Position numbers and translations under genes: made by a program
Assembly: GCF_000691505.1 (NCBI RefSeq)
Contig: NZ_JMIP02000021.1
Location: 1-64,000, forward strand
DNA from: Halostagnicola sp. A56
GTDB taxonomy: Archaea; Halobacteriota; Halobacteria; Halobacteriales; Natrialbaceae
Direction of reading: 5' to 3'
Length of the DNA stretch: 64,000 nucleotides
Notes under the pieces: generated by a model
Told to the model about the DNA's origin: nothing
What the model saw: only the letters and a program-made list of their open reading frames with translations
The model's database searches: none
In this document: in pieces, positions 1-64,000 of the stretch
How positions within the stretch are numbered: the stretch's first letter is position 1
Layout of the letters: the number at the start of each line of letters is the position of its first letter

Positions 1-130
1 TTAATCCTGTCATCTGAACTACTCGCTCGATTCCCTTTTTTGGAGCTAATCCGTCTGTCTGCTTCCGGATTGTTTTGCTGTAGAGGACCCAATAGCACCA
101 TCTGCTTTAAGAAAAATAGGCGACGAACTG

Positions 131-1084
131 ATGGAAATCCGTGAGATGGAGATCAAGGGGATCAAGCAGTTGATTCCGAGGTATCTGAAGCGGCGCGACA
201 ATATCTCGCTCGAGAAACTCGAGGAGATCGTCGACGAACTCGAGGAGTGCGATCTTCCGGGCGAAGCCAAGCCGAAACTCGAGGAAATACGCCCTTTGAT
301 CGATGGAGATCTCTCGTATCTACGGATAACGGACATTGAACGGGTCGAGTACGACGGGTACCTCTACGACCTACAGGTCGGTGATGATCCAATCTTCACG
401 GCAAACTGGCTCTATGCACACAACTCGATGGATGCGCCGCTCGTCATGTCTTCGAGAATCGATCCCGCCGAGATCGACGACGAGGCCCACAACATCGACA
501 TCGTCTCGCAGTATCCCCATGAGTTCTACGAGGCGACGCTCGAGATGTCTGATCCCGAATCCGTAAACATTCAGATCGGCGAGGACACTCTCGGCACCGA
601 CGAGGAGTACACCGGCTTCGAGCACACCCACGACACGAGCGACATCGCGATGGGGCCCGACCTCTCGGCGTACAAGACCCTGGGATCGATGATGGACAAG
701 ATGGACGCCCAGCTCGAACTCTCGCGCAAGCTCGAGGCGGTCGACGAGACGGATGTCGCCGAGCGGGTCATCGAATACCACTTCCTGCCGGACCTGATCG
801 GTAATCTGCGGGCGTTCTCCAGACAGGAAACGCGGTGTCTCGACTGCGGTGAGAAGTTCCGCCGGATGCCCCTGACCGAAACCTGCCGGGAGTGTGGCGG
901 CCGGGTCAACCTCACCGTCCACCAGGGCTCGGTGAACAAGTACATGCAAACCGCGATCGAAGTCGCCGAGGAGTACGATTGCCGCCCCTACACGAAACAG
1001 CGCCTCGAGGTGCTCGAGAAGTCCCTCGAGAGCATTTTCGAGAACGACAAGAACAAGCAGTCCGGTATCGAGGACTTCATGTAA
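131..1084 (+). CDS. polC: DNA polymerase D large subunit (DP2), C-terminal part with intein C-half
   Basis: This is the C-terminal end of the catalytic large subunit of the archaeal replicative polymerase PolD. Residues 1-98 (numbered from ATG 131) look like the C-terminal half of an intein: the end reads [16 protein letters not shown], the usual intein block F/G, and is followed by Ser99 as the +1 residue and the conserved DP2 stretch [10 protein letters not shown]. The extein then contains a zinc-binding pair (CLDC and CREC near residues 236-256) and ends in QSGIEDFM, a plausible PCNA-binding tail. The frame is open only back to position 50, because TAA lies in frame at 47-49. ATG 131 is the first ATG, with an AT-rich TTTAAG about 24 nt upstream, but codons 50-130 also look intein-like (for example PSALRKIGDEL). 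The N-terminal part of DP2 is therefore either off the window in another frame or a separate gene. Positions 171-868 are duplicated at 15639-16336. Confidence 0.85.
   Translation: MEIREMEIKGIKQLIPRYLKRRDNISLEKLEEIVDELEECDLPGEAKPKLEEIRPLIDGDLSYLRITDIERVEYDGYLYDLQVGDDPIFTANWLYAHNSMDAPLVMSSRIDPAEIDDEAHNIDIVSQYPHEFYEATLEMSDPESVNIQIGEDTLGTDEEYTGFEHTHDTSDIAMGPDLSAYKTLGSMMDKMDAQLELSRKLEAVDETDVAERVIEYHFLPDLIGNLRAFSRQETRCLDCGEKFRRMPLTETCRECGGRVNLTVHQGSVNKYMQTAIEVAEEYDCRPYTKQRLEVLEKSLESIFENDKNKQSGIEDFM
171..868 (+). repeat. 698-bp direct repeat, copy A (inside DP2)
   Basis: This segment of the DP2 gene recurs in the same orientation at 15639-16336 with a constant offset of 15468. I saw no mismatch in the stretches compared, and the translated products are identical. 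It spans most of the intein C-half, the splice junction at 424/425 and the extein up to the first zinc-binding cysteine pair. Copy A continues naturally into the rest of DP2 on its right, so it is the source copy. Confidence 0.95.
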
Positions 1085-1196
1085 CTCGCTTCCGGCGGTC
1101 GACTTTCACTCACTTACTCACTCACCCCGTTTCCGATGATCGTTCCCGACCGCCCCCTGCTGTCCCTTTATGCTGATTCGTGTGGTCGGTCCGCCC

Positions 1197-1490
1197 ATGG
1201 TCGACGACACGACACGCCTCGGATTCGGAACGAACGTGTACGCCGAAGACGGAACCAAAGTCGGGCGGATTCGCGGGTTCGACGAGGGGGGGTTCTACGT
1301 CACGCTCCGCGAGGGAATCGAGGGGATGAGCGTCGAGCACGTCCGTTCAGGCAAGGAGTTTGGCGAGGCAGAACTCATGTGGCGTTGCTGGGAGTGCGGC
1401 GAGATGGGCCAACTCGACCACGACATACCGGATACCTGTCCGTCCTGTGGCGCCGACCGGGAGGACATCTATTACTGGACCGAGGACTGA
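1197..1490 (+). CDS. small rubredoxin-like zinc/iron protein
   Basis: This is a 97-residue protein. The C-terminal third carries two CxxC knuckles, CWEC and CPSC, spaced as in a rubredoxin or zinc ribbon, and the N-terminal 55 residues form a small beta-rich module (FGTNVYAEDGTKVGRIRG) resembling a PRC-barrel-like start. Such proteins are common and conserved in Halobacteria and their function is not known; electron transfer or a structural zinc site are both possible. The ATG at 1197 is preferred over an in-frame ATG at 1170, because the extra residues are not family-like and 1197 begins the usual MVDDTTRLG start. Confidence 0.75.
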   Translation: MVDDTTRLGFGTNVYAEDGTKVGRIRGFDEGGFYVTLREGIEGMSVEHVRSGKEFGEAELMWRCWECGEMGQLDHDIPDTCPSCGADREDIYYWTED

Positions 1491-1595
1491 CCTCCCCGCC
1501 TCGTCCTGCAGTACTCGCCAGTCGACGCCGTTCGCTTTTAGTCCGTCTCGAGCGGAGACGAAAACGGTTTTACCGCGCTCGTTTCACCTCGAGCC

Positions 1596-2495
1596 ATGCA
1601 GATCGTCGTCTTCGGGGCCGGAAGCCTCGGCAGTCTCCTCGGCGGGGTGCTCGCGCGCGAACACGAGGTCACGCTCGTCGCGCGCGACGCTCACGCTGAC
1701 GCCGTCCGCGCGGACGGGCTTCGACTCGAGGGCGAACTCGAGGCCGTCGTCCACCCGCGTGCGACGACCGACGGCACGGGGCTCGAGGCCGACCTGGCGG
1801 TGGTCGCGGTCAAAGCCTTCGACACCGAATCGGCGGCGAAAACGTTGGCGACGGGTCGCTTCGATGCGGTGCTCTCCGTTCAGAACGGGATGGGAAACGA
1901 AGCGACGCTCGCCGAGTCGCTCGAGGCACCGATTCTGTCGGGGACTGTGACCTACGGCGCGATACTTCGAGAGTCCGGCCTCGTCGAGTGTACGGGAGTC
2001 GGCGAGATCGCCCTCGGCCCGCGCGACGGTGGCCGCTCTTCGCTCGCGACGGCGGTCGGCGAGGCGTTCGAGCAAGCGGGCCTCGAAACGACCGTCGCCG
2101 AGGACATGCCGGTTCGACGCTGGCGGAAACTCGCGGTCAACGCCGGCATCAACCCGATCACCGCGCTGACGGCGACCGAAAACGGCGCGGTACTCGAGTC
2201 GCCGGCGAACGCCGTCGCCCGCGCCGCGACGCGCGAAACGGCCAGAACCGCCCGCGCGACCGGCGTATCGCTCGCGAACAGGGACGCCCTTGAGGCGATG
2301 GAAACCGTGGCCGCGGAGACGCGGACGAACACCTCCTCGATGGCACAGGACGTCCTCGCCGGGCGACGGACGGAGATCGATTCGATAAGCGGCTACGTGG
2401 TCGACCGAGCGGCCGAACGCGGGCTCGAGACCCCGGCGAACCGACTCCTCACGGCTCTCGTTCGAACGTGGGAACGGGAGACTACGCACGGATAG
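1596..2495 (+). CDS. panE: 2-dehydropantoate 2-reductase (ketopantoate reductase)
   Basis: This enzyme reduces 2-dehydropantoate to pantoate with NAD(P)H, a step toward coenzyme A. The 299-residue protein has the N-terminal Rossmann motif GAGSLGSLLGG at residues 7-17, a conserved central SVQNGMGNE, and the catalytic Lys/Asn block KLAVNAGINPITAL near residues 178-191. Length and domain order match the family. It is monocistronic here, with ATG 1596 starting directly at the Rossmann strand. Archaea use pantoate kinase and phosphopantothenate synthetase downstream; neither is next to it. Confidence 0.92.
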   Translation: MQIVVFGAGSLGSLLGGVLAREHEVTLVARDAHADAVRADGLRLEGELEAVVHPRATTDGTGLEADLAVVAVKAFDTESAAKTLATGRFDAVLSVQNGMGNEATLAESLEAPILSGTVTYGAILRESGLVECTGVGEIALGPRDGGRSSLATAVGEAFEQAGLETTVAEDMPVRRWRKLAVNAGINPITALTATENGAVLESPANAVARAATRETARTARATGVSLANRDALEAMETVAAETRTNTSSMAQDVLAGRRTEIDSISGYVVDRAAERGLETPANRLLTALVRTWERETTHG

Positions 2496-2666
2496 CCTCG
2501 GCGGTCGAGGGGCGGAACTAAACGCGCGTGGACTCGAGAAACTGCCAGGAACGGTTGCGAGACGCGAGCGACCGACTCGAGCGTGTAACTCGCGATACGG
2601 TCGCTGTAACCACGAAATACTGCAGAAAACGAACGATCCGAAACGAACGGGTCGCCTCGAGCGGCG

Positions 2667-3026
2667 TTAGAATGGAGCGGCGGGTCCTTCGTCAGATTCG
2701 CCGGCGTCGTCGTCGACGGTTTCGCCGGGGAACGACGGCGTCGCGCCGCCCATCTCGTCGCCGCCAGCGCCGGTGTGGGCGTTTACCTTCTCGATTTCGG
2801 GGATCTCCTTGACCATTCGGCTCTTGATCGCCTGAATCGTCATCGGGGAGATCCCACAGCCGCTGCAAGCGCCTCCGAGCGCGATGGTGACTTCGCCGGT
2901 TTCGCGGTCGATGTCCCTGATCGCCGCGTTGCCGCCGTGCATCTGAATCTGGGGGAAGTTTCGACGCAGGAAGTTCGTGACGTTCTCCTTGAGGTCGTCG
3001 CCGTCGTTCTGGGTTTCCGTGCTCAT
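2667..3026 (-). CDS. NifU C-terminal-type Fe-S cluster scaffold protein
   Basis: This 119-residue protein consists mainly of a NifU C-terminal domain. The motif GGACSGCGISPMT at about residues 52-64 supplies the CxxC that binds a transferable Fe-S cluster. The N-terminal region LKENVTNFLRRNFPQIQMHGG is typical of the domain. The C-terminal 35 residues are an acidic, disordered tail, as expected in a halophile. It stands alone, without nifS or suf genes nearby, and probably delivers clusters to general Fe-S proteins. Confidence 0.9.
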   Translation of the reverse strand: MSTETQNDGDDLKENVTNFLRRNFPQIQMHGGNAAIRDIDRETGEVTIALGGACSGCGISPMTIQAIKSRMVKEIPEIEKVNAHTGAGGDEMGGATPSFPGETVDDDAGESDEGPAAPF

Positions 3027-3156
3027 GCATTCGTGTTGGGAGCGAACGTCCTTAGACCTTCCGCAGTGTCAGATAGTCACTCGATCTCGCCTGCGTAGTG
3101 TTATCGGCGTAATTCGGCGAGCCGAGGTTAGACCGACGTGATCCGGCGAGCCGAGG

Positions 3157-3471
3157 TTAAACGTCGAATATCCGCTCGAGTTGGGATTCGATCTCCGCGA
3201 CGTGTTTCTCGAGAACTCGCTCGAACCGCTCTCGCTCGACGACGACGCCCGTCAGCCGATCGTAGGGGTCGTCGGGGAGTTCGACGCGAAACTCTCCGTC
3301 GCCAGCGTAGAACGGCTCGCTTTCGTTCAACACCTGCTGGTCGATGGCGTGGACGAGCTCGGAATCGTACGTATCGTTCATTTGGGTGAACGCGTTCTTG
3401 TAGGCCTGCTGGAGTTCGGGAAAGTAGTTCGCGTACTTGTCCTCGAATTTCTCGGGATCGAAATCGACCAT
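3157..3471 (-). CDS. conserved haloarchaeal protein, DUF5783-like
   Basis: This is a 104-residue acidic protein starting MVDFDPEKFEDKYANYF, with a central block HAIDQQVLNESEPFY that I recognise from a widespread haloarchaeal family of about 105 residues (DUF5783). The start at 3471 gives the usual length; an upstream ATG at 3558 would add 29 unrelated residues. There are no catalytic motifs, membrane segments or cysteines. The function is unknown. Confidence 0.78.
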   Translation of the reverse strand: MVDFDPEKFEDKYANYFPELQQAYKNAFTQMNDTYDSELVHAIDQQVLNESEPFYAGDGEFRVELPDDPYDRLTGVVVERERFERVLEKHVAEIESQLERIFDV

Positions 3472-3660
3472 ACCGGGACGAAGGCACAGCGTGACTAAAA
3501 GTGAGGCGATCGGTCGACTCGAGGTCTCGGTAGGCAGATCGGCTCCGAACGTTCCCACCCAGTAAACAGTCTCGATCGTTGATATGGTATCGGGTACCTA
3601 CATAGGTGGGGTGAACTCGCAGGCCGAACGAGCACCCGGCGCAGTCGCGTCCGCTGTGAT

Positions 3661-4050
3661 ATGTCACTGACCCAGCGGTCGCTCCCACAGGAGGAGCTGC
3701 CGCCGAATTGGGGACCGGTAGAGCAGAGCGAGGATCGGATCGCGTATCGGCATCGCGCTCCACGGGTGACGCTGTTCGCGGCGTGCGTCCCCGCCGATCG
3801 GTCTCATCCCTCGCTCGGTCTGAGCTGTTACTGGGAACTCAGATACCGCTACTCGATCGGCGAGTGCTCGACGACCGAGTTGCTCGGCCGCGTCACGACC
3901 TGTAACGCCGCGCTCGAGGGGCTCCGGCGGTGTATGCTACACGTCCACGAAACGGTCGAATCGCCCGACAGTCCGCTCGACATCTGTGCCGCGCTTGGAT
4001 CGGTCTCGCTGCCGGCACCCATTCCCGACGAACCGCTGGCGAATTCGTAG
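3661..4050 (+). CDS. hypothetical haloarchaeal protein
   Basis: This is a 129-residue protein of unknown function. It begins MSLTQRSLPQEELPPNWG and contains GLSCYWELRYRYSIGECST, which suggests a mixed alpha/beta domain with four cysteines that do not form a clear metal site. Composition is moderately acidic and the reading frame is favoured over its antisense frames by start context (ATG after a short AT-containing leader). I do not recognise the family. Confidence 0.55.
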   Translation: MSLTQRSLPQEELPPNWGPVEQSEDRIAYRHRAPRVTLFAACVPADRSHPSLGLSCYWELRYRYSIGECSTTELLGRVTTCNAALEGLRRCMLHVHETVESPDSPLDICAALGSVSLPAPIPDEPLANS

Positions 4051-4208
4051 CCTTCGGCGATTGTCTCGGAATTCTATATACCATGATATAGTTTACTACA
4101 AAATCTTCGTTCGTTCCCCCTAAGAACGAACATATCCCGTGCGAACTCTTCTCGAGCCTTCGTACGGCCGTTTTTCGAGTGCCCTGCGCTCGAGCCGAGT
4201 CCCGCTCC

Positions 4209-5906
4209 CTAATCGTGGACGAGCACGTCCAGTACGTCGGGTCCGTCGTGGGCCAGCGCCGCCGAAATGGCTGATTCGATCTCGTCGGGCGTTTCGACGA
4301 GTCGCGCGTGCGCACCGTGGCTCTCTGCGCTCTGGACGAGATCCACGGCGGGTTCGAAGTCCATCCCGACGTACTCGAAGTCCGCGTCGGTGCCGCCGTA
4401 GAGTCTCTGCATGTTGTCCTTGAGAATCCGGTAGTTGCGGTTGTCGGCGACGACGACTGTCAGATCGAGCCCGTACCGAGCCGCCGTGTAGACACTGTTC
4501 GGGTAGTAGAGGTACGAGCCGTCTCCGACGTACCCGATCACGTCCCGCGACCCCTCGCGCATCGATTCCGCCAGGGCCGCGCCGACTGACGCGGGAAGTC
4601 CGTACCCGAGTCCACCCCCCTTGTTCGAGAGCAGTTGCCGTGGCGAGAACGGAAACCGCGTCAACAGCGGATACTTCGACGTCACGCCTTCGTCGACGAT
4701 CAACGCGTCCGGGGCGACGGCCTCGAGCGCGTCGACGAGTTCGTGTTTTCCCGTCCTGGTTTCGCCGTCCGGCTTCTCGTCGACGCCCATCGACTCCGCG
4801 GCCTCGTCCATCGATTCGCGTACGGAACGGACGTGCTCGAGGCGCGTTTCGTGTTCGCTCTCTGAAAGGCGATCCGAGACGCGGTCTGCGAGGTCGGCCA
4901 TGACGGCCCCGGGATCGCCGATCACGGCCGCGTCGGCGCGCTGGTTCTTTCCGACTTCCCAGGGGGCGTCGCTCAGGTGGATGCAGGTCGTGTCGGCGTC
5001 GACCAGCGGGTCGTCGTGACGCAGTAGCGTCGTGTTCGTCGATACGCCGGCGAAGACGAGCGTATCCGTCTCGAGCACTTTCGACGCGACCGCTTCGTTC
5101 GGCGGGACGAACGAAATCCACTGGTCGTGGTCGGTCGGGAAGTTGATCTCGCTGGTCTGTATCTCGCCGTGGACCCGCGCGCCCGCCGCCTCCGCGAGGT
5201 TGACGGCCGCGTCGACGGCCTGCTCGCCTGCTCGAGCGACGTGATCGCCGACGATCAACGTGGGGTCGTCCGCGTCCGCGAGCAGGGCCGCTGCGCGCTC
5301 TATCTGGTCTGAATCGCCGCCGCCTGCGGTCGGTATCAGCCCGAGCGGCTCGATCGCCCCCGGATCGATTTCGGCGCGCATCACGTCCATCGGGAGACCG
5401 AGGAAGACGGGGCCGGTGGGCGGCGTCAGCGCGACGCGAAACGCCCGACGGAGCATCGTCGGCAGCGCGTTCACGTCGAGTACTTCCTCGGACCACTTGC
5501 AGAACTGCTGGGTCAACTCGAGGAGGTCACCGGAGAGGATTGGCTCTTCGTGTCGAAAGTCGCGTTCGTGGTTGCCCGCGGTGACCACGAGCGGGGCCCC
5601 GGCCATCTTCGCGGCGTAGACGTTCCCCAGCCCGTGTGCGAGGCCGGGTGCGATGTGGAGGTTTACGACCCCCGCAGGGTTGATCGACGGATCGTCGTCC
5701 GCGTGGTAGCGTCGCGTACTCGCGTAGCCTCCCGCCATCCCCACCGCGACATCCTCGTGCAGTCCGAGCACGTACTCGAGGTCGCTCTCGGCCAGCGCGT
5801 TCAACACCGGGAGTTCGGTCGTTCCCGGATTGCCGAACACGTGCGAGACGCCGTAGGACTCGAGGGCATCCACGAACAGATTAGCACCAGTGTACTTTGG
5901 TACCAT
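4209..5906 (-). CDS. thiamine diphosphate-dependent enzyme (acetolactate synthase / benzoylformate decarboxylase family)
   Basis: This 565-residue protein shows the full three-domain ThDP architecture. The N-terminal Pyr domain contains the catalytic Glu in LGLHEDVAVGMAGGYA, the central domain is degenerate, and the C-terminal PP domain has the cofactor motif GDGSYLYYP...VVVADN (GDG followed about 25 residues later by N). The start region HVFGNPGTTELPVL resembles benzoylformate decarboxylases and related 2-oxo-acid decarboxylases more than true biosynthetic IlvB, and no small regulatory subunit is adjacent. The substrate cannot be assigned. ATG 5906 is preferred to an upstream ATG at 5933. 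Two overlapping perfect palindromes at 5982-6004 lie about 76 bp upstream and may control it. Confidence 0.85.
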   Translation of the reverse strand: MVPKYTGANLFVDALESYGVSHVFGNPGTTELPVLNALAESDLEYVLGLHEDVAVGMAGGYASTRRYHADDDPSINPAGVVNLHIAPGLAHGLGNVYAAKMAGAPLVVTAGNHERDFRHEEPILSGDLLELTQQFCKWSEEVLDVNALPTMLRRAFRVALTPPTGPVFLGLPMDVMRAEIDPGAIEPLGLIPTAGGGDSDQIERAAALLADADDPTLIVGDHVARAGEQAVDAAVNLAEAAGARVHGEIQTSEINFPTDHDQWISFVPPNEAVASKVLETDTLVFAGVSTNTTLLRHDDPLVDADTTCIHLSDAPWEVGKNQRADAAVIGDPGAVMADLADRVSDRLSESEHETRLEHVRSVRESMDEAAESMGVDEKPDGETRTGKHELVDALEAVAPDALIVDEGVTSKYPLLTRFPFSPRQLLSNKGGGLGYGLPASVGAALAESMREGSRDVIGYVGDGSYLYYPNSVYTAARYGLDLTVVVADNRNYRILKDNMQRLYGGTDADFEYVGMDFEPAVDLVQSAESHGAHARLVETPDEIESAISAALAHDGPDVLDVLVHD

Positions 5907-5981
5907 GGCTCGTTCTATCGCGGCGAGAGACAAAAAGCGACCCGCCGGTCGTCGTCTGATCGCCGGTTGCCTCTCTCACCG

Positions 5982-6004
5982 AGAATATATTCTATAGCGC
6001 TATA
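5982..6004. promoter_or_regulatory. two abutting perfect 12-bp palindromes, candidate operator
   Basis: AGAATATATTCT (5982-5993) and TATAGCGCTATA (5993-6004) are both perfect palindromes and share one base. They sit in the divergent intergenic space, 76 bp upstream of the start of the ThDP enzyme and 230 bp before the PHP gene. The surrounding AT-rich stretch could contain the TATA element of the ThDP gene on the minus strand. Operator function is an inference. Confidence 0.45.
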
Positions 6005-6235
6005 CGGAATTGGGTTTCGGACGATCTGTCGCAGCGTCTCTCGACTCGGTGACGACGGGCTGGCGCTACAGGGGAGCGCGGCCGATCGGCTCGAGGGTCG
6101 TCTCGATGGGTTCACGAGCTGTCGTCGTCTTGGAGTTCCGTGGTGTTCGACGGTATCGGTTCTGACACGAAAACCCGCGCAGACCGAGAGCTTATGGGTG
6201 CGACGGTCCTATCGCGTACAGCGACAGTCGGCCTC

Positions 6236-6988
6236 ATGAACTCGTATCTCCCACTTGCGGTCGATTTTCACGTCCACTCCGAGGAGTCCTACGACGGCCA
6301 CGAGCCGGTCGAGCTAATCTTGGAACACGCAGCGGATATCGGCCTCGACGGCGTCGTGATCACGGACCACGACGAGATCGACGAGTCGATACGAGCCGCG
6401 GCCCTCGCTCCGGAGTACGGCCTGATCGGTATTCCGGGCGTGGAAGTGTCGACCTGCCACGGTCACCTGCTCGCGATCGGCGTTCGCGAACGCCCCGATC
6501 CCGGCCTGCCGTTCATGGAGACCGTTCGGCGCGTGCGCGACCTCGGTGGTATCGCGATCGTCCCCCATCCCTTCCAGCGCTCGCGCCACGGCGTCCGCAA
6601 ACGCTATCTCGAGGACGCCGACGCGATCGAAGTCTACAACTCGATGGTCTTTACCGGCTACCGAAATCGCCGCGCGCGAACGTTCGCGAAGCGGCGCGAT
6701 TACCCGAAGATCGGGGCCAGCGACGCTCACTACCTCCCGAACGTGGGAAGGGCGTACACCGAAATCCTCGTCGAGCCGACCGCCGAAGCCGACACCAAAG
6801 CCGATATCGACGGCGACGAACTCGTCGAGGCGATCCTCGCGGGTAACACGCAGATCCGGGGCAAGCGCACCCCGATTCGAAAGAGCTCGATCCAGTACGC
6901 GAAAGGTGCCGTTCGGAAGTCGACGTACACGCTCACCAAGCGAGCGCCGCTGATCCCGACTATTCCGGCGTCGATGGATCGGTCGTAA
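6236..6988 (+). CDS. PHP-domain metal-dependent phosphoesterase
   Basis: This 250-residue protein is a PHP domain (polymerase and histidinol phosphatase superfamily). Metal ligands are visible as DFHVHSEESYDG (residues 9-20), the TDHDEID block, PHPFQRSRHG and the late GASDAHYLPNVGR. The C-terminal 60 residues with PHP-associated sequence (IRGKRTPIRKSSIQYAKG) are basic, unusual for a halophile, and may contact nucleic acid or membrane. ATG 6236 begins just before the first metal motif; the ORF extends to 6140 but that part is not family-like. Substrate is unknown; relatives hydrolyse nucleotide or sugar phosphates. It converges on the next gene with one base between the stops. Confidence 0.85.
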   Translation: MNSYLPLAVDFHVHSEESYDGHEPVELILEHAADIGLDGVVITDHDEIDESIRAAALAPEYGLIGIPGVEVSTCHGHLLAIGVRERPDPGLPFMETVRRVRDLGGIAIVPHPFQRSRHGVRKRYLEDADAIEVYNSMVFTGYRNRRARTFAKRRDYPKIGASDAHYLPNVGRAYTEILVEPTAEADTKADIDGDELVEAILAGNTQIRGKRTPIRKSSIQYAKGAVRKSTYTLTKRAPLIPTIPASMDRS

Positions 6989-6989
6989 G

Positions 6990-8522
6990 TTACTCGAGTT
7001 GTTCGCCGACGATCTCGTCGGCCCGTTCGATGAACGCCGGCGGTTTTCCGGCCGGCACCGTCGCCCCGGCGGCGACATCGTGACCGCCGCCGTCGCCGCC
7101 GACGGCTCCCGCGGCCTCGCTCATCACGACCGAGAGGTCGAGTCCCTTCCTGACGAGACTGTGGGTCCCTCGAGCGGAGACCTTGATCTCGCCGTCGTCG
7201 CCCTTGCTCCCCGTTTTTTCGGCGAACGCGAAGATCGGTTTGTCGGTGGCAATACCATCGTTGCCCATCGCCATTCCGGCGACGATGCCGACGATGGTCT
7301 CTCGAATTCGGTCGCCCGCGTCGAACCACTGAACGTGTGTTTCGGTCGTCACACCCTCCTGCGTGACCAGATCGATCCCCTTCGAGAGGTTCTTCCGGTG
7401 ATTTCGCAACAACGTTCGGGCGCGCTCGAGTGCTCCCTCGCGGTTTCCGAGACAGACGCCCAGGCCGACATCGGCTCTTTCGTATCGCGCTGTAGCGTTT
7501 AAGAGCGTGGAGAACTCGCTGGCGTCTCGAAGCTCCGTCCCGACCGGTTCGCCGCTGAGCACGTAGGAGGTACCCACGAGGCCGTCGATTTTCGACGCCG
7601 GAACGCCCTTCGAGACGGCGCGCTGTACGAGCGCGCTCGCGACCGTCTGTTTTTCCTCACCGGTCAGACCCGACCACCGACGCCACTCGCCGTCGCGTTT
7701 CAACTCGAGATCGAGCCCGTCGAGAAATCGGAGCGCCCCGTTCGAATCGTTCGAAATGCCGGGAATGTAGACGTCGGTGGCGTACTCGAGCAGCTTCGGC
7801 AGCGGACGGGTCTGCTTGCCGTAGATCGCGAGGTCGGTCGCGGTCTCGAGAACGCCGGCTTCGACGCCCTCTTCGACGATTCCCTCGTTCGCGCCGTGGA
7901 GTTCGCCGCCGGCGGCCTGCATGTCGCCGACGGCTCCCACGACGGCGAGCGCGGCGAGATCGCGGTTGTCCGACCGGGCCGTCGTCCCGCCAGCCGGCGG
8001 CCCGTTCGTCGCGGCGTGGGCGCGTGCGGGGGTTCCGCCGTCGGTCGCCGCGGTTCCGTTCGGCGATTCGCTGTACTCGCTCGTCTCGGCGAGCGCCCGC
8101 GCGAGGACGTAACTCGCTCCCGCACCCGATAGCTCCGACGCCCCGTTGATCCCGAACAGGAGCGGGTTGAGGTGGTACTCGGTCTCTCTGTCCGCCGGCT
8201 GGTGGTGGTCGGCGATGACGGGCGTGAACGCGCCCGCATCCTCGTGTTCGCCGATAACGTCGAGCTGGCCGCTCCCGAAGTCGGTGAACAGGACGGTATC
8301 GTACTTTCTCGCCGCGATGGCTGCGATCGCTTTCTCGTCGAGTTGTTTCTCGAACACCGTCTCGAAGGGGATCGCCGCTCGCTCGAGCGCGCTCGCGGCG
8401 ATGGCCGCGCTGGTGAGTCCGTCGGCGTCGATGTGGGAGGCCAGTAGGACGTCGTCGGCCTCGCACAGCCGGGTCGCACACGCTCGGGCGCGGTCTTCGA
8501 GTTCCGGAACGGGGCCTGACAT
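6990..8522 (-). CDS. DHH-family RecJ-like exonuclease / phosphoesterase
   Basis: This 510-residue protein carries the DHH motifs in order: HIDADGLTS at about residue 30 (motif I), LFTDFGSGQ (motif II), IADHHQPAD (motif III, the DHH signature) and a C-terminal DHHA1 block with GGDGGGHDVAAGATVP (about residue 475). Archaeal proteins of this type include RecJ-like nucleases and GAN, which travels with the GINS/MCM complex; haloarchaea have several paralogs, so the exact role is open. An acidic, low-complexity insert (about residues 150-190) lies after motif III. ATG 8522 has 50 bp to hemD. Confidence 0.85.
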   Translation of the reverse strand: MSGPVPELEDRARACATRLCEADDVLLASHIDADGLTSAAIAASALERAAIPFETVFEKQLDEKAIAAIAARKYDTVLFTDFGSGQLDVIGEHEDAGAFTPVIADHHQPADRETEYHLNPLLFGINGASELSGAGASYVLARALAETSEYSESPNGTAATDGGTPARAHAATNGPPAGGTTARSDNRDLAALAVVGAVGDMQAAGGELHGANEGIVEEGVEAGVLETATDLAIYGKQTRPLPKLLEYATDVYIPGISNDSNGALRFLDGLDLELKRDGEWRRWSGLTGEEKQTVASALVQRAVSKGVPASKIDGLVGTSYVLSGEPVGTELRDASEFSTLLNATARYERADVGLGVCLGNREGALERARTLLRNHRKNLSKGIDLVTQEGVTTETHVQWFDAGDRIRETIVGIVAGMAMGNDGIATDKPIFAFAEKTGSKGDDGEIKVSARGTHSLVRKGLDLSVVMSEAAGAVGGDGGGHDVAAGATVPAGKPPAFIERADEIVGEQLE

Positions 8523-8572
8523 GCGTCTCTGTCGGTTGTGGGTCGGCTTCCGGGATAAATGTGCGGTCGACG

Positions 8573-9328
8573 CTACTCGAGTTCGGCGACCGTCTCCCGC
8601 GCCAGCGCCTCGAAGGTCGCTTCGCTCGCGACGACGTCGACGTCGACGCCGAGTTCGACCGCCGTCTCCGCGGTCGGCTCGCCGATGACGCCCACGACGG
8701 CGGCGTTCAGACCGTCGAGCCCCGCGAGTTCGTCGTTCCCCTCGCTCCGTCCGTTCTCCCGGGCCCGCGCGGCCTCGAGGAAGTGTTCGACGGTCAGCGA
8801 CGAGGTAAAACAGGCCGCATCGAGGTCGCCTTCGGCCGCCAGATCGACGGTGCTACCGCTGCCGTCGGGGCGGACGAGGCGGTAGAGGATCGTTTCGTGG
8901 ACGTACGCGCCAGCGGCCTCGAGGCCGGCGAGTAACACGTCGCTGCCGTGGTCGCTGCGGGCGACTTCGACGCGCGCGCCGTCGACCTCGTCCGCGAGCC
9001 GCGAGACGAGACCGCTCGAGGTGTACTCCTCGGGGACGATGTCCACGTCGTAGCCGACTTCGCGGAGCGCGTCGGCGGTCGCCGGACCGATCGCACAGAC
9101 GCTCGAGTTGCCCGGCTTCCAGCCGGCCTCGGCGACGAGTTCCGCGCCCGTCTTGCTCGTCAGGACGACGAAATCGGCGTCGGTCCGCGGGGCAGCGTCG
9201 GCGGACTCGACCGCGAGCATCGGATCCGGCGCGGGGTCGACGCCCAGCGACTCGAGCACGGAGACGGCGTCGTCGATTCGGTCGTCGTCGGGGCGAAAGA
9301 CCGCCACTGTCGCGCTCGCTCTCGACAC
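8573..9328 (-). CDS. hemD: uroporphyrinogen-III synthase
   Basis: HemD cyclises hydroxymethylbilane to uroporphyrinogen III with inversion of ring D, the branch point to heme and siroheme/cobalamin. The 251-residue protein shows the loosely conserved two-lobe pattern: TVAVFRPDDDR at the start, FVVLTSKTGAELV at about 54-66, SVCAIGPATADALREVGYDVDIVP in the linker, and ACFTSSLTVEHFLEAA in the second lobe. It is third in the hemC-cobA-hemD operon, only 3 bp after cobA, which supports the call beyond its weak sequence conservation. Confidence 0.92.
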   Translation of the reverse strand: MSRASATVAVFRPDDDRIDDAVSVLESLGVDPAPDPMLAVESADAAPRTDADFVVLTSKTGAELVAEAGWKPGNSSVCAIGPATADALREVGYDVDIVPEEYTSSGLVSRLADEVDGARVEVARSDHGSDVLLAGLEAAGAYVHETILYRLVRPDGSGSTVDLAAEGDLDAACFTSSLTVEHFLEAARARENGRSEGNDELAGLDGLNAAVVGVIGEPTAETAVELGVDVDVVASEATFEALARETVAELE

Positions 9329-9331
9329 GGT

Positions 9332-10186
9332 TCACTCCTCCGCGCCCGTTTCGGGCGTCTCGTCGTCGTTTTCGATGAACTCGACGACGGTCTCGCGCGT
9401 CGCGGCCACGTCGCCGATCACCGTCACCGCGGGCGGGGAGATTCCCGCCTCGTCACGAACGTCGACGATGGTCTCGAGGGTTCCGGTCGCGACCCGCTGG
9501 CCCGGCCAGGTGCCGCGCTCGATCAGCGCGACTGGCGTTTCGGGTGGCGTGCCCGCCTCGAGTAGCGCCGTCGTGTAATCCGGCAGTCGACCGACGCCCA
9601 TCAGGACGACGATGGTGCCGCCCGTGGCGGCCAGTGCGTCCCAGTCGACCGCCGAGTCGTCTTTCGTGGGGTCTTCGTGTCCGGTCACGAAACTCACGGA
9701 GGAGGCGTGATCGCGGTGGGTGACGGGAACGCCGGCGACGGCCGGGGCGGCGATCGCCGAGGTGACGCCGGGGACGACCTCGAACGGAACGCCGCGCTCG
9801 GCGAGGTACTCAGCCTCCTCGCCGCCGCGGCCGAACACGAACGAGTCGCCGCCTTTGAGCCGAACCACGTCCTTGCCCTCGCGGGCGAGTTCGACGAGGC
9901 GCTCGTTGATTTCCGACTGGGGCGTTCGCTCGCCGCCGGCGCGTTTGCCGACGTCCTCGCGGCGGTCGTCGGGAAGCGTCTCGATGATCTCCGGACCCGG
10001 AAGCTTGTCGTGGAGCACGACGTCGGCGTCCTCGAGCAGCCGCTTTGCCTTGACCGTCAGCAGCTCGGGATCGCCGGGGCCGCTCCCGACTAGCGAGACG
10101 GTTCCGGTGACCGTCTCTCCCGTCGAACTCGATCCTGCGTTCGGGTTCGTCTCCGCGTCCGCCGCGTTTGCGTCGGTCGTCATCAC
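9332..10186 (-). CDS. cobA: uroporphyrinogen-III C-methyltransferase (SUMT)
   Basis: SUMT transfers two methyl groups from SAM to uroporphyrinogen III, giving precorrin-2 for siroheme, cobalamin or the alternative heme route. The 284-residue protein has [18 protein letters not shown] near residues 31-48, [10 protein letters not shown], the active-site region [36 protein letters not shown] and the SAM-binding [12 protein letters not shown]. The first 25 residues are a low-complexity extension. Its start overlaps the hemC stop by 4 bp (ATGA), so the two are translationally coupled. Confidence 0.95.
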
Positions 10187-11352
10187 TTCCCCTCCGGCTG
10201 GTCGTCTGCGTTGGCCTCGGCGTCGTCTCGAGCCGCCTCGATCAGTGCCGCCGCGCCGCGGTCTTCGAGGTCTCGAGCGAACTCGGCGGCGGCGTCCGCG
10301 TGGCTCTCGGCGGGCAGCTCCCGCGTCGCGATCACGGATTCGTCGCCGTCACGGTCGAACACGGCGACGTTGGTCTGGACGTACTCGCCCTGTACGACCG
10401 CGTACACGCCGATGGGCGCGATACAGCCGCCGCCGAGCTCCGCGAGGACCGTCCGCTCGACGGTGGTCTCGACGCGACTCCGCGGATGGTCGATCGTTGC
10501 GTGAATGTTTTCGGCCGTCTCCCCGTCGGTCGCAGTTACCGCCAGCGCTCCCTGTCCCGGCGCGGGAACGAACGTCTTCGTCGGGAGCCGCTCGAACTCG
10601 ACGTGGTGGGCGAGCCCGCTGCGCTCGAGGCCGGCTTCGGCGAGCACGATGGCGTCGTAGGCCGTCTCGACCTCCCGACTGAGGGCCTGTTTTTCGATCT
10701 CCGAGAGGTCGTCGAACCACTCGTCGACGGTCCGGCTATCGTCCGTGTCGCCGTCTTCGTCGCCGGCTTCGTCGGTATTTTTGTCCTCGTAATCCGGCTT
10801 GTAGCCGCCAGTGTCTCCCTTGCGTTCCTTGTCGGCCTCGCTTCGTTCCGCGTGTTCTTCCTGGAGCGCGGGCGCGAGGAGTTTCTCGAGTCGCGTGTCG
10901 ACGTTGCCCCGAAGGGGCGCGACGTCGAGATCCGGCCGCTTCGAGCGCAGTTGTGCCCCTCGCCGGAGACTCGAGGTTCCCACGGTGGCCCCCTCGGGAA
11001 GCTCCTCGAGTGGGGTTCCGTCCGGCGTCACGAGGACGTCCCCCGGGCGTCCGCGTTCGGGAATCGCCGCCGTGACCAGCTCCGGGGGCTGTTCGGTCGG
11101 CATGTCTTTCATCGAGTGGATCGCGCCGTCGAGGTCGCCCTCGAGCACCCGCTCGTCGAGTTCGCGCACGAACGCGCCCGTCTTTCCCAGCCGGTGGATC
11201 AACTCGTCGCGAATCTGGTCGCCCGTCGTCTCGACGGTGACGAGTTCGACCTCGTAGCCCCGGTCCTCGAGTTGCTCGGCGACGAGGGCCGCCTGCCGCC
11301 GAGCGAGCGCGGACCCCCGCGTCGCCAATCGTAATCTCCCGCGTGTTCTCAT
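10183..11352 (-). CDS. hemC: hydroxymethylbilane synthase (porphobilinogen deaminase)
   Basis: HemC joins four porphobilinogens into hydroxymethylbilane. In the 389-residue protein, [15 protein letters not shown] opens domain 1, the catalytic block [10 protein letters not shown] lies at about 77-85, and Cys310 in [10 protein letters not shown] is the expected attachment site of the dipyrromethane cofactor. Between LEKLLAPAL (about residue 163) and [11 protein letters not shown] (about 232) there is roughly 55 extra residues, highly acidic and with few hydrophobics, where bacterial enzymes have a short loop; this is probably a surface halophilic insertion. ATG 11352 is used rather than the upstream 11502, since the extra residues overlap the divergent globin promoter. 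First gene of hemC-cobA-hemD. Confidence 0.95.
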
Positions 11353-11488
11353 AGACACTGATCCGGGCCTCGAGTATGAAAAGCGCACGCTCTGTCCCCG
11401 CTCGCTCGAGCGAGCGGATTGGTTGACATTCACACGGCGAAGATGTTCGACGGGATGCTTTAGTCCCCGTAACTGAAACGATCTGTCG

Positions 11489-11857
11489 ATGCCCGAACGC
11501 ACGCTCTACGAACGTCTCGGTGGCGAAAACGCGATCGCGGCCGTCGTCGACGAGTTTTACGACCGCGTCACGGCGGACGAACTGGTCGCGGGGTACTTCG
11601 ACGATGTCGACATGCAGAAACAGCGCGCACATCAGGCACAGTTCATCAGCTCGGTCACCGGCGGTCCGGTCGAGTACTCCGGCAACGAGATGGCGGCCGT
11701 CCACGACGACATGGGGATCACCCCTTCGGAGTTCCAGGCAATCGCGACACACCTCGACGACGCGCTTCGAACGTTCGACATCGACGAGGGCGACCGTCAG
11801 GCGGTCCTCGAGGAGATTGCGAGCTACGAGGACGCTATCGTGACTGCCGCGGACTGA
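11489..11857 (+). CDS. group I truncated hemoglobin
   Basis: This is a 122-residue truncated (2-over-2) globin. It starts TLYERLGGENAIAAVVDEFYDRV with the expected B10-type Tyr24; MAAVHDDMGI supplies the proximal heme His at about residue 72, and the paired glycines (LGG, VTGG) are those of group I. Likely roles are NO detoxification or oxygen handling. It is divergently transcribed from hemC (137 bp between starts) and flanked by hemL, so it sits inside the heme synthesis cluster. Confidence 0.92.
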   Translation: MPERTLYERLGGENAIAAVVDEFYDRVTADELVAGYFDDVDMQKQRAHQAQFISSVTGGPVEYSGNEMAAVHDDMGITPSEFQAIATHLDDALRTFDIDEGDRQAVLEEIASYEDAIVTAAD

Positions 11858-12111
11858 CCGTCACTCCCGAGGACGAACCGGCCGTTCCGTGCGCTCGACA
11901 GGTGTCCGCTCGAACGGGCCCGTCCACTCCTATTCCTAACTGGGAAACGAACTATCTGAACGGATCACTCGCAAAAAAACGCCGGATTCCCTGTATTCGT
12001 CCGACCAGCTCCCTTCCACTTTGTGAACCACCAGCCGAACACTTGTATATGGGGGTTCGATGCAGATTCTGAGAACGTTAGTATATGTTAAATAATTGCT
12101 GTATGTGGCGG

Positions 12112-13458
12112 TTACAGTGCTTCTTTGTACGCCTCGAGCGTTTCCTCGACGTCCGCCTCGGTGTGGGCGTAGCTGACGAACTGGCATTCGAACTGGTTCT
12201 GACTGAGGAAGACCCCCTGTTCTTTCATCTCGCCCCAGAAGATCCGCCGCCAGCGATCGGTGTCGGCGTTTTTCACGTCAGCGGCGTTTTTCGGTGAGTA
12301 GTCGTAGCGCGGACAGGTCGGGTCCTGCCGACAGCCGGCGGGACACTGCTCCTCGAGCGAACTCGGGGCGGGGCCGTCCCGCGTGAAGATCACTTTGAAC
12401 ATGCTGTCGGTCCCGGTGACGGTGTAGTTCGGCGCCTGATCGGCGGCGATGTCGGTCAGCCCGCGCCGGAGTCGGTCGCCGAGGCCGTTGACGTGGTCGT
12501 AGACATCGTTTTCCGCGGCAAATTTGAGAGTCTCGAGGCCGGCGGCCATCGTCACCGGATGCCCCGAGAAGGTGCCGGCCTGGAAGACGTCGCCGGCGGG
12601 CGTAAAGCCCTCCATGATCTCCGCTTTGCCGCCGATCGCGCCGACGGGGAAGCCGCCGCCGACGATCTTGCCGAACGTCGTCAGATCGGGCGTGACGCCG
12701 AACTTGCTCTGGGCACAGCCCAGCCCGCCGACGCGGAAGCCGGTGATCACCTCGTCGAAAATCAACAGCGACCCGTGTTCGTCGGTGATCTCTCGGAGGA
12801 ACTCGTGATAACCCTCCTCGGGGTAGACGATGCCGTAGTTTCCGAGGATGGGTTCGGTGAGGACGGCCGCGATGTCGTCGCCGTGTTCCTCGAAGGCCGC
12901 ACGCATGGCGTCCTCGTCGTTGAACGGCACCGGAATCGTGTGCTCGGCGAACGACTGGGGTATCCCGGCGGAGGAGGGTTTCGGATCGTCAGCGTCGCCC
13001 TCGACGAGGGTCGTCTCCTGTGCGCCATGATAGCCGCCCTGCATGACGACGATCTTGTTTCGGCCGGTGTGGCCGCGAGCCAGTCGGACCGCCGATGTCG
13101 TCGCCTCGGTCCCGGAGTTGACGAACCTGATCTTCTCGACGCTGGGGACGTGTCGGACGACGAACTCGGCGAGGTCGACCTCGATCTCGGTCGGCGCGCC
13201 GTACATCGGCCCCTCGCTCGCGGCCCGCTGAACCTCTGCCCGCACCTGTTCGGGCAGATCGTGACCGAGCAAGAGCGGCCCGAGCCCCAGCACCCAGTCG
13301 ACGTAGCGGTTGCCGTCCGCGTCGATGACGTGGCCGCCGTCGCCTTTCTGGACGAAGAACGGATACGGTTCGATCGCCGCACGGACCGCCGAATTCACGC
13401 CGCCGGGCATCACCGACAGCGCTCTGTCGTAGAGCGCACGCGAGTGCTCGTCGTTCAT
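12112..13458 (-). CDS. hemL: glutamate-1-semialdehyde 2,1-aminomutase
   Basis: HemL converts glutamate 1-semialdehyde to 5-aminolevulinate in the C5 pathway. The 448-residue protein has the fold-type I PLP pattern: [16 protein letters not shown] at about 113-128, [13 protein letters not shown] at about 231-243 and the PLP lysine Lys264 in [10 protein letters not shown]. Compared with bacterial HemL it has a C-terminal-domain insert of about 40 residues containing three cysteines ([17 protein letters not shown]), which is a haloarchaeal feature. The gene is alone; hemA is not in the window. Confidence 0.95.
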
Positions 13459-13709
13459 GTACGGGCGTTACGTATCGCTCGTCAAAGTAGTATCGGGGTC
13501 GCTCGACGCGAATCTATCGAGATCGAAAACAGGGCCACCACCGACCGTTTCGCTCGAGTATAGTCCCCACCGAAACGGCGGACGTGACGGTCGAGAACCC
13601 GAGCGTACGATGGGCCGACTCGAGACCGTCTCGTGCCGCGGTTCGTCTCATGTCGTAGGTCGTTTCGTGTCGCGGATTGTTTCCCGATATAGGTCGTCTC
13701 GTGTCGTGA

Positions 13710-15473
13710 TCAGACCGCGTCCGTACCGGTTGCGCCGGTTCGGACCTGCGTCGCGCTTTCGACGGGAATCACGAAGATCTTACCGTCGCCGGGTTCACCG
13801 GTGTTCGCTCCCTCGCGAATCGCGTCGACGACGTCTTCTGCGGGAACGTCCGCGACCACGCACTCGATTTTGACCTTCTGGTGGAGGTCGACCGTGTACT
13901 CCTCGCCGCGCCATTGACCCTTCTTGGCGGGCTGGGAGCCGCGGCCGGAGACGTTGGTGACGGTAAGCGACGGGGCACCGGCTTCCGCGAGTGCCTTCTT
14001 CACCGCACCGAGTCGGTCGGGACGAACGATGGCGGTGACCATCTTGATCTCGCCGTCGTTCGGAGTGCCGCCATCGGAACGAAGCTCCTTCGAGGATCGT
14101 GATTCCTCGAGTCGTTCGCCGCCGTCCGTCCGGATCTCGCGTTCCCCGCCGTCGGTTGCGATGTCGGGCTGGCCGAACTCGGGGTAGGTGTCGACGCCGT
14201 GTTCGGAGACGTCGAGTCCCTCACGTTCGTGGTCGGACGAGACTCGAGCCTGTCCGAGTGCCTTGAACGCGCCGAAGACGATCGCGGTGGTCGCGACCGT
14301 CCAGACGCCGATGACGGTGACGCCGACGATTTGAGCGAGCAGTAAATCGGCCGAGAAGCCGTTGATGTGGAAGAACGGGAGCAACAGCGCGCCGATTACA
14401 CCTGCGGAGCCGTGGACGGGAAACACCGCACACACGTCGTCGATCTTCAGGCGCTTCTCGACCAGGCTGAACACGATGGGAAGTTGTGCGCCGGCGATGA
14501 GGCCGGACAGCAGGCCGCCGTACCAGGTGACGACGTTCGCCGAGGCGGTGACGCCGACGAGGCCCGCGAGGAGACCGTTGGCGACGTACAACGTATCGAC
14601 CTTGCCGGTCATGTACAGCGCGACTGCACCGGCGCCGATCGCACCGGCAGCCATGCCGAGCGTCGTGTTGAGCGCGACGCGGCCGACCGTCTCGTACGCG
14701 CCGAGGACGAGTTCACCGCCCTCGACCGCGAACACCGTCGACGCGGTGCCGACGTTGAAGCCGTACCAGCCGAACGCGAGGATCAGCGTCCCGAGCGCGG
14801 CGAAGGTCAGCGAGTGACCGGGGATCACGTTCGGCGTTCCGTCGTTGTTGTACCGGTCCATGCGCGGGCCGATGATCCAGGCTGCGGTGAGGCCGGCGAT
14901 GCCGCCCATGCCGTGGACGATCATCCCACCCGCGAAGTCGGCGAATCCGACGCCGATAACGTCCGCAATGTATCCGTTCGCTGCACCGTCGTTGATGGCC
15001 AGGAGGCCGCCGCCCCACGTGAAGCCGGTGACGACGGGGTAGATGATAGCCGCTAGCAAGAGCGTGTAACTGACGTACGCACGGAGCTTCGCGCGACCGG
15101 CCACCGCCCCGCTGACGATGGTCGCCGCCGTCATCGCGAACACCGCGCTGAACAGCCAGCTGACCCAGTCGTTGGGCGAACTCGAGTCCAGTGCCGCGAA
15201 GATACTCTCGAACTCACCGCCGCCCGTTACGGATCCGGTCAGTGCGTTCACGCCGAATCCGACGAAGAAGAACGCGATGACACCGACGCTCCACGTCAGC
15301 AGGTTTTTCGTCAACTGGTTCGCGACGTTCTTCGAGCGAACCTGCCCCGCCTCGAGCATGGCGAAGCCCGCGTGCATGAAGAAGATTAGGAAGGTGGCGA
15401 TCAACACCCACATGAGATTAACCCCCTCGACGATGACCTCGGGATCGACCTGGAGCGGCGTCGCGTCGATCAT
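13710..15473 (-). CDS. amt: ammonium transporter fused to a PII (GlnK-type) regulatory domain
   Basis: Residues 1-410 are an Amt/Mep/Rh channel with about 11 hydrophobic segments and the conserved pore histidines in VHGMGG (about 187) and FPVHGSAG (about 354). Residues 410-475 are an acidic linker, and 475-587 form a complete PII domain: [19 protein letters not shown], a T-loop at about 508-530 (GRGSQ...WRGEEY) and [10 protein letters not shown]. The T-loop tyrosine equivalent to the uridylylated one is kept (about Tyr526). In most archaea amt and glnK are neighbouring genes whose products form a complex that closes the channel; here they are one chain. The start codon overlaps the stop of a 25-codon leader ORF. 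Confidence 0.93.
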
Positions 15474-15547
15474 GCCGTTTCCTCCGTGTTGGTTACTACT
15501 CCGAAACTCCCCATACGTTCGTCCACCTTGACTCGATTTTCACTCAT
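15470..15547 (-). CDS. 25-residue leader ORF upstream of amt
   Basis: This small ORF starts with ATG at 15547, preceded 7 nt upstream by GGAGG (plus strand 15554-15558), a strong Shine-Dalgarno sequence. It encodes [20 protein letters not shown] plus five residues and stops with TGA that overlaps the amt ATG (ATGA). Most haloarchaeal transcripts are leaderless, so this arrangement is distinctive. It could be a translational-coupling leader or a small functional peptide. The first 18 codons and the promoter are copied at 37575-37720. Confidence 0.6.
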
Positions 15548-15638
15548 GATTTTCCTCCAAATCACGTTTGAGGTGCATGCTCCTGTATAATATAAGGGTT
15601 AGCGTTTACGAGCGTCTATTAATCAAGTGTAATAGTTC
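15493..15638. repeat. 146-bp direct repeat, copy 1 (amt upstream region)
   Basis: Identical to 37575-37720 (offset 22082) over its whole length as far as I can read. It covers the amt promoter, the Shine-Dalgarno sequence and codons 1-18 of the leader ORF. It abuts the truncated DP2 copy exactly at 15638/15639, so this upstream edge of the amt promoter is a recombination breakpoint. Copy 1 is the source because it leads into intact amt. Confidence 0.93.
15586..15596 (-). promoter_or_regulatory. TATA-type promoter of the amt leader operon
   Basis: On the minus strand the sequence CTTATATTATA is followed by about 38 nt before the ATG of the leader ORF, placing the expected transcript start about 25 nt downstream and leaving a short leader that contains GGAGG. 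The element lies inside the 146-bp block copied at 37575-37720. Confidence 0.55.
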
Positions 15639-16336
15639 TGATTCCGAGGTATCTGAAGCGGCGCGACAATATCTCGCTCGAGAAACTCGAGGAGATCGTC
15701 GACGAACTCGAGGAGTGCGATCTTCCGGGCGAAGCCAAGCCGAAACTCGAGGAAATACGCCCTTTGATCGATGGAGATCTCTCGTATCTACGGATAACGG
15801 ACATTGAACGGGTCGAGTACGACGGGTACCTCTACGACCTACAGGTCGGTGATGATCCAATCTTCACGGCAAACTGGCTCTATGCACACAACTCGATGGA
15901 TGCGCCGCTCGTCATGTCTTCGAGAATCGATCCCGCCGAGATCGACGACGAGGCCCACAACATCGACATCGTCTCGCAGTATCCCCATGAGTTCTACGAG
16001 GCGACGCTCGAGATGTCTGATCCCGAATCCGTAAACATTCAGATCGGCGAGGACACTCTCGGCACCGACGAGGAGTACACCGGCTTCGAGCACACCCACG
16101 ACACGAGCGACATCGCGATGGGGCCCGACCTCTCGGCGTACAAGACCCTGGGATCGATGATGGACAAGATGGACGCCCAGCTCGAACTCTCGCGCAAGCT
16201 CGAGGCGGTCGACGAGACGGATGTCGCCGAGCGGGTCATCGAATACCACTTCCTGCCGGACCTGATCGGTAATCTGCGGGCGTTCTCCAGACAGGAAACG
16301 CGGTGTCTCGACTGCGGTGAGAAGTTCCGCCGGATG
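15639..16336 (+). pseudogene. duplicated fragment of the DP2 gene (698-bp repeat, copy B)
   Basis: Exact copy of 171-868. It contains most of the intein C-half, the splice site (Ser codon at 15893) and the DP2 extein up to the [11 protein letters not shown] zinc knuckle, then leaves homology at 16337. The frame runs on only to 16354 (NMIYV and stop), so the second zinc pair and the C-terminus are lost. It cannot encode a functional polymerase. The left junction joins it to the amt promoter block; the right junction is unique AT-rich DNA. Lack of divergence implies a recent event or ongoing gene conversion. Confidence 0.93.
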
Positions 16337-16698
16337 AATATGATATATGTATGATTTTTTGGATCGACAGGTATTGTCGTTCATCGCGACAAACGTGCAG
16401 GGAGATGGGTGGCCAGCGGCGATCGGCGGTGCTGGCCATTGAATATGATTCTAACCATATATTTTCAGGCATCCAATATACTTATAAAATCCTTTGATAC
16501 CGAAGCTCTCGATTTTTACTACCGGTACGGATAGTTGGGATAGCGAGGACGAATGTACGATCATGTAATTCGGAATCCACGACGTCGATCGCTTCGGTCG
16601 AAATCGACGACGCTACGTCGTAATTTTACCTGCAAACTCCACTGCTCGAAGGGCGACGAAACTGCGGTCGATCGCAGACACGTATACCGTCAGGATCA
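16337..16698. other. non-coding stretch after the DP2 fragment, with a hairpin
   Basis: No convincing gene. It is more AT-rich than its surroundings. TGGCCAGC (16410-16417) and GCTGGCCA (16431-16438) form a perfect 8-bp stem with a 13-nt loop, and just before it TTGTCG/CGACAA form a smaller stem. A TATA-like CTTATAAAAT near 16480-16489 is too far from the Bat gene to be its obvious promoter. The segment may be the remainder of whatever was joined to the DP2 copy. Confidence 0.4.
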
Positions 16699-17388
16699 AT
16701 GAGCGTTATCGCGAGCATTTCGGTGCCAGCATCGGCGTTCCCGTTCGGATCGATACTCGAGTCTGACCTCGAGGGGCCCCTGACGATCGAAACCCAGGTT
16801 CCGACCAGCGAAGCGGTGATTCCGTATCTGTGGGTTCCCGGGTCCGCGACCGAAACCGTCCTCGAGACGATCGAAGCACAATCAACCGTGAAATCGGCGA
16901 CACGGATCGATAGCATCGGCGATCACGACCTCCTCAAAATTGAGTGGGCGACGGCGGTGAACGGCTTTCTCGCCGCGATCAGAGAGCACGATGCTATCGT
17001 CACGAGCGGAAACGGATCGGGCGATCGATGGACGTTCCAGCTGCGGTTTCCTGCCTACGAGGACCTGTCGTCTTTTTACACCGACTGTCTGGATCGGAAC
17101 ATCTCGCTGGAGCTCGTACAACTGCACGAAGCGGTCGACCCCGAGCGAAACGACCAGTTCGGGCTGACGGTCCCACAGCGGGAACTCGTTGTTGCTGCCT
17201 ACGAGCGGGGTTACTTCGACGTTCCGCGAGCCACGACGCTCGTCGAACTTGGCGAGGAACTGGACATCTCGGATTCCGCCGTCTCACAGCGACTGCGCCG
17301 GGGGCTCGAGTCGCTGGTCGACTCGACGCTGGCGATCGACTCCGAGACATCGAGCGGTCCCGTCGGCCGGAATCCACACGATAGATAA
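16699..17388 (+). CDS. Bat-type (bacterio-opsin activator) HTH transcriptional regulator
   Basis: A 229-residue protein of the haloarchaeal Bat/HTH_10 group. The first ~150 residues are the sensor-like module typical of the family (SVIASISVPASAFPFGSIL at the start). The C-terminal HTH runs from LTVPQRELVVAAYERGYFDVPR to LDISDSAVSQRLRRGLESLV (about 162-210). Targets cannot be told from context; it is read alone, 55 bp before the uracil-DNA glycosylase gene on the same strand. Confidence 0.85.
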   Translation: MSVIASISVPASAFPFGSILESDLEGPLTIETQVPTSEAVIPYLWVPGSATETVLETIEAQSTVKSATRIDSIGDHDLLKIEWATAVNGFLAAIREHDAIVTSGNGSGDRWTFQLRFPAYEDLSSFYTDCLDRNISLELVQLHEAVDPERNDQFGLTVPQRELVVAAYERGYFDVPRATTLVELGEELDISDSAVSQRLRRGLESLVDSTLAIDSETSSGPVGRNPHDR

Positions 17389-17443
17389 TCCAGTATCCGC
17401 CGAAATCGCGCGAATTAACTGTCCTCCTCTCGTATTCACGCTC

Positions 17444-18076
17444 GTGAAAAACGTCACCGATAGGACGAGCAATCCCTTCGGCATGCGACCACCGTTCGAA
17501 CGGCAGGATGCGGGGAAACAGCCGGCTGTCTTCGGCTACGGTGACGCCAACGCCGACTTTCAGGTGATCGGCGGCCATCCCGGCGTTCACGGCGGCGAGG
17601 CGACGGGCGTTCCGTTTACCGAGACAGACGCCGGCGTCGGCGTTCAGGAACTCTTTCGCGACGCCGAATTCGTCACCGGCCCGGCGAATGACCCCCGTCT
17701 CGAGAATCTCTTCGCGGACTATATTCACATGTGCTCGCTTCCCGATGGTCGGGCACCGACGCCCGAGGAGTACGCCGAACTCGAGCGGTACTTCGACGCG
17801 GAACTCCGGGCGATCAACGCCCACATCCTGCTCCCGGTGGGCGAGCGCGCGACCGACCACGTGCTGGGCGAGTACACCACCCAGCGCGGTAAACTCGACC
17901 TCGAGATGGCGCGTCTCCACGCGAGCGAAATTCGCGGGCGCGGATTCCTCGTCGTCCCCATTCGCAACCCCACGGAGTGGACGGACGGCGACCGCGAGAC
18001 GATCCTCGAGACGCTCGAGTCGATCCTCGCGAGCGATTACCGCCAGACGAAAGGCGTCGCGACGACCGTCGGCTAG
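17444..18076 (+). CDS. uracil-DNA glycosylase superfamily protein
   Basis: A 210-residue protein starting with GTG at 17444 (VKNVTDRTSNPFGMRPPF). FQVIGGHPGVHGGEATGVPF at about 37-56 fits the uracil-DNA glycosylase motif in which a small-residue/Pro-Gly loop is followed by an acidic residue and GxPF. HILLPVGERATDHVL corresponds to the family's later strand plus loop, although the usual HPS-type motif is altered. Likely removes uracil or other deaminated bases, or is a divergent paralog. The GTG start is preferred to far-upstream starts that overlap the Bat gene. Confidence 0.75.
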   Translation: MKNVTDRTSNPFGMRPPFERQDAGKQPAVFGYGDANADFQVIGGHPGVHGGEATGVPFTETDAGVGVQELFRDAEFVTGPANDPRLENLFADYIHMCSLPDGRAPTPEEYAELERYFDAELRAINAHILLPVGERATDHVLGEYTTQRGKLDLEMARLHASEIRGRGFLVVPIRNPTEWTDGDRETILETLESILASDYRQTKGVATTVG

Positions 18077-18095
18077 GGCGGCGGTCGACGAGGAG

Positions 18096-19529
18096 TCAGT
18101 CCGATCGGAAGTCGGTCAACGAGCTTTGTCCCGCCGGCAGGTCGCGTTCGGACGGGTTCGGCGACCGGTCGTTCGACTCGCCGTTCGCGCCAGCGCCGTT
18201 TTCGCCCGGACCGTCGTCACTCGCGAAATCGGCCCCTGCGGAATCGGTATCCAAATTGTCGACGGAGGAGTCGGCCGGACCGGTCACACCGTCGCCGTCC
18301 CAGCCGTCTAACTGAGCCTGATCGGCTCCCGTGAACTCGAGGTTCGCCACGCGGACGCCGAGTTTTCGAACCGGTTCCGACTCGAACTCGGTAAACAGGT
18401 CCGCGGCGATCCGTTCGACGAGATCCGGGTCGTCAACCGGGCCGGACAGCGACTGCTCGCGCGTGTTGACCTCGAACGGTGGCAACACCGCTTTCACGCC
18501 AACGGTCCGGTACAGCGCCCCCTCTCGAGTCGCGCGATCCGCGACCGCGGCCGCGAGCGTCTCGATCCGCTCGTACTTCGGGTCCGGTTCCTCGACTGCC
18601 TCAGCGAAGGCCGACTCCCTGGAGAAACTCTTGGGCTCGCCGCGGGGCTCGACGCGTCGGTCGTCCTCACCGCGGGCCCGATTGTACAGTTCGCGGCCGC
18701 GCTCGCCGAACCGGTCCTCGAGCGGGCCCGGATCCGTCGCCGCGACGTCGCCGGCCGTCTCGAGATCCATTCCTCGTAGCTCTCGGGCCGTTACGGGGCC
18801 GACACCGTGGAGCAACTCGACCTCGAGCGGTGCTAGGAACGATTCGACCTCGCCGGGTCGGACGACGGTCAGCCCGTCGGGTTTGTCGAAGTCGCTGGCG
18901 ATCTTCGCGGCGCTCATCGTTGGCGCGACGCCGATGCTCACCGTGACGCCGACCTCGCGCTCGATGCGCTCTTTGACATGGCGGGCGAAGCCGTCGGCGA
19001 CCTCCCAGGCGGTTCGCTCGGTCACGTCGAGGTAGGCCTCGTCGATGCTCACCTCGCGCACCACGTCGGCACAATCGTGGAGGATCTCCCGAACCTCCAC
19101 GGCGACCGACTCGTAGAATTCCATATCGACCGGGCGGTAGTAGCCGGTTTCCGAGCGCTCGAGAGTCTCCCTCGCCGCCGAACCGGACTCCGAACTCGAG
19201 TCCGAGGCCGCGTCGGCGTCCGTGTTCGCGTCCGAGGGGGCGTTCGAATCGTCTTCGAGGGCCGCGCGCCGGGGCAGTTTCTCGAGAGCAGTCGAGATTC
19301 CCTGCGCGCTCTCGACGCCGAACTCGCGGGCCTCGTAGCTCGCCGTCGCGACCGCACCGACGGTCTCTCCGTCCTCGTAACCCATTCCGACGACGACCGG
19401 TTCGCCCTCGAGTTCGGGCTCTTTGAGCCGCTCACAGGAGGCATAAAAGCAGTCCGCGTCGACGTGCAGGACGATCCGATCGTCCTCGTCTACGGTGTCG
19501 ACCCCTGGCAGCCGTGGCCCGTCGTTCAT
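18096..19529 (-). CDS. dinB: DNA polymerase IV, Y-family translesion polymerase
   Basis: This 477-residue enzyme copies damaged DNA. Catalytic acidic residues lie in VLHVDADCFYASCE (about 22-35) and REVSIDEAYLDVTE (about 163-176). The thumb HhH block (LLHGVGPVTARELRGMDLETAG) and little-finger region follow. An acidic, serine-rich insert of about 30 residues (around 95-125) splits the fingers region. The C-terminal tail is long and disordered and ends QSSLTDFRSD, a PCNA-interaction motif. It converges on the uracil-DNA glycosylase gene with 19 bp between stops. Confidence 0.93.
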   Translation of the reverse strand: MNDGPRLPGVDTVDEDDRIVLHVDADCFYASCERLKEPELEGEPVVVGMGYEDGETVGAVATASYEAREFGVESAQGISTALEKLPRRAALEDDSNAPSDANTDADAASDSSSESGSAARETLERSETGYYRPVDMEFYESVAVEVREILHDCADVVREVSIDEAYLDVTERTAWEVADGFARHVKERIEREVGVTVSIGVAPTMSAAKIASDFDKPDGLTVVRPGEVESFLAPLEVELLHGVGPVTARELRGMDLETAGDVAATDPGPLEDRFGERGRELYNRARGEDDRRVEPRGEPKSFSRESAFAEAVEEPDPKYERIETLAAAVADRATREGALYRTVGVKAVLPPFEVNTREQSLSGPVDDPDLVERIAADLFTEFESEPVRKLGVRVANLEFTGADQAQLDGWDGDGVTGPADSSVDNLDTDSAGADFASDDGPGENGAGANGESNDRSPNPSERDLPAGQSSLTDFRSD

Positions 19530-19706
19530 CCGTTACTCGTCAGTTCGTCCCAGCGGTTGTGAACGTTGCGACCGTCGGGACCCGTGCTCGAACAGCGACG
19601 GGTGCGGTGGTCTGTATGTGGGCGTAGTTGTCGACCTGCAGGAGAAACGGTCAATACGGGGGCGCGAGGGTCGATCCCTCGAGGGCGATTGCCCGAACCA
19701 GATCGC

Positions 19707-19988
19707 CTAGCTCCGAACGTCCTCGATCTTGTCTTTGGCTTTCTCGAGCGTCGACTCGAAGGTCTCTTCTATCTCTTCGACGGATCGTTCGACGTAGTAG
19801 ACCTGGTTGTCAGGGACCCGACGAACCACGTCGTTGCCGTCTTCGTCGGTCCCGTAGGCGAACAGCCAGTGGTCCTGAAAGTAGGCGATGCGGTCGTTGT
19901 CGACGGTGACGGATTCTCGCCCGTCTTCGGGCGTCTCGTAGACGATCGTCGCCGTTCCGACCTCCGTAGAACTGTGTTGATCCGGCAT
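19707..19988 (-). CDS. conserved haloarchaeal protein of unknown function
   Basis: A 93-residue acidic protein. The N-terminal half forms a beta-rich pattern (TATIVYETPEDGRESVTVDNDRIAYFQDHW); the C-terminal half is a charged helix (YYVERSVEEIEETFESTLEKAKDKI). It has no cysteines or transmembrane segments. It is alone between dinB and rtcB. I do not recognise a named family. Confidence 0.68.
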   Translation of the reverse strand: MPDQHSSTEVGTATIVYETPEDGRESVTVDNDRIAYFQDHWLFAYGTDEDGNDVVRRVPDNQVYYVERSVEEIEETFESTLEKAKDKIEDVRS

Positions 19989-20081
19989 GGGTTTTGATAC
20001 ATCGACCGATCATGTAGTCGCCCACCCGGAAAATGCAACCCGCTGAATACCGTGTGGATATTAGGGTGACTCGACCCGAAC

Positions 20082-21581
20082 CTATCCCTTAATGTTACAC
20101 ACGGGGAACGTCCGCGCGACTTTATCGCCGATTCCCAGTTCGTCCGAGACGCGGACGACTTCGTCGACATCCTTGTAGACTCCCGGCGCTTCCTCGGCGA
20201 TGGTGGCTCCGGACTGTGCCTTCACGTAGATCTGGTTTTGCTCCTCGAGATCCTGCTTTACGTCCTCACCCCAGTAGTCGTTTTTCGCCTGCGTTCGGCT
20301 CATCAGCCGCCCCGCGCCGTGGGCCGTCGACCCGAACGTGAGATCCATCGAGGCCTCGCCGCCCCGGAGGACGTAGCTGCCGGCGCCCATGCTGCCGGGG
20401 ATGATCACCGGCTGGCCGACGTCCCGGTAGGCCGCGGGGACCTCGGGGTGGCCCTTCGGGAACGCTCGAGTCGCGCCCTTGCGGTGGACGAACAGCTCCC
20501 GCTGTTCGGTTTCGGCGGCGTCGATCTCCCCCGCCGGCTGTCCGTCAGGCCCGACAGTGTGAGTTTCTTTCTTCGCGATGTTGTGGGCCACGTCGTAGAG
20601 TAAGTCCATCTCCATCTCCTCCCAGGACCGATCGAAGACGCGCTCGAAGACCCTCCGCGTGCGGTGCATGATCAATTGGCGGTTGACCCACGCGAAGTTG
20701 ATCGCCGCGTTCATCGCGCCGTAGTAGTCCTCGGCGAGTTGCGAACCGGCTGGTGCCGCCGCCAGTTCCTTGTCCGGCAACTGAGAGAGCAGCCCCTGGT
20801 GTTGCTGTTCGATCTTGCGGAGGTAGTCGTTGCATGTCTGGTGGCCGAGCCCGCGCGAGCCACAGTGGATCAGGACGACGATCTGGTCTTCCTCGAGGCC
20901 GAAGGCCGTCCCGACCTCCTCGTCGAACACGTCGGTCACCCGCTGGACCTCGAGGAAGTGATTGCCCGACCCGAGCGAGCCGACCTGGTTCTTCCCACGG
21001 TCTTTGGCCTTCTGGGAGACCTTCGAGGGATCTGCTCCTTCCCGAACTCCCTCGTCCTCGCAGTGGCGGAGGTCATCTTCGACGGCGTGACCGTTCTCGA
21101 GCGCCCAGTCGACCCCGCGGGCGAGGATTTCTTCCACCTCGTCGATGCCCGTTTCGACGATTCCGCCGCCGCCCAAGCCCGACGGAATATTCGTAAAGAG
21201 CGAGTCGACGAGCTCTTCTTCGCGACCCTCGACATCGCTGTAGGTCAGATTGGTCCGCATCATCCGGACGCCGCAATTGATGTCGTAGCCGACAGCTCCC
21301 GGCGAAATACAGCCGTCTTCGGCGTCGAGCGCGCCGACCCCGCCGACGGGGAAGCCGTAGCCCTGATGGCCGTCGGGCATACAGATCGCGTAGTTCGTCA
21401 TCCCCGGCAGGTGCGTCGCGTTCTGCAGTTGCTCGAGTGTCTTGTCCTGGCTAATCTCCTCGAGCAACGCTTCGCTCGCGAGCACTCGTGCGGGTGTTCG
21501 CATCTCACCCTCCTGAGTCACTTCCCAGACGTACTCTCGAACCCGCTCGAGAGTGACGCCGTTCGCGTCGAACGTAGTCAT
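20082..21581 (-). CDS. rtcB: tRNA-splicing ligase RtcB
   Basis: RtcB joins tRNA exons (2',3'-cyclic phosphate to 5'-OH) with GTP and Mn2+. The 499-residue protein starts MTTFDANGVTLERVREYVWEV and contains the metal-site blocks MPDGHQGYGFPVGG, GAVGYDINCGVRMM, GSLGSGNHFLEV and LIHCGSRGLGHQ, plus SMGAGSYVLRG with AHGAGRLMSR near the guanylylated His. ATG 21581 gives the family length. The frame stays open upstream into archease because of a one-base deletion there; the 103 bp between the archease TGA and this ATG read as ordinary intergenic sequence. Confidence 0.93.
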   Translation of the reverse strand: MTTFDANGVTLERVREYVWEVTQEGEMRTPARVLASEALLEEISQDKTLEQLQNATHLPGMTNYAICMPDGHQGYGFPVGGVGALDAEDGCISPGAVGYDINCGVRMMRTNLTYSDVEGREEELVDSLFTNIPSGLGGGGIVETGIDEVEEILARGVDWALENGHAVEDDLRHCEDEGVREGADPSKVSQKAKDRGKNQVGSLGSGNHFLEVQRVTDVFDEEVGTAFGLEEDQIVVLIHCGSRGLGHQTCNDYLRKIEQQHQGLLSQLPDKELAAAPAGSQLAEDYYGAMNAAINFAWVNRQLIMHRTRRVFERVFDRSWEEMEMDLLYDVAHNIAKKETHTVGPDGQPAGEIDAAETEQRELFVHRKGATRAFPKGHPEVPAAYRDVGQPVIIPGSMGAGSYVLRGGEASMDLTFGSTAHGAGRLMSRTQAKNDYWGEDVKQDLEEQNQIYVKAQSGATIAEEAPGVYKDVDEVVRVSDELGIGDKVARTFPVCNIKG

Positions 21582-21684
21582 ACCCGAAAATCGGACGCCA
21601 ACGGTGAAAGATGTTCTCTCTGCGCGCCGTGGAGTCCAACAGCGGACAGCACGAAAGCTGATCGGCTCGCCGGGTGTCGGCGGA

Positions 21685-22139
21685 TCACACGTCGAAGAGA
21701 CGTAGGCCTCCCAGCCGTCGTCGGTCTCCTCGAGTCGCATCTCGGAGTACGTGACGGCTTTGATCTCCCGGGCGACCACGTCCGACAGCGGAACGCCGCG
21801 GGCCGTCGCCTCGAGCGAGTAGGCCGCGTCGTCCATCGGCTCACAGTCGGCCGTCGGTTCGTCGGACCGCGCGACCGAGATATCCTTGACCCGGTGATCG
21901 ACTGGAAGCTCCAGACGAACGTCGCGGAGGTAGATCAGTTCGTCGACGTAATCGAAAAGCAGCGCCTCGAGATTTTCGGCCGTCACTGAGAGCGAGAATT
22001 GCTCCCCTCCCGTCTCCGGAACGCGTTCACACGAGGCGGCGGCGAGTCCGTCCGCGACCGATCCGAAGACCGACTCGAGACTCGGTCCGGTCGCGGCGAC
22101 GGCGATGTCGGCGGTGTGATCGCGCAGTTCGAACCCCAT
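21685..22139 (-). pseudogene. archease (RtcB activator), frameshifted near its last codons
   Basis: Archease speeds RtcB guanylylation. MGFELRDHTADIAVAATGPSLE, LLFDYVDELIYLRD and EIKAVTYSEMRLEE are diagnostic. The gene should end in a hydrophobic strand such as YVVFDV and stop; the sequence instead reads TACGTCTCTTCGACGTGTGA on the minus strand. Restoring one G after TACGTC gives Y-V-V-F-D-V-stop, with TGA at 21685-21687. The missing base puts the last four codons out of frame and fuses the ORF to rtcB (one 710-residue ORF from 22214). Either a sequencing error or a real mutation with little effect, since only the last strand is altered. Confidence 0.75.
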
Positions 22140-22351
22140 CGAGTGCGAGTTACTCGGCGACGAACCTATGACCATCGGTCCGACACCGGGTCGCGGTGAG
22201 TCAGAACCTGCCACGTCGCGGCGAGTCCATAATCCGCCGCGTCGCCGTGAGATCGACCCGTTTCGCCGCCACCTCGACCGAAGATGTCGGCTGTCCGATA
22301 TTCGTGTGAGCGGTTCGCTTGCCGGTGGAATTATATTGACGAGACTGTTAG

Positions 22352-22837
22352 ATGAGGATAGTGAGCGTCAACATCGACAGTCGCGTCGTCACCTCGGGCA
22401 GTGACGATTTTGTCGACGAAGCCTGGCAACTCAAAGAGGAGATCAACGACAGTGTTGGCGTCCTCAAACAGCGACACAGTTTCTTCACCGACGCCTATCG
22501 CCGCTCGACGGTTCAGTTGTCCCTCCAGGAGGACGAACTGATCGGCTTCGCCGCAGTCCGTCGCGACGGGTACATCCTCTTTCTTGCCGTCTCGCCCGAT
22601 TATCAGGGAGAGGGGATCGGAAAACGACTGATCGCCCGCGTCGCACAGGAACACGATACGATCACGTGTCACGCCCGGACGACCAACGAAGGCGCACTCC
22701 AGTTCTACGAGCACCTCGGCTTCGAAATCAAGCGTCGCATCGACAACTACTACGAAGACGGCGGCGACGCCTACTACCTCAAACTCGGCTCGAGCGGAAG
22801 TATTGCCGACAAGATTTCGGATCTGGTCCGCCGATAA
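22352..22837 (+). CDS. GNAT-family N-acetyltransferase
   Basis: A 161-residue GCN5-type acetyltransferase. The acetyl-CoA loop is seen in LAVSPDYQGEGIGKRLIARV (Q/RxxGxG/A at about 90-96), followed by the beta-bulge strand and NEGALQFYEHLGFEIKRRIDNYY, the standard C-terminal motif B. The RimI-like pattern suggests a protein N-terminus or small-molecule substrate, but this cannot be decided. Alone between archease and priS. Confidence 0.85.
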   Translation: MRIVSVNIDSRVVTSGSDDFVDEAWQLKEEINDSVGVLKQRHSFFTDAYRRSTVQLSLQEDELIGFAAVRRDGYILFLAVSPDYQGEGIGKRLIARVAQEHDTITCHARTTNEGALQFYEHLGFEIKRRIDNYYEDGGDAYYLKLGSSGSIADKISDLVRR

Positions 22838-23062
22838 GGATTCGATTCACTGACGCGAGTGTGATTCGCCGATAGGCTCGCGTCCGTCTGGTTAGCGAAC
22901 CGCCCGTGTGGTCAGCGAATCGCCTGTGACCGAATCGGCTGCGACCTGCGTCCTTCTCCCGGTTTTTCGTATCACGGCCGGTGAGCGCCTCCGCGACCTG
23001 TCTTTCGGCGGTTCGAGACTTTCGGGAAGATTATAGTCTCCCGTCGCAGATACCGTGGACGA

Positions 23063-24238
23063 ATGGAGGAGCGAACGAGAGCCTATCTTCGCGGTCGGTT
23101 CCGTGATCACTACCGCAGAACGGAGATTACGCTACCGCCCGAGGCCAACGAGCGCGAGTGGGGATTTATCCCGTGGACCGACGGGCCCGGAACGACGATG
23201 GTCAGACACCGCTCGCTGCTCGAGTTGGGGGACATCGAGGAGTTTCTCGTCCGCAAGCGGCCACAGCACGTCTACTTCTCCGCGGGACGCTACCGCGATC
23301 CAGGCGCGGGGTCGATGACCGACAAGGACTGGCGGTCGTCGGATCTCGTCTTCGATCTGGACGCCGATCACCTGCCGAGTGTGACCCTCGGCGAGGACTC
23401 CTACGGGGACATGCTCAGGAAGTGCAAGGACGCACTGATGCGCCTGCTCGAGTTCCTCGAGGACGACTTCGCCTTCGAGAACGTCGAAATCGCCTTCTCC
23501 GGGGGACGAGGCTACCACGTCCACGTTCGAGACGAGAACGTACAACACCTCGACCGGGAACACCGCCGGGAGATCGTCGACTACGTCCGCGGCATCGGCC
23601 TTGACTTCGAGAAACTGATCGAAACCGAGACGGTGGCGGGGCTCGGCCGGAAGACACCGACAGAACGGCGAACCCTGCGGGTCGACGGTGGCTGGGGCGT
23701 GCGAATCCACGAGCACTTCATGAATTTCGTCGAGGATCTCCTCGAGATGGACGAGGAAGACGCCCTCGAGCGCCTTCAGACCTTCGACGGTATCGGCGAG
23801 GGGAAAGCCGAGGCGACGCTCTCGGCCGCCCAGAACAATCGTGCGGGCCTCGAGGCCGGAAACATCACCGTCCACACGGCGATCGCTCAGTTGGCCGAGC
23901 GCTTCGCCGCAACTGCCGTCGAGCGAGATAACGCGCCGATCGACGAACCGGTGACGACGGACACGAACCGACTCATCCGCCTGCCGGGGAGCCTTCACGG
24001 CGGGAGCGCCCTGACGACCTGTCGGCTCACACCGGACGAACTCGAGGCGTTCGACCCGCTGGTCGACGCCGTCCCCGAAACGTTCACCGGCCACGAGGTC
24101 GCGGTCGACGTCGAGCGCGGCGGCGAGGTCGAACTCGGGGGCGACATCTTTACAGTCCGGGAGGGTGACCAGTCACTACCAGAGTACGTCGCCATGTTTC
24201 TCATGGCGCGTGGTCGCGCCGAAAAGGAGAAAGAATGA
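23063..24238 (+). CDS. priS: DNA primase small (catalytic) subunit
   Basis: PriS makes primers with PriL. In the 391-residue protein the catalytic triad lies in LVFDLDADH (about 95-103) and the later Asp after VDVERGGEV; SGGRGYHVHV at about 151-160 and the zinc-free primase fold match archaeal PriS. TDTNRLIRLPGSLHGGSAL is the conserved C-terminal nucleotide-binding loop. The stop overlaps the start of the GINS gene (ATGA), a widely conserved archaeal arrangement. priL is not in the window. Confidence 0.95.
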   Translation: MEERTRAYLRGRFRDHYRRTEITLPPEANEREWGFIPWTDGPGTTMVRHRSLLELGDIEEFLVRKRPQHVYFSAGRYRDPGAGSMTDKDWRSSDLVFDLDADHLPSVTLGEDSYGDMLRKCKDALMRLLEFLEDDFAFENVEIAFSGGRGYHVHVRDENVQHLDREHRREIVDYVRGIGLDFEKLIETETVAGLGRKTPTERRTLRVDGGWGVRIHEHFMNFVEDLLEMDEEDALERLQTFDGIGEGKAEATLSAAQNNRAGLEAGNITVHTAIAQLAERFAATAVERDNAPIDEPVTTDTNRLIRLPGSLHGGSALTTCRLTPDELEAFDPLVDAVPETFTGHEVAVDVERGGEVELGGDIFTVREGDQSLPEYVAMFLMARGRAEKEKE

Positions 24239-25185
24239 ATCTCGACGAACTACGCTCGGTTCAGAGCAAGGAGCGCCAGAAGGATAGCCTCCAGAACCTG
24301 CGCCCCTCGTTCTACCAGGAGGTCGGCGAGTACATCGCAGACCTCGAGGACAGACGTGACCGCGCGGCCGCCGAGGCGGAGGACCCGTTCTCCTCGCCCG
24401 AAGTGAGCCGGCTCACGGACGAGATCGAGACTGCCAAGGACGTCGTCGAGGCCATCTACGAGCGCCGAATGGGCAAACTCGTCAAACAGGCGAGTCTCTC
24501 CGCAGCCGGCATGGCGGCGAACGACGAGGGCCTCACCGCAGAGGAGGCGGACCTCTTCGACGACCTCGTCGATCGCATCCAGTCGAACAAGTCCCGGGTA
24601 CTCGACGTTCTCGAGGGCGTCGACGCACCCGCGGACGAACTCGACGAGGAAGGGTCGAACGCGACCGACCAACCGACCGCCTCGACCGGCCAGTCCGATC
24701 GAGAGTCGTCCGACACAGCGCCGCCGGCACCGCCCGAGACGCCGCCAGCGGACCTCGAGAAGTCGGATGCCGGTCCCGCGAACCGGCCGACGACCGAGGA
24801 CGATTCGGCGACCGCTGACCCGAGCGGCGTCAGCGCCGCGGACGTGATGGGCGGCGACCCGCCGGAGCCGGCGACGCAGTCGAACTCGGCGGATTCGTCG
24901 GCCGATGACTCGATGCACGAAAATTCCGCGGCAGGCGAGCCGCCCGAAACTCCGGCGACCGACGGCGGCGCAGCGACCGCCTCGAGCGGCGAAGTTGCTG
25001 CCGACGACGCGGCAACTGACGAGCCCTCGCTCGAGCGCCTCACCGTGAAGATCACCGAGGACATCGGCTCGATCCTCGGCGTCGACGACCGGGAGTACAC
25101 CCTCGCGGCCGACGACGTGGTGACACTGCCCGAGCAGAACGCGACGCCGCTGGTCGAGCGCGAGGCGGCCGAACAGCTCGACTGA
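24235..25185 (+). CDS. GINS complex subunit (Gins51/15 type)
   Basis: GINS links MCM helicase, primase and polymerase at the fork. The 316-residue protein has an alpha-helical A domain (residues 1-130: MNLDELRSVQSKERQKDSLQ, LRPSFYQEVGEYIADLE) and a small C-terminal B domain (about 268-316: RLTVKITEDIGSILGVDDREYTL). The middle 130 residues are an acidic Ala/Ser/Asp-rich linker, much longer than in other archaea. It is translationally coupled to priS by a 4-bp overlap, which supports the assignment. Confidence 0.92.
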   Translation: MNLDELRSVQSKERQKDSLQNLRPSFYQEVGEYIADLEDRRDRAAAEAEDPFSSPEVSRLTDEIETAKDVVEAIYERRMGKLVKQASLSAAGMAANDEGLTAEEADLFDDLVDRIQSNKSRVLDVLEGVDAPADELDEEGSNATDQPTASTGQSDRESSDTAPPAPPETPPADLEKSDAGPANRPTTEDDSATADPSGVSAADVMGGDPPEPATQSNSADSSADDSMHENSAAGEPPETPATDGGAATASSGEVAADDAATDEPSLERLTVKITEDIGSILGVDDREYTLAADDVVTLPEQNATPLVEREAAEQLD

Positions 25186-25620
25186 ATCGCCGCGTACGTC
25201 GACGATTACGTCACGAGGAGAACGTCACGAGGAGGTTTTCCATGTCCCATAATTCGCTCGAGACGAAATCGTCTCGATCTCGATGTTACAGCTTTGGCGC
25301 GCATGCGCGGCGTCCGAGCCGTCGTCGGCGAGGACGCCACGCCGATCCGCGAGGGGCGAACGAGCGCAGCGATGCCGTGAGCGGCGCGAGTGAGTTGGTT
25401 GGGGAGGGCGAGGCGGTGGTCGACTGACGAGGCGGAGATCGGCGGGCGAAGCGGTGGCCGGCTGGCGAGGGGGTGGCCAGCGGACGAGGCGGTAGTCGTT
25501 TGGAAAGCGACGGACCCGCCGAGGACGAGCGACGGGCCCCGCAGAAACGATCGAGGAACCATCGGCTCGCGGGCCGGGCCGAATCAAAATACATACAACC
25601 GCGCTCGCCAAGTCGGTTCC
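25186..25620. other. 435-bp intergenic region with degenerate GC-rich repeats
   Basis: No supported gene. At 25400-25500 a loose motif of the type GAGGCGGTGGTCG / GAAGCGGTGGCCG / GAGGGGGTGGCCAG / GAGGCGGTAGTCG recurs about every 20-30 bp, giving long open frames in several registers that look like repeat artefacts. Upstream, CGAGACGAAATCGTCTCG forms an inverted repeat (about 25258-25275). The peroxiredoxin promoter probably lies near 25584-25594 (AAAATACAT). Confidence 0.5.
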
Positions 25621-26100
25621 ATGCTCGACGTTGGCGACGACGCACCTGAGTTCGAACTACCCAACCAGCACGGCGAGACCGTCCGCCGATCGGACTTCGA
25701 CGGCCAGCGGCTCGTCGTCTACTTCTACCCGCGCGCGAACACCGACGGCTGCACGACCGAAGCCTGCGGCTTCAACGACGCGCTCGAGCGGTTCGACGAC
25801 GCGGACGTCGCCGTCGTCGGGATCAGCGACGACTCCGTCTCGGACCTCGAGACATTCGCCGCGGAGTACGACCTCGAGTTCGACCTGCTCGCAGACGAGA
25901 TGGGAGAGGTGGCGACATTGTACGAATCCTACGGCGAGAAACGGATGTTCGGCAACACGTTCGACGGCGTCTTTCGCAACACCTACGTCGTCGGCCCCGA
26001 CGGAACTATCGACGCCGTCTACGAGGACGTGACGCCCGACGGCCACGCTGAGGAACTGCTCGAGGACCTCGCGGACCGACCGGTCGCGCAGTGCGACTGA
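25621..26100 (+). CDS. bcp: peroxiredoxin, bacterioferritin-comigratory (BCP/PrxQ) type
   Basis: A thiol peroxidase that reduces H2O2 and organic peroxides. The 159-residue protein begins MLDVGDDAPEFELPNQHGE; the catalytic block is YFYPRANTDGCTTEACGF with the peroxidatic Cys (about 46) and a resolving Cys five residues later, as in PrxQ proteins. The PxxxTxxC pattern has Ala-Asn in place of one conserved residue but keeps Thr. ATG 25621 starts right at the family start and is about 30 nt after a TATA-like AT run. Confidence 0.92.
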   Translation: MLDVGDDAPEFELPNQHGETVRRSDFDGQRLVVYFYPRANTDGCTTEACGFNDALERFDDADVAVVGISDDSVSDLETFAAEYDLEFDLLADEMGEVATLYESYGEKRMFGNTFDGVFRNTYVVGPDGTIDAVYEDVTPDGHAEELLEDLADRPVAQCD

Positions 26101-26151
26101 GGCGGCCCTGTTTTTCGAACGCGAGCGTCGCGGCGTTCGTCTCGGAGGATC

Positions 26152-26268
26152 GATTCCGGCTCGAGAGGCTGATTCCGGCTCGAGAGATCGTAGGAACGGG
26201 AAAAAGTCCGAACAGCGCAAAAACGCGAACCGCAGGAAAACGTGAACTGCGGAAAAACGTGAACCGCG
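26152..26268. repeat. short direct repeats between bcp and cdc48
   Basis: Two tandem 19-bp copies (GATTCCGGCTCGAGAG followed by three bases) lie at 26152-26170 and 26171-26189. Next come three copies of about 16 bp of the form AAAACGTGAACYGCGG at about 26219-26268. They lie between the convergent ends of bcp and cdc48 and contain no gene. Replication slippage in a converging terminator region is the simplest explanation. Confidence 0.6.
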
Positions 26269-26278
26269 ATCGAGCGGC

Positions 26279-28543
26279 TTACTGGAAGGTCCGACCCAGC
26301 TGGTCGCTTTCGCCGCTGGGTTCGGCCTGCTGGAACTCGTCTTCGAGCTCCTCGTAGCGCTCTCGCGTCTCGGGGGTCACGCTCGGCTGGACCTCCTCGA
26401 GGGCGTGCTCGAAGTGTTCGCGGCCGATTCGAACGTTGCCGATGCTCTCTGCCATCTCGTCGGGATCGACCGAGTTGATGAACTCGCGGCTGGCGGCCAT
26501 CGAGGCCTCGCGGCAGACGGCCTCGATGTCGGCACCGACGTAGCCCTCCGTCTCGGCGGCGAGCCACTCGAGGTCGACCGCGTCCGCCAGCGGTTTGTCG
26601 CGCGTGTGGACCTCGAAGATCCGTTCGCGGCCCTCCTCGTCGGGGACGGGAACGTGGACGTGCCTGTCGAGACGGCCCGGCCGGAGCAGGGCGCTATCGA
26701 TCAGATCCGGTCGGTTGGTCGTCGCGATGACGACCACGTCCTCGAGTTCCTCGAGGCCGTCGAGTTCGGTCAGCAGCTGGCTGACGACGCGCTCGCCGAC
26801 GCCCGAGTCGGTGGTGTTGCCGCCGCGTTCGCCGGCGATGGAGTCGATTTCGTCGAAGAAGATCACGGTCGGTGCGTTCGACCGCGCCTTCTCGAAGACC
26901 TCTCGGACGCCCTTCTCGGATTCGCCGACGTACTTGTTGAGCAGTTCGGGGCCTTTGATCGAGATGAAGTTCGACTCCGCCTCGTTGGCGACCGCCTTCG
27001 CGAGCAGCGTCTTGCCCGTCCCGGGCGGCCCGAACATCAGGACGCCTTTCGCGGCCTCCATGTCCATCGCCTCGAACACGTCGGGGTAGTCGAGCGGCCA
27101 CTGGATGGTCTCTCGAAGCCGTTCTTTGGTGTCACCCAGTCCGCCGACGTCGTTCCAGGTGACGTCCGGAACCTCGACGAAGACCTCTCGAAGCGCCGAG
27201 GGCTGGATGCCCTTGAGCGCCTCTTTGAAGTCCCGTTCGGTAACCTGCAGGCTCTCGAGGACGTCCGCGTCGATCTCGTCCGACTCGAGGTCTAGCTCGG
27301 GCCGAATTCGGCGAAGCGCGTTCATCGCGCTCTCGCGGGCGAGGCTCTCGAGGTCCGCGCCGACGAAGCCGTGGGTGTTCGCGGAGTAGTGCTCTAAGTC
27401 GACCGAGTCCGAGAGCGGCATCCCGCGGGTGTGGACCTGCAGGATCTCCTTGCGGCCCTGTTTGTCCGGGACGCCGATCTCGATCTCGCGGTCGAAGCGA
27501 CCGCCGCGACGGAGCGCGGGGTCGATGTCGTCGATGCGGTTGGTCGCCGCGATGACGGTGACCTGTCCGCGCTCCTCGAGACCGTCCATCAACGAGAGCA
27601 GCTGTGCGACGACGCGTCGTTCCACGTCACCGCCGGCTTCCTCGCGCTTTGCGGCGATCGAGTCGAGTTCGTCGATGAAGATGATCGCCGGCGTGTTCTC
27701 CTCTGCCTCCTCGAAGACCTCCCGGAGCTGTTCTTCTGACTCCCCGTAGTACTTCGACATGATCTCCGGGCCGGAGATCGTCTCGAAGTAGGCGTCGATC
27801 TCGTTGGCGACCGCCTTCGCCATCAGCGTCTTCCCGGTGCCCGGCGGCCCGTGCAGGAGGACGCCTTTCGGCGGCTCGATGCCGAGTTGCTGGAACAGCT
27901 CGGGGTGGCGCATCGGCAGCTCGATCATCTCGCGCACCTGATCGAGTTCCTCGTCGAGACCGCCGATGTCCTCGTAGGTCACGTCCGGAACGCCCTCGGA
28001 CGTTCCGCCCGGTCCGGACGAGATCTGCTCTGCGGGGGTCTCGGAGATCTCGATCTCGGTCGAATCGGTGATGACGACCGTGCCCGACGGCGAGGTGCTC
28101 GCGATCTTCAGGGGGACCGACTGACCCGAACTGGACATCGGTCCGAATGACAGCGAGAACGGCACCGTCTGTCCCTCGGTGACGGCTTGACCGCTCAGCT
28201 TGTCCCGGACGAGCGGCCCGATGTCGCCCCGGATGCGGAGGTTTTGTGGGAGCGCGACAGTGACGCCCGTCGCGGGTTTGACGTCCGCCTTCTCGACGGT
28301 GACGGTGTCGTCGATCCCGACGTTCGCCTCCTGGCGTAATCGCCCGTCGATCCGGACGACGTTTCGCCCTTCGTCTTCGGGGTAGCCGGGCCAGACGCGG
28401 GCGACCGACTGGCCGTCGCCCTTGCCGTCGATCGTGATGTAGTCTCCGTTCTCGAGGCCGAGCTCGCTCATCGAGACGCGGTCGATCGCTGCGAGCCCGC
28501 GGCCTGCGTCTTTTTGCTTGAGGGGTTTGACGGTGAGCTTCAT
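26279..28543 (-). CDS. cdc48: Cdc48/VAT-type AAA+ ATPase
   Basis: A 754-residue double-ring unfoldase. The N-domain (1-185) is the double-psi barrel that binds substrates and adaptors. D1 has [13 protein letters not shown] (Walker A, about 231-243) and [12 protein letters not shown]2 has [13 protein letters not shown] (about 505-517) and [12 protein letters not shown]. Both SRH arginines are present ([19 protein letters not shown]). It works with the proteasome in protein quality control. The C-terminal tail is acidic. Its start overlaps the small Hsp20-like gene (ATGA). Confidence 0.95.
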
Positions 28544-28782
28544 GCGTTGTCCTCCAGTTCGATAGTGAGCACGCCGTTTTTGATAAACGTGTGCGCATCC
28601 GTCCGTTCGACTGGTAGGTCGAACTCGTAGTGCTCGTCGTCGGCGACGACGATGACGGTACCGTCGACGACGTCGATCGACGGCTCCGGCACGGCGGTGC
28701 CGAGGTCGACCGCGATGACCGACCCATCGTCGTACTCGTATTTGCGAGCGAGTTGGTCGCTCGTTAATTGGGCTGTATCCAT
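28540..28782 (-). CDS. small Hsp20/alpha-crystallin-like protein upstream of cdc48
   Basis: An 80-residue protein, essentially one beta-sandwich: [31 protein letters not shown] and [10 protein letters not shown] at the end, which resembles the core strands and the GVLTI motif of small heat-shock proteins, but without the N-terminal extension and C-terminal IxI tail. It is translationally coupled to cdc48 (4-bp overlap), so it may be a partner or adaptor. ATG 28782 is used because it follows a TATA box at normal distance; an upstream ATG at 28899 precedes that promoter. Confidence 0.78.
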
Positions 28783-28792
28783 TGTAACTAAC

Positions 28793-28821
28793 CCTAAGTT
28801 AGGCACGATAGTATTTATATC
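28793..28821 (-). promoter_or_regulatory. promoter and inverted repeat of the Hsp20-like/cdc48 operon
   Basis: On the minus strand GATATAAATA (plus 28812-28821) is a good TATA box about 30-40 nt upstream of ATG 28782, preceded by CGAAA as in haloarchaeal BRE elements. Between it and the ATG is a perfect inverted repeat CCTAA-G-TTAGG (28793-28803), right at the expected transcript start, a place where a repressor would block initiation. No known consensus is claimed. Confidence 0.5.
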
Positions 28822-29110
28822 TTTCGCCGAAAAATCGCCGGAAGGGATCGAGGTGGCGGAAAAGACATTGCACGCAGTTCCGTCACCCGGTAGTGTCATA
28901 TTAGGCGCGTATTATGACGATAACTAAGTGAATTGGTAGCATTATTCAAACCGTAGTGCAGGCTGCTAAAATCCACGAACGTTCCTCGTAACCGGGTTTG
29001 AATGTGGATTCTTCCAAAGGAGGTCTCGTCGAATTCCGGAAACCATCCGAAAGGTGAATTACGGTGGTGCGTGACAGGGCAACGGCTCTCGCGAGTGGAA
29101 ACTGCCATGA

Positions 29111-29116
29111 TTTAAG
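29111..29116 (+). promoter_or_regulatory. TATA-type element of sucCD
   Basis: TTTAAG lies 29 nt before the sucC ATG (29145), so the transcript would begin at or a few bases before the start codon, typical of leaderless haloarchaeal mRNA. The 290 bp farther upstream (28822-29110) contain no gene that I can support. Confidence 0.45.
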
Positions 29117-29144
29117 CGACGTGGGAACAGCCGTTCAAACGGAC

Positions 29145-30289
<1,145 letters not shown>

Positions 30290-30293
<4 letters not shown>

Positions 30294-31159
30294 GTGTACT
30301 AGTCGACGACGACACGCGCGTGGTGGTACAGGGCATCACCGGCGGGGAAGGCAAGTTCCACGCCGAACAGATGATGGAGTACGGAACGAACGTCGTCGCC
30401 GGTGCGGTTCCCGGCAAAGGCGGGCAGGAGGCTGCCGGCGTTCCGGTCTACGATACGGTCCACGAAGCCGTCGAGGAAGAAAACGCGGACACCTCTGTCA
30501 TCTTCGTCCCGCCGGCGTTCGCGGGCGACGCCATCTTCGAGTCGCTCGACACCGACCTCGACCTCGCGGTCGCGATCACCGAGGGCATTCCGACTCAGGA
30601 CATGGCTCGCGTGAACAAGCGACTCACGGAGACTGACACGCGGCTCATCGGCCCGAACTGTCCCGGCCTCATCACCCCCGGAGAGGCAAAACTCGGCATC
30701 CTGCCGGGCAACATCTTCGCCTCGGGCGACGTTGGGCTCGTCTCTCGTTCGGGCACGCTGACCTACCAGGTCGTCGACAGCCTCACCAGCCGCGGTATCG
30801 GCCAGACCACCGCGATCGGTATCGGCGGCGACCCGATCATCGGCACCGACTTCGTCGACGCCCTCGAGCTGTTCGAGAACGATCCGGACACGAAGGCAAT
30901 CGCCATGTGCGGCGAGATCGGCGGCGAGGACGAGGAGGAAGCAGCGGCCTACATCGACGAACACGTCGATACGCCCGTCGCTGGCTTCATCGCCGGCCGA
31001 ACGGCTCCGCCGGGGAAACGCATGGGCCACGCCGGCGCGATCGTTTCCGGCTCCGGAACCGGCACCGCAGAGAGCAAGATCAACGCGCTCAACGACGCCG
31101 GCGTTCCGGTCGGCGACACGCCCGAAGAAGTCGCGGAACACGTCGAGAGCTTCCTCTAA
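30290..31159 (+). CDS. sucD: succinyl-CoA synthetase alpha subunit
   Basis: The alpha subunit carries the CoA site and the phosphorylated histidine. In the 289-residue protein the CoA-binding segment is [20 protein letters not shown] (about 36-55), [17 protein letters not shown] is the conserved middle block, and the active His lies in [12 protein letters not shown] (about 244-255). It follows sucC with a 4-bp overlap, as in most archaea. Confidence 0.96.
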
Positions 31160-31298
31160 TAATCGAACGGCGTTTCGGCGTTGCGAGGCGTTTCGGCGTC
31201 ACGGGACGTTTCGGCATCGCGATTTTTGACCAGTGTCTCGAACGAACCCGAAGCCACGAGTAAGCCAGTCTCACAATCGACTCACCACAGTCGAGCAA

Positions 31299-31790
31299 CT
31301 ATCCCCTCGTTTCGGGACCGCTCGCCACGTCACGCATTCGATTCGAAAAATCCCACCCGTAGACCGTCGCGGGTTCGATGCTGATCGTCACCTCGTCACG
31401 GTCCTCGTCGAGCAGGTCCTGTGCGAGTTTCGAGTCCGTCCCCCCGAGGTACCGCTCAACGAGCGACCGGAGGACGCTCATTTCGGGATCGGGTTCGATG
31501 GTCGCCGTTCCCCACCCACGGACGCCTCTGTACGGCGGGTGGTTCGTCGACACCTCGAACGAGAGTTCTGGGGTCTCGGTCAGGTACGTGACGACCTTCG
31601 CCCCTTTCCCAGTCGCACACTCGAGGACCCACTCCGAACTTCCGTCGTTCTCGAGCACGCGAGGGCGATACCACATCGAGAGCATCCACGGCGTCCCTGC
31701 GGGCGTTTGACAGCCCAGTCGGATCGGGATCGTTTGCGTCGAGAGGAACTGTTGTATCGTCTCTTCTGAGAGGGATCCGCGAACGTTCAT
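31299..31790 (-). CDS. pyridoxamine 5'-phosphate oxidase-like FMN-binding protein
   Basis: A 163-residue split-barrel flavoprotein of the PPOX class. FLSTQTIPIRLGCQTPAGTPWMLSMWYRP is the characteristic N-terminal strand pair that binds FMN, and the late RGWGTATIEPDPE matches the barrel's second half. Substrate unknown: relatives reduce F420-type or other cofactors or bind heme. It converges with sucD and is divergent from bioB. Confidence 0.78.
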   Translation of the reverse strand: MNVRGSLSEETIQQFLSTQTIPIRLGCQTPAGTPWMLSMWYRPRVLENDGSSEWVLECATGKGAKVVTYLTETPELSFEVSTNHPPYRGVRGWGTATIEPDPEMSVLRSLVERYLGGTDSKLAQDLLDEDRDEVTISIEPATVYGWDFSNRMRDVASGPETRG

Positions 31791-31927
31791 AGTAGCCCCG
31801 ATGTGAAGGACTCGTATAGTACCGGCCCCGTAGAGAGTAGGCCGCCGATTCGGCGAGCACTGGGCGGAATTGAACGCCGAGAACGACTGTCCCCAAGAAT
31901 TATAGTTCAGTAACTGCGTTAGCTAGC

Positions 31928-33070
31928 GTGGTTTACGAGACGACCAACCGGACGATCGACGACGCGCTCGAGCGGGTGTTCGCCGGCGAACGCCTCGATC
32001 GGACCGACGGACTGGCGCTTATGGCACAGCCGGTCGAACCGCTCGCGGAGGCGGGGGCCGCCGTCCGGGATCACTTCGGCGACGGCACCGTCGACGCCTG
32101 CTCGATCGTCAACGCGAAGGCGGGCAACTGCGCCGAGGACTGTGGCTTTTGTGCCCAGTCAGTCCACTTCGACACCGGCATCGACACCTACGGCTTTCTC
32201 GGTCCCGAAAAAATTCTCGAGGCCGCAAAACGTGCCGAGCGCGACGGCGCACAGCGCTTCGGCATCGTGGTCGCCGAACGCGGCGTCTCGAAGGAACACC
32301 GTCCCGAGGAGTGGACGGAGGTCCTCGAGTCGATCCGCCTCGTCCGCGAGGAGTGCGACCTCGAGGTCGACGCCTCGCTGGGGATCCTCACGCCCGAAGA
32401 AGCCGAAATACTCGCCGCAGAGGGGATCAACCACTACAATCACAACATCGAGACCTCGCCGCGGTACTTCCCCGAAATCGTCGACTCCCACAGCTTCGAG
32501 GATCGGGTACACACCCTCGAGGTCGCAAAAGAGGCGGGAATGGACCTCTGTGCGGGCGTCATCCTCGGGATGGGCGAGACGCCGGCCGACCGCGTCGATG
32601 CAGCCGTCGCGCTCCAGGACATCGGCATCTCGTCGCTGCCGGTCAACGTTCTGAACCCGGTCGCGGGGACCCCGCTGGCCGAGCGGGGCGTCGAAATCAG
32701 CACGGCGGAGATCGTCAAGACCGTCGCGGTCTACAAACTGCTCCACCCCGAATCGCGCGTTCGGCTGACGGGCGGGCGCGAGGTCAACCTCGAGCCCGAC
32801 GAACAACACCTGCCCCTCGAGGCGGGCGCTGACGGCCTACTCACCGGCGATTATCTGACGACCGAGGGGCAGTCGGCCGGCGACGATATCGAGATCATCG
32901 AACGGGCGGGCCTCGAGCCGAATCAGTCCGTCAACGAATTCGATCCGGAGGCGGTGAAGGCTCGAGGTCGGCGGGCGGCGGCAGAATCGCCGGCGGAGAC
33001 GGCGGCGGGAACGGCCACTGAAGCAGCCGGCAACGCAGGCAGTGCCAACGCGGAATCGAGTGACGACTAA
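31928..33070 (+). CDS. bioB: biotin synthase (radical SAM)
   Basis: BioB inserts sulfur into dethiobiotin. The 380-residue protein starts with GTG at 31928 and has the radical SAM cysteines in NCAEDCGFCAQS (about 62-73). YNHNIETSPRYFPEIV and LCAGVILGMGET match BioB, as does the conserved RLTGGREVNL arginine block. After the family end near residue 345 (VNEFDPEA) there is an Ala/Glu/Ser-rich tail of about 30 residues. bioA, bioD and bioF are not in the window, so this strain may rely on imported dethiobiotin or have the others elsewhere. Confidence 0.9.
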   Translation: MVYETTNRTIDDALERVFAGERLDRTDGLALMAQPVEPLAEAGAAVRDHFGDGTVDACSIVNAKAGNCAEDCGFCAQSVHFDTGIDTYGFLGPEKILEAAKRAERDGAQRFGIVVAERGVSKEHRPEEWTEVLESIRLVREECDLEVDASLGILTPEEAEILAAEGINHYNHNIETSPRYFPEIVDSHSFEDRVHTLEVAKEAGMDLCAGVILGMGETPADRVDAAVALQDIGISSLPVNVLNPVAGTPLAERGVEISTAEIVKTVAVYKLLHPESRVRLTGGREVNLEPDEQHLPLEAGADGLLTGDYLTTEGQSAGDDIEIIERAGLEPNQSVNEFDPEAVKARGRRAAAESPAETAAGTATEAAGNAGSANAESSDD

Positions 33071-33136
33071 GCGACCATCGGTGACGAAGCGATTACTGAC
33101 GACTGAGAGATGACCGACTTCACGACACGATCAGCA

Positions 33137-34234
33137 ATGAACGATACCACGTTTGCGGTGCTCGGAACGGGAGGAATCGGTCGACGAACGCTCGAGGTGA
33201 GCCAACACAAAGACGGGCTCACGCCGGTCGCGGCGTGTGACCGCCACGGCGTCGCGATGGACTTCGACGGGTTGGACGTCGAGGAACTGCTCGAGGCGAC
33301 GGAAGGAAACATCGACAGCGGACCGGGAACTGATGCGCCACGAGGAACTGACGCGTCCAGAGATGACGACCTCGAGACTGACGGCGGCGCGGCGGCGTCG
33401 TCCGGCGTCAAACAACACGGCGAGAACGCGGGCGTCGTCGCCTCCGCGCAGGCCCGTCCGTCCGAGGATCCGATTCAGGAGATCATCGATCACGGCGACG
33501 GTATCGACGCCGTCCTGCTGGCACTGCCGAACTACGAACACGACTTCATCCCGCGGGTCGCGGATCGGTTCGTGGCGGGCGGATACGCCGGCGTGTTGGT
33601 CGACGTGCTCAAACGCTCCCGAGTCATCGGAATGCTCGACGAGCGCGAGGAAGCGTTCGAGGACGCCGGAATCACGTTCGTCTGCGGTGCCGGTGCGACG
33701 CCCGGCTTTCTCACCGGCGCGGCGGCGCTTGCCGCCCAGTCGTTCGTCGAGGTCGAATCGGTCGACATCTGGTGGGGCGTCGGCCTGAAATCGGGCTACG
33801 AGGACAATCGCGGCACCGTCCGCGAGGACATCGCCCACCTGCCAGAGTACGACATCGACACCGCCCGGACGCTCTCCGAGGACGAAATCGAGGCCGTCAT
33901 CGACGACCACGACGGCGTCCTCGAGTTCGATGATATGGAGCACGCGGACGATGTCCTTCTCGAGCGAGCGGGAATCTGTGACGCCGAGGACGTGACCGTC
34001 GGGGGAATCCTCGATGTCGAACGCGACGAGAAGCCGACGACGACGACCGTCTCGGTGACCGGTACCACGTTCGACGGCGAGACGGGGACGAACACGTTCG
34101 AACTCGACGACGCCACGAGCATGGCGGCGAACGTCAACGGGCCGGCGATCGGCTATCTGAAAACCGCCGTCCGCCGAAACCGGGCCGGCGAGTACGGCGT
34201 CTTCGGACCCGCGGAACTGATGCCCGGCTTTTGA
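33137..34234 (+). CDS. NAD(P)-binding oxidoreductase, saccharopine dehydrogenase-like
   Basis: A 365-residue protein with an N-terminal Rossmann motif FAVLGTGGIGRRTLEVS (about 6-22), then LLALPNYEHDFIPRVADRFV and AGVLVDVLKRSRVIGM, followed by a catalytic-type domain starting FVCGAGATPGFLTGAAALAAQ. An acidic insert (about 60-105) separates the first two strands. The pattern of a dinucleotide domain followed by GATPGF resembles saccharopine/homospermidine dehydrogenase-like enzymes, but I cannot name a substrate. It follows bioB by 66 bp on the same strand, so it may be co-transcribed. ATG 33137 begins just before the Rossmann strand; 33110 is an alternative. Confidence 0.7.
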   Translation: MNDTTFAVLGTGGIGRRTLEVSQHKDGLTPVAACDRHGVAMDFDGLDVEELLEATEGNIDSGPGTDAPRGTDASRDDDLETDGGAAASSGVKQHGENAGVVASAQARPSEDPIQEIIDHGDGIDAVLLALPNYEHDFIPRVADRFVAGGYAGVLVDVLKRSRVIGMLDEREEAFEDAGITFVCGAGATPGFLTGAAALAAQSFVEVESVDIWWGVGLKSGYEDNRGTVREDIAHLPEYDIDTARTLSEDEIEAVIDDHDGVLEFDDMEHADDVLLERAGICDAEDVTVGGILDVERDEKPTTTTVSVTGTTFDGETGTNTFELDDATSMAANVNGPAIGYLKTAVRRNRAGEYGVFGPAELMPGF

Positions 34235-34842
34235 GCGCTCGAGAATACGTTCTGCTATTCACCTCATCCGTCATCTACCGATCCGCTCGTGCGCCGAATT
34301 GAGCACGACTTGGAACCGATCCTCGAGCCAGCGACTGCGCTCACAGTCACGAAGCGTGCCCGGAAACGGTGATGGTGGTCCGTCTCCGGGTAGAAACCCA
34401 TGGTATTCGCTCGAACGGTCTCACGGTCTCGTGTTGAGCGTGGGTAGGGATCGCCCGCAGTCTGGCCCGTTTCGGGCCACCCGATCCCACGCGGGGCACC
34501 GCTAACACAGTCTGCCACGAATTCCCAAGGCGGGGATTTCGCTCGAGCCGTCCGTTTCGTCCTGGTCGCGTTCGTGGCGGAGATAACGGAAATCCATGCG
34601 GATACGCCGATTGAAACTGGCATGGGGATGTCTCGAGCGTACCCGAATCTGCGCGATTGCCCCGACTAGAGAGTGTCGTAGAACAGTTCGGATATCCCGT
34701 ATGACTACTCGACAAGCGGAAGTACAGACGGAGTCGTTACCAGAGCAGCCATCTACCTCTCCGATAGCTCCCAGAAACGGCGTGATGATTACAGAAGATG
34801 AGTTCAGTGTAAAGGTACCGATTGGTTCACTGACTGTCGCCA
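34235..34842. other. 608-bp region without a supported gene
   Basis: Several overlapping open frames exist on both strands with basic, Arg-rich translations unlike haloarchaeal proteins. The best candidate is a 49-codon ORF from ATG 34701 on the plus strand ending TEDEFSVKVPIGSLTVAIS, whose composition is more plausible, but there is no other support. On the minus strand a frame starts in TAATG overlap with the ACT gene stop, which may be chance. A GC hairpin GGCCCGTTTCGGGCC lies at about 34463-34477. The region may contain degraded mobile DNA. Confidence 0.4.
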
Positions 34843-35226
34843 TTAGTTAGTGACGTCACAGCCCAACTGTTCAAGTTGTGGAACAGCAGCGTCGAGGTCG
34901 TTCTCTTTTACGAATACGTGGTCAGTCGTGTACGACGAGAGGACAAACACCGAGACATCTGCCTCAGCAAGCGCTGTCGCAACCGTCGCCAGGAATCCAA
35001 CGAGTTCGAATGGCAGATCCATCTCGAACGTCAGGCGTTTCCACCCGGACTCGACCGCACTGGCATCGACACTGCCAACATCATCGTGTTCGACGACCAC
35101 TGTCGTCTCAGTTTCGTCCTCAACGGTTGCAAACGCAGCAGGATGGCTATGATCGGTCCGGCAGACTGCATATGTTTCCTCCGATATCCTGACTGTACTT
35201 CCCTGAAGAAATTCGGTCGGATCCAT
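34843..35226 (-). CDS. ACT-domain-like small protein
   Basis: A 127-residue acidic protein. The C-terminal half has the beta-alpha-beta pattern of an ACT domain: FEMDLPFELVGFLATVATALAEADVSVFVLSSYTTDHVFV, in which a glycine-containing turn precedes the helix and the strand SVFVLSSYTTDHVFV is typical of the family later renamed ACT_7 (CASTOR-type). Residues 1-60 form a related beta-rich unit. It may sense an amino acid. Nothing in the neighbourhood suggests a partner enzyme. Confidence 0.72.
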   Translation of the reverse strand: MDPTEFLQGSTVRISEETYAVCRTDHSHPAAFATVEDETETTVVVEHDDVGSVDASAVESGWKRLTFEMDLPFELVGFLATVATALAEADVSVFVLSSYTTDHVFVKENDLDAAVPQLEQLGCDVTN

Positions 35227-35404
35227 ACAGACGATAATTGCTCGGCGAGTGATAAGAGTGTGCCACCATCGGTCGACCCTTTGTTGCTAGCTTCGACCGG
35301 TCTTTCGGATCAAATAGAACTTGCTCCCTCTGAGATTTAAGAAAAGTTTGTCTGTCTGAAAACTCGGTTAAAATCGATTATCTATTCCTCTCTCTGGCCG
35401 ATCT

Positions 35405-36088
35405 GCGCTATGTATTCGGAACGATGATGACATCGTTGATTCGGTGGTCATCGACTTCCCTGAAATCAAGGAGGAACGCCATCGATATTTCACGATGCGA
35501 AAGCGGATGCAAAACAACGGGAAGTCGTCGTTCGACCGAGCGTTCGAGCAACAAGAGGAACGGTTCGTCCACGACCAACTCCACAAAGTCTCTCGACAAG
35601 TCGTGGAGTGGGTGTCTCAGTTCGAGAAGCCCGTCATCGTCTTTGAAGACCTCAAAGAGATGCGGAACTCGATTGACTATGGCACCCGGATGAACCGTCG
35701 CCTTCACTCACTTCCGTTCCACAAACTTCGAGAGTTCATCACGTACAAAGCCGCGTTCCAAGGGGTTCCGTCCGACAAAATCAACCCGGAATACACGAGT
35801 CAGGCGTGTTCACTCACCGAGTGTGAGCATACAACTCGTGGAAACCGGAACAAGAAGCGATTCAAGTGCGTGGATTGTGGGCGGCAAGACCACGCTGACC
35901 GGAACGCGGCTATCAACATCGCCAAGAAGGGATTGGCGAAACTGGATAGGAATGTGCCTGCTCTCAAGACGCTTCCCAACGTGCGGAAGCTGCGACGGCA
36001 GGCATCGGGCTGTGTGACCCAGCCGACCGTGACCCACGACACCGCCAGAGGTCACCACGCCGATGGTGTCGCGGGTGTGTCCGACTAA
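35405..36088 (+). pseudogene. tnpB: IS200/IS605-family TnpB, N-terminally truncated
   Basis: The remaining ~225 codons match the C-terminal half of haloarchaeal TnpB (RNA-guided nuclease of IS200/IS605 elements): VDSVVIDFPEIKEERHRYF, RuvC-II Glu in KPVIVFEDLKEMR, a zinc finger CSLTEC...CVDCGRQ and RuvC-III Asp in DHADRNAAINIA. The RuvC-I aspartate and the N-terminal DNA-binding half are missing, so it should be inactive as a nuclease. No tnpA is present. The family's usual C-terminal tail (RKLRRQASGCVTQPTV) and a palindromic right-end hairpin follow, so the break is on the left only. Confidence 0.88.
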
Positions 36089-36099
36089 TCCACGGAAAG

Positions 36100-36121
36100 C
36101 CACGGGCCACCGCGCCCGTGG
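36100..36121 (+). other. right-end hairpin of the IS200/IS605 remnant
   Basis: CCACGGGC (36100-36107) and GCCCGTGG (36114-36121) form a perfect 8-bp stem with a 6-nt loop, 11 bp after the tnpB stop. Elements of this family carry subterminal imperfect palindromes recognised by TnpA, and their TnpB guide (omega) RNAs overlap this end, so the 3' end of tnpB plus this region may still specify an omega RNA. Confidence 0.6.
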
Positions 36122-36249
36122 CGGTTCACGAAACCTAAGGATGCCACCGTTCCGGGCTTTCGGGACCGTTGGCTACACCAGTTCCCCGAAGACTGGCGAT
36201 TGCCATACATAGACCGTGTTCAAGACCTCGTATCACCAGATTCATTTAT

Positions 36250-37392
36250 ATGTTGAATGGAAGTTCATGTGTGACAGATAGTACTAATTTGCCGAACTGG
36301 GTCACCGCACAGCTCGGCTTAACTATACTCGCACTGGTGAGCAGTCTGCTCGCACTGTTCGTTTTCCTCCCGTATCTGCAGTACATCCTCTTCGGAATCG
36401 TACTCGCGTATATTATGTTACCTGTGCAGCACCACCTCGAGCAATATATCAGACCGACAATTACAGCGATCGTAGTGGTCACAGCAACTGTACTCGTCGT
36501 GCTGCTCCCGCTCATCTATATTGTTGTGACTGCAGTTGAACAGTCGTTCCGGCTTGTCCGTGCGATCAGACAGGGACAACCCAACGGTGAAGCGGTCAAA
36601 GAGATCCTCGGTACGATCGAGGTCAATCTTGAGAGCAACGGGTACGAGGCCGATCTTGTTGGACTATATGATGCAAATCAACACCGGATTGCGTCCACTC
36701 TCCAAGAGATCATAAGAGAGATCATTACTGTCGTCGGTGATCTCCCTAGTATCTTCATCGGCCTGACCGTCACGCTGTTCGTCCTCTTTGCACTATTGCG
36801 AGATGGGGAACAACTCGTCGCATGGCTGCAGTGGGTATTGCCGATCGACAACGAGGTATTGACAGAACTCCGAACTAGTTTAGATCAGCTCATGTGGGCC
36901 TCGATCGTCGGGAACGTCGCCGTTGCAGCTATTCAGGCGGTGATGCTTGGAGTTGGACTAGCGATCGCAGGTGTCCCTGCTATCGTTTTCCTCACTGTTT
37001 CGACGTTCGTTCTGACACTACTTCCGCTGGTCGGTTCGTTCGGGATCTGGATTCCGGCAGCGGCTTATTTGATTGGAATGGGTAGACCAGCCGCCAGCGT
37101 AGCGATGGTCATTTATGGTCTGATTGTCACTTTCTCGGACTCGTACCTTCGGCCTGCGCTGATTGGGCGTACTAGTGCATTCAATTCCGCCATTGTTGTC
37201 GTCGGCATCTTCGGTGGTCTCATCATCTTCGGAGCCAGCGGTCTCTTTATCGGTCCTGTCGTCCTTGGCGGCGCAAAGCTCACCCTCGATTCGTTCGCTC
37301 GAGCACATACCGATGAGTCGCTTGCCGAGGATACATCCGAGAATGACGTAGACAAGAATCAATCCGATGGAGTACTACAGGACGTTCACTAA
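36250..37392 (+). CDS. AI-2E family transporter (permease)
   Basis: A 380-residue membrane protein with about eight hydrophobic segments: two pairs at 20-60 and 75-105, a soluble stretch with amphipathic helices (VEQSFRLVRAIRQGQPNG to IIREIITVVG), then segments from residue ~180 to 345. The order TVTLFVLFALLRDGEQLVAWL, then LMWASIVGNVAVAAIQAVMLGVGLAIAGVP and later SDSYLRPALIGR is the AI-2E (PurR/YdiK-type) signature. Substrate unknown; haloarchaeal members have been linked to Na+/H+ exchange in bacteria only. ATG 36250 is preferred to 36169, which lies in the IS remnant tail. GC content is clearly lower than in the core genes. Confidence 0.85.
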   Translation: MLNGSSCVTDSTNLPNWVTAQLGLTILALVSSLLALFVFLPYLQYILFGIVLAYIMLPVQHHLEQYIRPTITAIVVVTATVLVVLLPLIYIVVTAVEQSFRLVRAIRQGQPNGEAVKEILGTIEVNLESNGYEADLVGLYDANQHRIASTLQEIIREIITVVGDLPSIFIGLTVTLFVLFALLRDGEQLVAWLQWVLPIDNEVLTELRTSLDQLMWASIVGNVAVAAIQAVMLGVGLAIAGVPAIVFLTVSTFVLTLLPLVGSFGIWIPAAAYLIGMGRPAASVAMVIYGLIVTFSDSYLRPALIGRTSAFNSAIVVVGIFGGLIIFGASGLFIGPVVLGGAKLTLDSFARAHTDESLAEDTSENDVDKNQSDGVLQDVH

Positions 37393-37432
37393 CTCGAAAG
37401 GAACACGCTACTTGAACACGGATACTCTATCA

Positions 37433-37574
37433 ATGAGCATTGGAAATGATCTCGACCAGATGGACCCCGTAAAACGAGACATTATGGAAGCAACATATAA
37501 AGCCGTAAGTGAACACGGATACGGCGATCTGACAATCCAACACATCGCCGACGAGTTCGAAAACAGCAAGACAC
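37433..37574 (+). pseudogene. TetR-family regulator, truncated after its HTH
   Basis: The first 47 codons (MSIGNDLDQMDPVKRDIMEA, then YGDLTIQHIADEFENSK) are the DNA-binding half of a TetR repressor of the haloarchaeal type. Homology stops at 37574, exactly where the duplicated amt promoter block begins. The ligand-binding domain is gone. Intact relatives usually control the neighbouring permease, so loss of this regulator could leave the AI-2E gene unregulated. Confidence 0.82.
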
Positions 37575-37720
37575 TTACTACTCCGAAACTCCCCATACGT
37601 TCGTCCACCTTGACTCGATTTTCACTCATGATTTTCCTCCAAATCACGTTTGAGGTGCATGCTCCTGTATAATATAAGGGTTAGCGTTTACGAGCGTCTA
37701 TTAATCAAGTGTAATAGTTC
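37575..37720. repeat. 146-bp direct repeat, copy 2: transplanted amt promoter and leader start
   Basis: Identical to 15493-15638. It contains the amt TATA box, GGAGG and the leader ATG (at 37629 on the minus strand). Beyond codon 18 the leader frame runs into antisense tetR sequence, giving a chimeric 73-codon ORF ending at 37408. If the promoter is active here it would transcribe the minus strand, antisense to the tetR remnant and the end of the AI-2E gene. Confidence 0.92.
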
Positions 37721-38099
37721 CATCCGTCCGAATCTAGAGGTGATTTAATCTGTATAAGGGTATTGAAACGGCCGAATTTTTCGGCTGGTGGTTATACAGT
37801 GACCATTCGTCAACCGGATCTCCCGACGGTCGACGGAGACTGCGACGCCACTGCAGGCTAGAAACCCGTTTTATCCGCCCGCGCGCGGCAGGTATTGCCA
37901 CGACCTCCGTGACCGGGACAACGCGTGACCGTTCGTCGAAACTGGTCGGATCGAAACCGCCGCTTCGATCCGTGCGACGCTCCGTTCGATCACGTTTTCG
38001 GGTATATCGCCAGATACGGCCGCCGTTCGTGTCCTCCCCGCCAAAATTGTAGTTTCGGATCCGGAACGCAATCGCGCTCGAGCGGACGCCTCGATTGTG
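37721..38099. other. 379-bp intergenic region downstream of hemB and the transplanted promoter
   Basis: No gene supported. GCCGAA (37771-37776) and TTCGGC (37780-37785) form a short stem with a T-rich loop. The sequence just right of the repeat border (CATCCGTCCGAATCTAG) is not found elsewhere in the window; it may be original DNA that followed the tetR gene. Confidence 0.45.
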
Positions 38100-39122
38100 T
38101 CACTCCTGAAGTCGGGTGGCGACGTCCTCGGCGAAGTAGGTCAGGATCAGATCGGCACCCGCGCGTTTGATCGAGAGCAGCGACTCGAGGGCGACTTCCT
38201 CGAGCTCGAGCCATCCCTTTTCGGCGGCGGCGTGGAGCATGGCGTACTCGCCCGAGACGTTATAGGCGGCGACGGGGTGGTCGAACTCCCGACGCAGATC
38301 GGCGACGATATCGAGGTACGGGAGCGCCGGTTTGACCATCAGCACGTCCGCGCCCTGCTCGACGTCGAGTTCGACCTCCCGGATCGCCTCGCGGGCGTTC
38401 GCGGGATCCATCTGGTAGTGGCGGCGGTCCCCGAAGGATGGCGTGCCGTCCGCCGCGTCGCGGAACGGCCCGTAAAAGGCGCTCTCGTACTTCGCGGCGT
38501 AGCTCATGATCGGGACGCGTTCGAACCCGGCCTCGTCGAGCGCGCCGCGAATCGCCCCGACCATGCCGTCCATCATGCCACTCGGCGCGATCATATCCGC
38601 CCCGGCTTCAGCGTGTGAGGTCGCTATCTTCTCGAGGCGCTCGAGGGCCGCGTCGTTGTCGACTGTCGTGGTCGCCTCGTGGCCGGCGACGGGCTCGTCG
38701 ACGCCTCCGTTCTCGCCGCGAAGTTCTTCCTCGAGCGGGCCGCAGTGGCCGTGGTCTGTGTACTCACAGAGACAGACGTCGGTGACGACGTACGCGTCGG
38801 TCTCGCTCGTGATCCGCCGGGTCGCCTCCTGAACGACGCCGTCTTCGGCCCAGGCGCGCGTCCCCTCGGGATCTTTCGATCGCGGGATTCCGAACAGCAT
38901 GACGGCCTCGACGCCGGTCTCTCTGACCTCCTCGACGCGAGCTACGGCCTCGTCGATCGGGACGCGCTCGTGGCCCGGCATCGATTCGATCGGGACCCGT
39001 TCGTTCGTCGTCGCGTCGACGAATACCGGGGCGATCAGGTCCGACGGCTCGAGGCTCGTTTCGCTCACCAGCGGCCGAATTCGATCCTGGCGAAGCCGCC
39101 GCGGACGATGAGTAAGCTCCAT
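38100..39122 (-). CDS. hemB: delta-aminolevulinic acid dehydratase (porphobilinogen synthase)
   Basis: HemB condenses two 5-aminolevulinates into porphobilinogen, feeding HemC at 10-11 kb. In the 340-residue protein the zinc site is [13 protein letters not shown] (about 119-131), and the two Schiff-base lysines lie in [18 protein letters not shown] (about 205) and [11 protein letters not shown] (about 260). ATG 39122 matches the family start ([11 protein letters not shown]); an in-frame ATG at 39182 is less likely. Confidence 0.95.
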
Positions 39123-39251
39123 GTCTGCACATTCGTCGGGCCGCGCAAAAGGGATGCGTTCGCCGCGATCTGTCGCCCGCATCGCGATCGGAACCGTTCA
39201 CCTCGTACGATAATTTTCACTTCACACGACTGTTTTCGCCTCACATGCGGT

Positions 39252-39635
39252 TCAATCCTCGCGTGCGGGTGGCGTTCGGCTCACGATCCGCCCGAACAGA
39301 TCCCTGTTGTCCGCCACCCGTCGGTAGAGCGGTTCTCGAGCGCCTTCGGTGCCCGGAAACCGACGGAAGGCGACCGCGAGGTGTCGGGTGGGGGTCTCGA
39401 GTCGCGTGCCGATCTCCTCGATCGCTTCGCCACAGGAGTAGACGCCCTCCTGTGTGAGGAGGTGGGCGCACTCCTCGTAGTCCGCGGGGAGTCGGGCCAG
39501 TTGATCGGGCGTGAGGTCTCGAAAGCCGACGAGTTCGAACTCGCCGCGTTCGGCGGCGAACTCCGCACACCATGTACAAAAGCCACAGTCGTCGTCGAAG
39601 ACCAGCCGCGGCGGGGCCGATTCGGGCGCGGTCAT
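39252..39635 (-). CDS. DCC-family thiol-disulfide oxidoreductase-like protein
   Basis: A 127-residue thioredoxin-fold protein of the DCC family (DUF393), named for its motif: LVFDDDCGFCTWCAEF at about 11-26 contains D-x-C-x-x-C plus a third cysteine. A fourth cysteine pair lies at CAHLL and YSCGEAIEEI. LAVAFRRFPGTEGAREPLYRRVADNRDLF is the conserved C-terminal helix. Probable redox function, substrate unknown. Confidence 0.85.
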   Translation of the reverse strand: MTAPESAPPRLVFDDDCGFCTWCAEFAAERGEFELVGFRDLTPDQLARLPADYEECAHLLTQEGVYSCGEAIEEIGTRLETPTRHLAVAFRRFPGTEGAREPLYRRVADNRDLFGRIVSRTPPARED

Positions 39636-39821
39636 ACGGGCTATCGAACTCGAATTGGCAAAAACGTTGAGCCGGGAACGGGCACTCGAACGCGCTCGTT
39701 CGACGGGGCGGTCCGCCCGTGTATCGTCGGTTCACAGCCGTCGCTCGAGATAGTGTTAGTTGCGCTATACGCCAGCGAATGCTACCCCTTCTGACGATTC
39801 GCCTGCGTGTACAGGAACATA

Positions 39822-40182
<361 letters not shown>

Positions 40183-40208
40183 CACCGATCTCGCTTTCTC
40201 GTCTCTTC

Positions 40209-40373
40209 TTACTCGGCGCGGTCGACATCCACGCGCTCTTTGAGCGCCTCGAGGCCGTCGGCCTCGGCGAGTTCCTGCAACCGCTCGCGGAAGTGTTCCT
40301 CACAGAGGCCCACTCTGAGTCCGTCGGACTCGGCTGCGAACGCGGCTTCGCGGTCGCAGTAGTGGCAATTCAT
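40209..40373 (-). CDS. small zinc-finger-like protein (DUF6757-like, 54 residues)
   Basis: A 54-codon gene too small for usual ORF cut-offs. It begins MNCHYCDREAAFAAES with a CxxC pair, and GLCEEHF supplies a third Cys and a His, so a single zinc site of the type C-x2-C-x17-C-x2-H is likely. The rest is an amphipathic helix (RERLQELAEADGLEALKERV). Small proteins of this kind are widespread in Halobacteria; I associate this one with DUF6757 with moderate confidence. It converges on the ferredoxin gene. Confidence 0.7.
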   Translation of the reverse strand: MNCHYCDREAAFAAESDGLRVGLCEEHFRERLQELAEADGLEALKERVDVDRAE

Positions 40374-40431
40374 ACCCGTTCGTTTGGGCCGAACGACATT
40401 GAAGCCTCCGCTCCCGGCTGAAAATCCCGTT

Positions 40432-41208
40432 TCAAGCTGGTATTTCCAGATCCTGATACTCTTCGGCGGTCAGCCCGGCGACGCCCAATCGGTCGTCGTG
40501 GGCGTCGCTTCCGCCGGTGACAGCAAGCGCGTTGGTCTCGATCGCCCGCTCGACCGGCTCGAGATCGACGGGAGCGCCATAGGGGTAGTGCAACTCGACG
40601 GCGTCTAAGTCGGCCGTCAGCGCGAGGGCCCGCTCTGGATTCGGGTACCGGAGCGGATGGGCTAGCGAGACGATCGTCGCGGCCTCCGAGAGGAGCCGTT
40701 GGCCGCGCTCGAACGACGGGATCTCCCGCGGCACGAAACACGGTCCGCCGCCGCCGATCAGCTCCGTGAACGTCCCGTCGTAGTCGTAGTCGGTGTCGCC
40801 GTGGTCCGCGACAGCGCGAGCGACGTGCGGTCGGCCAAAACCGTCCCCGACAGTGACGCCGAGGTCGACGCCGAGTCGATCCTCCACGCAGTCGACGATC
40901 GCCCGCCCGCGCTCGCGACGATTCGTCTGGATACCCTCGAGCATCGCCTCGAGGTCCGGCGTGGGCTCGAGTCCGTACCCGAGCAGGTCGACGCGTAAGC
41001 CGTCTCCCGTCTCGACGCGGAGTTCGATCCCGTGGACGATCGTCACGCCGTCGCGTTCGACCACCGGTTCGTCGAAGGGCTGGCGTCGATCGTGATCGGT
41101 GACTGCGACGACCTCGACGTCGTTTCTGCGGGCGGCCTCGGGCACGGCCTCGAGTTCTACTCCCCCGTCCGAGCGGGTCGTGTGGACGTGGAGATCGGCG
41201 TATGGCAT
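40432..41208 (-). CDS. PHP-domain phosphoesterase (RNase AM/TrpH-like)
   Basis: A 258-residue PHP protein. Metal ligands lie in YADLHVHTTRSDGGVE (about 3-18), VAVTDHDRRQPF (about 35-46), the HGIELRVE block, SLAHPLRYPNPER and TGGSDAHDDRLG (about 233-244). The compact size with all five motifs matches 3',5'-nucleoside bisphosphate phosphatase / 5'-3' exoribonuclease (TrpH/YciV) relatives. Distinct from the PHP gene at 6.2 kb. Substrate unproven. Confidence 0.85.
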   Translation of the reverse strand: MPYADLHVHTTRSDGGVELEAVPEAARRNDVEVVAVTDHDRRQPFDEPVVERDGVTIVHGIELRVETGDGLRVDLLGYGLEPTPDLEAMLEGIQTNRRERGRAIVDCVEDRLGVDLGVTVGDGFGRPHVARAVADHGDTDYDYDGTFTELIGGGGPCFVPREIPSFERGQRLLSEAATIVSLAHPLRYPNPERALALTADLDAVELHYPYGAPVDLEPVERAIETNALAVTGGSDAHDDRLGVAGLTAEEYQDLEIPA

Positions 41209-41404
41209 ACTCGTTTCGAGTCGCCCCGGTCCTAAATCGGTTTCTCACGACCGCGAGCTTGCCTTCGACGCCGCGGACCGGTCGTGTTCTAGGACGACTT
41301 AGGCATATAATCTCTACCGCCCTCCTAGAGAACGTTTATGGACAATGTTTATAATTATCGTTCACCCAGGTTAGGGTGTAATGTTGCGCAATGGCACCGG
41401 CGAG

Positions 41405-41668
41405 ATGATCGACACACACGAGTATCCCGCGACGACCGAAGAAATGATCGAGGCCTACGGGGACCGCACGCTCGAGCTCCCGAACGGCTCCGAATCCGTC
41501 GAGGAGGTACTCGCGCGCCTCGATTCGGAAACATTCGAATCTTCCGAGGAGGTCCGCTTTGCGGTCTACTCCGCCGTGAGCAAGAAGGCGATCGGCCGCG
41601 TCGGCTACAGCGATCGCGACCCGACGCCGCTGGGAAGCCCGTACGCGCCGGAACAGCTGTCGTTCTGA
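41405..41668 (+). CDS. conserved haloarchaeal protein, DUF5789-like
   Basis: An 87-residue acidic protein (from ATG 41405: MIDTHEYPATTEEMIEAYGD). The block TLELPNGSESVEEVLARL and the C-terminal AVYSAVSKKAIGRVGYSDRDPTPLG are typical of a haloarchaeal family (DUF5789). An upstream in-frame ATG at 41381 is also possible. No catalytic motif; function unknown. Confidence 0.72.
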   Translation: MIDTHEYPATTEEMIEAYGDRTLELPNGSESVEEVLARLDSETFESSEEVRFAVYSAVSKKAIGRVGYSDRDPTPLGSPYAPEQLSF

Positions 41669-41737
41669 GACGACCCGTTCCCGCGTTCGCGGTTCGATTG
41701 GTTCAGTTTTGTCGAGCGCCGTACCCTGCAGCCACAC

Positions 41738-42145
41738 TCACTTCTCTACGATTCGTTCGCGGTCGGGCGGAGCCTGATTTCCGTCCTCGGTTTCGAGAAG
41801 TCGCTCGAGACGGCGTTGAAACGCCTCGTCACTGAGCTCTCCCCTCGCATAGCGCCGGCGAAGCGTTTCGACCGGGGTCTCGGTCGCCTCGTCCGTTTCC
41901 CGTTCGCCACGCGGGTTCGCTCCCGGGGCCGCGTTCGCCTGTCGGACGACTCCGCGCGTCAACTGTCCTGCGATGGTGAGGGTCGAAATGCCGATCAGGT
42001 GAACCAGGAGCCCCGCCGCGACGTTGCTGCCCAATCCGATGAGCCCGACTACGAGTGCTGGTACACCAACCAACGCGGCGACGATGGCGACAGCGGTTCG
42101 GCCGGCGGGACTGTTCGGCGCATATTGGTGAACCAATTGATACAT
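41738..42145 (-). CDS. small membrane protein with C-terminal SHOCT domain
   Basis: A 135-residue protein. Two hydrophobic segments (TAVAIVAALVGVPALVVGLIGLG and VAAGLLVHLIGISTLTIAG, about 17-60) are followed by an acidic linker and a SHOCT-type helix pair near the C-terminus (LRRRYARGELSDEAFQRRLE, about 100-120). ATG 42145 is chosen because the upstream part of the ORF (to 42349) has no halophilic composition. Role unknown; SHOCT tails are thought to mediate protein contacts. Confidence 0.75.
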   Translation of the reverse strand: MYQLVHQYAPNSPAGRTAVAIVAALVGVPALVVGLIGLGSNVAAGLLVHLIGISTLTIAGQLTRGVVRQANAAPGANPRGERETDEATETPVETLRRRYARGELSDEAFQRRLERLLETEDGNQAPPDRERIVEK

Positions 42146-42315
42146 CGTTTCTATTGTGACGATTTCACTACAAAAGCTTCCGGGAAGCGGGTCGGCCACC
42201 GTACTGAACGGAAAACGGCTCGACTCACTCTGACTCGCTTCGCTCTCGAACTGACCGGAAGACTCGAGCAACCCGGTCACCGGCGCTCGAGTGCTCACCG
42301 AGGATCGAAACTCAC

Positions 42316-42471
42316 CTAGAGATTGGGCGAACCGACCTGACAGCCACACGGCGAGCAGATGTGCTCAGTCGGCCCGTGACTCGTGACTCGAGTAACTGGC
42401 GTATCACACCGCGGACAGCGCGGCAGAAACGACGGTTCGCGCTCGTCTTCGGTCGGTGACTGGTCGCTCAT
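42316..42471 (-). CDS. 51-residue zinc-finger protein
   Basis: A small gene found by reading below usual cut-offs: MSDQSPTEDEREPSFLPRCP then RCDTPVTRV and later HICSPCGCQVGSP. The pair CPRC and CSPC(GC) form a classic two-knuckle zinc ribbon separated by about 17 residues. Haloarchaea encode many such CPxCG-related micro-proteins, some of which affect growth or biofilm traits. Function here unknown. Confidence 0.68.
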   Translation of the reverse strand: MSDQSPTEDEREPSFLPRCPRCDTPVTRVTSHGPTEHICSPCGCQVGSPNL

Positions 42472-42539
42472 AGACACCTCGAGCGCAGTTTTTTGGGCGC
42501 GCCAGCTAGTTGATAACGGTACGGCTGTCGTGCGAGACG

Positions 42540-42547
42540 TTTATATC
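42540..42547 (+). promoter_or_regulatory. TATA box of the candidate RNA gene
   Basis: TTTATATC is one of the best archaeal TATA boxes in the window. Counting 25-27 nt downstream gives a transcript start at 42568-42571, exactly at the first base of the first hairpin of the RNA described next. No ORF follows. Confidence 0.65.
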
Positions 42548-42568
42548 TCGGTAGAATCAACGCAAACA

Positions 42569-42675
42569 TGGTTTCAACCCTATCCGGGTTAGAAACCGCG
42601 CCTCGGGTGCTATGACACCCGGGGCATTTCAGCGCATGCCCCTCGCGGCTGATTGAAGCGCGGTTTCTATCTTGT
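42569..42675 (+). ncRNA. candidate structured non-coding RNA, about 105 nt, unknown class
   Basis: Starts where the TATA box at 42540 predicts. Hairpin 1: GGTTTC+AACCC (42570-42580) pairs with GGGTT+GAAACC (42586-42597), one bulged A. Alternative helix: GAAACCGCGC (42592-42601) pairs perfectly with GCGCGGTTTC (42658-42667), 10 bp, mutually exclusive with hairpin 1. Inside the alternative helix are CGGGTG/CACCCG (42604-42621, loop CTATGA) and GGGGCAT/ATGCCCC (42621-42642). A T-rich run (TCTATCTTGTTTGTT) follows and could be a terminator. No reading frame with haloarchaeal composition covers it, and I do not recognise tRNA, C/D, H/ACA or riboswitch cores. Confidence 0.6.
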
Positions 42676-42841
42676 TTGTTGTCGGGTGGTCACTTATACT
42701 ATTGGGATTTATGACTGCAGAATCGCGCGGGTTACACTCTCGATCAGCGGCATTCGTGCAGGTAGACGGGCGGTGGGCTCTGTTGGACGTCTTCTCGGCT
42801 AACGAGTCCTGCTGAGCTCGTATAAGTGGCAAATCCCACTA

Positions 42842-43150
42842 CTACGCTTCGGCACCTTGCTGCGATCGAATTCCGCCGATAACTGTACCGACTCCGACGA
42901 GAAAGAGGATTCCTCTGGTGAGTGGACTCCAGCCGTCGAGGAGAACCGCGGTAACGAGAGATAGTGCTCCGAGTCCAGCCATCACGTATCCGAACTTCTC
43001 CGGACGGGCGGCAATGATGAGAATACCGAGTCCCGTAAAGACCGGATAGAGGCTGATAATTCCCATCTCATAATATATCTGTCCGACAATACCGAGAGCG
43101 AAGGTCAGCAACGCCAACCCGATCCACGGATACTGCCATCGTTCCACCAT
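42842..43150 (-). CDS. small four-helix membrane protein
   Basis: A 102-residue protein with four hydrophobic segments (about 8-24, 29-46, 53-70, 76-93) and short polar loops, ending in a polar tail RSQQGAEA. No charged pore residues or known motif. The gene is more AT-rich than the core genes around it. Function unknown. Confidence 0.65.
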   Translation of the reverse strand: MVERWQYPWIGLALLTFALGIVGQIYYEMGIISLYPVFTGLGILIIAARPEKFGYVMAGLGALSLVTAVLLDGWSPLTRGILFLVGVGTVIGGIRSQQGAEA

Positions 43151-43307
43151 TATTGAATCTAGATTGGCATACTGAAATAATATGTCTTCTGGAACTCCCG
43201 TCTTCGGTGTCGTGATCGAAATAGTCGTAATCGACCTACTCGGTATTCTCGTCTCTTGAAGATTGATTGATCGGTACGTTCATTGTTCAACAGATTGTTG
43301 TTTCATC

Positions 43308-43538
43308 ATGGACGAGCATATCGGGCTTCGGATTTATGCGGCGGCCTACATTACCGCCGGAGTGATCATCGGTGGCGTGGGGTCGTTTTTCGGCGCAATC
43401 GGCAGTGCCAGCCCCGATATTCTGCCGACTATCCTTGCCTTCGCCGCTTGGGCCGCGTTCTTTTTCGTCGCCGTCGTGGTCGCTCTCAAGGGCGTCGTCG
43501 TATTACTCGAGGAAATCGTTCAGGGGACGGGAGAATGA
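43308..43538 (+). CDS. small two-helix membrane protein
   Basis: A 76-residue protein with two hydrophobic helices (YAAAYITAGVIIGGVGSFFGAIG and FAAWAAFFFVAVVVALKGVVVLL) separated by a short loop SASPDILPT. ATG 43308 is the first Met that leaves no charged extension. It is in the same stretch as the other small membrane protein but on the opposite strand. Function unknown. Confidence 0.6.
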   Translation: MDEHIGLRIYAAAYITAGVIIGGVGSFFGAIGSASPDILPTILAFAAWAAFFFVAVVVALKGVVVLLEEIVQGTGE

Positions 43539-43970
43539 GGATGCGCTGATCCTGTTGGGTACACCACTGAAACTTTTCCAACGCGTATCGAAATCCTGCA
43601 GACTAACATTCTCGAGAGCGCGCTCAATCGAGAAACTCTTTGTTAACTTGTCTTTCCGCCTTTTAAAAGTTACTCTCCGAAACCGACTGAAACGTGTTCA
43701 CTCGCCGATGGGTATTGGGAGAAGTTAACAGTTCGTGTTTCGGTATTGGTCACCGATACGTTCGGTCTCGCTGGAAAGAACGATTCTGAATCGCCGTGGA
43801 TCGTGTCTCGAGTGGCCACGCAGCGAGACTCGAAAATGATCCACGCGGGCGGTCGAACCGGTCACGTCGCCAGTGGAGTGAAGAGATACGCACGTTCCTG
43901 TACATCGTCGGTGATCCGCGCCGGCAATACCGTAATCTGTTTATCGGCCGGGCAAGAATCCGCCGCTGTT
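43539..43970. other. 432-bp region upstream of purA without a supported gene
   Basis: No gene supported. A palindromic CTTTTAAAAG (about 43659-43668) could be a TATA element, but it is over 300 bp from purA. GTATTGGTCACCGATAC (about 43743-43759) is a nearly perfect inverted repeat. The frame of purA stays open to 43746, but those codons are not family-like. Confidence 0.4.
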
Positions 43971-45335
43971 ATGACCGTCACAATCGTCGGGTCGCAACTC
44001 GGCGACGAAGGCAAGGGCGGCGTCGTCGACATCTACGGCGACGCCGTCGACGTGGTCGCACGCTATCAGGGCGGCGACAACGCTGGACACACCGTCGTTC
44101 ACGACGGCACGAAGTACAAACTCTCGCTCGTCCCCTCCGGCGCGATCCGGGGGAAAGTCGGCGTTCTCGGAAACGGTTGCGTGGTCAACCCCGAAACGCT
44201 GTTCGACGAGATCGATACGCTCCGAGAGCGCGGGCTCGATCCGGACGTTCGAGTGGCCGAGCGAGCGCACGTAATCCTGCCGTACCACCGCGCGCTCGAC
44301 GGCATCGAGGAAGACGAAAAAGCGGATCTCGCCGCCGGGACGACAAAGCGCGGCATCGGTCCGACCTACGAGGACAAGGCGGGCCGTCGCGGGGTCCGTA
44401 TCGGCGACCTCCTCGAGCCGGACGTGCTGCGGGAACGCCTCGAGTACGTCGTCCCCCAGAAGAAAGCCCTTGCGGAGGAGGTCTTCGGCAAGGAGACCGG
44501 CGAAGAGTTCGATGTCGAGCATCTCTTCGAGACCTATCGCGAGTACGGCGAGCGCCTCGCCGAGGAGGGGATGACCGTCGACTGCGGAACCTACCTCCAA
44601 GAGCGGATCGACGCCGGCGACAACGTCATGCTCGAGGGCGCACAGGGGACCTCGATCGACATCGATCACGGAATCTACCCTTACGTGACCTCCTCGAATC
44701 CGACCGCGGGCGGCGCGAGCGTCGGCAGCGGCCTCGGACCGACCGTCGTCGGGCAGGGCGACGTGATCGGCATCGTCAAAGCCTACCTCTCTCGGGTCGG
44801 CACCGGTCCGCTGCCGACCGAACTGGGCGGCGTCGACGGCCAGACGCCGGACTACGACGCTACAACAGGTGCCGGCGGCGACGCCGAGGAACTGGCGACG
44901 TACATCCGGGACGAAGGAGGGGAGTACGGCACCGTTACCGGTCGCCCCCGCCGCGTCGGCTGGCTCGACATGCCGATGCTACGCCACGCTGCGCGCGCGA
45001 ACGGCTTTACCGGCCTCGCGATCAACCACATCGACGTGCTCGCGGGCCTCGAGGAAGTCAAGGTCGGCCACAGCTACCGCCTCGACGGCGAAGAAACGCT
45101 CACGATGCCCCCGACCACCGAAGCCTGGGGACGCTGTGAGGCGACCCTGAAGACGTTCGAGGGCTGGTCGGACGTCGACTGGACGGCGGTCGCAGCCGAG
45201 GGCTACGACGCGATTCCCGAAGCCGCCCGCACGTACCTCGAGTACATCGCCGACGAACTCGAGACGCCGATCTACGCGGTCGGCGTCGGGCCGGGCCGAG
45301 AAGAGACCGTCATCGTCGAAGATCCGTACGAGTAG
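43971..45335 (+). CDS. purA: adenylosuccinate synthetase
   Basis: PurA joins IMP and aspartate with GTP, the first committed step to AMP. The 454-residue protein begins TIVGSQLGDEGKGGVVDIYG (P-loop and catalytic Asp, about 3-22), followed by YQGGDNAGHTVV with the catalytic His, TTKRGIGPTYEDKAGRRGVR, LEGAQGTSIDIDHGIYPYVTSSNP and the Asp-binding loop VTGRPRRVGWLD. An acidic loop in VDGQTPDYDATTGAGGDAEE is a halophilic variation. ATG 43971 starts exactly at the family start. Confidence 0.95.
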   Translation: MTVTIVGSQLGDEGKGGVVDIYGDAVDVVARYQGGDNAGHTVVHDGTKYKLSLVPSGAIRGKVGVLGNGCVVNPETLFDEIDTLRERGLDPDVRVAERAHVILPYHRALDGIEEDEKADLAAGTTKRGIGPTYEDKAGRRGVRIGDLLEPDVLRERLEYVVPQKKALAEEVFGKETGEEFDVEHLFETYREYGERLAEEGMTVDCGTYLQERIDAGDNVMLEGAQGTSIDIDHGIYPYVTSSNPTAGGASVGSGLGPTVVGQGDVIGIVKAYLSRVGTGPLPTELGGVDGQTPDYDATTGAGGDAEELATYIRDEGGEYGTVTGRPRRVGWLDMPMLRHAARANGFTGLAINHIDVLAGLEEVKVGHSYRLDGEETLTMPPTTEAWGRCEATLKTFEGWSDVDWTAVAAEGYDAIPEAARTYLEYIADELETPIYAVGVGPGREETVIVEDPYE

Positions 45336-45358
45336 TCGGTCGAGAACTCTTTTGGGAG

Positions 45359-45784
45359 TCAGGCCTCGAGAATCTCGATCAGGTTCCCCTCCGGATCGCG
45401 AAGAAACATGATCGTCGTCCCGCTCGCGGTCGTCTGCGGACCGCTCAGTCGCTCGGCGTCGTCGGGGATCGAGTCTGCGAACGCCTCGAGGTCTGCGACC
45501 GCGAAACTGACGTGGGCCGCTCCCGGCTGATTGATCGATTCCGCCCGACTCGCCGACGCCTCCGGTTCGTACTCGACGAGTTCGAGTCTGATGTCCCCGC
45601 TCTCGGACTCGAGGTGGACGAACGAGCCGGCCGCGTTGGGCACGTCGACGGCCGCCGCGAAGGCAGCTCCGGAGACGCTGAAGGTGTCGACGACGGACAG
45701 ACCGAGGACGCGCTCGTAGAACGAACGAACCGTCTCGAGATCCCGTACCGTGATCCCGACGTGGTGTGTGCGCAGTACTGACAT
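45359..45784 (-). CDS. VOC-superfamily (glyoxalase/dioxygenase-like) protein
   Basis: A 141-residue protein with paired beta-alpha-beta-beta-beta modules: VLRTHHVGITVRDLETVRSFYERVLGLSVVD in the first and HVSFAVADLEAFADSI in the second. Metal-ligand positions fit His near residue 7, Glu in RLELVEYEP, His in AAHVSF and Glu in NLIEILEA. Substrate is unknown; the family covers glyoxalase I, dioxygenases, and methylmalonyl-CoA epimerase. Converges on purA. Confidence 0.85.
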   Translation of the reverse strand: MSVLRTHHVGITVRDLETVRSFYERVLGLSVVDTFSVSGAAFAAAVDVPNAAGSFVHLESESGDIRLELVEYEPEASASRAESINQPGAAHVSFAVADLEAFADSIPDDAERLSGPQTTASGTTIMFLRDPEGNLIEILEA

Positions 45785-45917
45785 CGGGCCCTACTGGGTC
45801 GACGCGAAAGAAGTGTCCGTCGAAACGCCCGCCGATTCGGCCCTCGCGGTCGCCCCGCAAGCGCGCCGATCGATCGGTTTCCCGAAACCTTTTGCTCTCG
45901 GCCGACACCCTTCAACT

Positions 45918-46112
45918 ATGAAGGAGTCGCTGCTTGAGATCCTCTGCTGTCCGCTCGATAAACACGATCTGGAACTCGAGGATGCCCAGTACGACGGCGA
46001 GGAGGTCGTCTCCGGCGACCTCGTCTGCTCTGAGTGTGGCCAAACCTACCCCATCGAGGACGGCATCCCGAACCTGCTGCCACCGGACATGCGCGAAGAG
46101 ACGCCAGCGTAG
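45918..46112 (+). CDS. Trm112-family methyltransferase activator
   Basis: A 64-residue zinc protein: LLEILCCPLDKHDLELE at the start and LVCSECGQTYPIEDGIPNLLP at the end give two Cys pairs and the PI.DGIP signature. In archaea and eukaryotes Trm112 partners activate several SAM-dependent methyltransferases acting on tRNA, rRNA and the release factor. The stop TAG is followed immediately by a GTG start of the next gene. Confidence 0.88.
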   Translation: MKESLLEILCCPLDKHDLELEDAQYDGEEVVSGDLVCSECGQTYPIEDGIPNLLPPDMREETPA

Positions 46113-46697
46113 GTGAGAGAGACCGTGTCTGGGACCGAACTCACCGTCGAGATCAACCGCGAGACGGGCGAATCGCTCGAGGCGAACTCGCGGATGATCG
46201 AGACCGAGGGATCGTTCGCGATTCGGCTCCGCGGCCACACCGTCCCAGCGCACGCCCACTGCCGGCTCGAGGGCGAACTGTCCCGCGTCGGCTCGCTCGA
46301 GCAACCCAATTACTACGTCGAACCTGACGAGGAGATTCTGGTTCCAGTCTCGGTTCCCGAAGTCGACGAGCCGGTCTCGGGCACCCTCGAGATCTCGATC
46401 GGCTACGGCGCAGAAGTCGCTCGGATAGCCGTCGAGGTCGTCCCCGGACCTCCGGAAGTCGACGTCGACGACTCGCTGGGCGAACCGCATCGTCCGGAAC
46501 CCGAACCGTCGCTTCTCGAGTCGATATCGAACGCCATCGGTACGAACCCGGCCACGCTCGGCGTCGTCGCGCTGGCGTGTATCGCCCTCGCGGTCGCCGC
46601 ACTGACCGCCGGGTCGATCGGCGGCCCCGTCGCCCTCGTTGGATTTCTCATCGTTGCGATCGGCATCGTGGTCGCCGCGGGGCTCTTGTACTACTGA
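46113..46697 (+). CDS. haloarchaeal membrane-anchored protein (DUF7524-like)
   Basis: A 194-residue protein starting with GTG directly after the Trm112 stop, so translation is probably coupled. Residues 1-115 are a soluble beta-rich domain (LTVEINRETGESLEANSRMIETEG; YYVEPDEEILVPVSVPEVDEPVSGTLEI). The C-terminal ~55 residues hold two hydrophobic segments (TLGVVALACIALAVAALTAG and VALVGFLIVAIGIVVAAGLLYY). The domain would sit in the cytoplasm or outside with a C-terminal anchor. The family is restricted to Halobacteria and the function is unknown. Confidence 0.68.
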   Translation: MRETVSGTELTVEINRETGESLEANSRMIETEGSFAIRLRGHTVPAHAHCRLEGELSRVGSLEQPNYYVEPDEEILVPVSVPEVDEPVSGTLEISIGYGAEVARIAVEVVPGPPEVDVDDSLGEPHRPEPEPSLLESISNAIGTNPATLGVVALACIALAVAALTAGSIGGPVALVGFLIVAIGIVVAAGLLYY

Positions 46698-47818
46698 TCG
46701 TCGGACTCGATGGCGTTCAGGGAACCGTCTTCGAAGCGTTTCGCACGGAGGTAGCGCGCCCGGTAGCGGTTCGCGCCGTCGTTGACGTCCGCCTCGCGGA
46801 CCCCGTCGACGCGTCCGTCGGCGACCGCGTCGATCAGTTCCTCGAGCTGGTTGAGTTCGCTCGTCGTCAACTCGAGTTCGTAGGTCGTCTCGCTTTCCGA
46901 CTCGAGGATTGCCCACTTTCGGGCCGCGGCGATCACGAGCGAGCAGGGTTCTCGACAGGGGAAGGCACCGTCCCCACCGTCGACATCGATCTCGTCGTCG
47001 GCCGAGTACTCCCACTCCCGTCGTCGGAGACACTGCGAGTCGACACAACAGGCCTCGGTCAGCCACTCGAGCGCCTCTCGGGGTAGCTCGTCGACGACGT
47101 CGTAGATGCCGGACTGGCGTTTCGCGGCATCGACCCAGTGATCGACGTCGAGGTCGCCCTCGCGCTCGCGGTGCCAGTTGGCGATCGTCGCCGGGTAAAA
47201 GAAATCGACCGCGTCGACGAGTTCCGATCCCGAGAGACCGGTAAATGCCCATCCCGATGCGAGCGTCGGAGCGGTCTTGAGCGGTCGATAGCGCCCGTCG
47301 TCGTCGGCCGTCGAGATCTCTCGAGCCTCTCTGGGTTCGTCGTAGACCTCGAGTTCGGAGAGCGGGGTGTCGGCGTCCTCGACGTGCCAGAGGTCGTAGA
47401 CGCGCACGCCGTCGGGCTCGTCAACGTCGAGGAACCGCGCGGTGATCCGGAGTTGGCCCCAGGTTCGGTCGACGCCGTTTCGAAGCGCGTCGTAGCGCTC
47501 CGGGACCGACAGCGGCTCCGTTTGCTGGCTCTCGGCGGCGCTTCCCTCGAGGGGTGCCCGCTCGCACCATCGCAGGAACGCTCGGCTCGCTTGGCCCTCG
47601 CTGCCGACGGTTTCCCGCCAGTAGCGCCAGTTCGTGACGTACTCGTCGACGGCCTCGAGCGCCGTTCGAAACTCGTCCGGATCGAGGCCAGTTCGAGTCT
47701 CGATGGGCGTTTCGAGGACGTAGCCGCCGTCCGCTCGCTCGAGGCGGAGTCCGTCGAACTCGACGCCAGCGGCGGCGGCAGTTCGGAGCGTCTCGAACGT
47801 CTCGTCTTCGAGTCCCAC
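46691..47818 (-). CDS. DR2241-family protein, CbiX-linked, probable Fe-S protein
   Basis: A 375-residue protein with a cysteine cluster in the C-terminal half: EACCVDSQCLRRREW (about 264-278) and FPCREPCSLVI (about 297-307). It is similar to the Deinococcus DR2241 family, whose genes lie beside cbiX in several haloarchaea. The six cysteines suggest an Fe-S or metal site. It is 3 bp downstream of cbiX on the same strand, so a role in siroheme or cobalamin chelation or in delivering metal is likely. The 3' end overlaps the neighbouring gene by 7 bp. Confidence 0.8.
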   Translation of the reverse strand: MGLEDETFETLRTAAAAGVEFDGLRLERADGGYVLETPIETRTGLDPDEFRTALEAVDEYVTNWRYWRETVGSEGQASRAFLRWCERAPLEGSAAESQQTEPLSVPERYDALRNGVDRTWGQLRITARFLDVDEPDGVRVYDLWHVEDADTPLSELEVYDEPREAREISTADDDGRYRPLKTAPTLASGWAFTGLSGSELVDAVDFFYPATIANWHREREGDLDVDHWVDAAKRQSGIYDVVDELPREALEWLTEACCVDSQCLRRREWEYSADDEIDVDGGDGAFPCREPCSLVIAAARKWAILESESETTYELELTTSELNQLEELIDAVADGRVDGVREADVNDGANRYRARYLRAKRFEDGSLNAIESDDQ

Positions 47819-47821
47819 GGG

Positions 47822-48700
47822 TCAGTCACCCGCGACGTTGGCGTTGGTCGATCGCGTTCGATCCTCGTGATCGATCGAGCTACCGATATCGGCCCCGGCG
47901 TCCGCCGCGCGCTCCATCACGACGTCCGCCATGAGGTCCTCGGTGCCGACCGCGCCCGTGTACCAGATTCGGTGGCCGTCGACGACGCCGGGAACGTCCC
48001 AGCCGTTTCGATAGTCGTCAGTGAGCCCCATGTCTTCGGGAATGTCCTCCTGCGTGTGGAAGCCGTCGGCGATGAAAAGCGGGACGACCACGATGTCATC
48101 GCTCTCGAAGTACTCGGTGACGTCGTCGACTTCCGGTTCCTCGTCCATGAACAGCGCTTTCGTCTCGTCGAACCGGTCCATCTCGCGGATACGTTCGGTG
48201 TGGTATCGGACGGCCTTCGCCGAGTTCTCGTTTCGATCGGTGCCGTGGCCGACGACCGCCAGTCCGAAGCCCTCGCCGACGTCCGGGTCGCCGGTCACGC
48301 TCTCGGCTCTACCCACGATCACGTCCGTCATCGCGTCGTGCGTGCCGACCGGGCCGCAGTAGTGGATCGTCTTCTCGACGTCTCCGGCCGTCAGCGTCGC
48401 CTGGGAGGCGTCGATGCCGTCGGAGTCCCACAGGCCGGGATCCCACCCCTCGAGGCGAAGCTCTCGAGGAATGACCTGCTCCGTGAAGTAGCCCTCGCTG
48501 ATGAAAAGCGGAACGACGAAGATCTCGTCAGCCTCGATGGTTCTGATCACCTCTCGGAAGTGCGGTTCCTCCTTCCAGAACGTTTCGCGAACGACGTCGA
48601 ACGCGCCCGTCTCGCGGATCGCGTCCGCGTGGGCGTACGTCGGATTCGACGCGTTCGGGTTGAGGTGTGACCCGTGTGCCGCGATGACCAGCGCTTGCAT
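47822..48700 (-). CDS. cbiX: sirohydrochlorin chelatase, double-domain CbiX
   Basis: CbiX inserts cobalt (cobalamin) or iron (siroheme) into sirohydrochlorin. The 292-residue protein contains two tandem chelatase domains: IAAHGSHLNPNAS with HFREVIRTIEADEIFVVPLFISEGYFT (about 7-80) and VVGHGTDRNENSAKAV with DDIVVVPLFIADGFHTQEDI (about 150-235). The metal-binding His of each half and the acidic residue following are present. Starts with ATG 48700 and heads the cbiX-DR2241 operon; it uses precorrin-2 from CobA at 9-10 kb. Confidence 0.9.
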   Translation of the reverse strand: MQALVIAAHGSHLNPNASNPTYAHADAIRETGAFDVVRETFWKEEPHFREVIRTIEADEIFVVPLFISEGYFTEQVIPRELRLEGWDPGLWDSDGIDASQATLTAGDVEKTIHYCGPVGTHDAMTDVIVGRAESVTGDPDVGEGFGLAVVGHGTDRNENSAKAVRYHTERIREMDRFDETKALFMDEEPEVDDVTEYFESDDIVVVPLFIADGFHTQEDIPEDMGLTDDYRNGWDVPGVVDGHRIWYTGAVGTEDLMADVVMERAADAGADIGSSIDHEDRTRSTNANVAGD

Positions 48701-48835
48701 ATCCGCCGGTTAGGAGTCGAACGGTTTAGCCACTTCGCTGTCGGCGACGGTCGCCGCGGGCCGCGAGCCACGTTGGCGCGTCTCCCCACCCGGGAGAACG
48801 CTACGTCTATACGAATTCGGTTCGAACCGGAACCC

Positions 48836-49588
48836 GTGCAACTGGTCGGGTACGAACGGTCGGGAAAGGGATCCTCGCTGCTCTGTAGCGACGGCACCGA
48901 CCTGACCCAAAAATCGCTAGAGCCCGGAACCGAGCTATCCTACACGCTCGGCTCGCGCCACTGCGCTGGCGTCATCGACGACGACGGCCACGTTCCGTGC
49001 GACCGACCCGACGCCCCATACTGTGAGTTCCACACGAGCACGTGGGTCTGTGCGCGCTGTACCGGCACCTGCCTCAAAGACGAGATGGACTGTTACGAGG
49101 ACCACGCCGTCTATATCGCCGCGTTCGCACCGGACACGTTCAAAGTCGGCGTCACGAAACTGTGGCGACTCGAGACCCGACTCAGAGAGCAGGGGGCCGA
49201 CCGCGCGGCCCATATCCACACCGTCTCGAACGGTCGGATCGCCCGCGAACTCGAGGCCGATATCGCCGAGGAACTGGTCGATCGGGTCCGCACGCGGGCG
49301 AAGGTCGCCTCGCTCGCGGCGACGGTCGACGACGCGGCGTGGGCGGACGTGCTCGCCGCGTTCGACGTCATCGATCGATTCGAGTTCGACTACGGACTCG
49401 ACCTCGAGACGCGGCCGGTTCGCGAGACCGTCGCATCGGGCACCGTCGTCGGCGTGAAAGGGCGGCTACTGGTGCTCGAGAACGGCGGGACGACCTACGC
49501 GGTCGACATGCGCGACCTCGTGGGCTACGACCTCCTCGAGGAGTCGTCGAGCCGGGATCTGCAGTCGTCGTTGGGGTCGTTCGGGTAG
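48836..49588 (+). CDS. DUF2797 family protein
   Basis: A 250-residue protein starting with GTG at 48836 (VQLVGYERSGKGSSLLCSDG). The N-terminal part has a cysteine-rich zinc region: RHCAGVIDDDGHVPCDRPDAPYC, then WVCARCTGTCLKDEMDCYEDH. HAVYIAAFAPDTFKVGVTK is the conserved block of DUF2797. Related proteins are found across archaea and actinobacteria with no known function; the GIY-like YIAAF...KVG pattern suggests a nuclease-like fold, which is an inference. Confidence 0.78.
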   Translation: MQLVGYERSGKGSSLLCSDGTDLTQKSLEPGTELSYTLGSRHCAGVIDDDGHVPCDRPDAPYCEFHTSTWVCARCTGTCLKDEMDCYEDHAVYIAAFAPDTFKVGVTKLWRLETRLREQGADRAAHIHTVSNGRIARELEADIAEELVDRVRTRAKVASLAATVDDAAWADVLAAFDVIDRFEFDYGLDLETRPVRETVASGTVVGVKGRLLVLENGGTTYAVDMRDLVGYDLLEESSSRDLQSSLGSFG

Positions 49589-49731
49589 GTCGGTTCCGAC
49601 CGCCGAACGCGAAGCGTTGGACTCCCCTTCGCGTAGACATCGGCTACCGAGACGCATCTCCGCCGGCGTGAGACTGTCGCGTCGTTCGAGACATGGCAAT
49701 CCTTTTCCGCGGGCGTCCAGAATCCGAGGGT

Positions 49732-49953
49732 ATGTCCGACGAAAACGAACCCGACGAGAACGCAGACGACAGCGAGGAGAAGTCGTTCCGCGAGCGCGTC
49801 GAGGAAATCCGCGAAAAGCGCGCCGAAGAAGGCGAAGGCGAGGGAGAACCGCCGGAAAGCCCCTTCGGCGGCGGCGGTGGCGGTCCGGGCGGTCCCGGCG
49901 GCATGGGCGGCGGCGGCAACCCGTTTGCCATCGTATATTTCGGACGGTATTAA
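49732..49953 (+). CDS. acidic protein with Gly/Pro-rich C-terminus
   Basis: A 73-residue protein: an acidic N-terminal tail, a charged helix SFRERVEEIREKRAEEGEGE (about 15-34) and a glycine/proline-rich run GGGGGGPGGPGGMGGGG. The last residues NPFAIVYFGRY differ from the Met/Gly-rich ending I would expect for this kind of haloarchaeal protein, so the C-terminus may be altered by a rearrangement near 49930, next to the secreted-protein locus. Low certainty; ATG 49732 chosen from the MSDENEPDEN start. Confidence 0.55.
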   Translation: MSDENEPDENADDSEEKSFRERVEEIREKRAEEGEGEGEPPESPFGGGGGGPGGPGGMGGGGNPFAIVYFGRY

Positions 49954-50034
49954 ACCCACCATGCACTAGCTCTCATAAAATATGGAGTTACTGGGAAGTG
50001 CAGTCGTTACTCCCAGTGATGCAGTGTTTTTGAA

Positions 50035-50571
50035 TTACCCAAGACCAAGATCGAACAGGTCGTTGAGGAGCGTGATAATTTCGGTGTTCACGCTATCATC
50101 TTGGTTGACATCGGCGTTGCCGCCGTCGCCACCGTCGCCGGCTTCAGCGTCACCGTCGACGTCGACATCAGCGGAGGAGTCGGCGTATCCTGCTTGCTCC
50201 TGCTCGTTCTCTTGCTCAACTTCCTGGAACTGAGCCGTGTTGGAGCCTTGTCCGTCGTTGTTGTCGTGATATTTGTTGTGCTTCGGGTTCTCACCAGGAC
50301 TCGAGCTGGTCGCTACCTGGTTGTTGGTGTTCGTTGCATCCTGTTCCTGGTTAACGACCGCTGGGCCAGTTTCGACGTCTACGTCGTGTCCCTCGTGGGT
50401 CGCATCGCCGCCGTCGCCGCCGCTGCCGCCGATACCGACACCGATATCACCGGTATCTCCTGGAAGGTTCCCGATGCCATCGTTCTGTGCCGCTGCCGTC
50501 CCGGCGAACCCCATGAATGCGAGGCTGCCGAGGAGTGCGAATACCATCAGCGCTGTGAATGTGCGTTTCAT
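50035..50571 (-). CDS. secreted Gln/Asn-rich protein, curlin-repeat-like partner
   Basis: A 178-residue protein with a Sec signal peptide (KRTFTALMVFALLGSLAFMGFAGTAAAQ, cleavage after AQ). The mature part is Gly/Asp-rich with motifs VVNQEQDATNTNNQ (about 77-90) and QFQEVEQENEQEQAG (about 118-132), which match the Q-x-Q-x2-x-Q-x-N-x3-Q spacing of repeats in the divergent gene at 51306. Aspartate-rich tail DVDVDGDAEAGDGGDGGNAD. It is probably exported and could nucleate or cap polymers of the larger protein. ATG 50571 gives the signal peptide; the ORF upstream to 50712 is not haloarchaeal in composition. Confidence 0.65.
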   Translation of the reverse strand: MKRTFTALMVFALLGSLAFMGFAGTAAAQNDGIGNLPGDTGDIGVGIGGSGGDGGDATHEGHDVDVETGPAVVNQEQDATNTNNQVATSSSPGENPKHNKYHDNNDGQGSNTAQFQEVEQENEQEQAGYADSSADVDVDGDAEAGDGGDGGNADVNQDDSVNTEIITLLNDLFDLGLG

Positions 50572-51305
50572 GTTTGCTGTGTTGTATCGTCCGGGCATAC
50601 ACGCGCGGACCGCCGAAACCGGGTCGTCACCAGCGCACCGCGTTCCTGGGTTCGTTACCAGTCTCGAGTGCACGGTTCCTCGCGGGTTGTCGACCGATCC
50701 GAGCGATGCCACGGCGCGTTGCCCGGTTGATCACGACCATCAGCGCCCGTATTAACCCGAATTACAGTTCCAATGGTCTATTTTCGATTGTGTCGCCGTT
50801 CGATCACCGTTACATATCCCTGACGAGTTGTCAGTCACTGTATCTCCAATTTATCGCCGGAACGGCACGCCTACCGATAATTTAATCGGCGTCTCGAGAT
50901 CGTATGCAGCGGCTATACCCGCAGTAGGACCGGGTAATTTCGCATACACACGAATCGAACTTGCTGTGTGTTCGTTTCGCCAGAGTGTCTATCGACATGG
51001 AAAGTCCCCGTTTCGTGGATATACGCACTTACGTGCTTGAATTACGGAACATCTCAGCCGCGACCTAGAGTGTTGGTAGCACTCACATCGCATGGGAACC
51101 GGCCGGTCCGAACGGTTTCCGCGAGTAGTGACAGGCTTCGAGTTCGTCTCGAAATTCGAACGTCCGACTCGAGGCGGTAACGGCCTTGTTCTGCCTGACA
51201 ACCTACAGATAACAAAGACACTATTCGGAAAAAGATGGTTCGCACCGCGAAGATGCAGTAAAAAAGACCCTCACAGGGCATTTGAAACGATACCAAAAAT
51301 ACACG
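50572..51305. other. 734-bp divergent intergenic region of the secreted repeat proteins
   Basis: No gene supported. The region is AT-richer than its surroundings and must contain both promoters. ATTAACCCGAATTAC (about 50752-50766) and TAATTTAATCGG (about 50878-50889) are AT-rich candidates; the plus-strand gene has no clear TATA box within 40 bp of ATG 51306. Its length suggests extended regulatory DNA, as is typical of surface-structure operons. Confidence 0.45.
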
Positions 51306-52853
51306 ATGATATCACGATCACAACTCACGACAGTTCTCGTCGTCGCGATGCTCGCGCTCTCGATGACGGGCGCGGCCCTTCCCGCGACCGCACAGGACGA
51401 TTCCGGCGGGGATGGTACCGGCGAAGACGAGAGAACGCTCCACACGCTCCAGGATGGAGAGGACCTCTACTTCGTCTTCGGTGCGGACCTCGGCGACCAG
51501 TCAGTCGAAGAGTACGTAGACGAACACCTCGAGAGCGAGGAAAGCGACGCGTCCGGCACCTCGAGTCCGGCCGCCGATATCGTCCAGTATCAGGACGTGA
51601 ACCAGACCAACGTCGACGTACAGGAGGGCGCAGCCTCCATCTCGATCGACGGCGGTGACGCGACGGCCATCCAGGACTCCAGACAGACGAACGAGAACAC
51701 GCAGGAAGGAGAAGCCATCTCCGAGAACCAGCACCTGCAGGACCAACACGTCGAATTCCGGGATGTCGGTGACGTCTACTTCCTCTTCGGTGAGGAGAAC
51801 AACCAGCGCTTCGACGGTTGGGCGGTCGCTGGTGAGAAAGGCGGCGACCACGACGAGAAACCCGACAAAGAGATAAAATACTCGGAAGCGACCGTCACGC
51901 AGCTACAGCAGGTCGATCAGGCGAACGTCAACGAACAGAGCGTCGCCTTCTCGATCGCCGAAAACGGCAGCGACGCGCTCGCGATTCAGGACAGTTCTCA
52001 GCACAACGTCAACTCCCAAAGCGCGGTTGCAAACGCCGAAAACGTGAATCCGAGTAGCGCCGAAGGTGGTAGTCAAGTCGCTACCTCGGAGCTGGATCAA
52101 GCCCAGGAGAGCATGCAGACCAACATCAATCATCAGGGCTTCGCCGTCGCGATCGCCATCGGTAACGAGTCGACGGCAACCTCGATCCAGACGACCGAGC
52201 AGTCGAACATCAACGAGCAGATCGGGAGCGCCTACTCGGCGTCCGTCCTCGAGGCAACCGAAGGGATGAACGTCGCGTCGGCGAGCACCAACGGCGGCTC
52301 CGACGTCGTCAAGAGCACCAGTGACAAACAGAAGACTCCCCACGACAAGAAAAAGAAAGGAAGCGAATCCACCGACGCGAGCGTCAGCCAGTACCAAGAC
52401 GTGAGCCAGCTCAACCTCAACCAGCAGAGCGCAGCCGTCGCGATCGCGCTCAACGGAAGCGAGGCAACCGCGATTCAGATCTCCCACCAGGAGAACCACA
52501 ACGCGCAGATCGGCATTTCGCAAGCGCTTCCGGCGAACGCGGCCGGATCGTCACCGGGCGTACTCTACAGCGAAGAGACGACTGTCTCGCTGAAGGGTCA
52601 AAACTCCTCCGAGAACCCGATCATGACGATCGACTCGGACGTCGGCGGCCAGCAGAAACAAGACGTCGCCTATCAGCCCGACGCGGTCGTCGATCAGTAC
52701 CAGTCGGTCTTCCAGGAGAACCTGAACGAACAGCGGGCTGCGTACGCAGTCGCCGAGGACGACGGTGAAGCGACGGCCTCGCAGGTGAGTATGCAGTCCC
52801 AGGAGAACGTGCAGTTCGGCTCCGCGATCGCGCCGTCTGCGATCCCCACCTAA
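51306..52853 (+). CDS. large secreted protein with five curlin-like Gln/Asn repeats (possible functional amyloid)
   Basis: A 515-residue secreted protein: Sec signal peptide 1-30 ending ALPATAQ. Five repeats of about 44 residues at 93-136, 197-240, 263-307, 360-403 and 462-506 follow one pattern: Q-x-Q-x3-Q-x-N-x-N-x-Q, then x2-A-x2-I/V-A-x2-G-x2-A-T-A-I-Q-x-S-x-Q-x-N-x-N-x-Q-x-G. The second half mirrors the first, so each unit is two strand-turn-strand halves, as in curlin repeats of CsgA/CsgB. Unrelated spacers join them. Two segments share the motif D-x-Y-F-x-F-G (about 53-60 and 156-162). No cell-wall anchor. Highly acidic composition is moderate. Confidence 0.7.
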   Translation: MISRSQLTTVLVVAMLALSMTGAALPATAQDDSGGDGTGEDERTLHTLQDGEDLYFVFGADLGDQSVEEYVDEHLESEESDASGTSSPAADIVQYQDVNQTNVDVQEGAASISIDGGDATAIQDSRQTNENTQEGEAISENQHLQDQHVEFRDVGDVYFLFGEENNQRFDGWAVAGEKGGDHDEKPDKEIKYSEATVTQLQQVDQANVNEQSVAFSIAENGSDALAIQDSSQHNVNSQSAVANAENVNPSSAEGGSQVATSELDQAQESMQTNINHQGFAVAIAIGNESTATSIQTTEQSNINEQIGSAYSASVLEATEGMNVASASTNGGSDVVKSTSDKQKTPHDKKKKGSESTDASVSQYQDVSQLNLNQQSAAVAIALNGSEATAIQISHQENHNAQIGISQALPANAAGSSPGVLYSEETTVSLKGQNSSENPIMTIDSDVGGQQKQDVAYQPDAVVDQYQSVFQENLNEQRAAYAVAEDDGEATASQVSMQSQENVQFGSAIAPSAIPT

Positions 52854-52996
52854 CGGATCTGCACTCACAGCAAAACGCCATCTCGAGACGGTCTCGAGAT
52901 CGAAGCGTTCCCGATTTTTCGCGCGCACGCATCGTCCAAACGAGCGCCAGCGGTGTGCTTCTAAAGAGCGCCAACGGTAGTGTTTGGGGACCGTTC

Positions 52997-53755
52997 TTAT
53001 TCTTCGTCGTCGCTGGTCGCCGATTCGTCGGTTTCGCGATGTTCGGCTAGTGCCTCGTCGATGCGCAACTCCCCCGCGGCGACGCGTTCGGCCAGCGCAT
53101 CGTCGATCGCGCGGTTCGTTTCGCTGCGCTCGCGCGAGCGGTCTTTGATCGCCTGTAACTCGCCGGCGGTGGGCTCGATCTCCCGACGCTCGACGGGCTC
53201 GCCCTCGAGTCTCGCGATATTCGCGGCCGCGAGGAGGTCGCCGGCCCCGCGAGCGCCCGTTCCCAGGTACGGCGTCGTTCCCGTTTCGTCGACGAGTTCG
53301 ACGCGAACGCCCTCGAGTTGGTTGACGAGCTTTGCGCTCTGGAGCCGGGAGCCGTCGCCGATCCGAACCAGCGGGTCGGCGGCTTCGGCCGCTTCGCGGG
53401 TGATGACATCGACGGCGTCGGCGATCGGAACCTGAAACGCGGCGACGATTATCTCCCCCGCGAGAACGGCGATACCCGGCTTTCGGCCGGGATCGACGCC
53501 GATGATCGTTCGACCGCTCTCGCCCTGAAGTGCGGCGAGGGCCTGTTCGACGGCGCGTCGCGACTCGTTCGGTGCCGCGACGATCGTGGGAACGCCCTCG
53601 AACGCGTCTGCGTTGTCTTCGTCTGTGATGACGACGCCGGTCTGCTCGGGGAGGTCGTCGTCGGGCTCGATCGTCGTAAACGTCGCTCTGCGATCGCGAA
53701 GCTCGTTGACGACGCCGTGGTAGACTTCGAAGTCGGTCGTTGCGACGACGATCAC
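52997..53755 (-). CDS. RNase H/RuvC-fold predicted nuclease-like protein
   Basis: A 252-residue protein. The core motif RTIIGVDPGRKPGIAVLAG (about 82-100) is an RNase H-fold first strand with the Asp-Pro-Gly arrangement of RuvC-like proteins. The N-terminal part (MIVVATTDFEVYHGVVNEL ... GVVITDEDNADAF) is a separate alpha/beta domain. AAEAADPLVRIGDGSRLQ and VDETGTTPYLGTGARGAGDLLAAANIARLEG give two more conserved blocks. The C-terminal ~50 residues are an acidic helix. It is divergent from radB, which fits a recombination/repair role, but this is only an inference. Confidence 0.7.
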   Translation of the reverse strand: MIVVATTDFEVYHGVVNELRDRRATFTTIEPDDDLPEQTGVVITDEDNADAFEGVPTIVAAPNESRRAVEQALAALQGESGRTIIGVDPGRKPGIAVLAGEIIVAAFQVPIADAVDVITREAAEAADPLVRIGDGSRLQSAKLVNQLEGVRVELVDETGTTPYLGTGARGAGDLLAAANIARLEGEPVERREIEPTAGELQAIKDRSRERSETNRAIDDALAERVAAGELRIDEALAEHRETDESATSDDEE

Positions 53756-53900
53756 GTCTGCGCGTTCGGCGCGACGAGAAATAAACTATCCCGTTCTCGA
53801 GAAGACGCCGCTCCGGGCCCTCCCGAGGCCGCCGAGTCGGGACCGGTCGCCTCGAGGACGGTTCCGGGAGGTTTTTGCTGGCAGCGACCCACGTTCGACC

Positions 53901-54620
53901 GTGAACGACGAGGCGATTTTGACCGGCTGTCCCCCGGTCGACGAACTGCTCGGCGGCGGGTTCGAGCGCGGCACTGTAACCCAACTGTACGGCCCGCCGG
54001 CCGCGGGCAAGACCAATCTGGCCCTCTCGAGCGCCGTCGAGACGGGCGCGAGCGGCGGGACCGCGGTCTACATCGACACGGAAGGCGTCTCGGTCGATCG
54101 GTTTCAGCAACTGCTATCGGCTCGAGTCGACTCCGCGGCGTCGGATCAGCGGGTCGAGGACGTCGCCTCCCGAATCGTCATCGAGGACGCACTCGACTTC
54201 GAGGAACAGGAAGAGGCCGTCCGAGATGCCGAAGAGTTCGCCGAGCGTGCAGACCTGATCGTCCTCGACAGCGCAACGGGTTTCTACCGCCTCGAGCGGA
54301 CCGGCGACAGCAACGGCGGGGAGGCGCTCCGAAGTGTCACCCGGCAGGTGACCCACCTCCTCTCGCTCGCGCGCAAGTACGACCTCGCTGTCGTCCTGAC
54401 CAATCAGGTGTTCGCCGATCCGGATTCGGATCGGACGCGAGCCTTGGGCGGGAACACCTTAGAGCACTGGACCGGCGTCGTCGTCCGCGTCGAACGATTC
54501 CGCGGCGGCAAGCGGCGAGCGACCCTGGAGAAACACCGCTCGAAACCCGCCGGCGAATCGGTCCAGTTCCAGATAACCGACGCCGGACTCGAGGGGAGCA
54601 GCGAGGGATCGGGCTTCTGA
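53901..54620 (+). CDS. radB: DNA repair and recombination protein RadB
   Basis: RadB is the archaeal RecA paralog that assists RadA. The 239-residue protein starts with GTG at 53901 (VNDEAILTGCPPVDELLGGG) and has Walker A in LYGPPAAGKTNLAL (about 32-45), Walker B in ADLIVLDSATGFYRLER and the LTNQVFADPDSD loop. It lacks the N-terminal HhH domain of RadA, as expected. The stop codon lies in the first unit of a 32-bp tandem repeat, and the C-terminal codons GSGF are part of that unit. Confidence 0.93.
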   Translation: MNDEAILTGCPPVDELLGGGFERGTVTQLYGPPAAGKTNLALSSAVETGASGGTAVYIDTEGVSVDRFQQLLSARVDSAASDQRVEDVASRIVIEDALDFEEQEEAVRDAEEFAERADLIVLDSATGFYRLERTGDSNGGEALRSVTRQVTHLLSLARKYDLAVVLTNQVFADPDSDRTRALGGNTLEHWTGVVVRVERFRGGKRRATLEKHRSKPAGESVQFQITDAGLEGSSEGSGF

Positions 54621-54731
54621 TCGAAGGAAGGAACGATGGGTCGGGCTTCTGATCGAAGGAAGGAACGATGGGTCGGGCTTCTGATCGAAGGAAGGAACGA
54701 TGGGTCGGCTTCTGATCGAAGGAAGGACGAT
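54609..54731. repeat. 32-bp tandem repeat, four copies, at the radB stop codon
   Basis: The unit TCGGGCTTCTGATCGAAGGA plus 12 bases (AGGAACGATGGG) starts at 54609, 54641, 54673 and 54705. Units 2 and 3 are perfect; unit 4 has small deletions. Unit 1 contains the last radB codons and its TGA, so extra copies would each carry a stop in the same relative place, leaving the protein unaffected. Slippage during replication is likely. Confidence 0.85.
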
Positions 54732-54852
54732 TCATTTGTCCTGAATCAAAATCGAGACTAATTTCTCTTGGCGGCTTTGCTCCAATCACGCTTTCAAAGT
54801 ATTCCGGATGTCGAGCTTTCCGTCCGGCAATACGTGCGCTCCGAAGGTGGTT

Positions 54853-55284
54853 TCAATTCCGGCCGTTCGGCCGCTCGACGCCCTCGGCGCCCTTGATTTC
54901 GTCTGTTTTCTCGACTTCAGCGAACAGTTCTCGGTATGCGTCGGGATCGAAGAGGTTGTTCCGGTCGAACAGCTCGCGTGCGGCGTCGGTGAGCTGAAAG
55001 AACCGGTACGGCTGGCCCCGTTCGAGCCCTTCACGATCTCGTTCGATGGCCTCGATCAGTCCCACTTCCTCCAGCCGGATGAGGTGGTCGGTGAGCGTTG
55101 ACGCTGCGATACTCGGATTGTAGTATTCGAGTTCCTTCTTCGAGGGCGCGCCTTTCGGGTGACCGACAATCGTCCCGATGATATTCGCGCGGGTCGTGTC
55201 GTCGAGGACACTCAACGCTGCGATCGGATCGAGGCCAGCCGCGTTCTCGGCTGGCGTGAGCGGGGTGGCGTCAGGCCGGGACAT
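54853..55284 (-). CDS. winged-helix (ArsR-like) transcriptional regulator
   Basis: A 143-residue protein with a single winged helix: LDPIAALSVLDDTTRANIIGTIVGHP (helix 1-2, about 18-43), SKKELEYYNPSIAASTLTDHLIRLEEVGLIEAI (recognition helix, about 48-80) and wing RGQPYRFFQLTD. No sensory cysteines. It is divergent from the gene at 55417 with only 132 bp between, so it probably regulates that gene. Marks the start of the accessory region. Confidence 0.85.
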   Translation of the reverse strand: MSRPDATPLTPAENAAGLDPIAALSVLDDTTRANIIGTIVGHPKGAPSKKELEYYNPSIAASTLTDHLIRLEEVGLIEAIERDREGLERGQPYRFFQLTDAARELFDRNNLFDPDAYRELFAEVEKTDEIKGAEGVERPNGRN

Positions 55285-55416
55285 TGTGTATCAGTATTTG
55301 TCCCCCGGTCGGATAACCATTTCGGTGAATTCCGAAGTGGTGGTCAGAGTGCTTGCGTATTCCACGTCCAGTCGGATTTCCGTACCGTTAGGTGGCGGTG
55401 GTGACTGGTGCCCAGT

Positions 55417-55992
55417 ATGACCAACGACGACGCTACCCGTGCAATCATCGACAAATTGGGTGACCAGCCGGGCGAGACGCTCACACCCGAACGGGTCGAG
55501 GCGATTCAGACCGCGATGCACGAGGATCTCGGACAGTTCATCAACAACACGTCCTACTTCGTACTCGGTTCCTACGGTGAGGAGGAGCGGACACGATTGG
55601 AGGCTGTTCGCGACCAACTCGCGAGTGATGCCGCAGCCTCGAACTCCGATGACGGGGTCGACGCGTTCCTGATGGACGATATTCTGGACATCTCGGAGTT
55701 CTTCACTTCGAAATTCAAGCTGCTGGTCAGCTACGCGGATCATATCGTGGGGGTGTACGAACACTCCCAGGGCGGGCACGCGTGGGAAGCGGGTTACATC
55801 GATCAGCCGACCTATCGGGAGCGAACGCGAGCGTTTTATCGAACCTACGAGACCGAGAGGGAACAGTACGCGGCCTACGACGGGATGTTCGCACACTATC
55901 TCCTCTCGATGGAGCGGGTGGACCGTGCGTACACGTGGACGACGCCCGAGGACCTTCGTGACTATATTGAGGATGCCTACGCGCCCGACTGA
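55417..55992 (+). CDS. uncharacterised protein with possible TIR/NDT-like nucleotide-binding fold
   Basis: A 191-residue protein of a family I do not know by name. SYFVLGSYGEEERTRLEAVRDQL (about 46-68) reads as a strand-loop-helix with a GSY phosphate-binding turn, and LLVSYADHIVGVYEHSQGGHAWEAGYI (about 102-128) as a strand followed by a GG..WE.GY loop. This two-part pattern, a first strand with a small-residue turn and a later D-x-h-V-G-V-x-E...G-x-A-x-E-x-G, resembles nucleoside deoxyribosyltransferase-like and TIR/SLOG proteins that cleave or sense NAD and nucleotides. Function not proven. It is controlled by a divergent regulator, consistent with an inducible stress or defence effector. 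Confidence 0.55.
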   Translation: MTNDDATRAIIDKLGDQPGETLTPERVEAIQTAMHEDLGQFINNTSYFVLGSYGEEERTRLEAVRDQLASDAAASNSDDGVDAFLMDDILDISEFFTSKFKLLVSYADHIVGVYEHSQGGHAWEAGYIDQPTYRERTRAFYRTYETEREQYAAYDGMFAHYLLSMERVDRAYTWTTPEDLRDYIEDAYAPD

Positions 55993-56038
55993 CGGCGTGA
56001 GGAACGACTATTTGCGTCGGATGCTGAATCTTCTCTTG

Positions 56039-56479
56039 ATGGTCGATATCCCTGACACCCTTCGCTCGGTATTCACTGCGACTATTGAGTCCGACGACGA
56101 GAGCTACACATTCGAGGTTCCCACGAGTGAGGTGCGTCACGACGCTATCCAGCCCGGTGAGACGTATCGAATCGCCGTTCTCGAAGCCGAGGGTACAACA
56201 GCCCGATCCGAGTCCCAGCTTTCAGATTCGCCGTCAGGATCTTCCTCAGCTGTCGGTGAACACGGTTCTCCTGAGCCACCCGTTGAGGAGGGTGAAATTC
56301 GAGACGTGTCGGTTGAGGCGGTTGGCGACCAGGGGGATGGCATCGCGAAGGTGGACCGTGGGTACGTCGTGATTGTTCCGGAGGCTCAGCCCGGTGAGGT
56401 ACCGACTGTCGAGATCGAACAGGTGCAACAGAACGTTGCGTTTGCCAGTATCGTTGAGCCGGATCCTCGAACGCTGTGA
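56039..56479 (+). CDS. TRAM-domain protein
   Basis: A 146-residue protein. Residues 1-45 form a small beta module (FTATIESDDESYTFEVPTSE), then a Ser-rich linker, and the C-terminal 60 residues are a TRAM domain (GEIRDVSVEAVGDQGDGIAKVDRGYVVIVPEAQPG). Haloarchaeal TRAM proteins bind RNA and some act as RNA chaperones. It lies 47 bp after the previous gene on the same strand and may be co-transcribed. Confidence 0.82.
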   Translation: MVDIPDTLRSVFTATIESDDESYTFEVPTSEVRHDAIQPGETYRIAVLEAEGTTARSESQLSDSPSGSSSAVGEHGSPEPPVEEGEIRDVSVEAVGDQGDGIAKVDRGYVVIVPEAQPGEVPTVEIEQVQQNVAFASIVEPDPRTL

Positions 56480-56495
56480 TTCTGTTGTTTCTCGT

Positions 56496-56720
56496 TTAGA
56501 ATGGATTGGCTAGGTCGGTGTCAATGAGCCGAGTCGCGTGGTCACGGGTTGCCTGTTCGACCGCTGCTTGGTCTGTGAGCAAGAAACAATTGTAGTTACT
56601 GACGCTGCGCTGGATCACGGACTGTTTAAAAATGTTGTCGGGATGGGTCGTGTATTTTTGCACCACGACGACGAATTCTTCGATCGTTAGCCGATTCGGA
56701 TCAACATTTTGTTCGGTCAT
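56496..56720 (-). CDS. small hypothetical protein
   Basis: A 74-residue protein (MTEQNVDPNRLTIEEFVVVV, then KYTTHPDNIFKQSVIQRSV). The gene is markedly less GC-rich than core genes. Not recognised. It converges on the TRAM gene. The 346 bp beyond (56721-57066) contain no confident gene; a short ORF there (56858-57070) ends in a 4-bp overlap with the next gene and may only be a leader. Confidence 0.5.
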   Translation of the reverse strand: MTEQNVDPNRLTIEEFVVVVQKYTTHPDNIFKQSVIQRSVSNYNCFLLTDQAAVEQATRDHATRLIDTDLANPF

Positions 56721-57066
56721 CTCAAGTGCTGTATATTGTAGAGCTGCTGTGACATTTTACGGACATCGTATTTTGTAGTGTTAAACTCATTCGGCGCGAT
56801 GGCTTTAGATTCCCCGGCTATTCCCAAGTTGGTGGAATAGCACGTTGTGGTGCGTTAATGCTGTTTCTGGTTGTTTACAGGTACTACTCCCAGACTCTGG
56901 GACACCTCCTTTGGTGTATATGGCCAGCCTCGAATAATCGACTGATGACACACGAAGCTAATAAACGAATCAACCTGCGAGACGCGGGGTGTGAAGAATC
57001 CAGCACAAAACGCCGATCAAGCAACCCTAATTCGATTGTCACACAATTGAGCGAGGAGGTGCGACA

Positions 57067-57507
57067 ATGACGACTATGCTTGATGTGGTAATGACCACCC
57101 ACACGGTCTTCGCCGCATTATGGACGGGCGGGACACTCGTGGTTGCAGGGGCCATCATCCCGGCAGCACGCAGCGATTTGCTGAGTACAAAGGGGCTGAC
57201 GCTTATCGCACGAAGATTCTGGTATCTTACGGTGGCCTCAGTCCTGCTATTGTTGTTCAGCGGTGGCCATCTCGCAGGAACGCTCTATACTGCCGAATCA
57301 CTCCAGGCGACGGGCCGAGGAAACCTCGTCCTGACAATGGTCGGCCTGTGGCTCGTCCTCGCAGTCGTGCTGTTCTTCGGGTTCCGTCGACTGACCGACA
57401 ACCAATCGGAGACGTCAGCGGTCGCAGCTGCAACGCGAGCGCGACCGTGGTTCCTCGGCGCGAGCGGTGTCTCGATAGCGCTGCTCGTCGTTGCCGGGCT
57501 TCTGTGA
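57067..57507 (+). CDS. CopD-like four-helix membrane protein
   Basis: A 146-residue integral membrane protein with four hydrophobic helices (about 8-32, 52-72, 84-106, 128-146). MTTHTVFAALWTGGTLVVAGAIIP at the start and FWYLTVASVLLLLFSGGHLAGTLY resemble the CopD/YcnJ-type or DUF-family transport domains where histidine in the first helix can bind metal or heme. Its start overlaps the preceding short ORF by 4 bp. Function uncertain. Confidence 0.68.
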   Translation: MTTMLDVVMTTHTVFAALWTGGTLVVAGAIIPAARSDLLSTKGLTLIARRFWYLTVASVLLLLFSGGHLAGTLYTAESLQATGRGNLVLTMVGLWLVLAVVLFFGFRRLTDNQSETSAVAAATRARPWFLGASGVSIALLVVAGLL

Positions 57508-57565
57508 GACGAGTCGGCAGAATTTATCACCGTGTGAAGCAGAGAACAAGGTATGACTTCACTGC

Positions 57566-58352
57566 TCACAGAGTGATTCTATGTTGATGATCGAACATCA
57601 GAACAATTTCACGGAACTGCCGATACCAGCCCAGCGCTCGCTCGGAGATGCCGTGCGAGCGCTTCGTTGTCAAGTACGATTCGGCCATCCAGCGCTGAGA
57701 GTAGCCACTTGCCCGGTTGATCGAATTGTTCAGAGCTGCTTTCGGTGATGACCCACGATAGTGAACGAGGTACCCAACGCCATATGCGGCGATTTCGTAC
57801 TCGGTATGCCAGTCTTGGAAGCCGTTGTCGGCGGACGACTTGCGACCCGGTCTTCGTATCGTGTTTCCACCGTGCTGCGATATGAACGTCACGAACCGCA
57901 AGCGATTTGACATCAGTTACTGTCGTCACTTTCAGCGTCTGTACGGTGCTTCTCGACCGCTGGCGGAAGTACGACGACCCACGGCGACGGTCGAAGAACG
58001 TGCTGTCGAGAGCCGCGTGGCCAAACTTCGGGTGCTGCTGCGCGGAAACGCGCAGCAGCACCCGCCATACCCACATTTTCAGTCGATCAAACGACTTGTA
58101 GATCGTGCTGTAGTCTGGCAGCTCGTCCCGATCTAAGCCGAGTGCGTCACGAATTTCAGTCAGGTGGTAGTTCTGCCGATTCGGCGTTTCCCGGTAGCTG
58201 TGGCCCTCTTCGAGTCGAAAACAATGCAGAACGACGTGGACCCAGCGGGCGAACCCGCCGCTTGCGGGCTCGCCAGCGTGCTTTCCCAACGCTTGTTTAG
58301 CTAGACCACGACACTGCTCAACGAAGTCGAGGAGATCGATTTCCATAGACAA
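57566..58352 (-). pseudogene. IS5-family transposase, frameshifted
   Basis: The first ~170 codons (from ATG 58352: MSMEIDLLDFVEQCRGLAKQ; HAALDSTFFDRRRGSSYF with the first catalytic Asp) continue in one frame to about 57840. The rest (DNGFQDWHTEYEIAAYGVGYLVHYRG; QRWMAESYLTTKRSHG with the catalytic Glu) is in another frame to 57566. A deletion near 57840-57870 separates them. The product is the haloarchaeal ISH/IS5-type DDE transposase. Terminal inverted repeats were not certain by eye; candidate ends lie near 57540 and 58420. Confidence 0.85.
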
Positions 58353-58605
58353 GAATCGAATTCCCCGGATTCACCCTGCTAAACCCGTGATATCGGCCGA
58401 ATAACTCGCTATTCAACAGAGCAGGTGCTACTAGTCTCAAACACATGTGCGAACGTATAACCGCTTTCAGCGGTCAATTCGCTCTCGAAAGCTTCGTTCT
58501 GTGCGACGACATCTACTACGTTCGCGCCAGGTGTGCCGGAGCACTCGGCTATCTTGCTCAACCGGACACTGATGCGGCGATACCGCGGTCCGGCCTCCAC
58601 AATTC

Positions 58606-58914
58606 ATGGACGACGACGAGGAATTCGTTGCCGGCTGGGCGGCGTGCGCCGTCGTAGGCGTCACAGACAATGCCACTGAATTGGCCTCTGAGCTCGACTC
58701 AGCGGAGCCGATCGAGTCTGTTCGCACGTCGACTGAACAAGCAGCCGAAGTGATAACGAAGCCAGACACCGGTGGTGAGTGTCCCCACTGCAACTGGACC
58801 TCCTCGAGTAAGGGCTACCGATGTGCCCGTGCTACCACGCGCCGCAATGAATCGATGCGTGTTTTTGGTCTGCCTAAACTTCGTAAGCTACATATCTTAT
58901 TTAGGCCACCCTAA
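58606..58914 (+). pseudogene. remnant with zinc-ribbon, function unknown
   Basis: The first 60 residues (MDDDEEFVAGWAACAVVGVT; LASELDSAEPIESVRTSTEQ) have typical acidic haloarchaeal composition, then GGECPHCNWTSSSKGYRC reads as an incomplete zinc ribbon. After that composition turns basic and non-halophilic, which indicates a frameshift. No family recognised. Confidence 0.35.
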
Positions 58915-58970
58915 AAGCATGGCGTGTGGCATTATCCAGATGTTTTTGCGGTCGAGAAAGGGGTGTCGTC

Positions 58971-59144
58971 ATGGCTACTAAAACTTCAACTGGGTCAGAT
59001 GCAACCAGTCGCCGGGAGAGGTGGCTCTGGTGGGCAGATGGGAAGTTAGCTACAGTTTGTCTAGGAAGAATTCTCATCGTCATGGTATGTGGACTGGCTC
59101 AAGTCACCTTTGGCGCATACTCCATCACTCTGTCCAGTCTTTGA
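58971..59144 (+). pseudogene. N-terminal fragment of a membrane transporter
   Basis: ATG 58971 opens MATKTSTGSDATSRRERWLW followed by LATVCLGRILIVMVCGLAQVTFGAYSITLSSL, the first transmembrane segment and its lead-in as in MFS (OFA-like) transporters, then a stop. The complete OFA transporter 1.3 kb downstream is a separate, opposite-strand gene. Probably a decayed paralog. Confidence 0.4.
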
Positions 59145-59227
59145 TGAAATCGAAGCCTGGTCTGTGCAATGGCTATAGGATTCACGATCACGGGGAGTTT
59201 TAACCAGAGAAAGCATTGAAATCTATA

Positions 59228-60112
59228 ATGGTAACCGATGACCAGACTCTAGCTCGGGAGATGCTCGAGTCGTACGCGACGACTGGATTCCAGGCGACCC
59301 AACTCGCAGAAGCCATCGATATTGCAGAACGCATGCAGGAAAAGGATGCGACAGTCTATCTCACGTTCACATCGAATATCATCTCGTCGGGGTTGCGCGA
59401 GACCGTCGCCTACCTGATCCGAGAAGGGTACGTAGACGTTCTCATCACGACGTCCGGATCCTTAACAGAGGACGTCATCAAGACTGCGAAACCGTTCAAG
59501 ATGGGGAACTGGGACGCAGATGAAGCGGCACTTCGAGAGCGGGGCATCAACCGACTTGGAAACCTCTTCGTTCCTTCTGATCGATATGTATGGCTCGAGG
59601 AGTATCTGTATGATTTCTTCGATGATTTCTTCGCGGAGGAGAAAATTCGGACACCGACGGCATTCGCCCGTGAATTAGGGGAAACGCTCGACGACGAGGA
59701 TTCAGTCTTGAAACAGGCGGCGGATAATGGCGTCCCAGTGTACTGTCCGGCGCTGACGGACGCCGAAGTTGGAAACTTCATCTACTATTACAGACAGGGA
59801 TACGACTCAGAGGTTGGAATCGAGACCTTGACGATTCTGACTCACTTATCGAGGACGGGATACTTGCTGACACGACCAGTCTTATCGCCGTTGGAGGGGT
59901 CGTCCCGAAACACCATGTGATTATGACGAATCTGTTCCGTGGTGGGGCAGATCACATCGTCTACATCTCGGCCGGTATGGAAGGGGATGGATCACTCTCT
60001 GGAGTGCCTCCGAACGAATCAGTATCGAGAGGGAAGATCAAAGACGATGAGCGAACGTATTACACGCAGGTCGAGGCAGAAGCGATGCTCGTGGCAGGTG
60101 CTTTCAGCGAGT
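59228..60112 (+). pseudogene. deoxyhypusine synthase-like gene, frameshifted
   Basis: DHS modifies a lysine of aIF5A with spermidine. The first ~205 codons (VYLTFTSNIISSGLRETVAY; VDVLITTSGSLTEDVIKT; FVPSDRYVWLEEYLYDFFDD; VPVYCPALTDAEVG) are DHS-like. Near 59825 the frame breaks; the continuation DDSDSLIEDGILADTTSLIAVG, then VVPKHHVIMTNLFRGGADHIVYISAGMEGDGSLSG, is in another frame up to about 60112. The C-terminal catalytic region is also degenerate (TQVEAEAMLVAGAFSE). It cannot be the essential DHS copy, so another intact copy should exist elsewhere. Confidence 0.85.
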
Positions 60113-60396
60113 AAGTACGAATTCAACCGCGAATACGTCATCCACGTCGATGGCGAATACGCCGATGGAGACGTTCGAGTCAATACCTGTGAAAGCCACG
60201 GATCACTGTCGCGATCTTGGCTCTCTACCCATCAAGATACCATCAAGATACCTTCACAGCCATGTTGACACCGTATCTCAGTGCATTGCAGCTTCGCCGT
60301 CGCGTCTATCGGAAACCCGGGCAAGAAGCGCCCAAAAACTATTCTTGAAGCAACACTCTAACTCACAAGCAATCTACGTCACAAGAGCGTCGAATC

Positions 60397-61644
60397 TTAT
60401 GGCGGTCGAAGAAGGATTGCACTGAACCCTGCAATGACCGCCAACATACCACCAATGAGGAACGTCATCGTCCAGGATGTCATCGTGATGAGGACGCCAG
60501 CGAGTACACCACCAGCGATTCCCCCTCCAACTTTCCCGAGATAGACCAACGCATAGTTTGTCGAAGATTGTGCCTGGCCGTAGTAATCACCGACGATGCT
60601 CGGAAAGAGGGCGAATTGTGGGCTCCAGAAGAACGTCGCAATGATGACGGCGAGGATGAATCCCAGTCCGGAACCAGTTTGTCCAAACCAGACAAGCAAG
60701 AACAAGCCAACTCCGGTCAAGATAGACGAAACAGCGATCGCCCACTTGCGGTTGACCCAATCGGAAATGCCGCCCACCACGATTCGACTGATCCCGCCGA
60801 CAAGAGCGAGGACCGTTGCTGAGGCAGTTCCGACAATTGCTGTGAGTCCGAACTGCTGGGCGAACGTAACGACCTTGGCAGTGAGCATCAGTCCTGCCGT
60901 ATTCACGAAGGCGAACATACCCAGTAACGTCCAAAACTGCCACGTTCGGATCATCTCACGCCAGGTATACTCTCCCTCTTTGTTCGTAGCTGGATCCTCC
61001 GTTGTTGCACCCGTCGTTGTTGCACCCGTGGTTGGTATTTCTTCGCTCCAGCCAGTTGGTGGGTCACGGAGGACGACCGCTCCACAGATAACGCCGATTC
61101 CGATGAGAACGCCCATGTTTCTAAGGACGCTAGAATACGCCGCTGACGTCGCGTTGGTACGGACGTAGGGAATGAACACGGCACTCCCAGCAGCAAACGC
61201 CATAGTCCCGATCCCGGTCGTGAGGCCCCGATAATCGGGGAACCATTTAAGCGCCGAATTGATCGCGACTGTATACACGATTCCGACACCTACGGCGCCG
61301 AGCGAATACAGAAAATATATCTGCCAGATGGCAGTCGCGTACGCGAGACCGAGGTAGCCGCCGCCGGCGAGGACGCCGCCGAGGAGACTAATTCGGCGGG
61401 GGCCATGACGATCTCGCCACCAGCCGACCGGGAATTGGGAGAGTGATTGAAAAGCCACGAACAACGTAAAGACGAGTCCAAGTGCCGGGAGGGGGATGGA
61501 CAAGTCAGTTGCCAGTGGTCCCTCGATGGAGGACCAGACGTACTGGTACGGGCTGACCAGCGCCATCATGACGGCTGCGGCGACGACCTGCCACCATCGA
61601 GAAAATCCAAGAATCCCTTGTGCTCGCTTTGAAAGTTCACTCAT
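60397..61644 (-). CDS. MFS transporter, oxalate/formate antiporter (OFA) family
   Basis: A 415-residue major facilitator with 12 hydrophobic segments. The OFA pattern is clear: FSRWWQVVAAAVMMALVSPYQYVWSS in helix 1, GWWRDRHGPRRISLLGG as loop 2-3 motif A, IYFLYSLGAVGVGIVYTVAINSALKWFPDYRGLTTGIG in helices 4-5, and the cytoplasmic middle loop with repeats TTGATTTGATTEDPAT. Substrate is likely a small carboxylate. Codon use and GC content differ from the core, as expected for the accessory region. Confidence 0.85.
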   Translation of the reverse strand: MSELSKRAQGILGFSRWWQVVAAAVMMALVSPYQYVWSSIEGPLATDLSIPLPALGLVFTLFVAFQSLSQFPVGWWRDRHGPRRISLLGGVLAGGGYLGLAYATAIWQIYFLYSLGAVGVGIVYTVAINSALKWFPDYRGLTTGIGTMAFAAGSAVFIPYVRTNATSAAYSSVLRNMGVLIGIGVICGAVVLRDPPTGWSEEIPTTGATTTGATTEDPATNKEGEYTWREMIRTWQFWTLLGMFAFVNTAGLMLTAKVVTFAQQFGLTAIVGTASATVLALVGGISRIVVGGISDWVNRKWAIAVSSILTGVGLFLLVWFGQTGSGLGFILAVIIATFFWSPQFALFPSIVGDYYGQAQSSTNYALVYLGKVGGGIAGGVLAGVLITMTSWTMTFLIGGMLAVIAGFSAILLRPP

Positions 61645-61771
61645 CTATTGGGAACCCTCCTTTCTCATCGATGTCATCAATTACGCGTAGGCAGTAACTG
61701 TGGATGAAGTGTCCACCGAATAATTCCGCCGTTATGCGAATCTGGTTCTGAGTGACGATACTACGAGAAAC

Positions 61772-62017
61772 TCAATGGTGGATATCGAAACTTGACCCGA
61801 TTTCTGCCATTATCTTCTGCTCGGCTCGAGCAAGGTGTTCCCAAGCTGTCGTCGGAGCAATTTCCACAATTTGGGCAATTTCCTCGATTGACGGAGAAGT
61901 CGGGAGAATCTGATGTCGATTCGATGTACTGGGTTTGGTAATCGATTGTTCGCGAACGAGTGGACGAACTCGGTAGCTGCTCCCGTTGATGGGTGTTCCG
62001 GTTAATTCGGGGAACAT
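61772..62017 (-). pseudogene. C-terminal remnant of a Bat-type HTH regulator
   Basis: 81 codons ending in a family-typical HTH: SPSIEEIAQIVEIAPTTAWEHLARAEQKIMAEI (about 43-75). The N-terminal sensor is absent. The beginning (MFPELTGTPINGSSYRVRPL) matches the join just before such an HTH. This is most probably a truncated gene; a similar but complete gene lies at 16699. Confidence 0.6.
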
Positions 62018-62046
62018 TTTTATTTTCGCCCACCGAACATCGAAGC

Positions 62047-62277
62047 ATGTCAGATGTAGTGCTTGACGCCCGTGGTCGCCTCACGCTCCCAAAGGAGGTC
62101 CGAGAGCGATATGGTGACCGATATCACGTCGTTCAGCTCCCCGACGGCGTCAAATTGGTACCGGTCGCCGATGATCCGCTCGAGGCACTCAGGGACGAAT
62201 TCGCGGATGTCGAAAAATCAGCCGACGAACTCCGTGAAGAAGCACGTACTGTAGCGCTCGACGAGGCCGGACGATAG
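62047..62277 (+). CDS. AbrB/SpoVT-type antitoxin
   Basis: A 76-residue DNA-binding protein: MSDVVLDARGRLTLPKEVRE then RYGDRYHVVQLPDGVKLVPV gives the swapped-hairpin beta barrel of AbrB/MazE antitoxins (about 1-42). The C-terminal helix (EALRDEFADVEKSADELREEA) would wrap the toxin. It immediately precedes the PIN gene: TAG is followed directly by ATG, so they form one operon. ATG 62047 is preferred over 61993, whose extension is unrelated. Confidence 0.88.
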   Translation: MSDVVLDARGRLTLPKEVRERYGDRYHVVQLPDGVKLVPVADDPLEALRDEFADVEKSADELREEARTVALDEAGR

Positions 62278-62658
62278 ATGTATGCGGAAACCGATTTTCT
62301 TCTCGCGCTGATTAAGGACGATGACTGGCTCGGCGAGGCCGCCGAGTCGGTGTACCGGGAACACCGTGACGAGTTGTGGATGTCGCAGTTCACACTCATC
62401 GAACTACTGATGGTCGCCTACCGGGAAGAACGTGATACCGAACACGTCATTTCGAACGCCGCCAACCTCGTCGAGGTGCGCGGTGACGTAGAGACGGTTG
62501 TTACAGCGGCGACGTACGTGCAAGACCACGGACTCACACCGTTCGACGCACTTCACCTCGTCAAATCGAATGGTGATACCATCGTCTCGAGCGACGAGAC
62601 ATATGCGGACGTTACGTCTCGTCTCGACCTGAAGTCGGTCGAAGAGTACGAGGAGTGA
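62278..62658 (+). CDS. vapC: PIN-domain toxin (VapC-type ribonuclease)
   Basis: A 126-residue PIN domain. Acidic active-site residues are at ETDFLLALIKDDD (about 4-16), SQFTLIELLMVA (about 39-50), LTPFDALHLV (about 91-100) and VSSDETY (about 109-115). Adjacent to the AbrB-type antitoxin and separated by no bases, so a complete toxin-antitoxin module with VapC. It sits 43 bp before rfcL, in a region otherwise rich in decayed genes. Confidence 0.9.
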   Translation: MYAETDFLLALIKDDDWLGEAAESVYREHRDELWMSQFTLIELLMVAYREERDTEHVISNAANLVEVRGDVETVVTAATYVQDHGLTPFDALHLVKSNGDTIVSSDETYADVTSRLDLKSVEEYEE

Positions 62659-62701
62659 CGCTCCGCAACCACTAAACGCGACTCATCCCTACAACTGTGT
62701 A

Positions 62702-64000
62702 ATGAGCGATTGGACGGAGAAGTACCGGCCGACGACGCTGTCGGAGGTACGCGGGAACAACAAGGCTCGAGACAAACTCGAGGAGTGGGCCCGGTCGTGG
62801 GACGACCACCGCGAAGCCGTCATCGTCCACGGCAGTCCCGGCGTCGGGAAGACCTCCGCGGCACATGCGCTGGCCTCGGACATGGGTTGGCCGGTGATGG
62901 AGCTCAACGCGAGCGACGACAGGCAGGCCGATGTCATCGAACGGATCGCCGGCGAGGCCGCCAAAAGCGGGACCCTCACCGGCGGGGAGACGGGTCGCCG
63001 ACTCGTCGTGTTAGACGAGGCCGACAATTTCCACGGCAACGCGGACTACGGCGGCTCTCGAGAGGTCACTCGAGTCGTCAAAGATGCGGAACAGCCGATC
63101 GTCCTCGTCGCCAACGAGTTCTACGAGATGAGCCAGTCGCTTCGCAACTCCTGTGAGACCATCGAGTTTCGCGACGTTTCCTCGCGGTCGATCGTCCCCG
63201 TACTCCGCGATATCTGTCGCCGCGAGGGCATCGAGTTCGACGAGGAGGCCCTGAAAGCCATCGCCGATTCGACCAGTGGCGACCTGCGTTCGGCGGTCAA
63301 CGACCTGCAGGCCGTCGCCGAGGAAGCGGATCGGCTCACCGTCGAGGATGTCGTCACCGGCGAGCGCGACACAACCGAGGGGATCTTCGACTACCTCGAC
63401 GCGCTCATCAAAGAGGAGGACGCCGAGGGGGCGCTCCGGGCGTCCTACGACGTCGACGAGAACCCGGACGATCTGCTCAACTGGATCGAGGACAACGTTC
63501 CCAAAGATTACGAGGGCGACGAACTGGCAGACGCCTACGAGTACCTCGCGAACGCGGATCGCTGGCTCGGGCGCGTCCGCGCGACGCAGGATTACTCCTA
63601 CTGGCGCTACGCCTCGGACAACATGACCGCCGGTGTCGCGGCCGCTCGGCAGGGAGACAAGGGCGGGTGGACCCGCTACGGCCCGCCGAGTTACTGGTCG
63701 AAACTCGGGCGGACCCGCGGGGCTCGAGACACGCGCGATTCGATCGCCGAGCGCATCGCAGAGCGCGAGGGAACGAGCGTCGGGACCGCGCGCCGGGAAA
63801 TCGTCCCGTACCTCGAGTCGATGACCCACCACTGCAAGAACCGCGACCTGACCGTGACGATGGCCGCTGCCTACGATCTCGACGCCGACGAAGTCTCCTT
63901 TATTACTGGCAGCGGCGCGGACACGAACAAGGTCGAGTCGATCGTCGAGGAGGCTCAGGAACGAACCGAAGCGGCCGCCGTCGAGCACTCCGGAACAGCG
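62702..64000 (+). CDS. rfcL: replication factor C large subunit (partial, runs off the window)
   Basis: RfcL is the large subunit of the clamp loader that opens PCNA. 433 codons are visible, so the 3' end lies beyond the window. Walker A is VHGSPGVGKTSAAHAL (about 42-57), Walker B VVLDEADNFHG (about 101-111), and the conserved ELNASDDRQ box follows the first helix. Domain III and a lid SYWRYASDNMTAG follow. No intein visible in this part. Marks return to core chromosome. Confidence 0.95.
   Translation, partial: MSDWTEKYRPTTLSEVRGNNKARDKLEEWARSWDDHREAVIVHGSPGVGKTSAAHALASDMGWPVMELNASDDRQADVIERIAGEAAKSGTLTGGETGRRLVVLDEADNFHGNADYGGSREVTRVVKDAEQPIVLVANEFYEMSQSLRNSCETIEFRDVSSRSIVPVLRDICRREGIEFDEEALKAIADSTSGDLRSAVNDLQAVAEEADRLTVEDVVTGERDTTEGIFDYLDALIKEEDAEGALRASYDVDENPDDLLNWIEDNVPKDYEGDELADAYEYLANADRWLGRVRATQDYSYWRYASDNMTAGVAAARQGDKGGWTRYGPPSYWSKLGRTRGARDTRDSIAERIAEREGTSVGTARREIVPYLESMTHHCKNRDLTVTMAAAYDLDADEVSFITGSGADTNKVESIVEEAQERTEAAAVEHSGTA

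Follow-up and report, generated by a model that had tools for sequence, protein, structure and literature searches.

Two divergently oriented genes in the analysed stretch of Halostagnicola sp. A56 DNA (64,000 nucleotides; hereafter the window) encode proteins with secretion-type starts that belong to a conserved, unnamed family, and the larger of the two, which is under purifying selection, carries five Gln/Asn-rich repeats of fixed core and alternating conservation. We infer, with about an even chance of being right, that the two proteins act together outside the cell as a pair of amyloid-like subunits that would form fibres.

The gene pair and its distribution

The locus comprises the following features:

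50035..50571, minus strand: small divergent secreted protein of 178 aa (P0002) with one putative degenerate repeat (open reading frame, HMM, dN/dS)
50572..51305, no strand: divergent intergenic region of 734 bp, conserved within the genus, above all towards its two ends
51306..52853, plus strand: large five-repeat secreted protein of 515 aa (P0001; profile, dN/dS and five-repeat evidence)
51306..51392, plus strand: Sec-type signal peptide, residues ~1-29, assigned by eye
51462..51482, plus strand: first D-x-Y-F-x-F-G element, residues 53-59 (Y55, F58 and G59 invariant in 20 rows)
51771..51791, plus strand: second D-x-Y-F-x-F-G element, residues 156-162 (V157 and G162 invariant in 20 rows; aromatic residues vary)

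Both open reading frames claimed in the earlier note were present, with signal-peptide-like starts by eye and, in the large product, five repeats, and the divergent gap of 734 bp that it had placed between them was confirmed. The large frame runs from an ATG at 51306, with an in-frame TTG at 51282, to a stop codon ending at 52853, and the small one from an ATG at 50571 on the minus strand to a stop codon ending at 50035. Six pairs from the same genus gave dN/dS values of 0.09-0.18 for the large gene, indicating purifying selection, and of 0.19-0.43 for the small gene (also six same-genus pairs). Therefore, both genes are real and the small one is less constrained; spurious open reading frames in GC-rich DNA were ruled out by these values together with the conservation across genera. 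The D-x-Y-F-x-F-G elements had both been described as conserved, which held for the first but, across the 20 rows, not for the aromatic residues of the second.

Judged from sequence patterns, namely the start types (Tat-like in some members) and a few PGF tails, the large protein is likely exported to the cell surface or the medium. Tat-like starts were recognised in eight of the 48 proteins of the family and PGF-CTERM-like, anchor-like tails in four, being absent from the other 44; PF18204 (PGF-CTERM) was matched by one of the 20 members scanned with Pfam, the L058 protein, at E 2e-4. In the AlphaFold model of the window protein, the signal peptide region forms a helix (residues 7-18) in a low-confidence part. 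Searches of Pfam, NCBIfam and PDB sequences yielded no credible relative of either protein. The NCBIfam candidates, all far under the family cut-offs, were rejected: PFK_mixed (E 0.02) and WGxxGxxG_fam (E 1) for the large protein, and MAP_0585_fam (E 1.4e-4) and PhrA_Strep (E 0.13) for the small one.

Within its family, the large protein turned up in 30 of the 37 genomes examined, and in the rest of the order in 0 of 24. The repeat profile, run over 391 genomes of the class, matched 84, of which 79 lie in the same family, and it matched 15 of 392 genomes of the phylum, all 15 again in that family. Scanning 84,980 species with two peptide patterns returned 59 stretches, 47 of them encoding a relative, all haloarchaeal by record title and mostly from genera of the Natrialbaceae, with others in Haladaptatus and Halegenticoccus. 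Nine plasmid records matched as well; seven of them call the product a hypothetical protein and two a PGF-CTERM sorting domain-containing protein.

Pairing with a small divergent gene recurs across the family. Under a uniform rule combining signal pattern, charge and Gln/Asn content, a divergent small secreted gene stood upstream in 33 of the 47 named loci. The rule picked out 48 ORFs when applied to 199 kb on that upstream strand, against 2 in 492 kb of other sequence read on both strands. Two looser rules, taken together, raised the number of loci with a partner to 35 of 47, the candidate of L051 lying 3.8 kb off, and the partner gene occurs in up to three tandem copies. Among the 12 loci without a partner, three have short upstream sequence (L058, 2.0 kb; L067, 0.5 kb; L078, 1.4 kb). 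Of the eight proteins that have Tat-like starts, seven were without a detected small partner, and for one of these the upstream sequence covers 1.4 kb only.

As for the wider neighbourhood, an unnamed gene (52997-53755 in the window) lies downstream in 24 of the 47 loci, RadB (Pfam Rad51) downstream in 23 and LarC (Pfam Ni_insertion) upstream in 26. LarC and CDC48 were not found near the window's pair, where CbiX and a DUF2797 gene stand instead; besides these two, Pfam names a RadB-like neighbour and, at L038, LarC-like and CDC48 ones. A RuvC-like identity for the gene at 52997-53755 was not borne out, there being no Pfam match. An element resembling AAGACCCTCAC is conserved ~42 bp ahead of the large gene in 9 of 48 upstream stretches. 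At some loci there is an additional secreted neighbour gene, whose conservation is local only.

Repeat architecture

The repeats were aligned across 47 rows (the window and 46 loci), core length being the distance from the first to the last ladder Gln:

51573..51731, plus strand: repeat 1, residues 90-142; core of 39 residues in 47/47 rows
51885..52046, plus strand: repeat 2, residues 194-247; core of 39 residues in 47/47 rows
52086..52247, plus strand: repeat 3, residues 261-314; core of 40 residues in 47/47 rows
52374..52529, plus strand: repeat 4, residues 357-408; core of 39 residues in 47/47 rows
52680..52838, plus strand: repeat 5, residues 459-511; core of 39 residues in 44/47 rows
50317..50349, minus strand: small protein, putative first ladder half, residues 75-85 (QEQDATNTNNQ), read from the translation
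50194..50232, minus strand: small protein, putative second ladder half, residues 114-126 (QFQEVEQENEQEQ), read from the translation

Each repeat consists of two Q-x3-Q-x-N-x-N-x-Q halves placed 27 residues apart (28 in repeat 3), the last half of repeat 5 being degenerate in the window. The five-repeat, two-half Gln/Asn design described earlier thus stands, whereas the length of about 44 residues given for it does not, the core measuring 39-40. The five window repeats score 60-73 bits each with an HMM that includes them. When the window and L038, the one Halostagnicola record, were left out of the HMM, the large protein still scored 291.8 bits, and 200 shuffled versions of its sequence gave no single domain above 7.5 bits. 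The Gln/Asn spacing at lags 2, 4, 6 and 27 was matched by 0 of 1000 shuffles, and Q-x-N-x-N/S-x-Q occurs 8 times in the large protein versus 0.08 expected from shuffles, with 0 occurrences in the small protein.

Conservation alternates across 50 positions, with one phase shift after the first ladder (47 rows, five-repeat mean). From the first to the last ladder residue, positions with Gln, Asn and Ala average 0-0.5 bits of entropy. The remaining positions on their face (Val, turn residues and the one residue that separates the Gln pair of the second ladder) average 0.6-1.1 bits, against ~1.2-2.3 bits for the intervening residues. The ladder residues Q, N, N, Q, which we propose to be buried, read palindromically. 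Within-repeat covariation gave no signal for strand register, nor for hairpin versus arch. Between the ladders, glycosylation sequons are present in 31, 25 and 34 of 47 for repeats 2-4, compared with 13 of 47 for repeat 1 and 5 of 47 for repeat 5; they were dropped as a signal, the total of 5.49 versus 5.65 expected showing no enrichment.

Five repeats were counted in 47 of the 48 proteins and six in one, with an HMM built from these same proteins, two of which (L043 and L044) are the same protein. Linker 1 is nearly fixed at 47-55 residues, and linkers 2-4 vary (12-77, 39-82 and 40-71 residues). For 234 of 234 repeats (235, one short repeat dropped), the closest relative was a repeat at the same position in another protein, and this still held for 175 of 234 when only relatives below 60% identity were considered. 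The data on repeat number and position point to an old architecture, in which each repeat would have a set role, rather than to a tandem array newly expanded.

The small protein was said to share a shorter version of the same motif. It is a secreted, similar-looking protein, but the motif is weak or marginal on its own: the repeat HMM gave 7.9 bits overall and 9.5 for the best domain, against 7.0 and 6.2 bits for the best of 200 shuffles, and the strict Q-x-N-x-N-x-Q string occurs 0 times in it. Among small relatives in other genera, some carry one clear repeat (L042, 48 bits) and others score ~0.

Comparison with curli, Fap and archaeal sheaths

The ladder had been likened to that of the curlins CsgA and CsgB, and a sequence kinship was not found by Pfam, whole-genome PF07012, profile-profile or kernel searches. 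PF07012 matched 0 of 20 members and nothing in the host's own genome at E up to 10, and hhalign of the repeat profile against the E. coli curlin repeats aligned one column. The ladder HMM scored CsgA at 0.5 bits and CsgB at -2.2 bits. The curlin kernel N-x-psi-x-psi-x-Q occurs 0 times in the large and small proteins, 5 times in CsgA and 22 times in an archaeal curlin-repeat protein. No match to CsgG (PF03783) was found in the host's assembled genome (3.18 Mb, ~84% complete), which extends to the assembly the earlier observation that no such partner lies nearby.

Proteins with true curlin repeats do exist in haloarchaea. Over 391 haloarchaeal genomes, PF07012 matched at E <=0.1 in 18 and above the family cut-off in four, all of one genus in the same family as the window. 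The example at L120, which holds the 22 kernels and matches bacterial curlins in tblastn, gets a negative score from the ladder HMM, and in G031 the curlin-repeat gene (C1:1329 kb) lies far from the ladder genes at 438 kb and 2232 kb. Judged by these distinct scores, haloarchaea have two ladder-type families, of which the window's is the non-curlin one. One archaeal protein with curli-like repeats, given no name, is mentioned in a survey of curli from 2012 (PMC3521004); at a guess, this may be the archaeal curlin found here or else a member of the present family.

The likenesses to curli are a Gln/Asn ladder, five repeats as in E. coli CsgA, a proposed major and minor subunit, and a long divergent intergenic region (754 bp between E. 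coli csgD and csgB, 734 bp here). Unlike curli, the core spans 39-40 residues against 23 +/- 5 for the curlin repeat as given in PMC10192328, linkers separate the repeats, and the curlin kernel, CsgG and detectable homology are lacking. That the pair descends from a bacterial curlin, transferred and then diverged, would account for the ladder, the five repeats and the two paired subunits, and true curlin-repeat proteins are present in the same archaeal family; set against the missing PF07012 matches (20 members, and the genome at E up to 10), the one aligned hhalign column, the 0 kernels in both proteins and the missing CsgG, we regard this descent as very improbable. The view that the pair forms a separate family and did not arise by transfer of csg genes is supported, as are the divergent pairing with secretion-type starts and the curli-like Gln/Asn ladder.

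A closer parallel in architecture is provided by FapC, which is described as having three fixed-length imperfect repeats (three in 94.2%) with variable linkers and conserved Asn/Gln, each repeat forming one cross-beta layer that the conserved Asn/Gln hold and loops link (PMC12392863). In the present family, a fixed repeat number (five in 47/48) and core length were likewise found, with mostly variable linkers (three of four vary widely). As in the account of Fap in PMC12392863, the imperfect repeats are of set number and length and position-specific, with conserved Asn/Gln, and there are two related secreted subunits; FapC also supplied the top Foldseek matches of the window protein, which are non-significant. 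In contrast to Fap, the large protein holds five repeats where FapC has three and its small partner a single one, the neighbours are housekeeping genes and the host is without an outer membrane. The motif differs too: a pattern made from the published FapC motif matched 0 of 48 proteins, and PDB searches at E up to 10 with the protein, with the family profile and with the repeat profile brought up no FapC chain. By the tests run, the family belongs to neither curli nor Fap, and it would act as an imperfect-repeat amyloid subunit if our inference holds. The sheath proteins of methanogens (Methanosaeta/Methanothrix MspA, Methanospirillum), set beside the pair by description only, are also archaeal surface proteins reported as amyloid or amyloid-like, but they are from another lineage and build a tubular sheath.

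Structure models and proposed assembly

AlphaFold2 modelled the large protein (47 sequences) with a mean pLDDT of 59.8 and a pTM of 0.55. The repeats are predicted as beta, with pLDDT 60-88 per ten-residue block and mostly >70, and the linkers mostly fall below 50. The AlphaFold check called for in the earlier note thus gave beta-rich repeats with disordered linkers rather than a globular model, at a middling confidence that leaves stacking unproved. In a separate prediction of repeats 2-3, one model reached a mean pLDDT of 71.2 and the other four 34-41, so the five disagree. Foldseek returned three PDB matches at E <=10 for the full model, the top two being FapC amyloid (E 2.2 and 6.6), and for repeats 2-3 FapC ranked 1-2 among 350,542 chains (E 0.052 and 0.056), followed by SufB/SufD and ice-binding proteins and, lower, by HET-s amyloid and bactofilin. 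None of these matches is significant, the FapC ones having TM-scores <0.2 and rmsd ~24-30 A in a comparison run without a control fold, and we take the ranking in both models as a pointer only. With regard to a Greek-key cross-beta fold, the model has beta repeats and FapC comes on top, at E 0.05 to 6.6 and with poor superposition. A library of viral structures gave 26 matches at E <=10, none of them significant, and no significant match to a known non-amyloid surface or enzyme family was obtained.

Another reading, which seems unlikely to us, is a repetitive beta-sheet that lies flat and attaches to some regular surface, be it polysaccharide, mineral or a salt crystal; its conserved Gln/Asn/Ala face would then be exposed for binding and not buried as a core. 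One conserved and one variable face, the hairpin-like long strands of the repeats 2-3 model and the ice-binding proteins among the weak Foldseek matches are consistent with it, but those matches are non-significant and no carbohydrate- or crystal-binding family was matched.

More probable than such a sheet, though still on the doubtful side, is a beta-solenoid surface protein or adhesin, monomeric or oligomeric, that does not polymerise. Its repeats would stack within the molecule, the stack spacing a binding end from the cell or joining the envelope, with the small protein as partner or competitor. The repeat number of five in all but one of the 48 proteins and the fixed positional identity of the repeats, both expected of a defined molecule, would suit this, as would the PGF-CTERM-like tails (4/48), the Tat-like starts (8/48) and the weak Foldseek matches that include SufB/SufD and ice-binding proteins. 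Yet FapC with its fixed number (three in 94.2%, PMC12392863) and CsgA with its preferred repeat numbers, as described in PMC10192328, both polymerise; moreover, 44 of the 48 members are without an anchor-like tail, and a plain adhesin would not readily account for a partner with one repeat. A solenoid fold is not established either, because the repeats 2-3 model has hairpin-like long strands.

Under the amyloid reading, which we prefer, both proteins would be exported by ordinary secretion, with a Sec-like start here and Tat-like starts in some relatives. Archaea are without an outer membrane; because of this, export would cross the cytoplasmic membrane only, and no CsgG or FapF pore would be needed. 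Tat exports folded proteins, so the Tat-like starts fit poorly with assembly outside the cell from an unfolded chain. Each repeat of the large protein may fold into one beta layer, by analogy with FapC as described in PMC12392863, with the conserved face (Gln, Asn, Ala, Val and Gly at every second residue) buried in hydrogen-bonded Gln/Asn ladders and the variable face turned towards solvent. One molecule would present five stacked layers with the linkers looping out, and molecules joined at their ends would build fibres or a matrix. The small one-repeat protein would serve as a minor subunit that might nucleate or cap the stack. The layer stacking, the polymerisation and the role of the small protein are proposals made by analogy. 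In favour of the amyloid reading stand the alternating conservation, the near-constant core length, the five repeats with their positional identity, the beta repeats of the model, the top rank of FapC for both models, the divergent small neighbour in 33 of 47 loci, the few PGF-CTERM-like tails and the published description of FapC. Counting against the amyloid reading are the non-significance of that Foldseek ranking, the seven of eight relatives with Tat-like starts in which no small partner was detected, the disagreement among the models of repeats 2-3 (mean pLDDT 34-71), the covariation that gave no register, the marginal repeat link of the window's small protein and the occurrence of beta-solenoid domains in proteins that form no fibres, as noted in PMC10192328.

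Biofilms of Haloferax volcanii stain with amyloid dyes, as was shown in 2014 by a study that put forward one tentative candidate gene (PMC4180959). Among the literature matches listed for the family or for amyloid in these genera, none described the present family, and no experiment on any member came up. The pair offers concrete, conserved, unnamed candidate genes to test in another haloarchaeal family. We consider it somewhat short of an even call that it represents a third imperfect-repeat amyloid design beside curli and Fap, independently evolved and the first haloarchaeal one defined by its genes, with five stacked layers of 39-40 residues, a palindromic Q-N-N-Q ladder and a fast-evolving one-repeat partner, working pore-free at high salt. 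If the proteins form fibres, the design of stacked imperfect repeats with Asn/Gln ladders would have been reached again, independently of curli and Fap, and the pair would show how such a design works at high salt and without an outer membrane.

Surroundings of the divergent pair

The large gene (51306-52853, +) and its small partner (50035-50571, -) are separated by a long divergent intergenic region of 734 bp (window 50572-51305), both ends of which are conserved within the genus, and divergent gaps of about 520-740 bp were found at many other large-gene loci. Immediately to the left of the small gene, a Gly/Pro-rich tail with the terminal sequence GGMGGGGNPFAIVYFGRY is located on the + strand (window 49800-49953).

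Relatives of the large protein

Natronorubrum bangense carries one and the same 501-residue relative of the large protein both on the chromosome and on a plasmid (loci L043 and L044), and the neighbour positions of the two loci match. Tat-like starts are present in a subgroup of the family (L073, L075-L078, L080, L083 and L084) from Haladaptatus, Halegenticoccus, Saliphagus, and some Natronococcus and Natrinema, in which the small partner was found in one of the eight members.

Curlin-repeat proteins in haloarchaea

True curlin-repeat proteins, with PF07012 over cut-off, were identified in 4 of 391 haloarchaeal genomes:

L120:1300-2037, (-), curlin-repeat protein
L121, L122 and L123, further curlin-repeat proteins

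They carry 19-residue repeats of the type NDADVDQRNDAGVFQDGKN in a tandem array after a signal-like start, and matched bacterial curlins in tblastn. In the control, Haloferax volcanii also gave a match, under the cut-off. The four genomes belong to a single genus, probably Haloterrigena, within the window's own family, Natrialbaceae.
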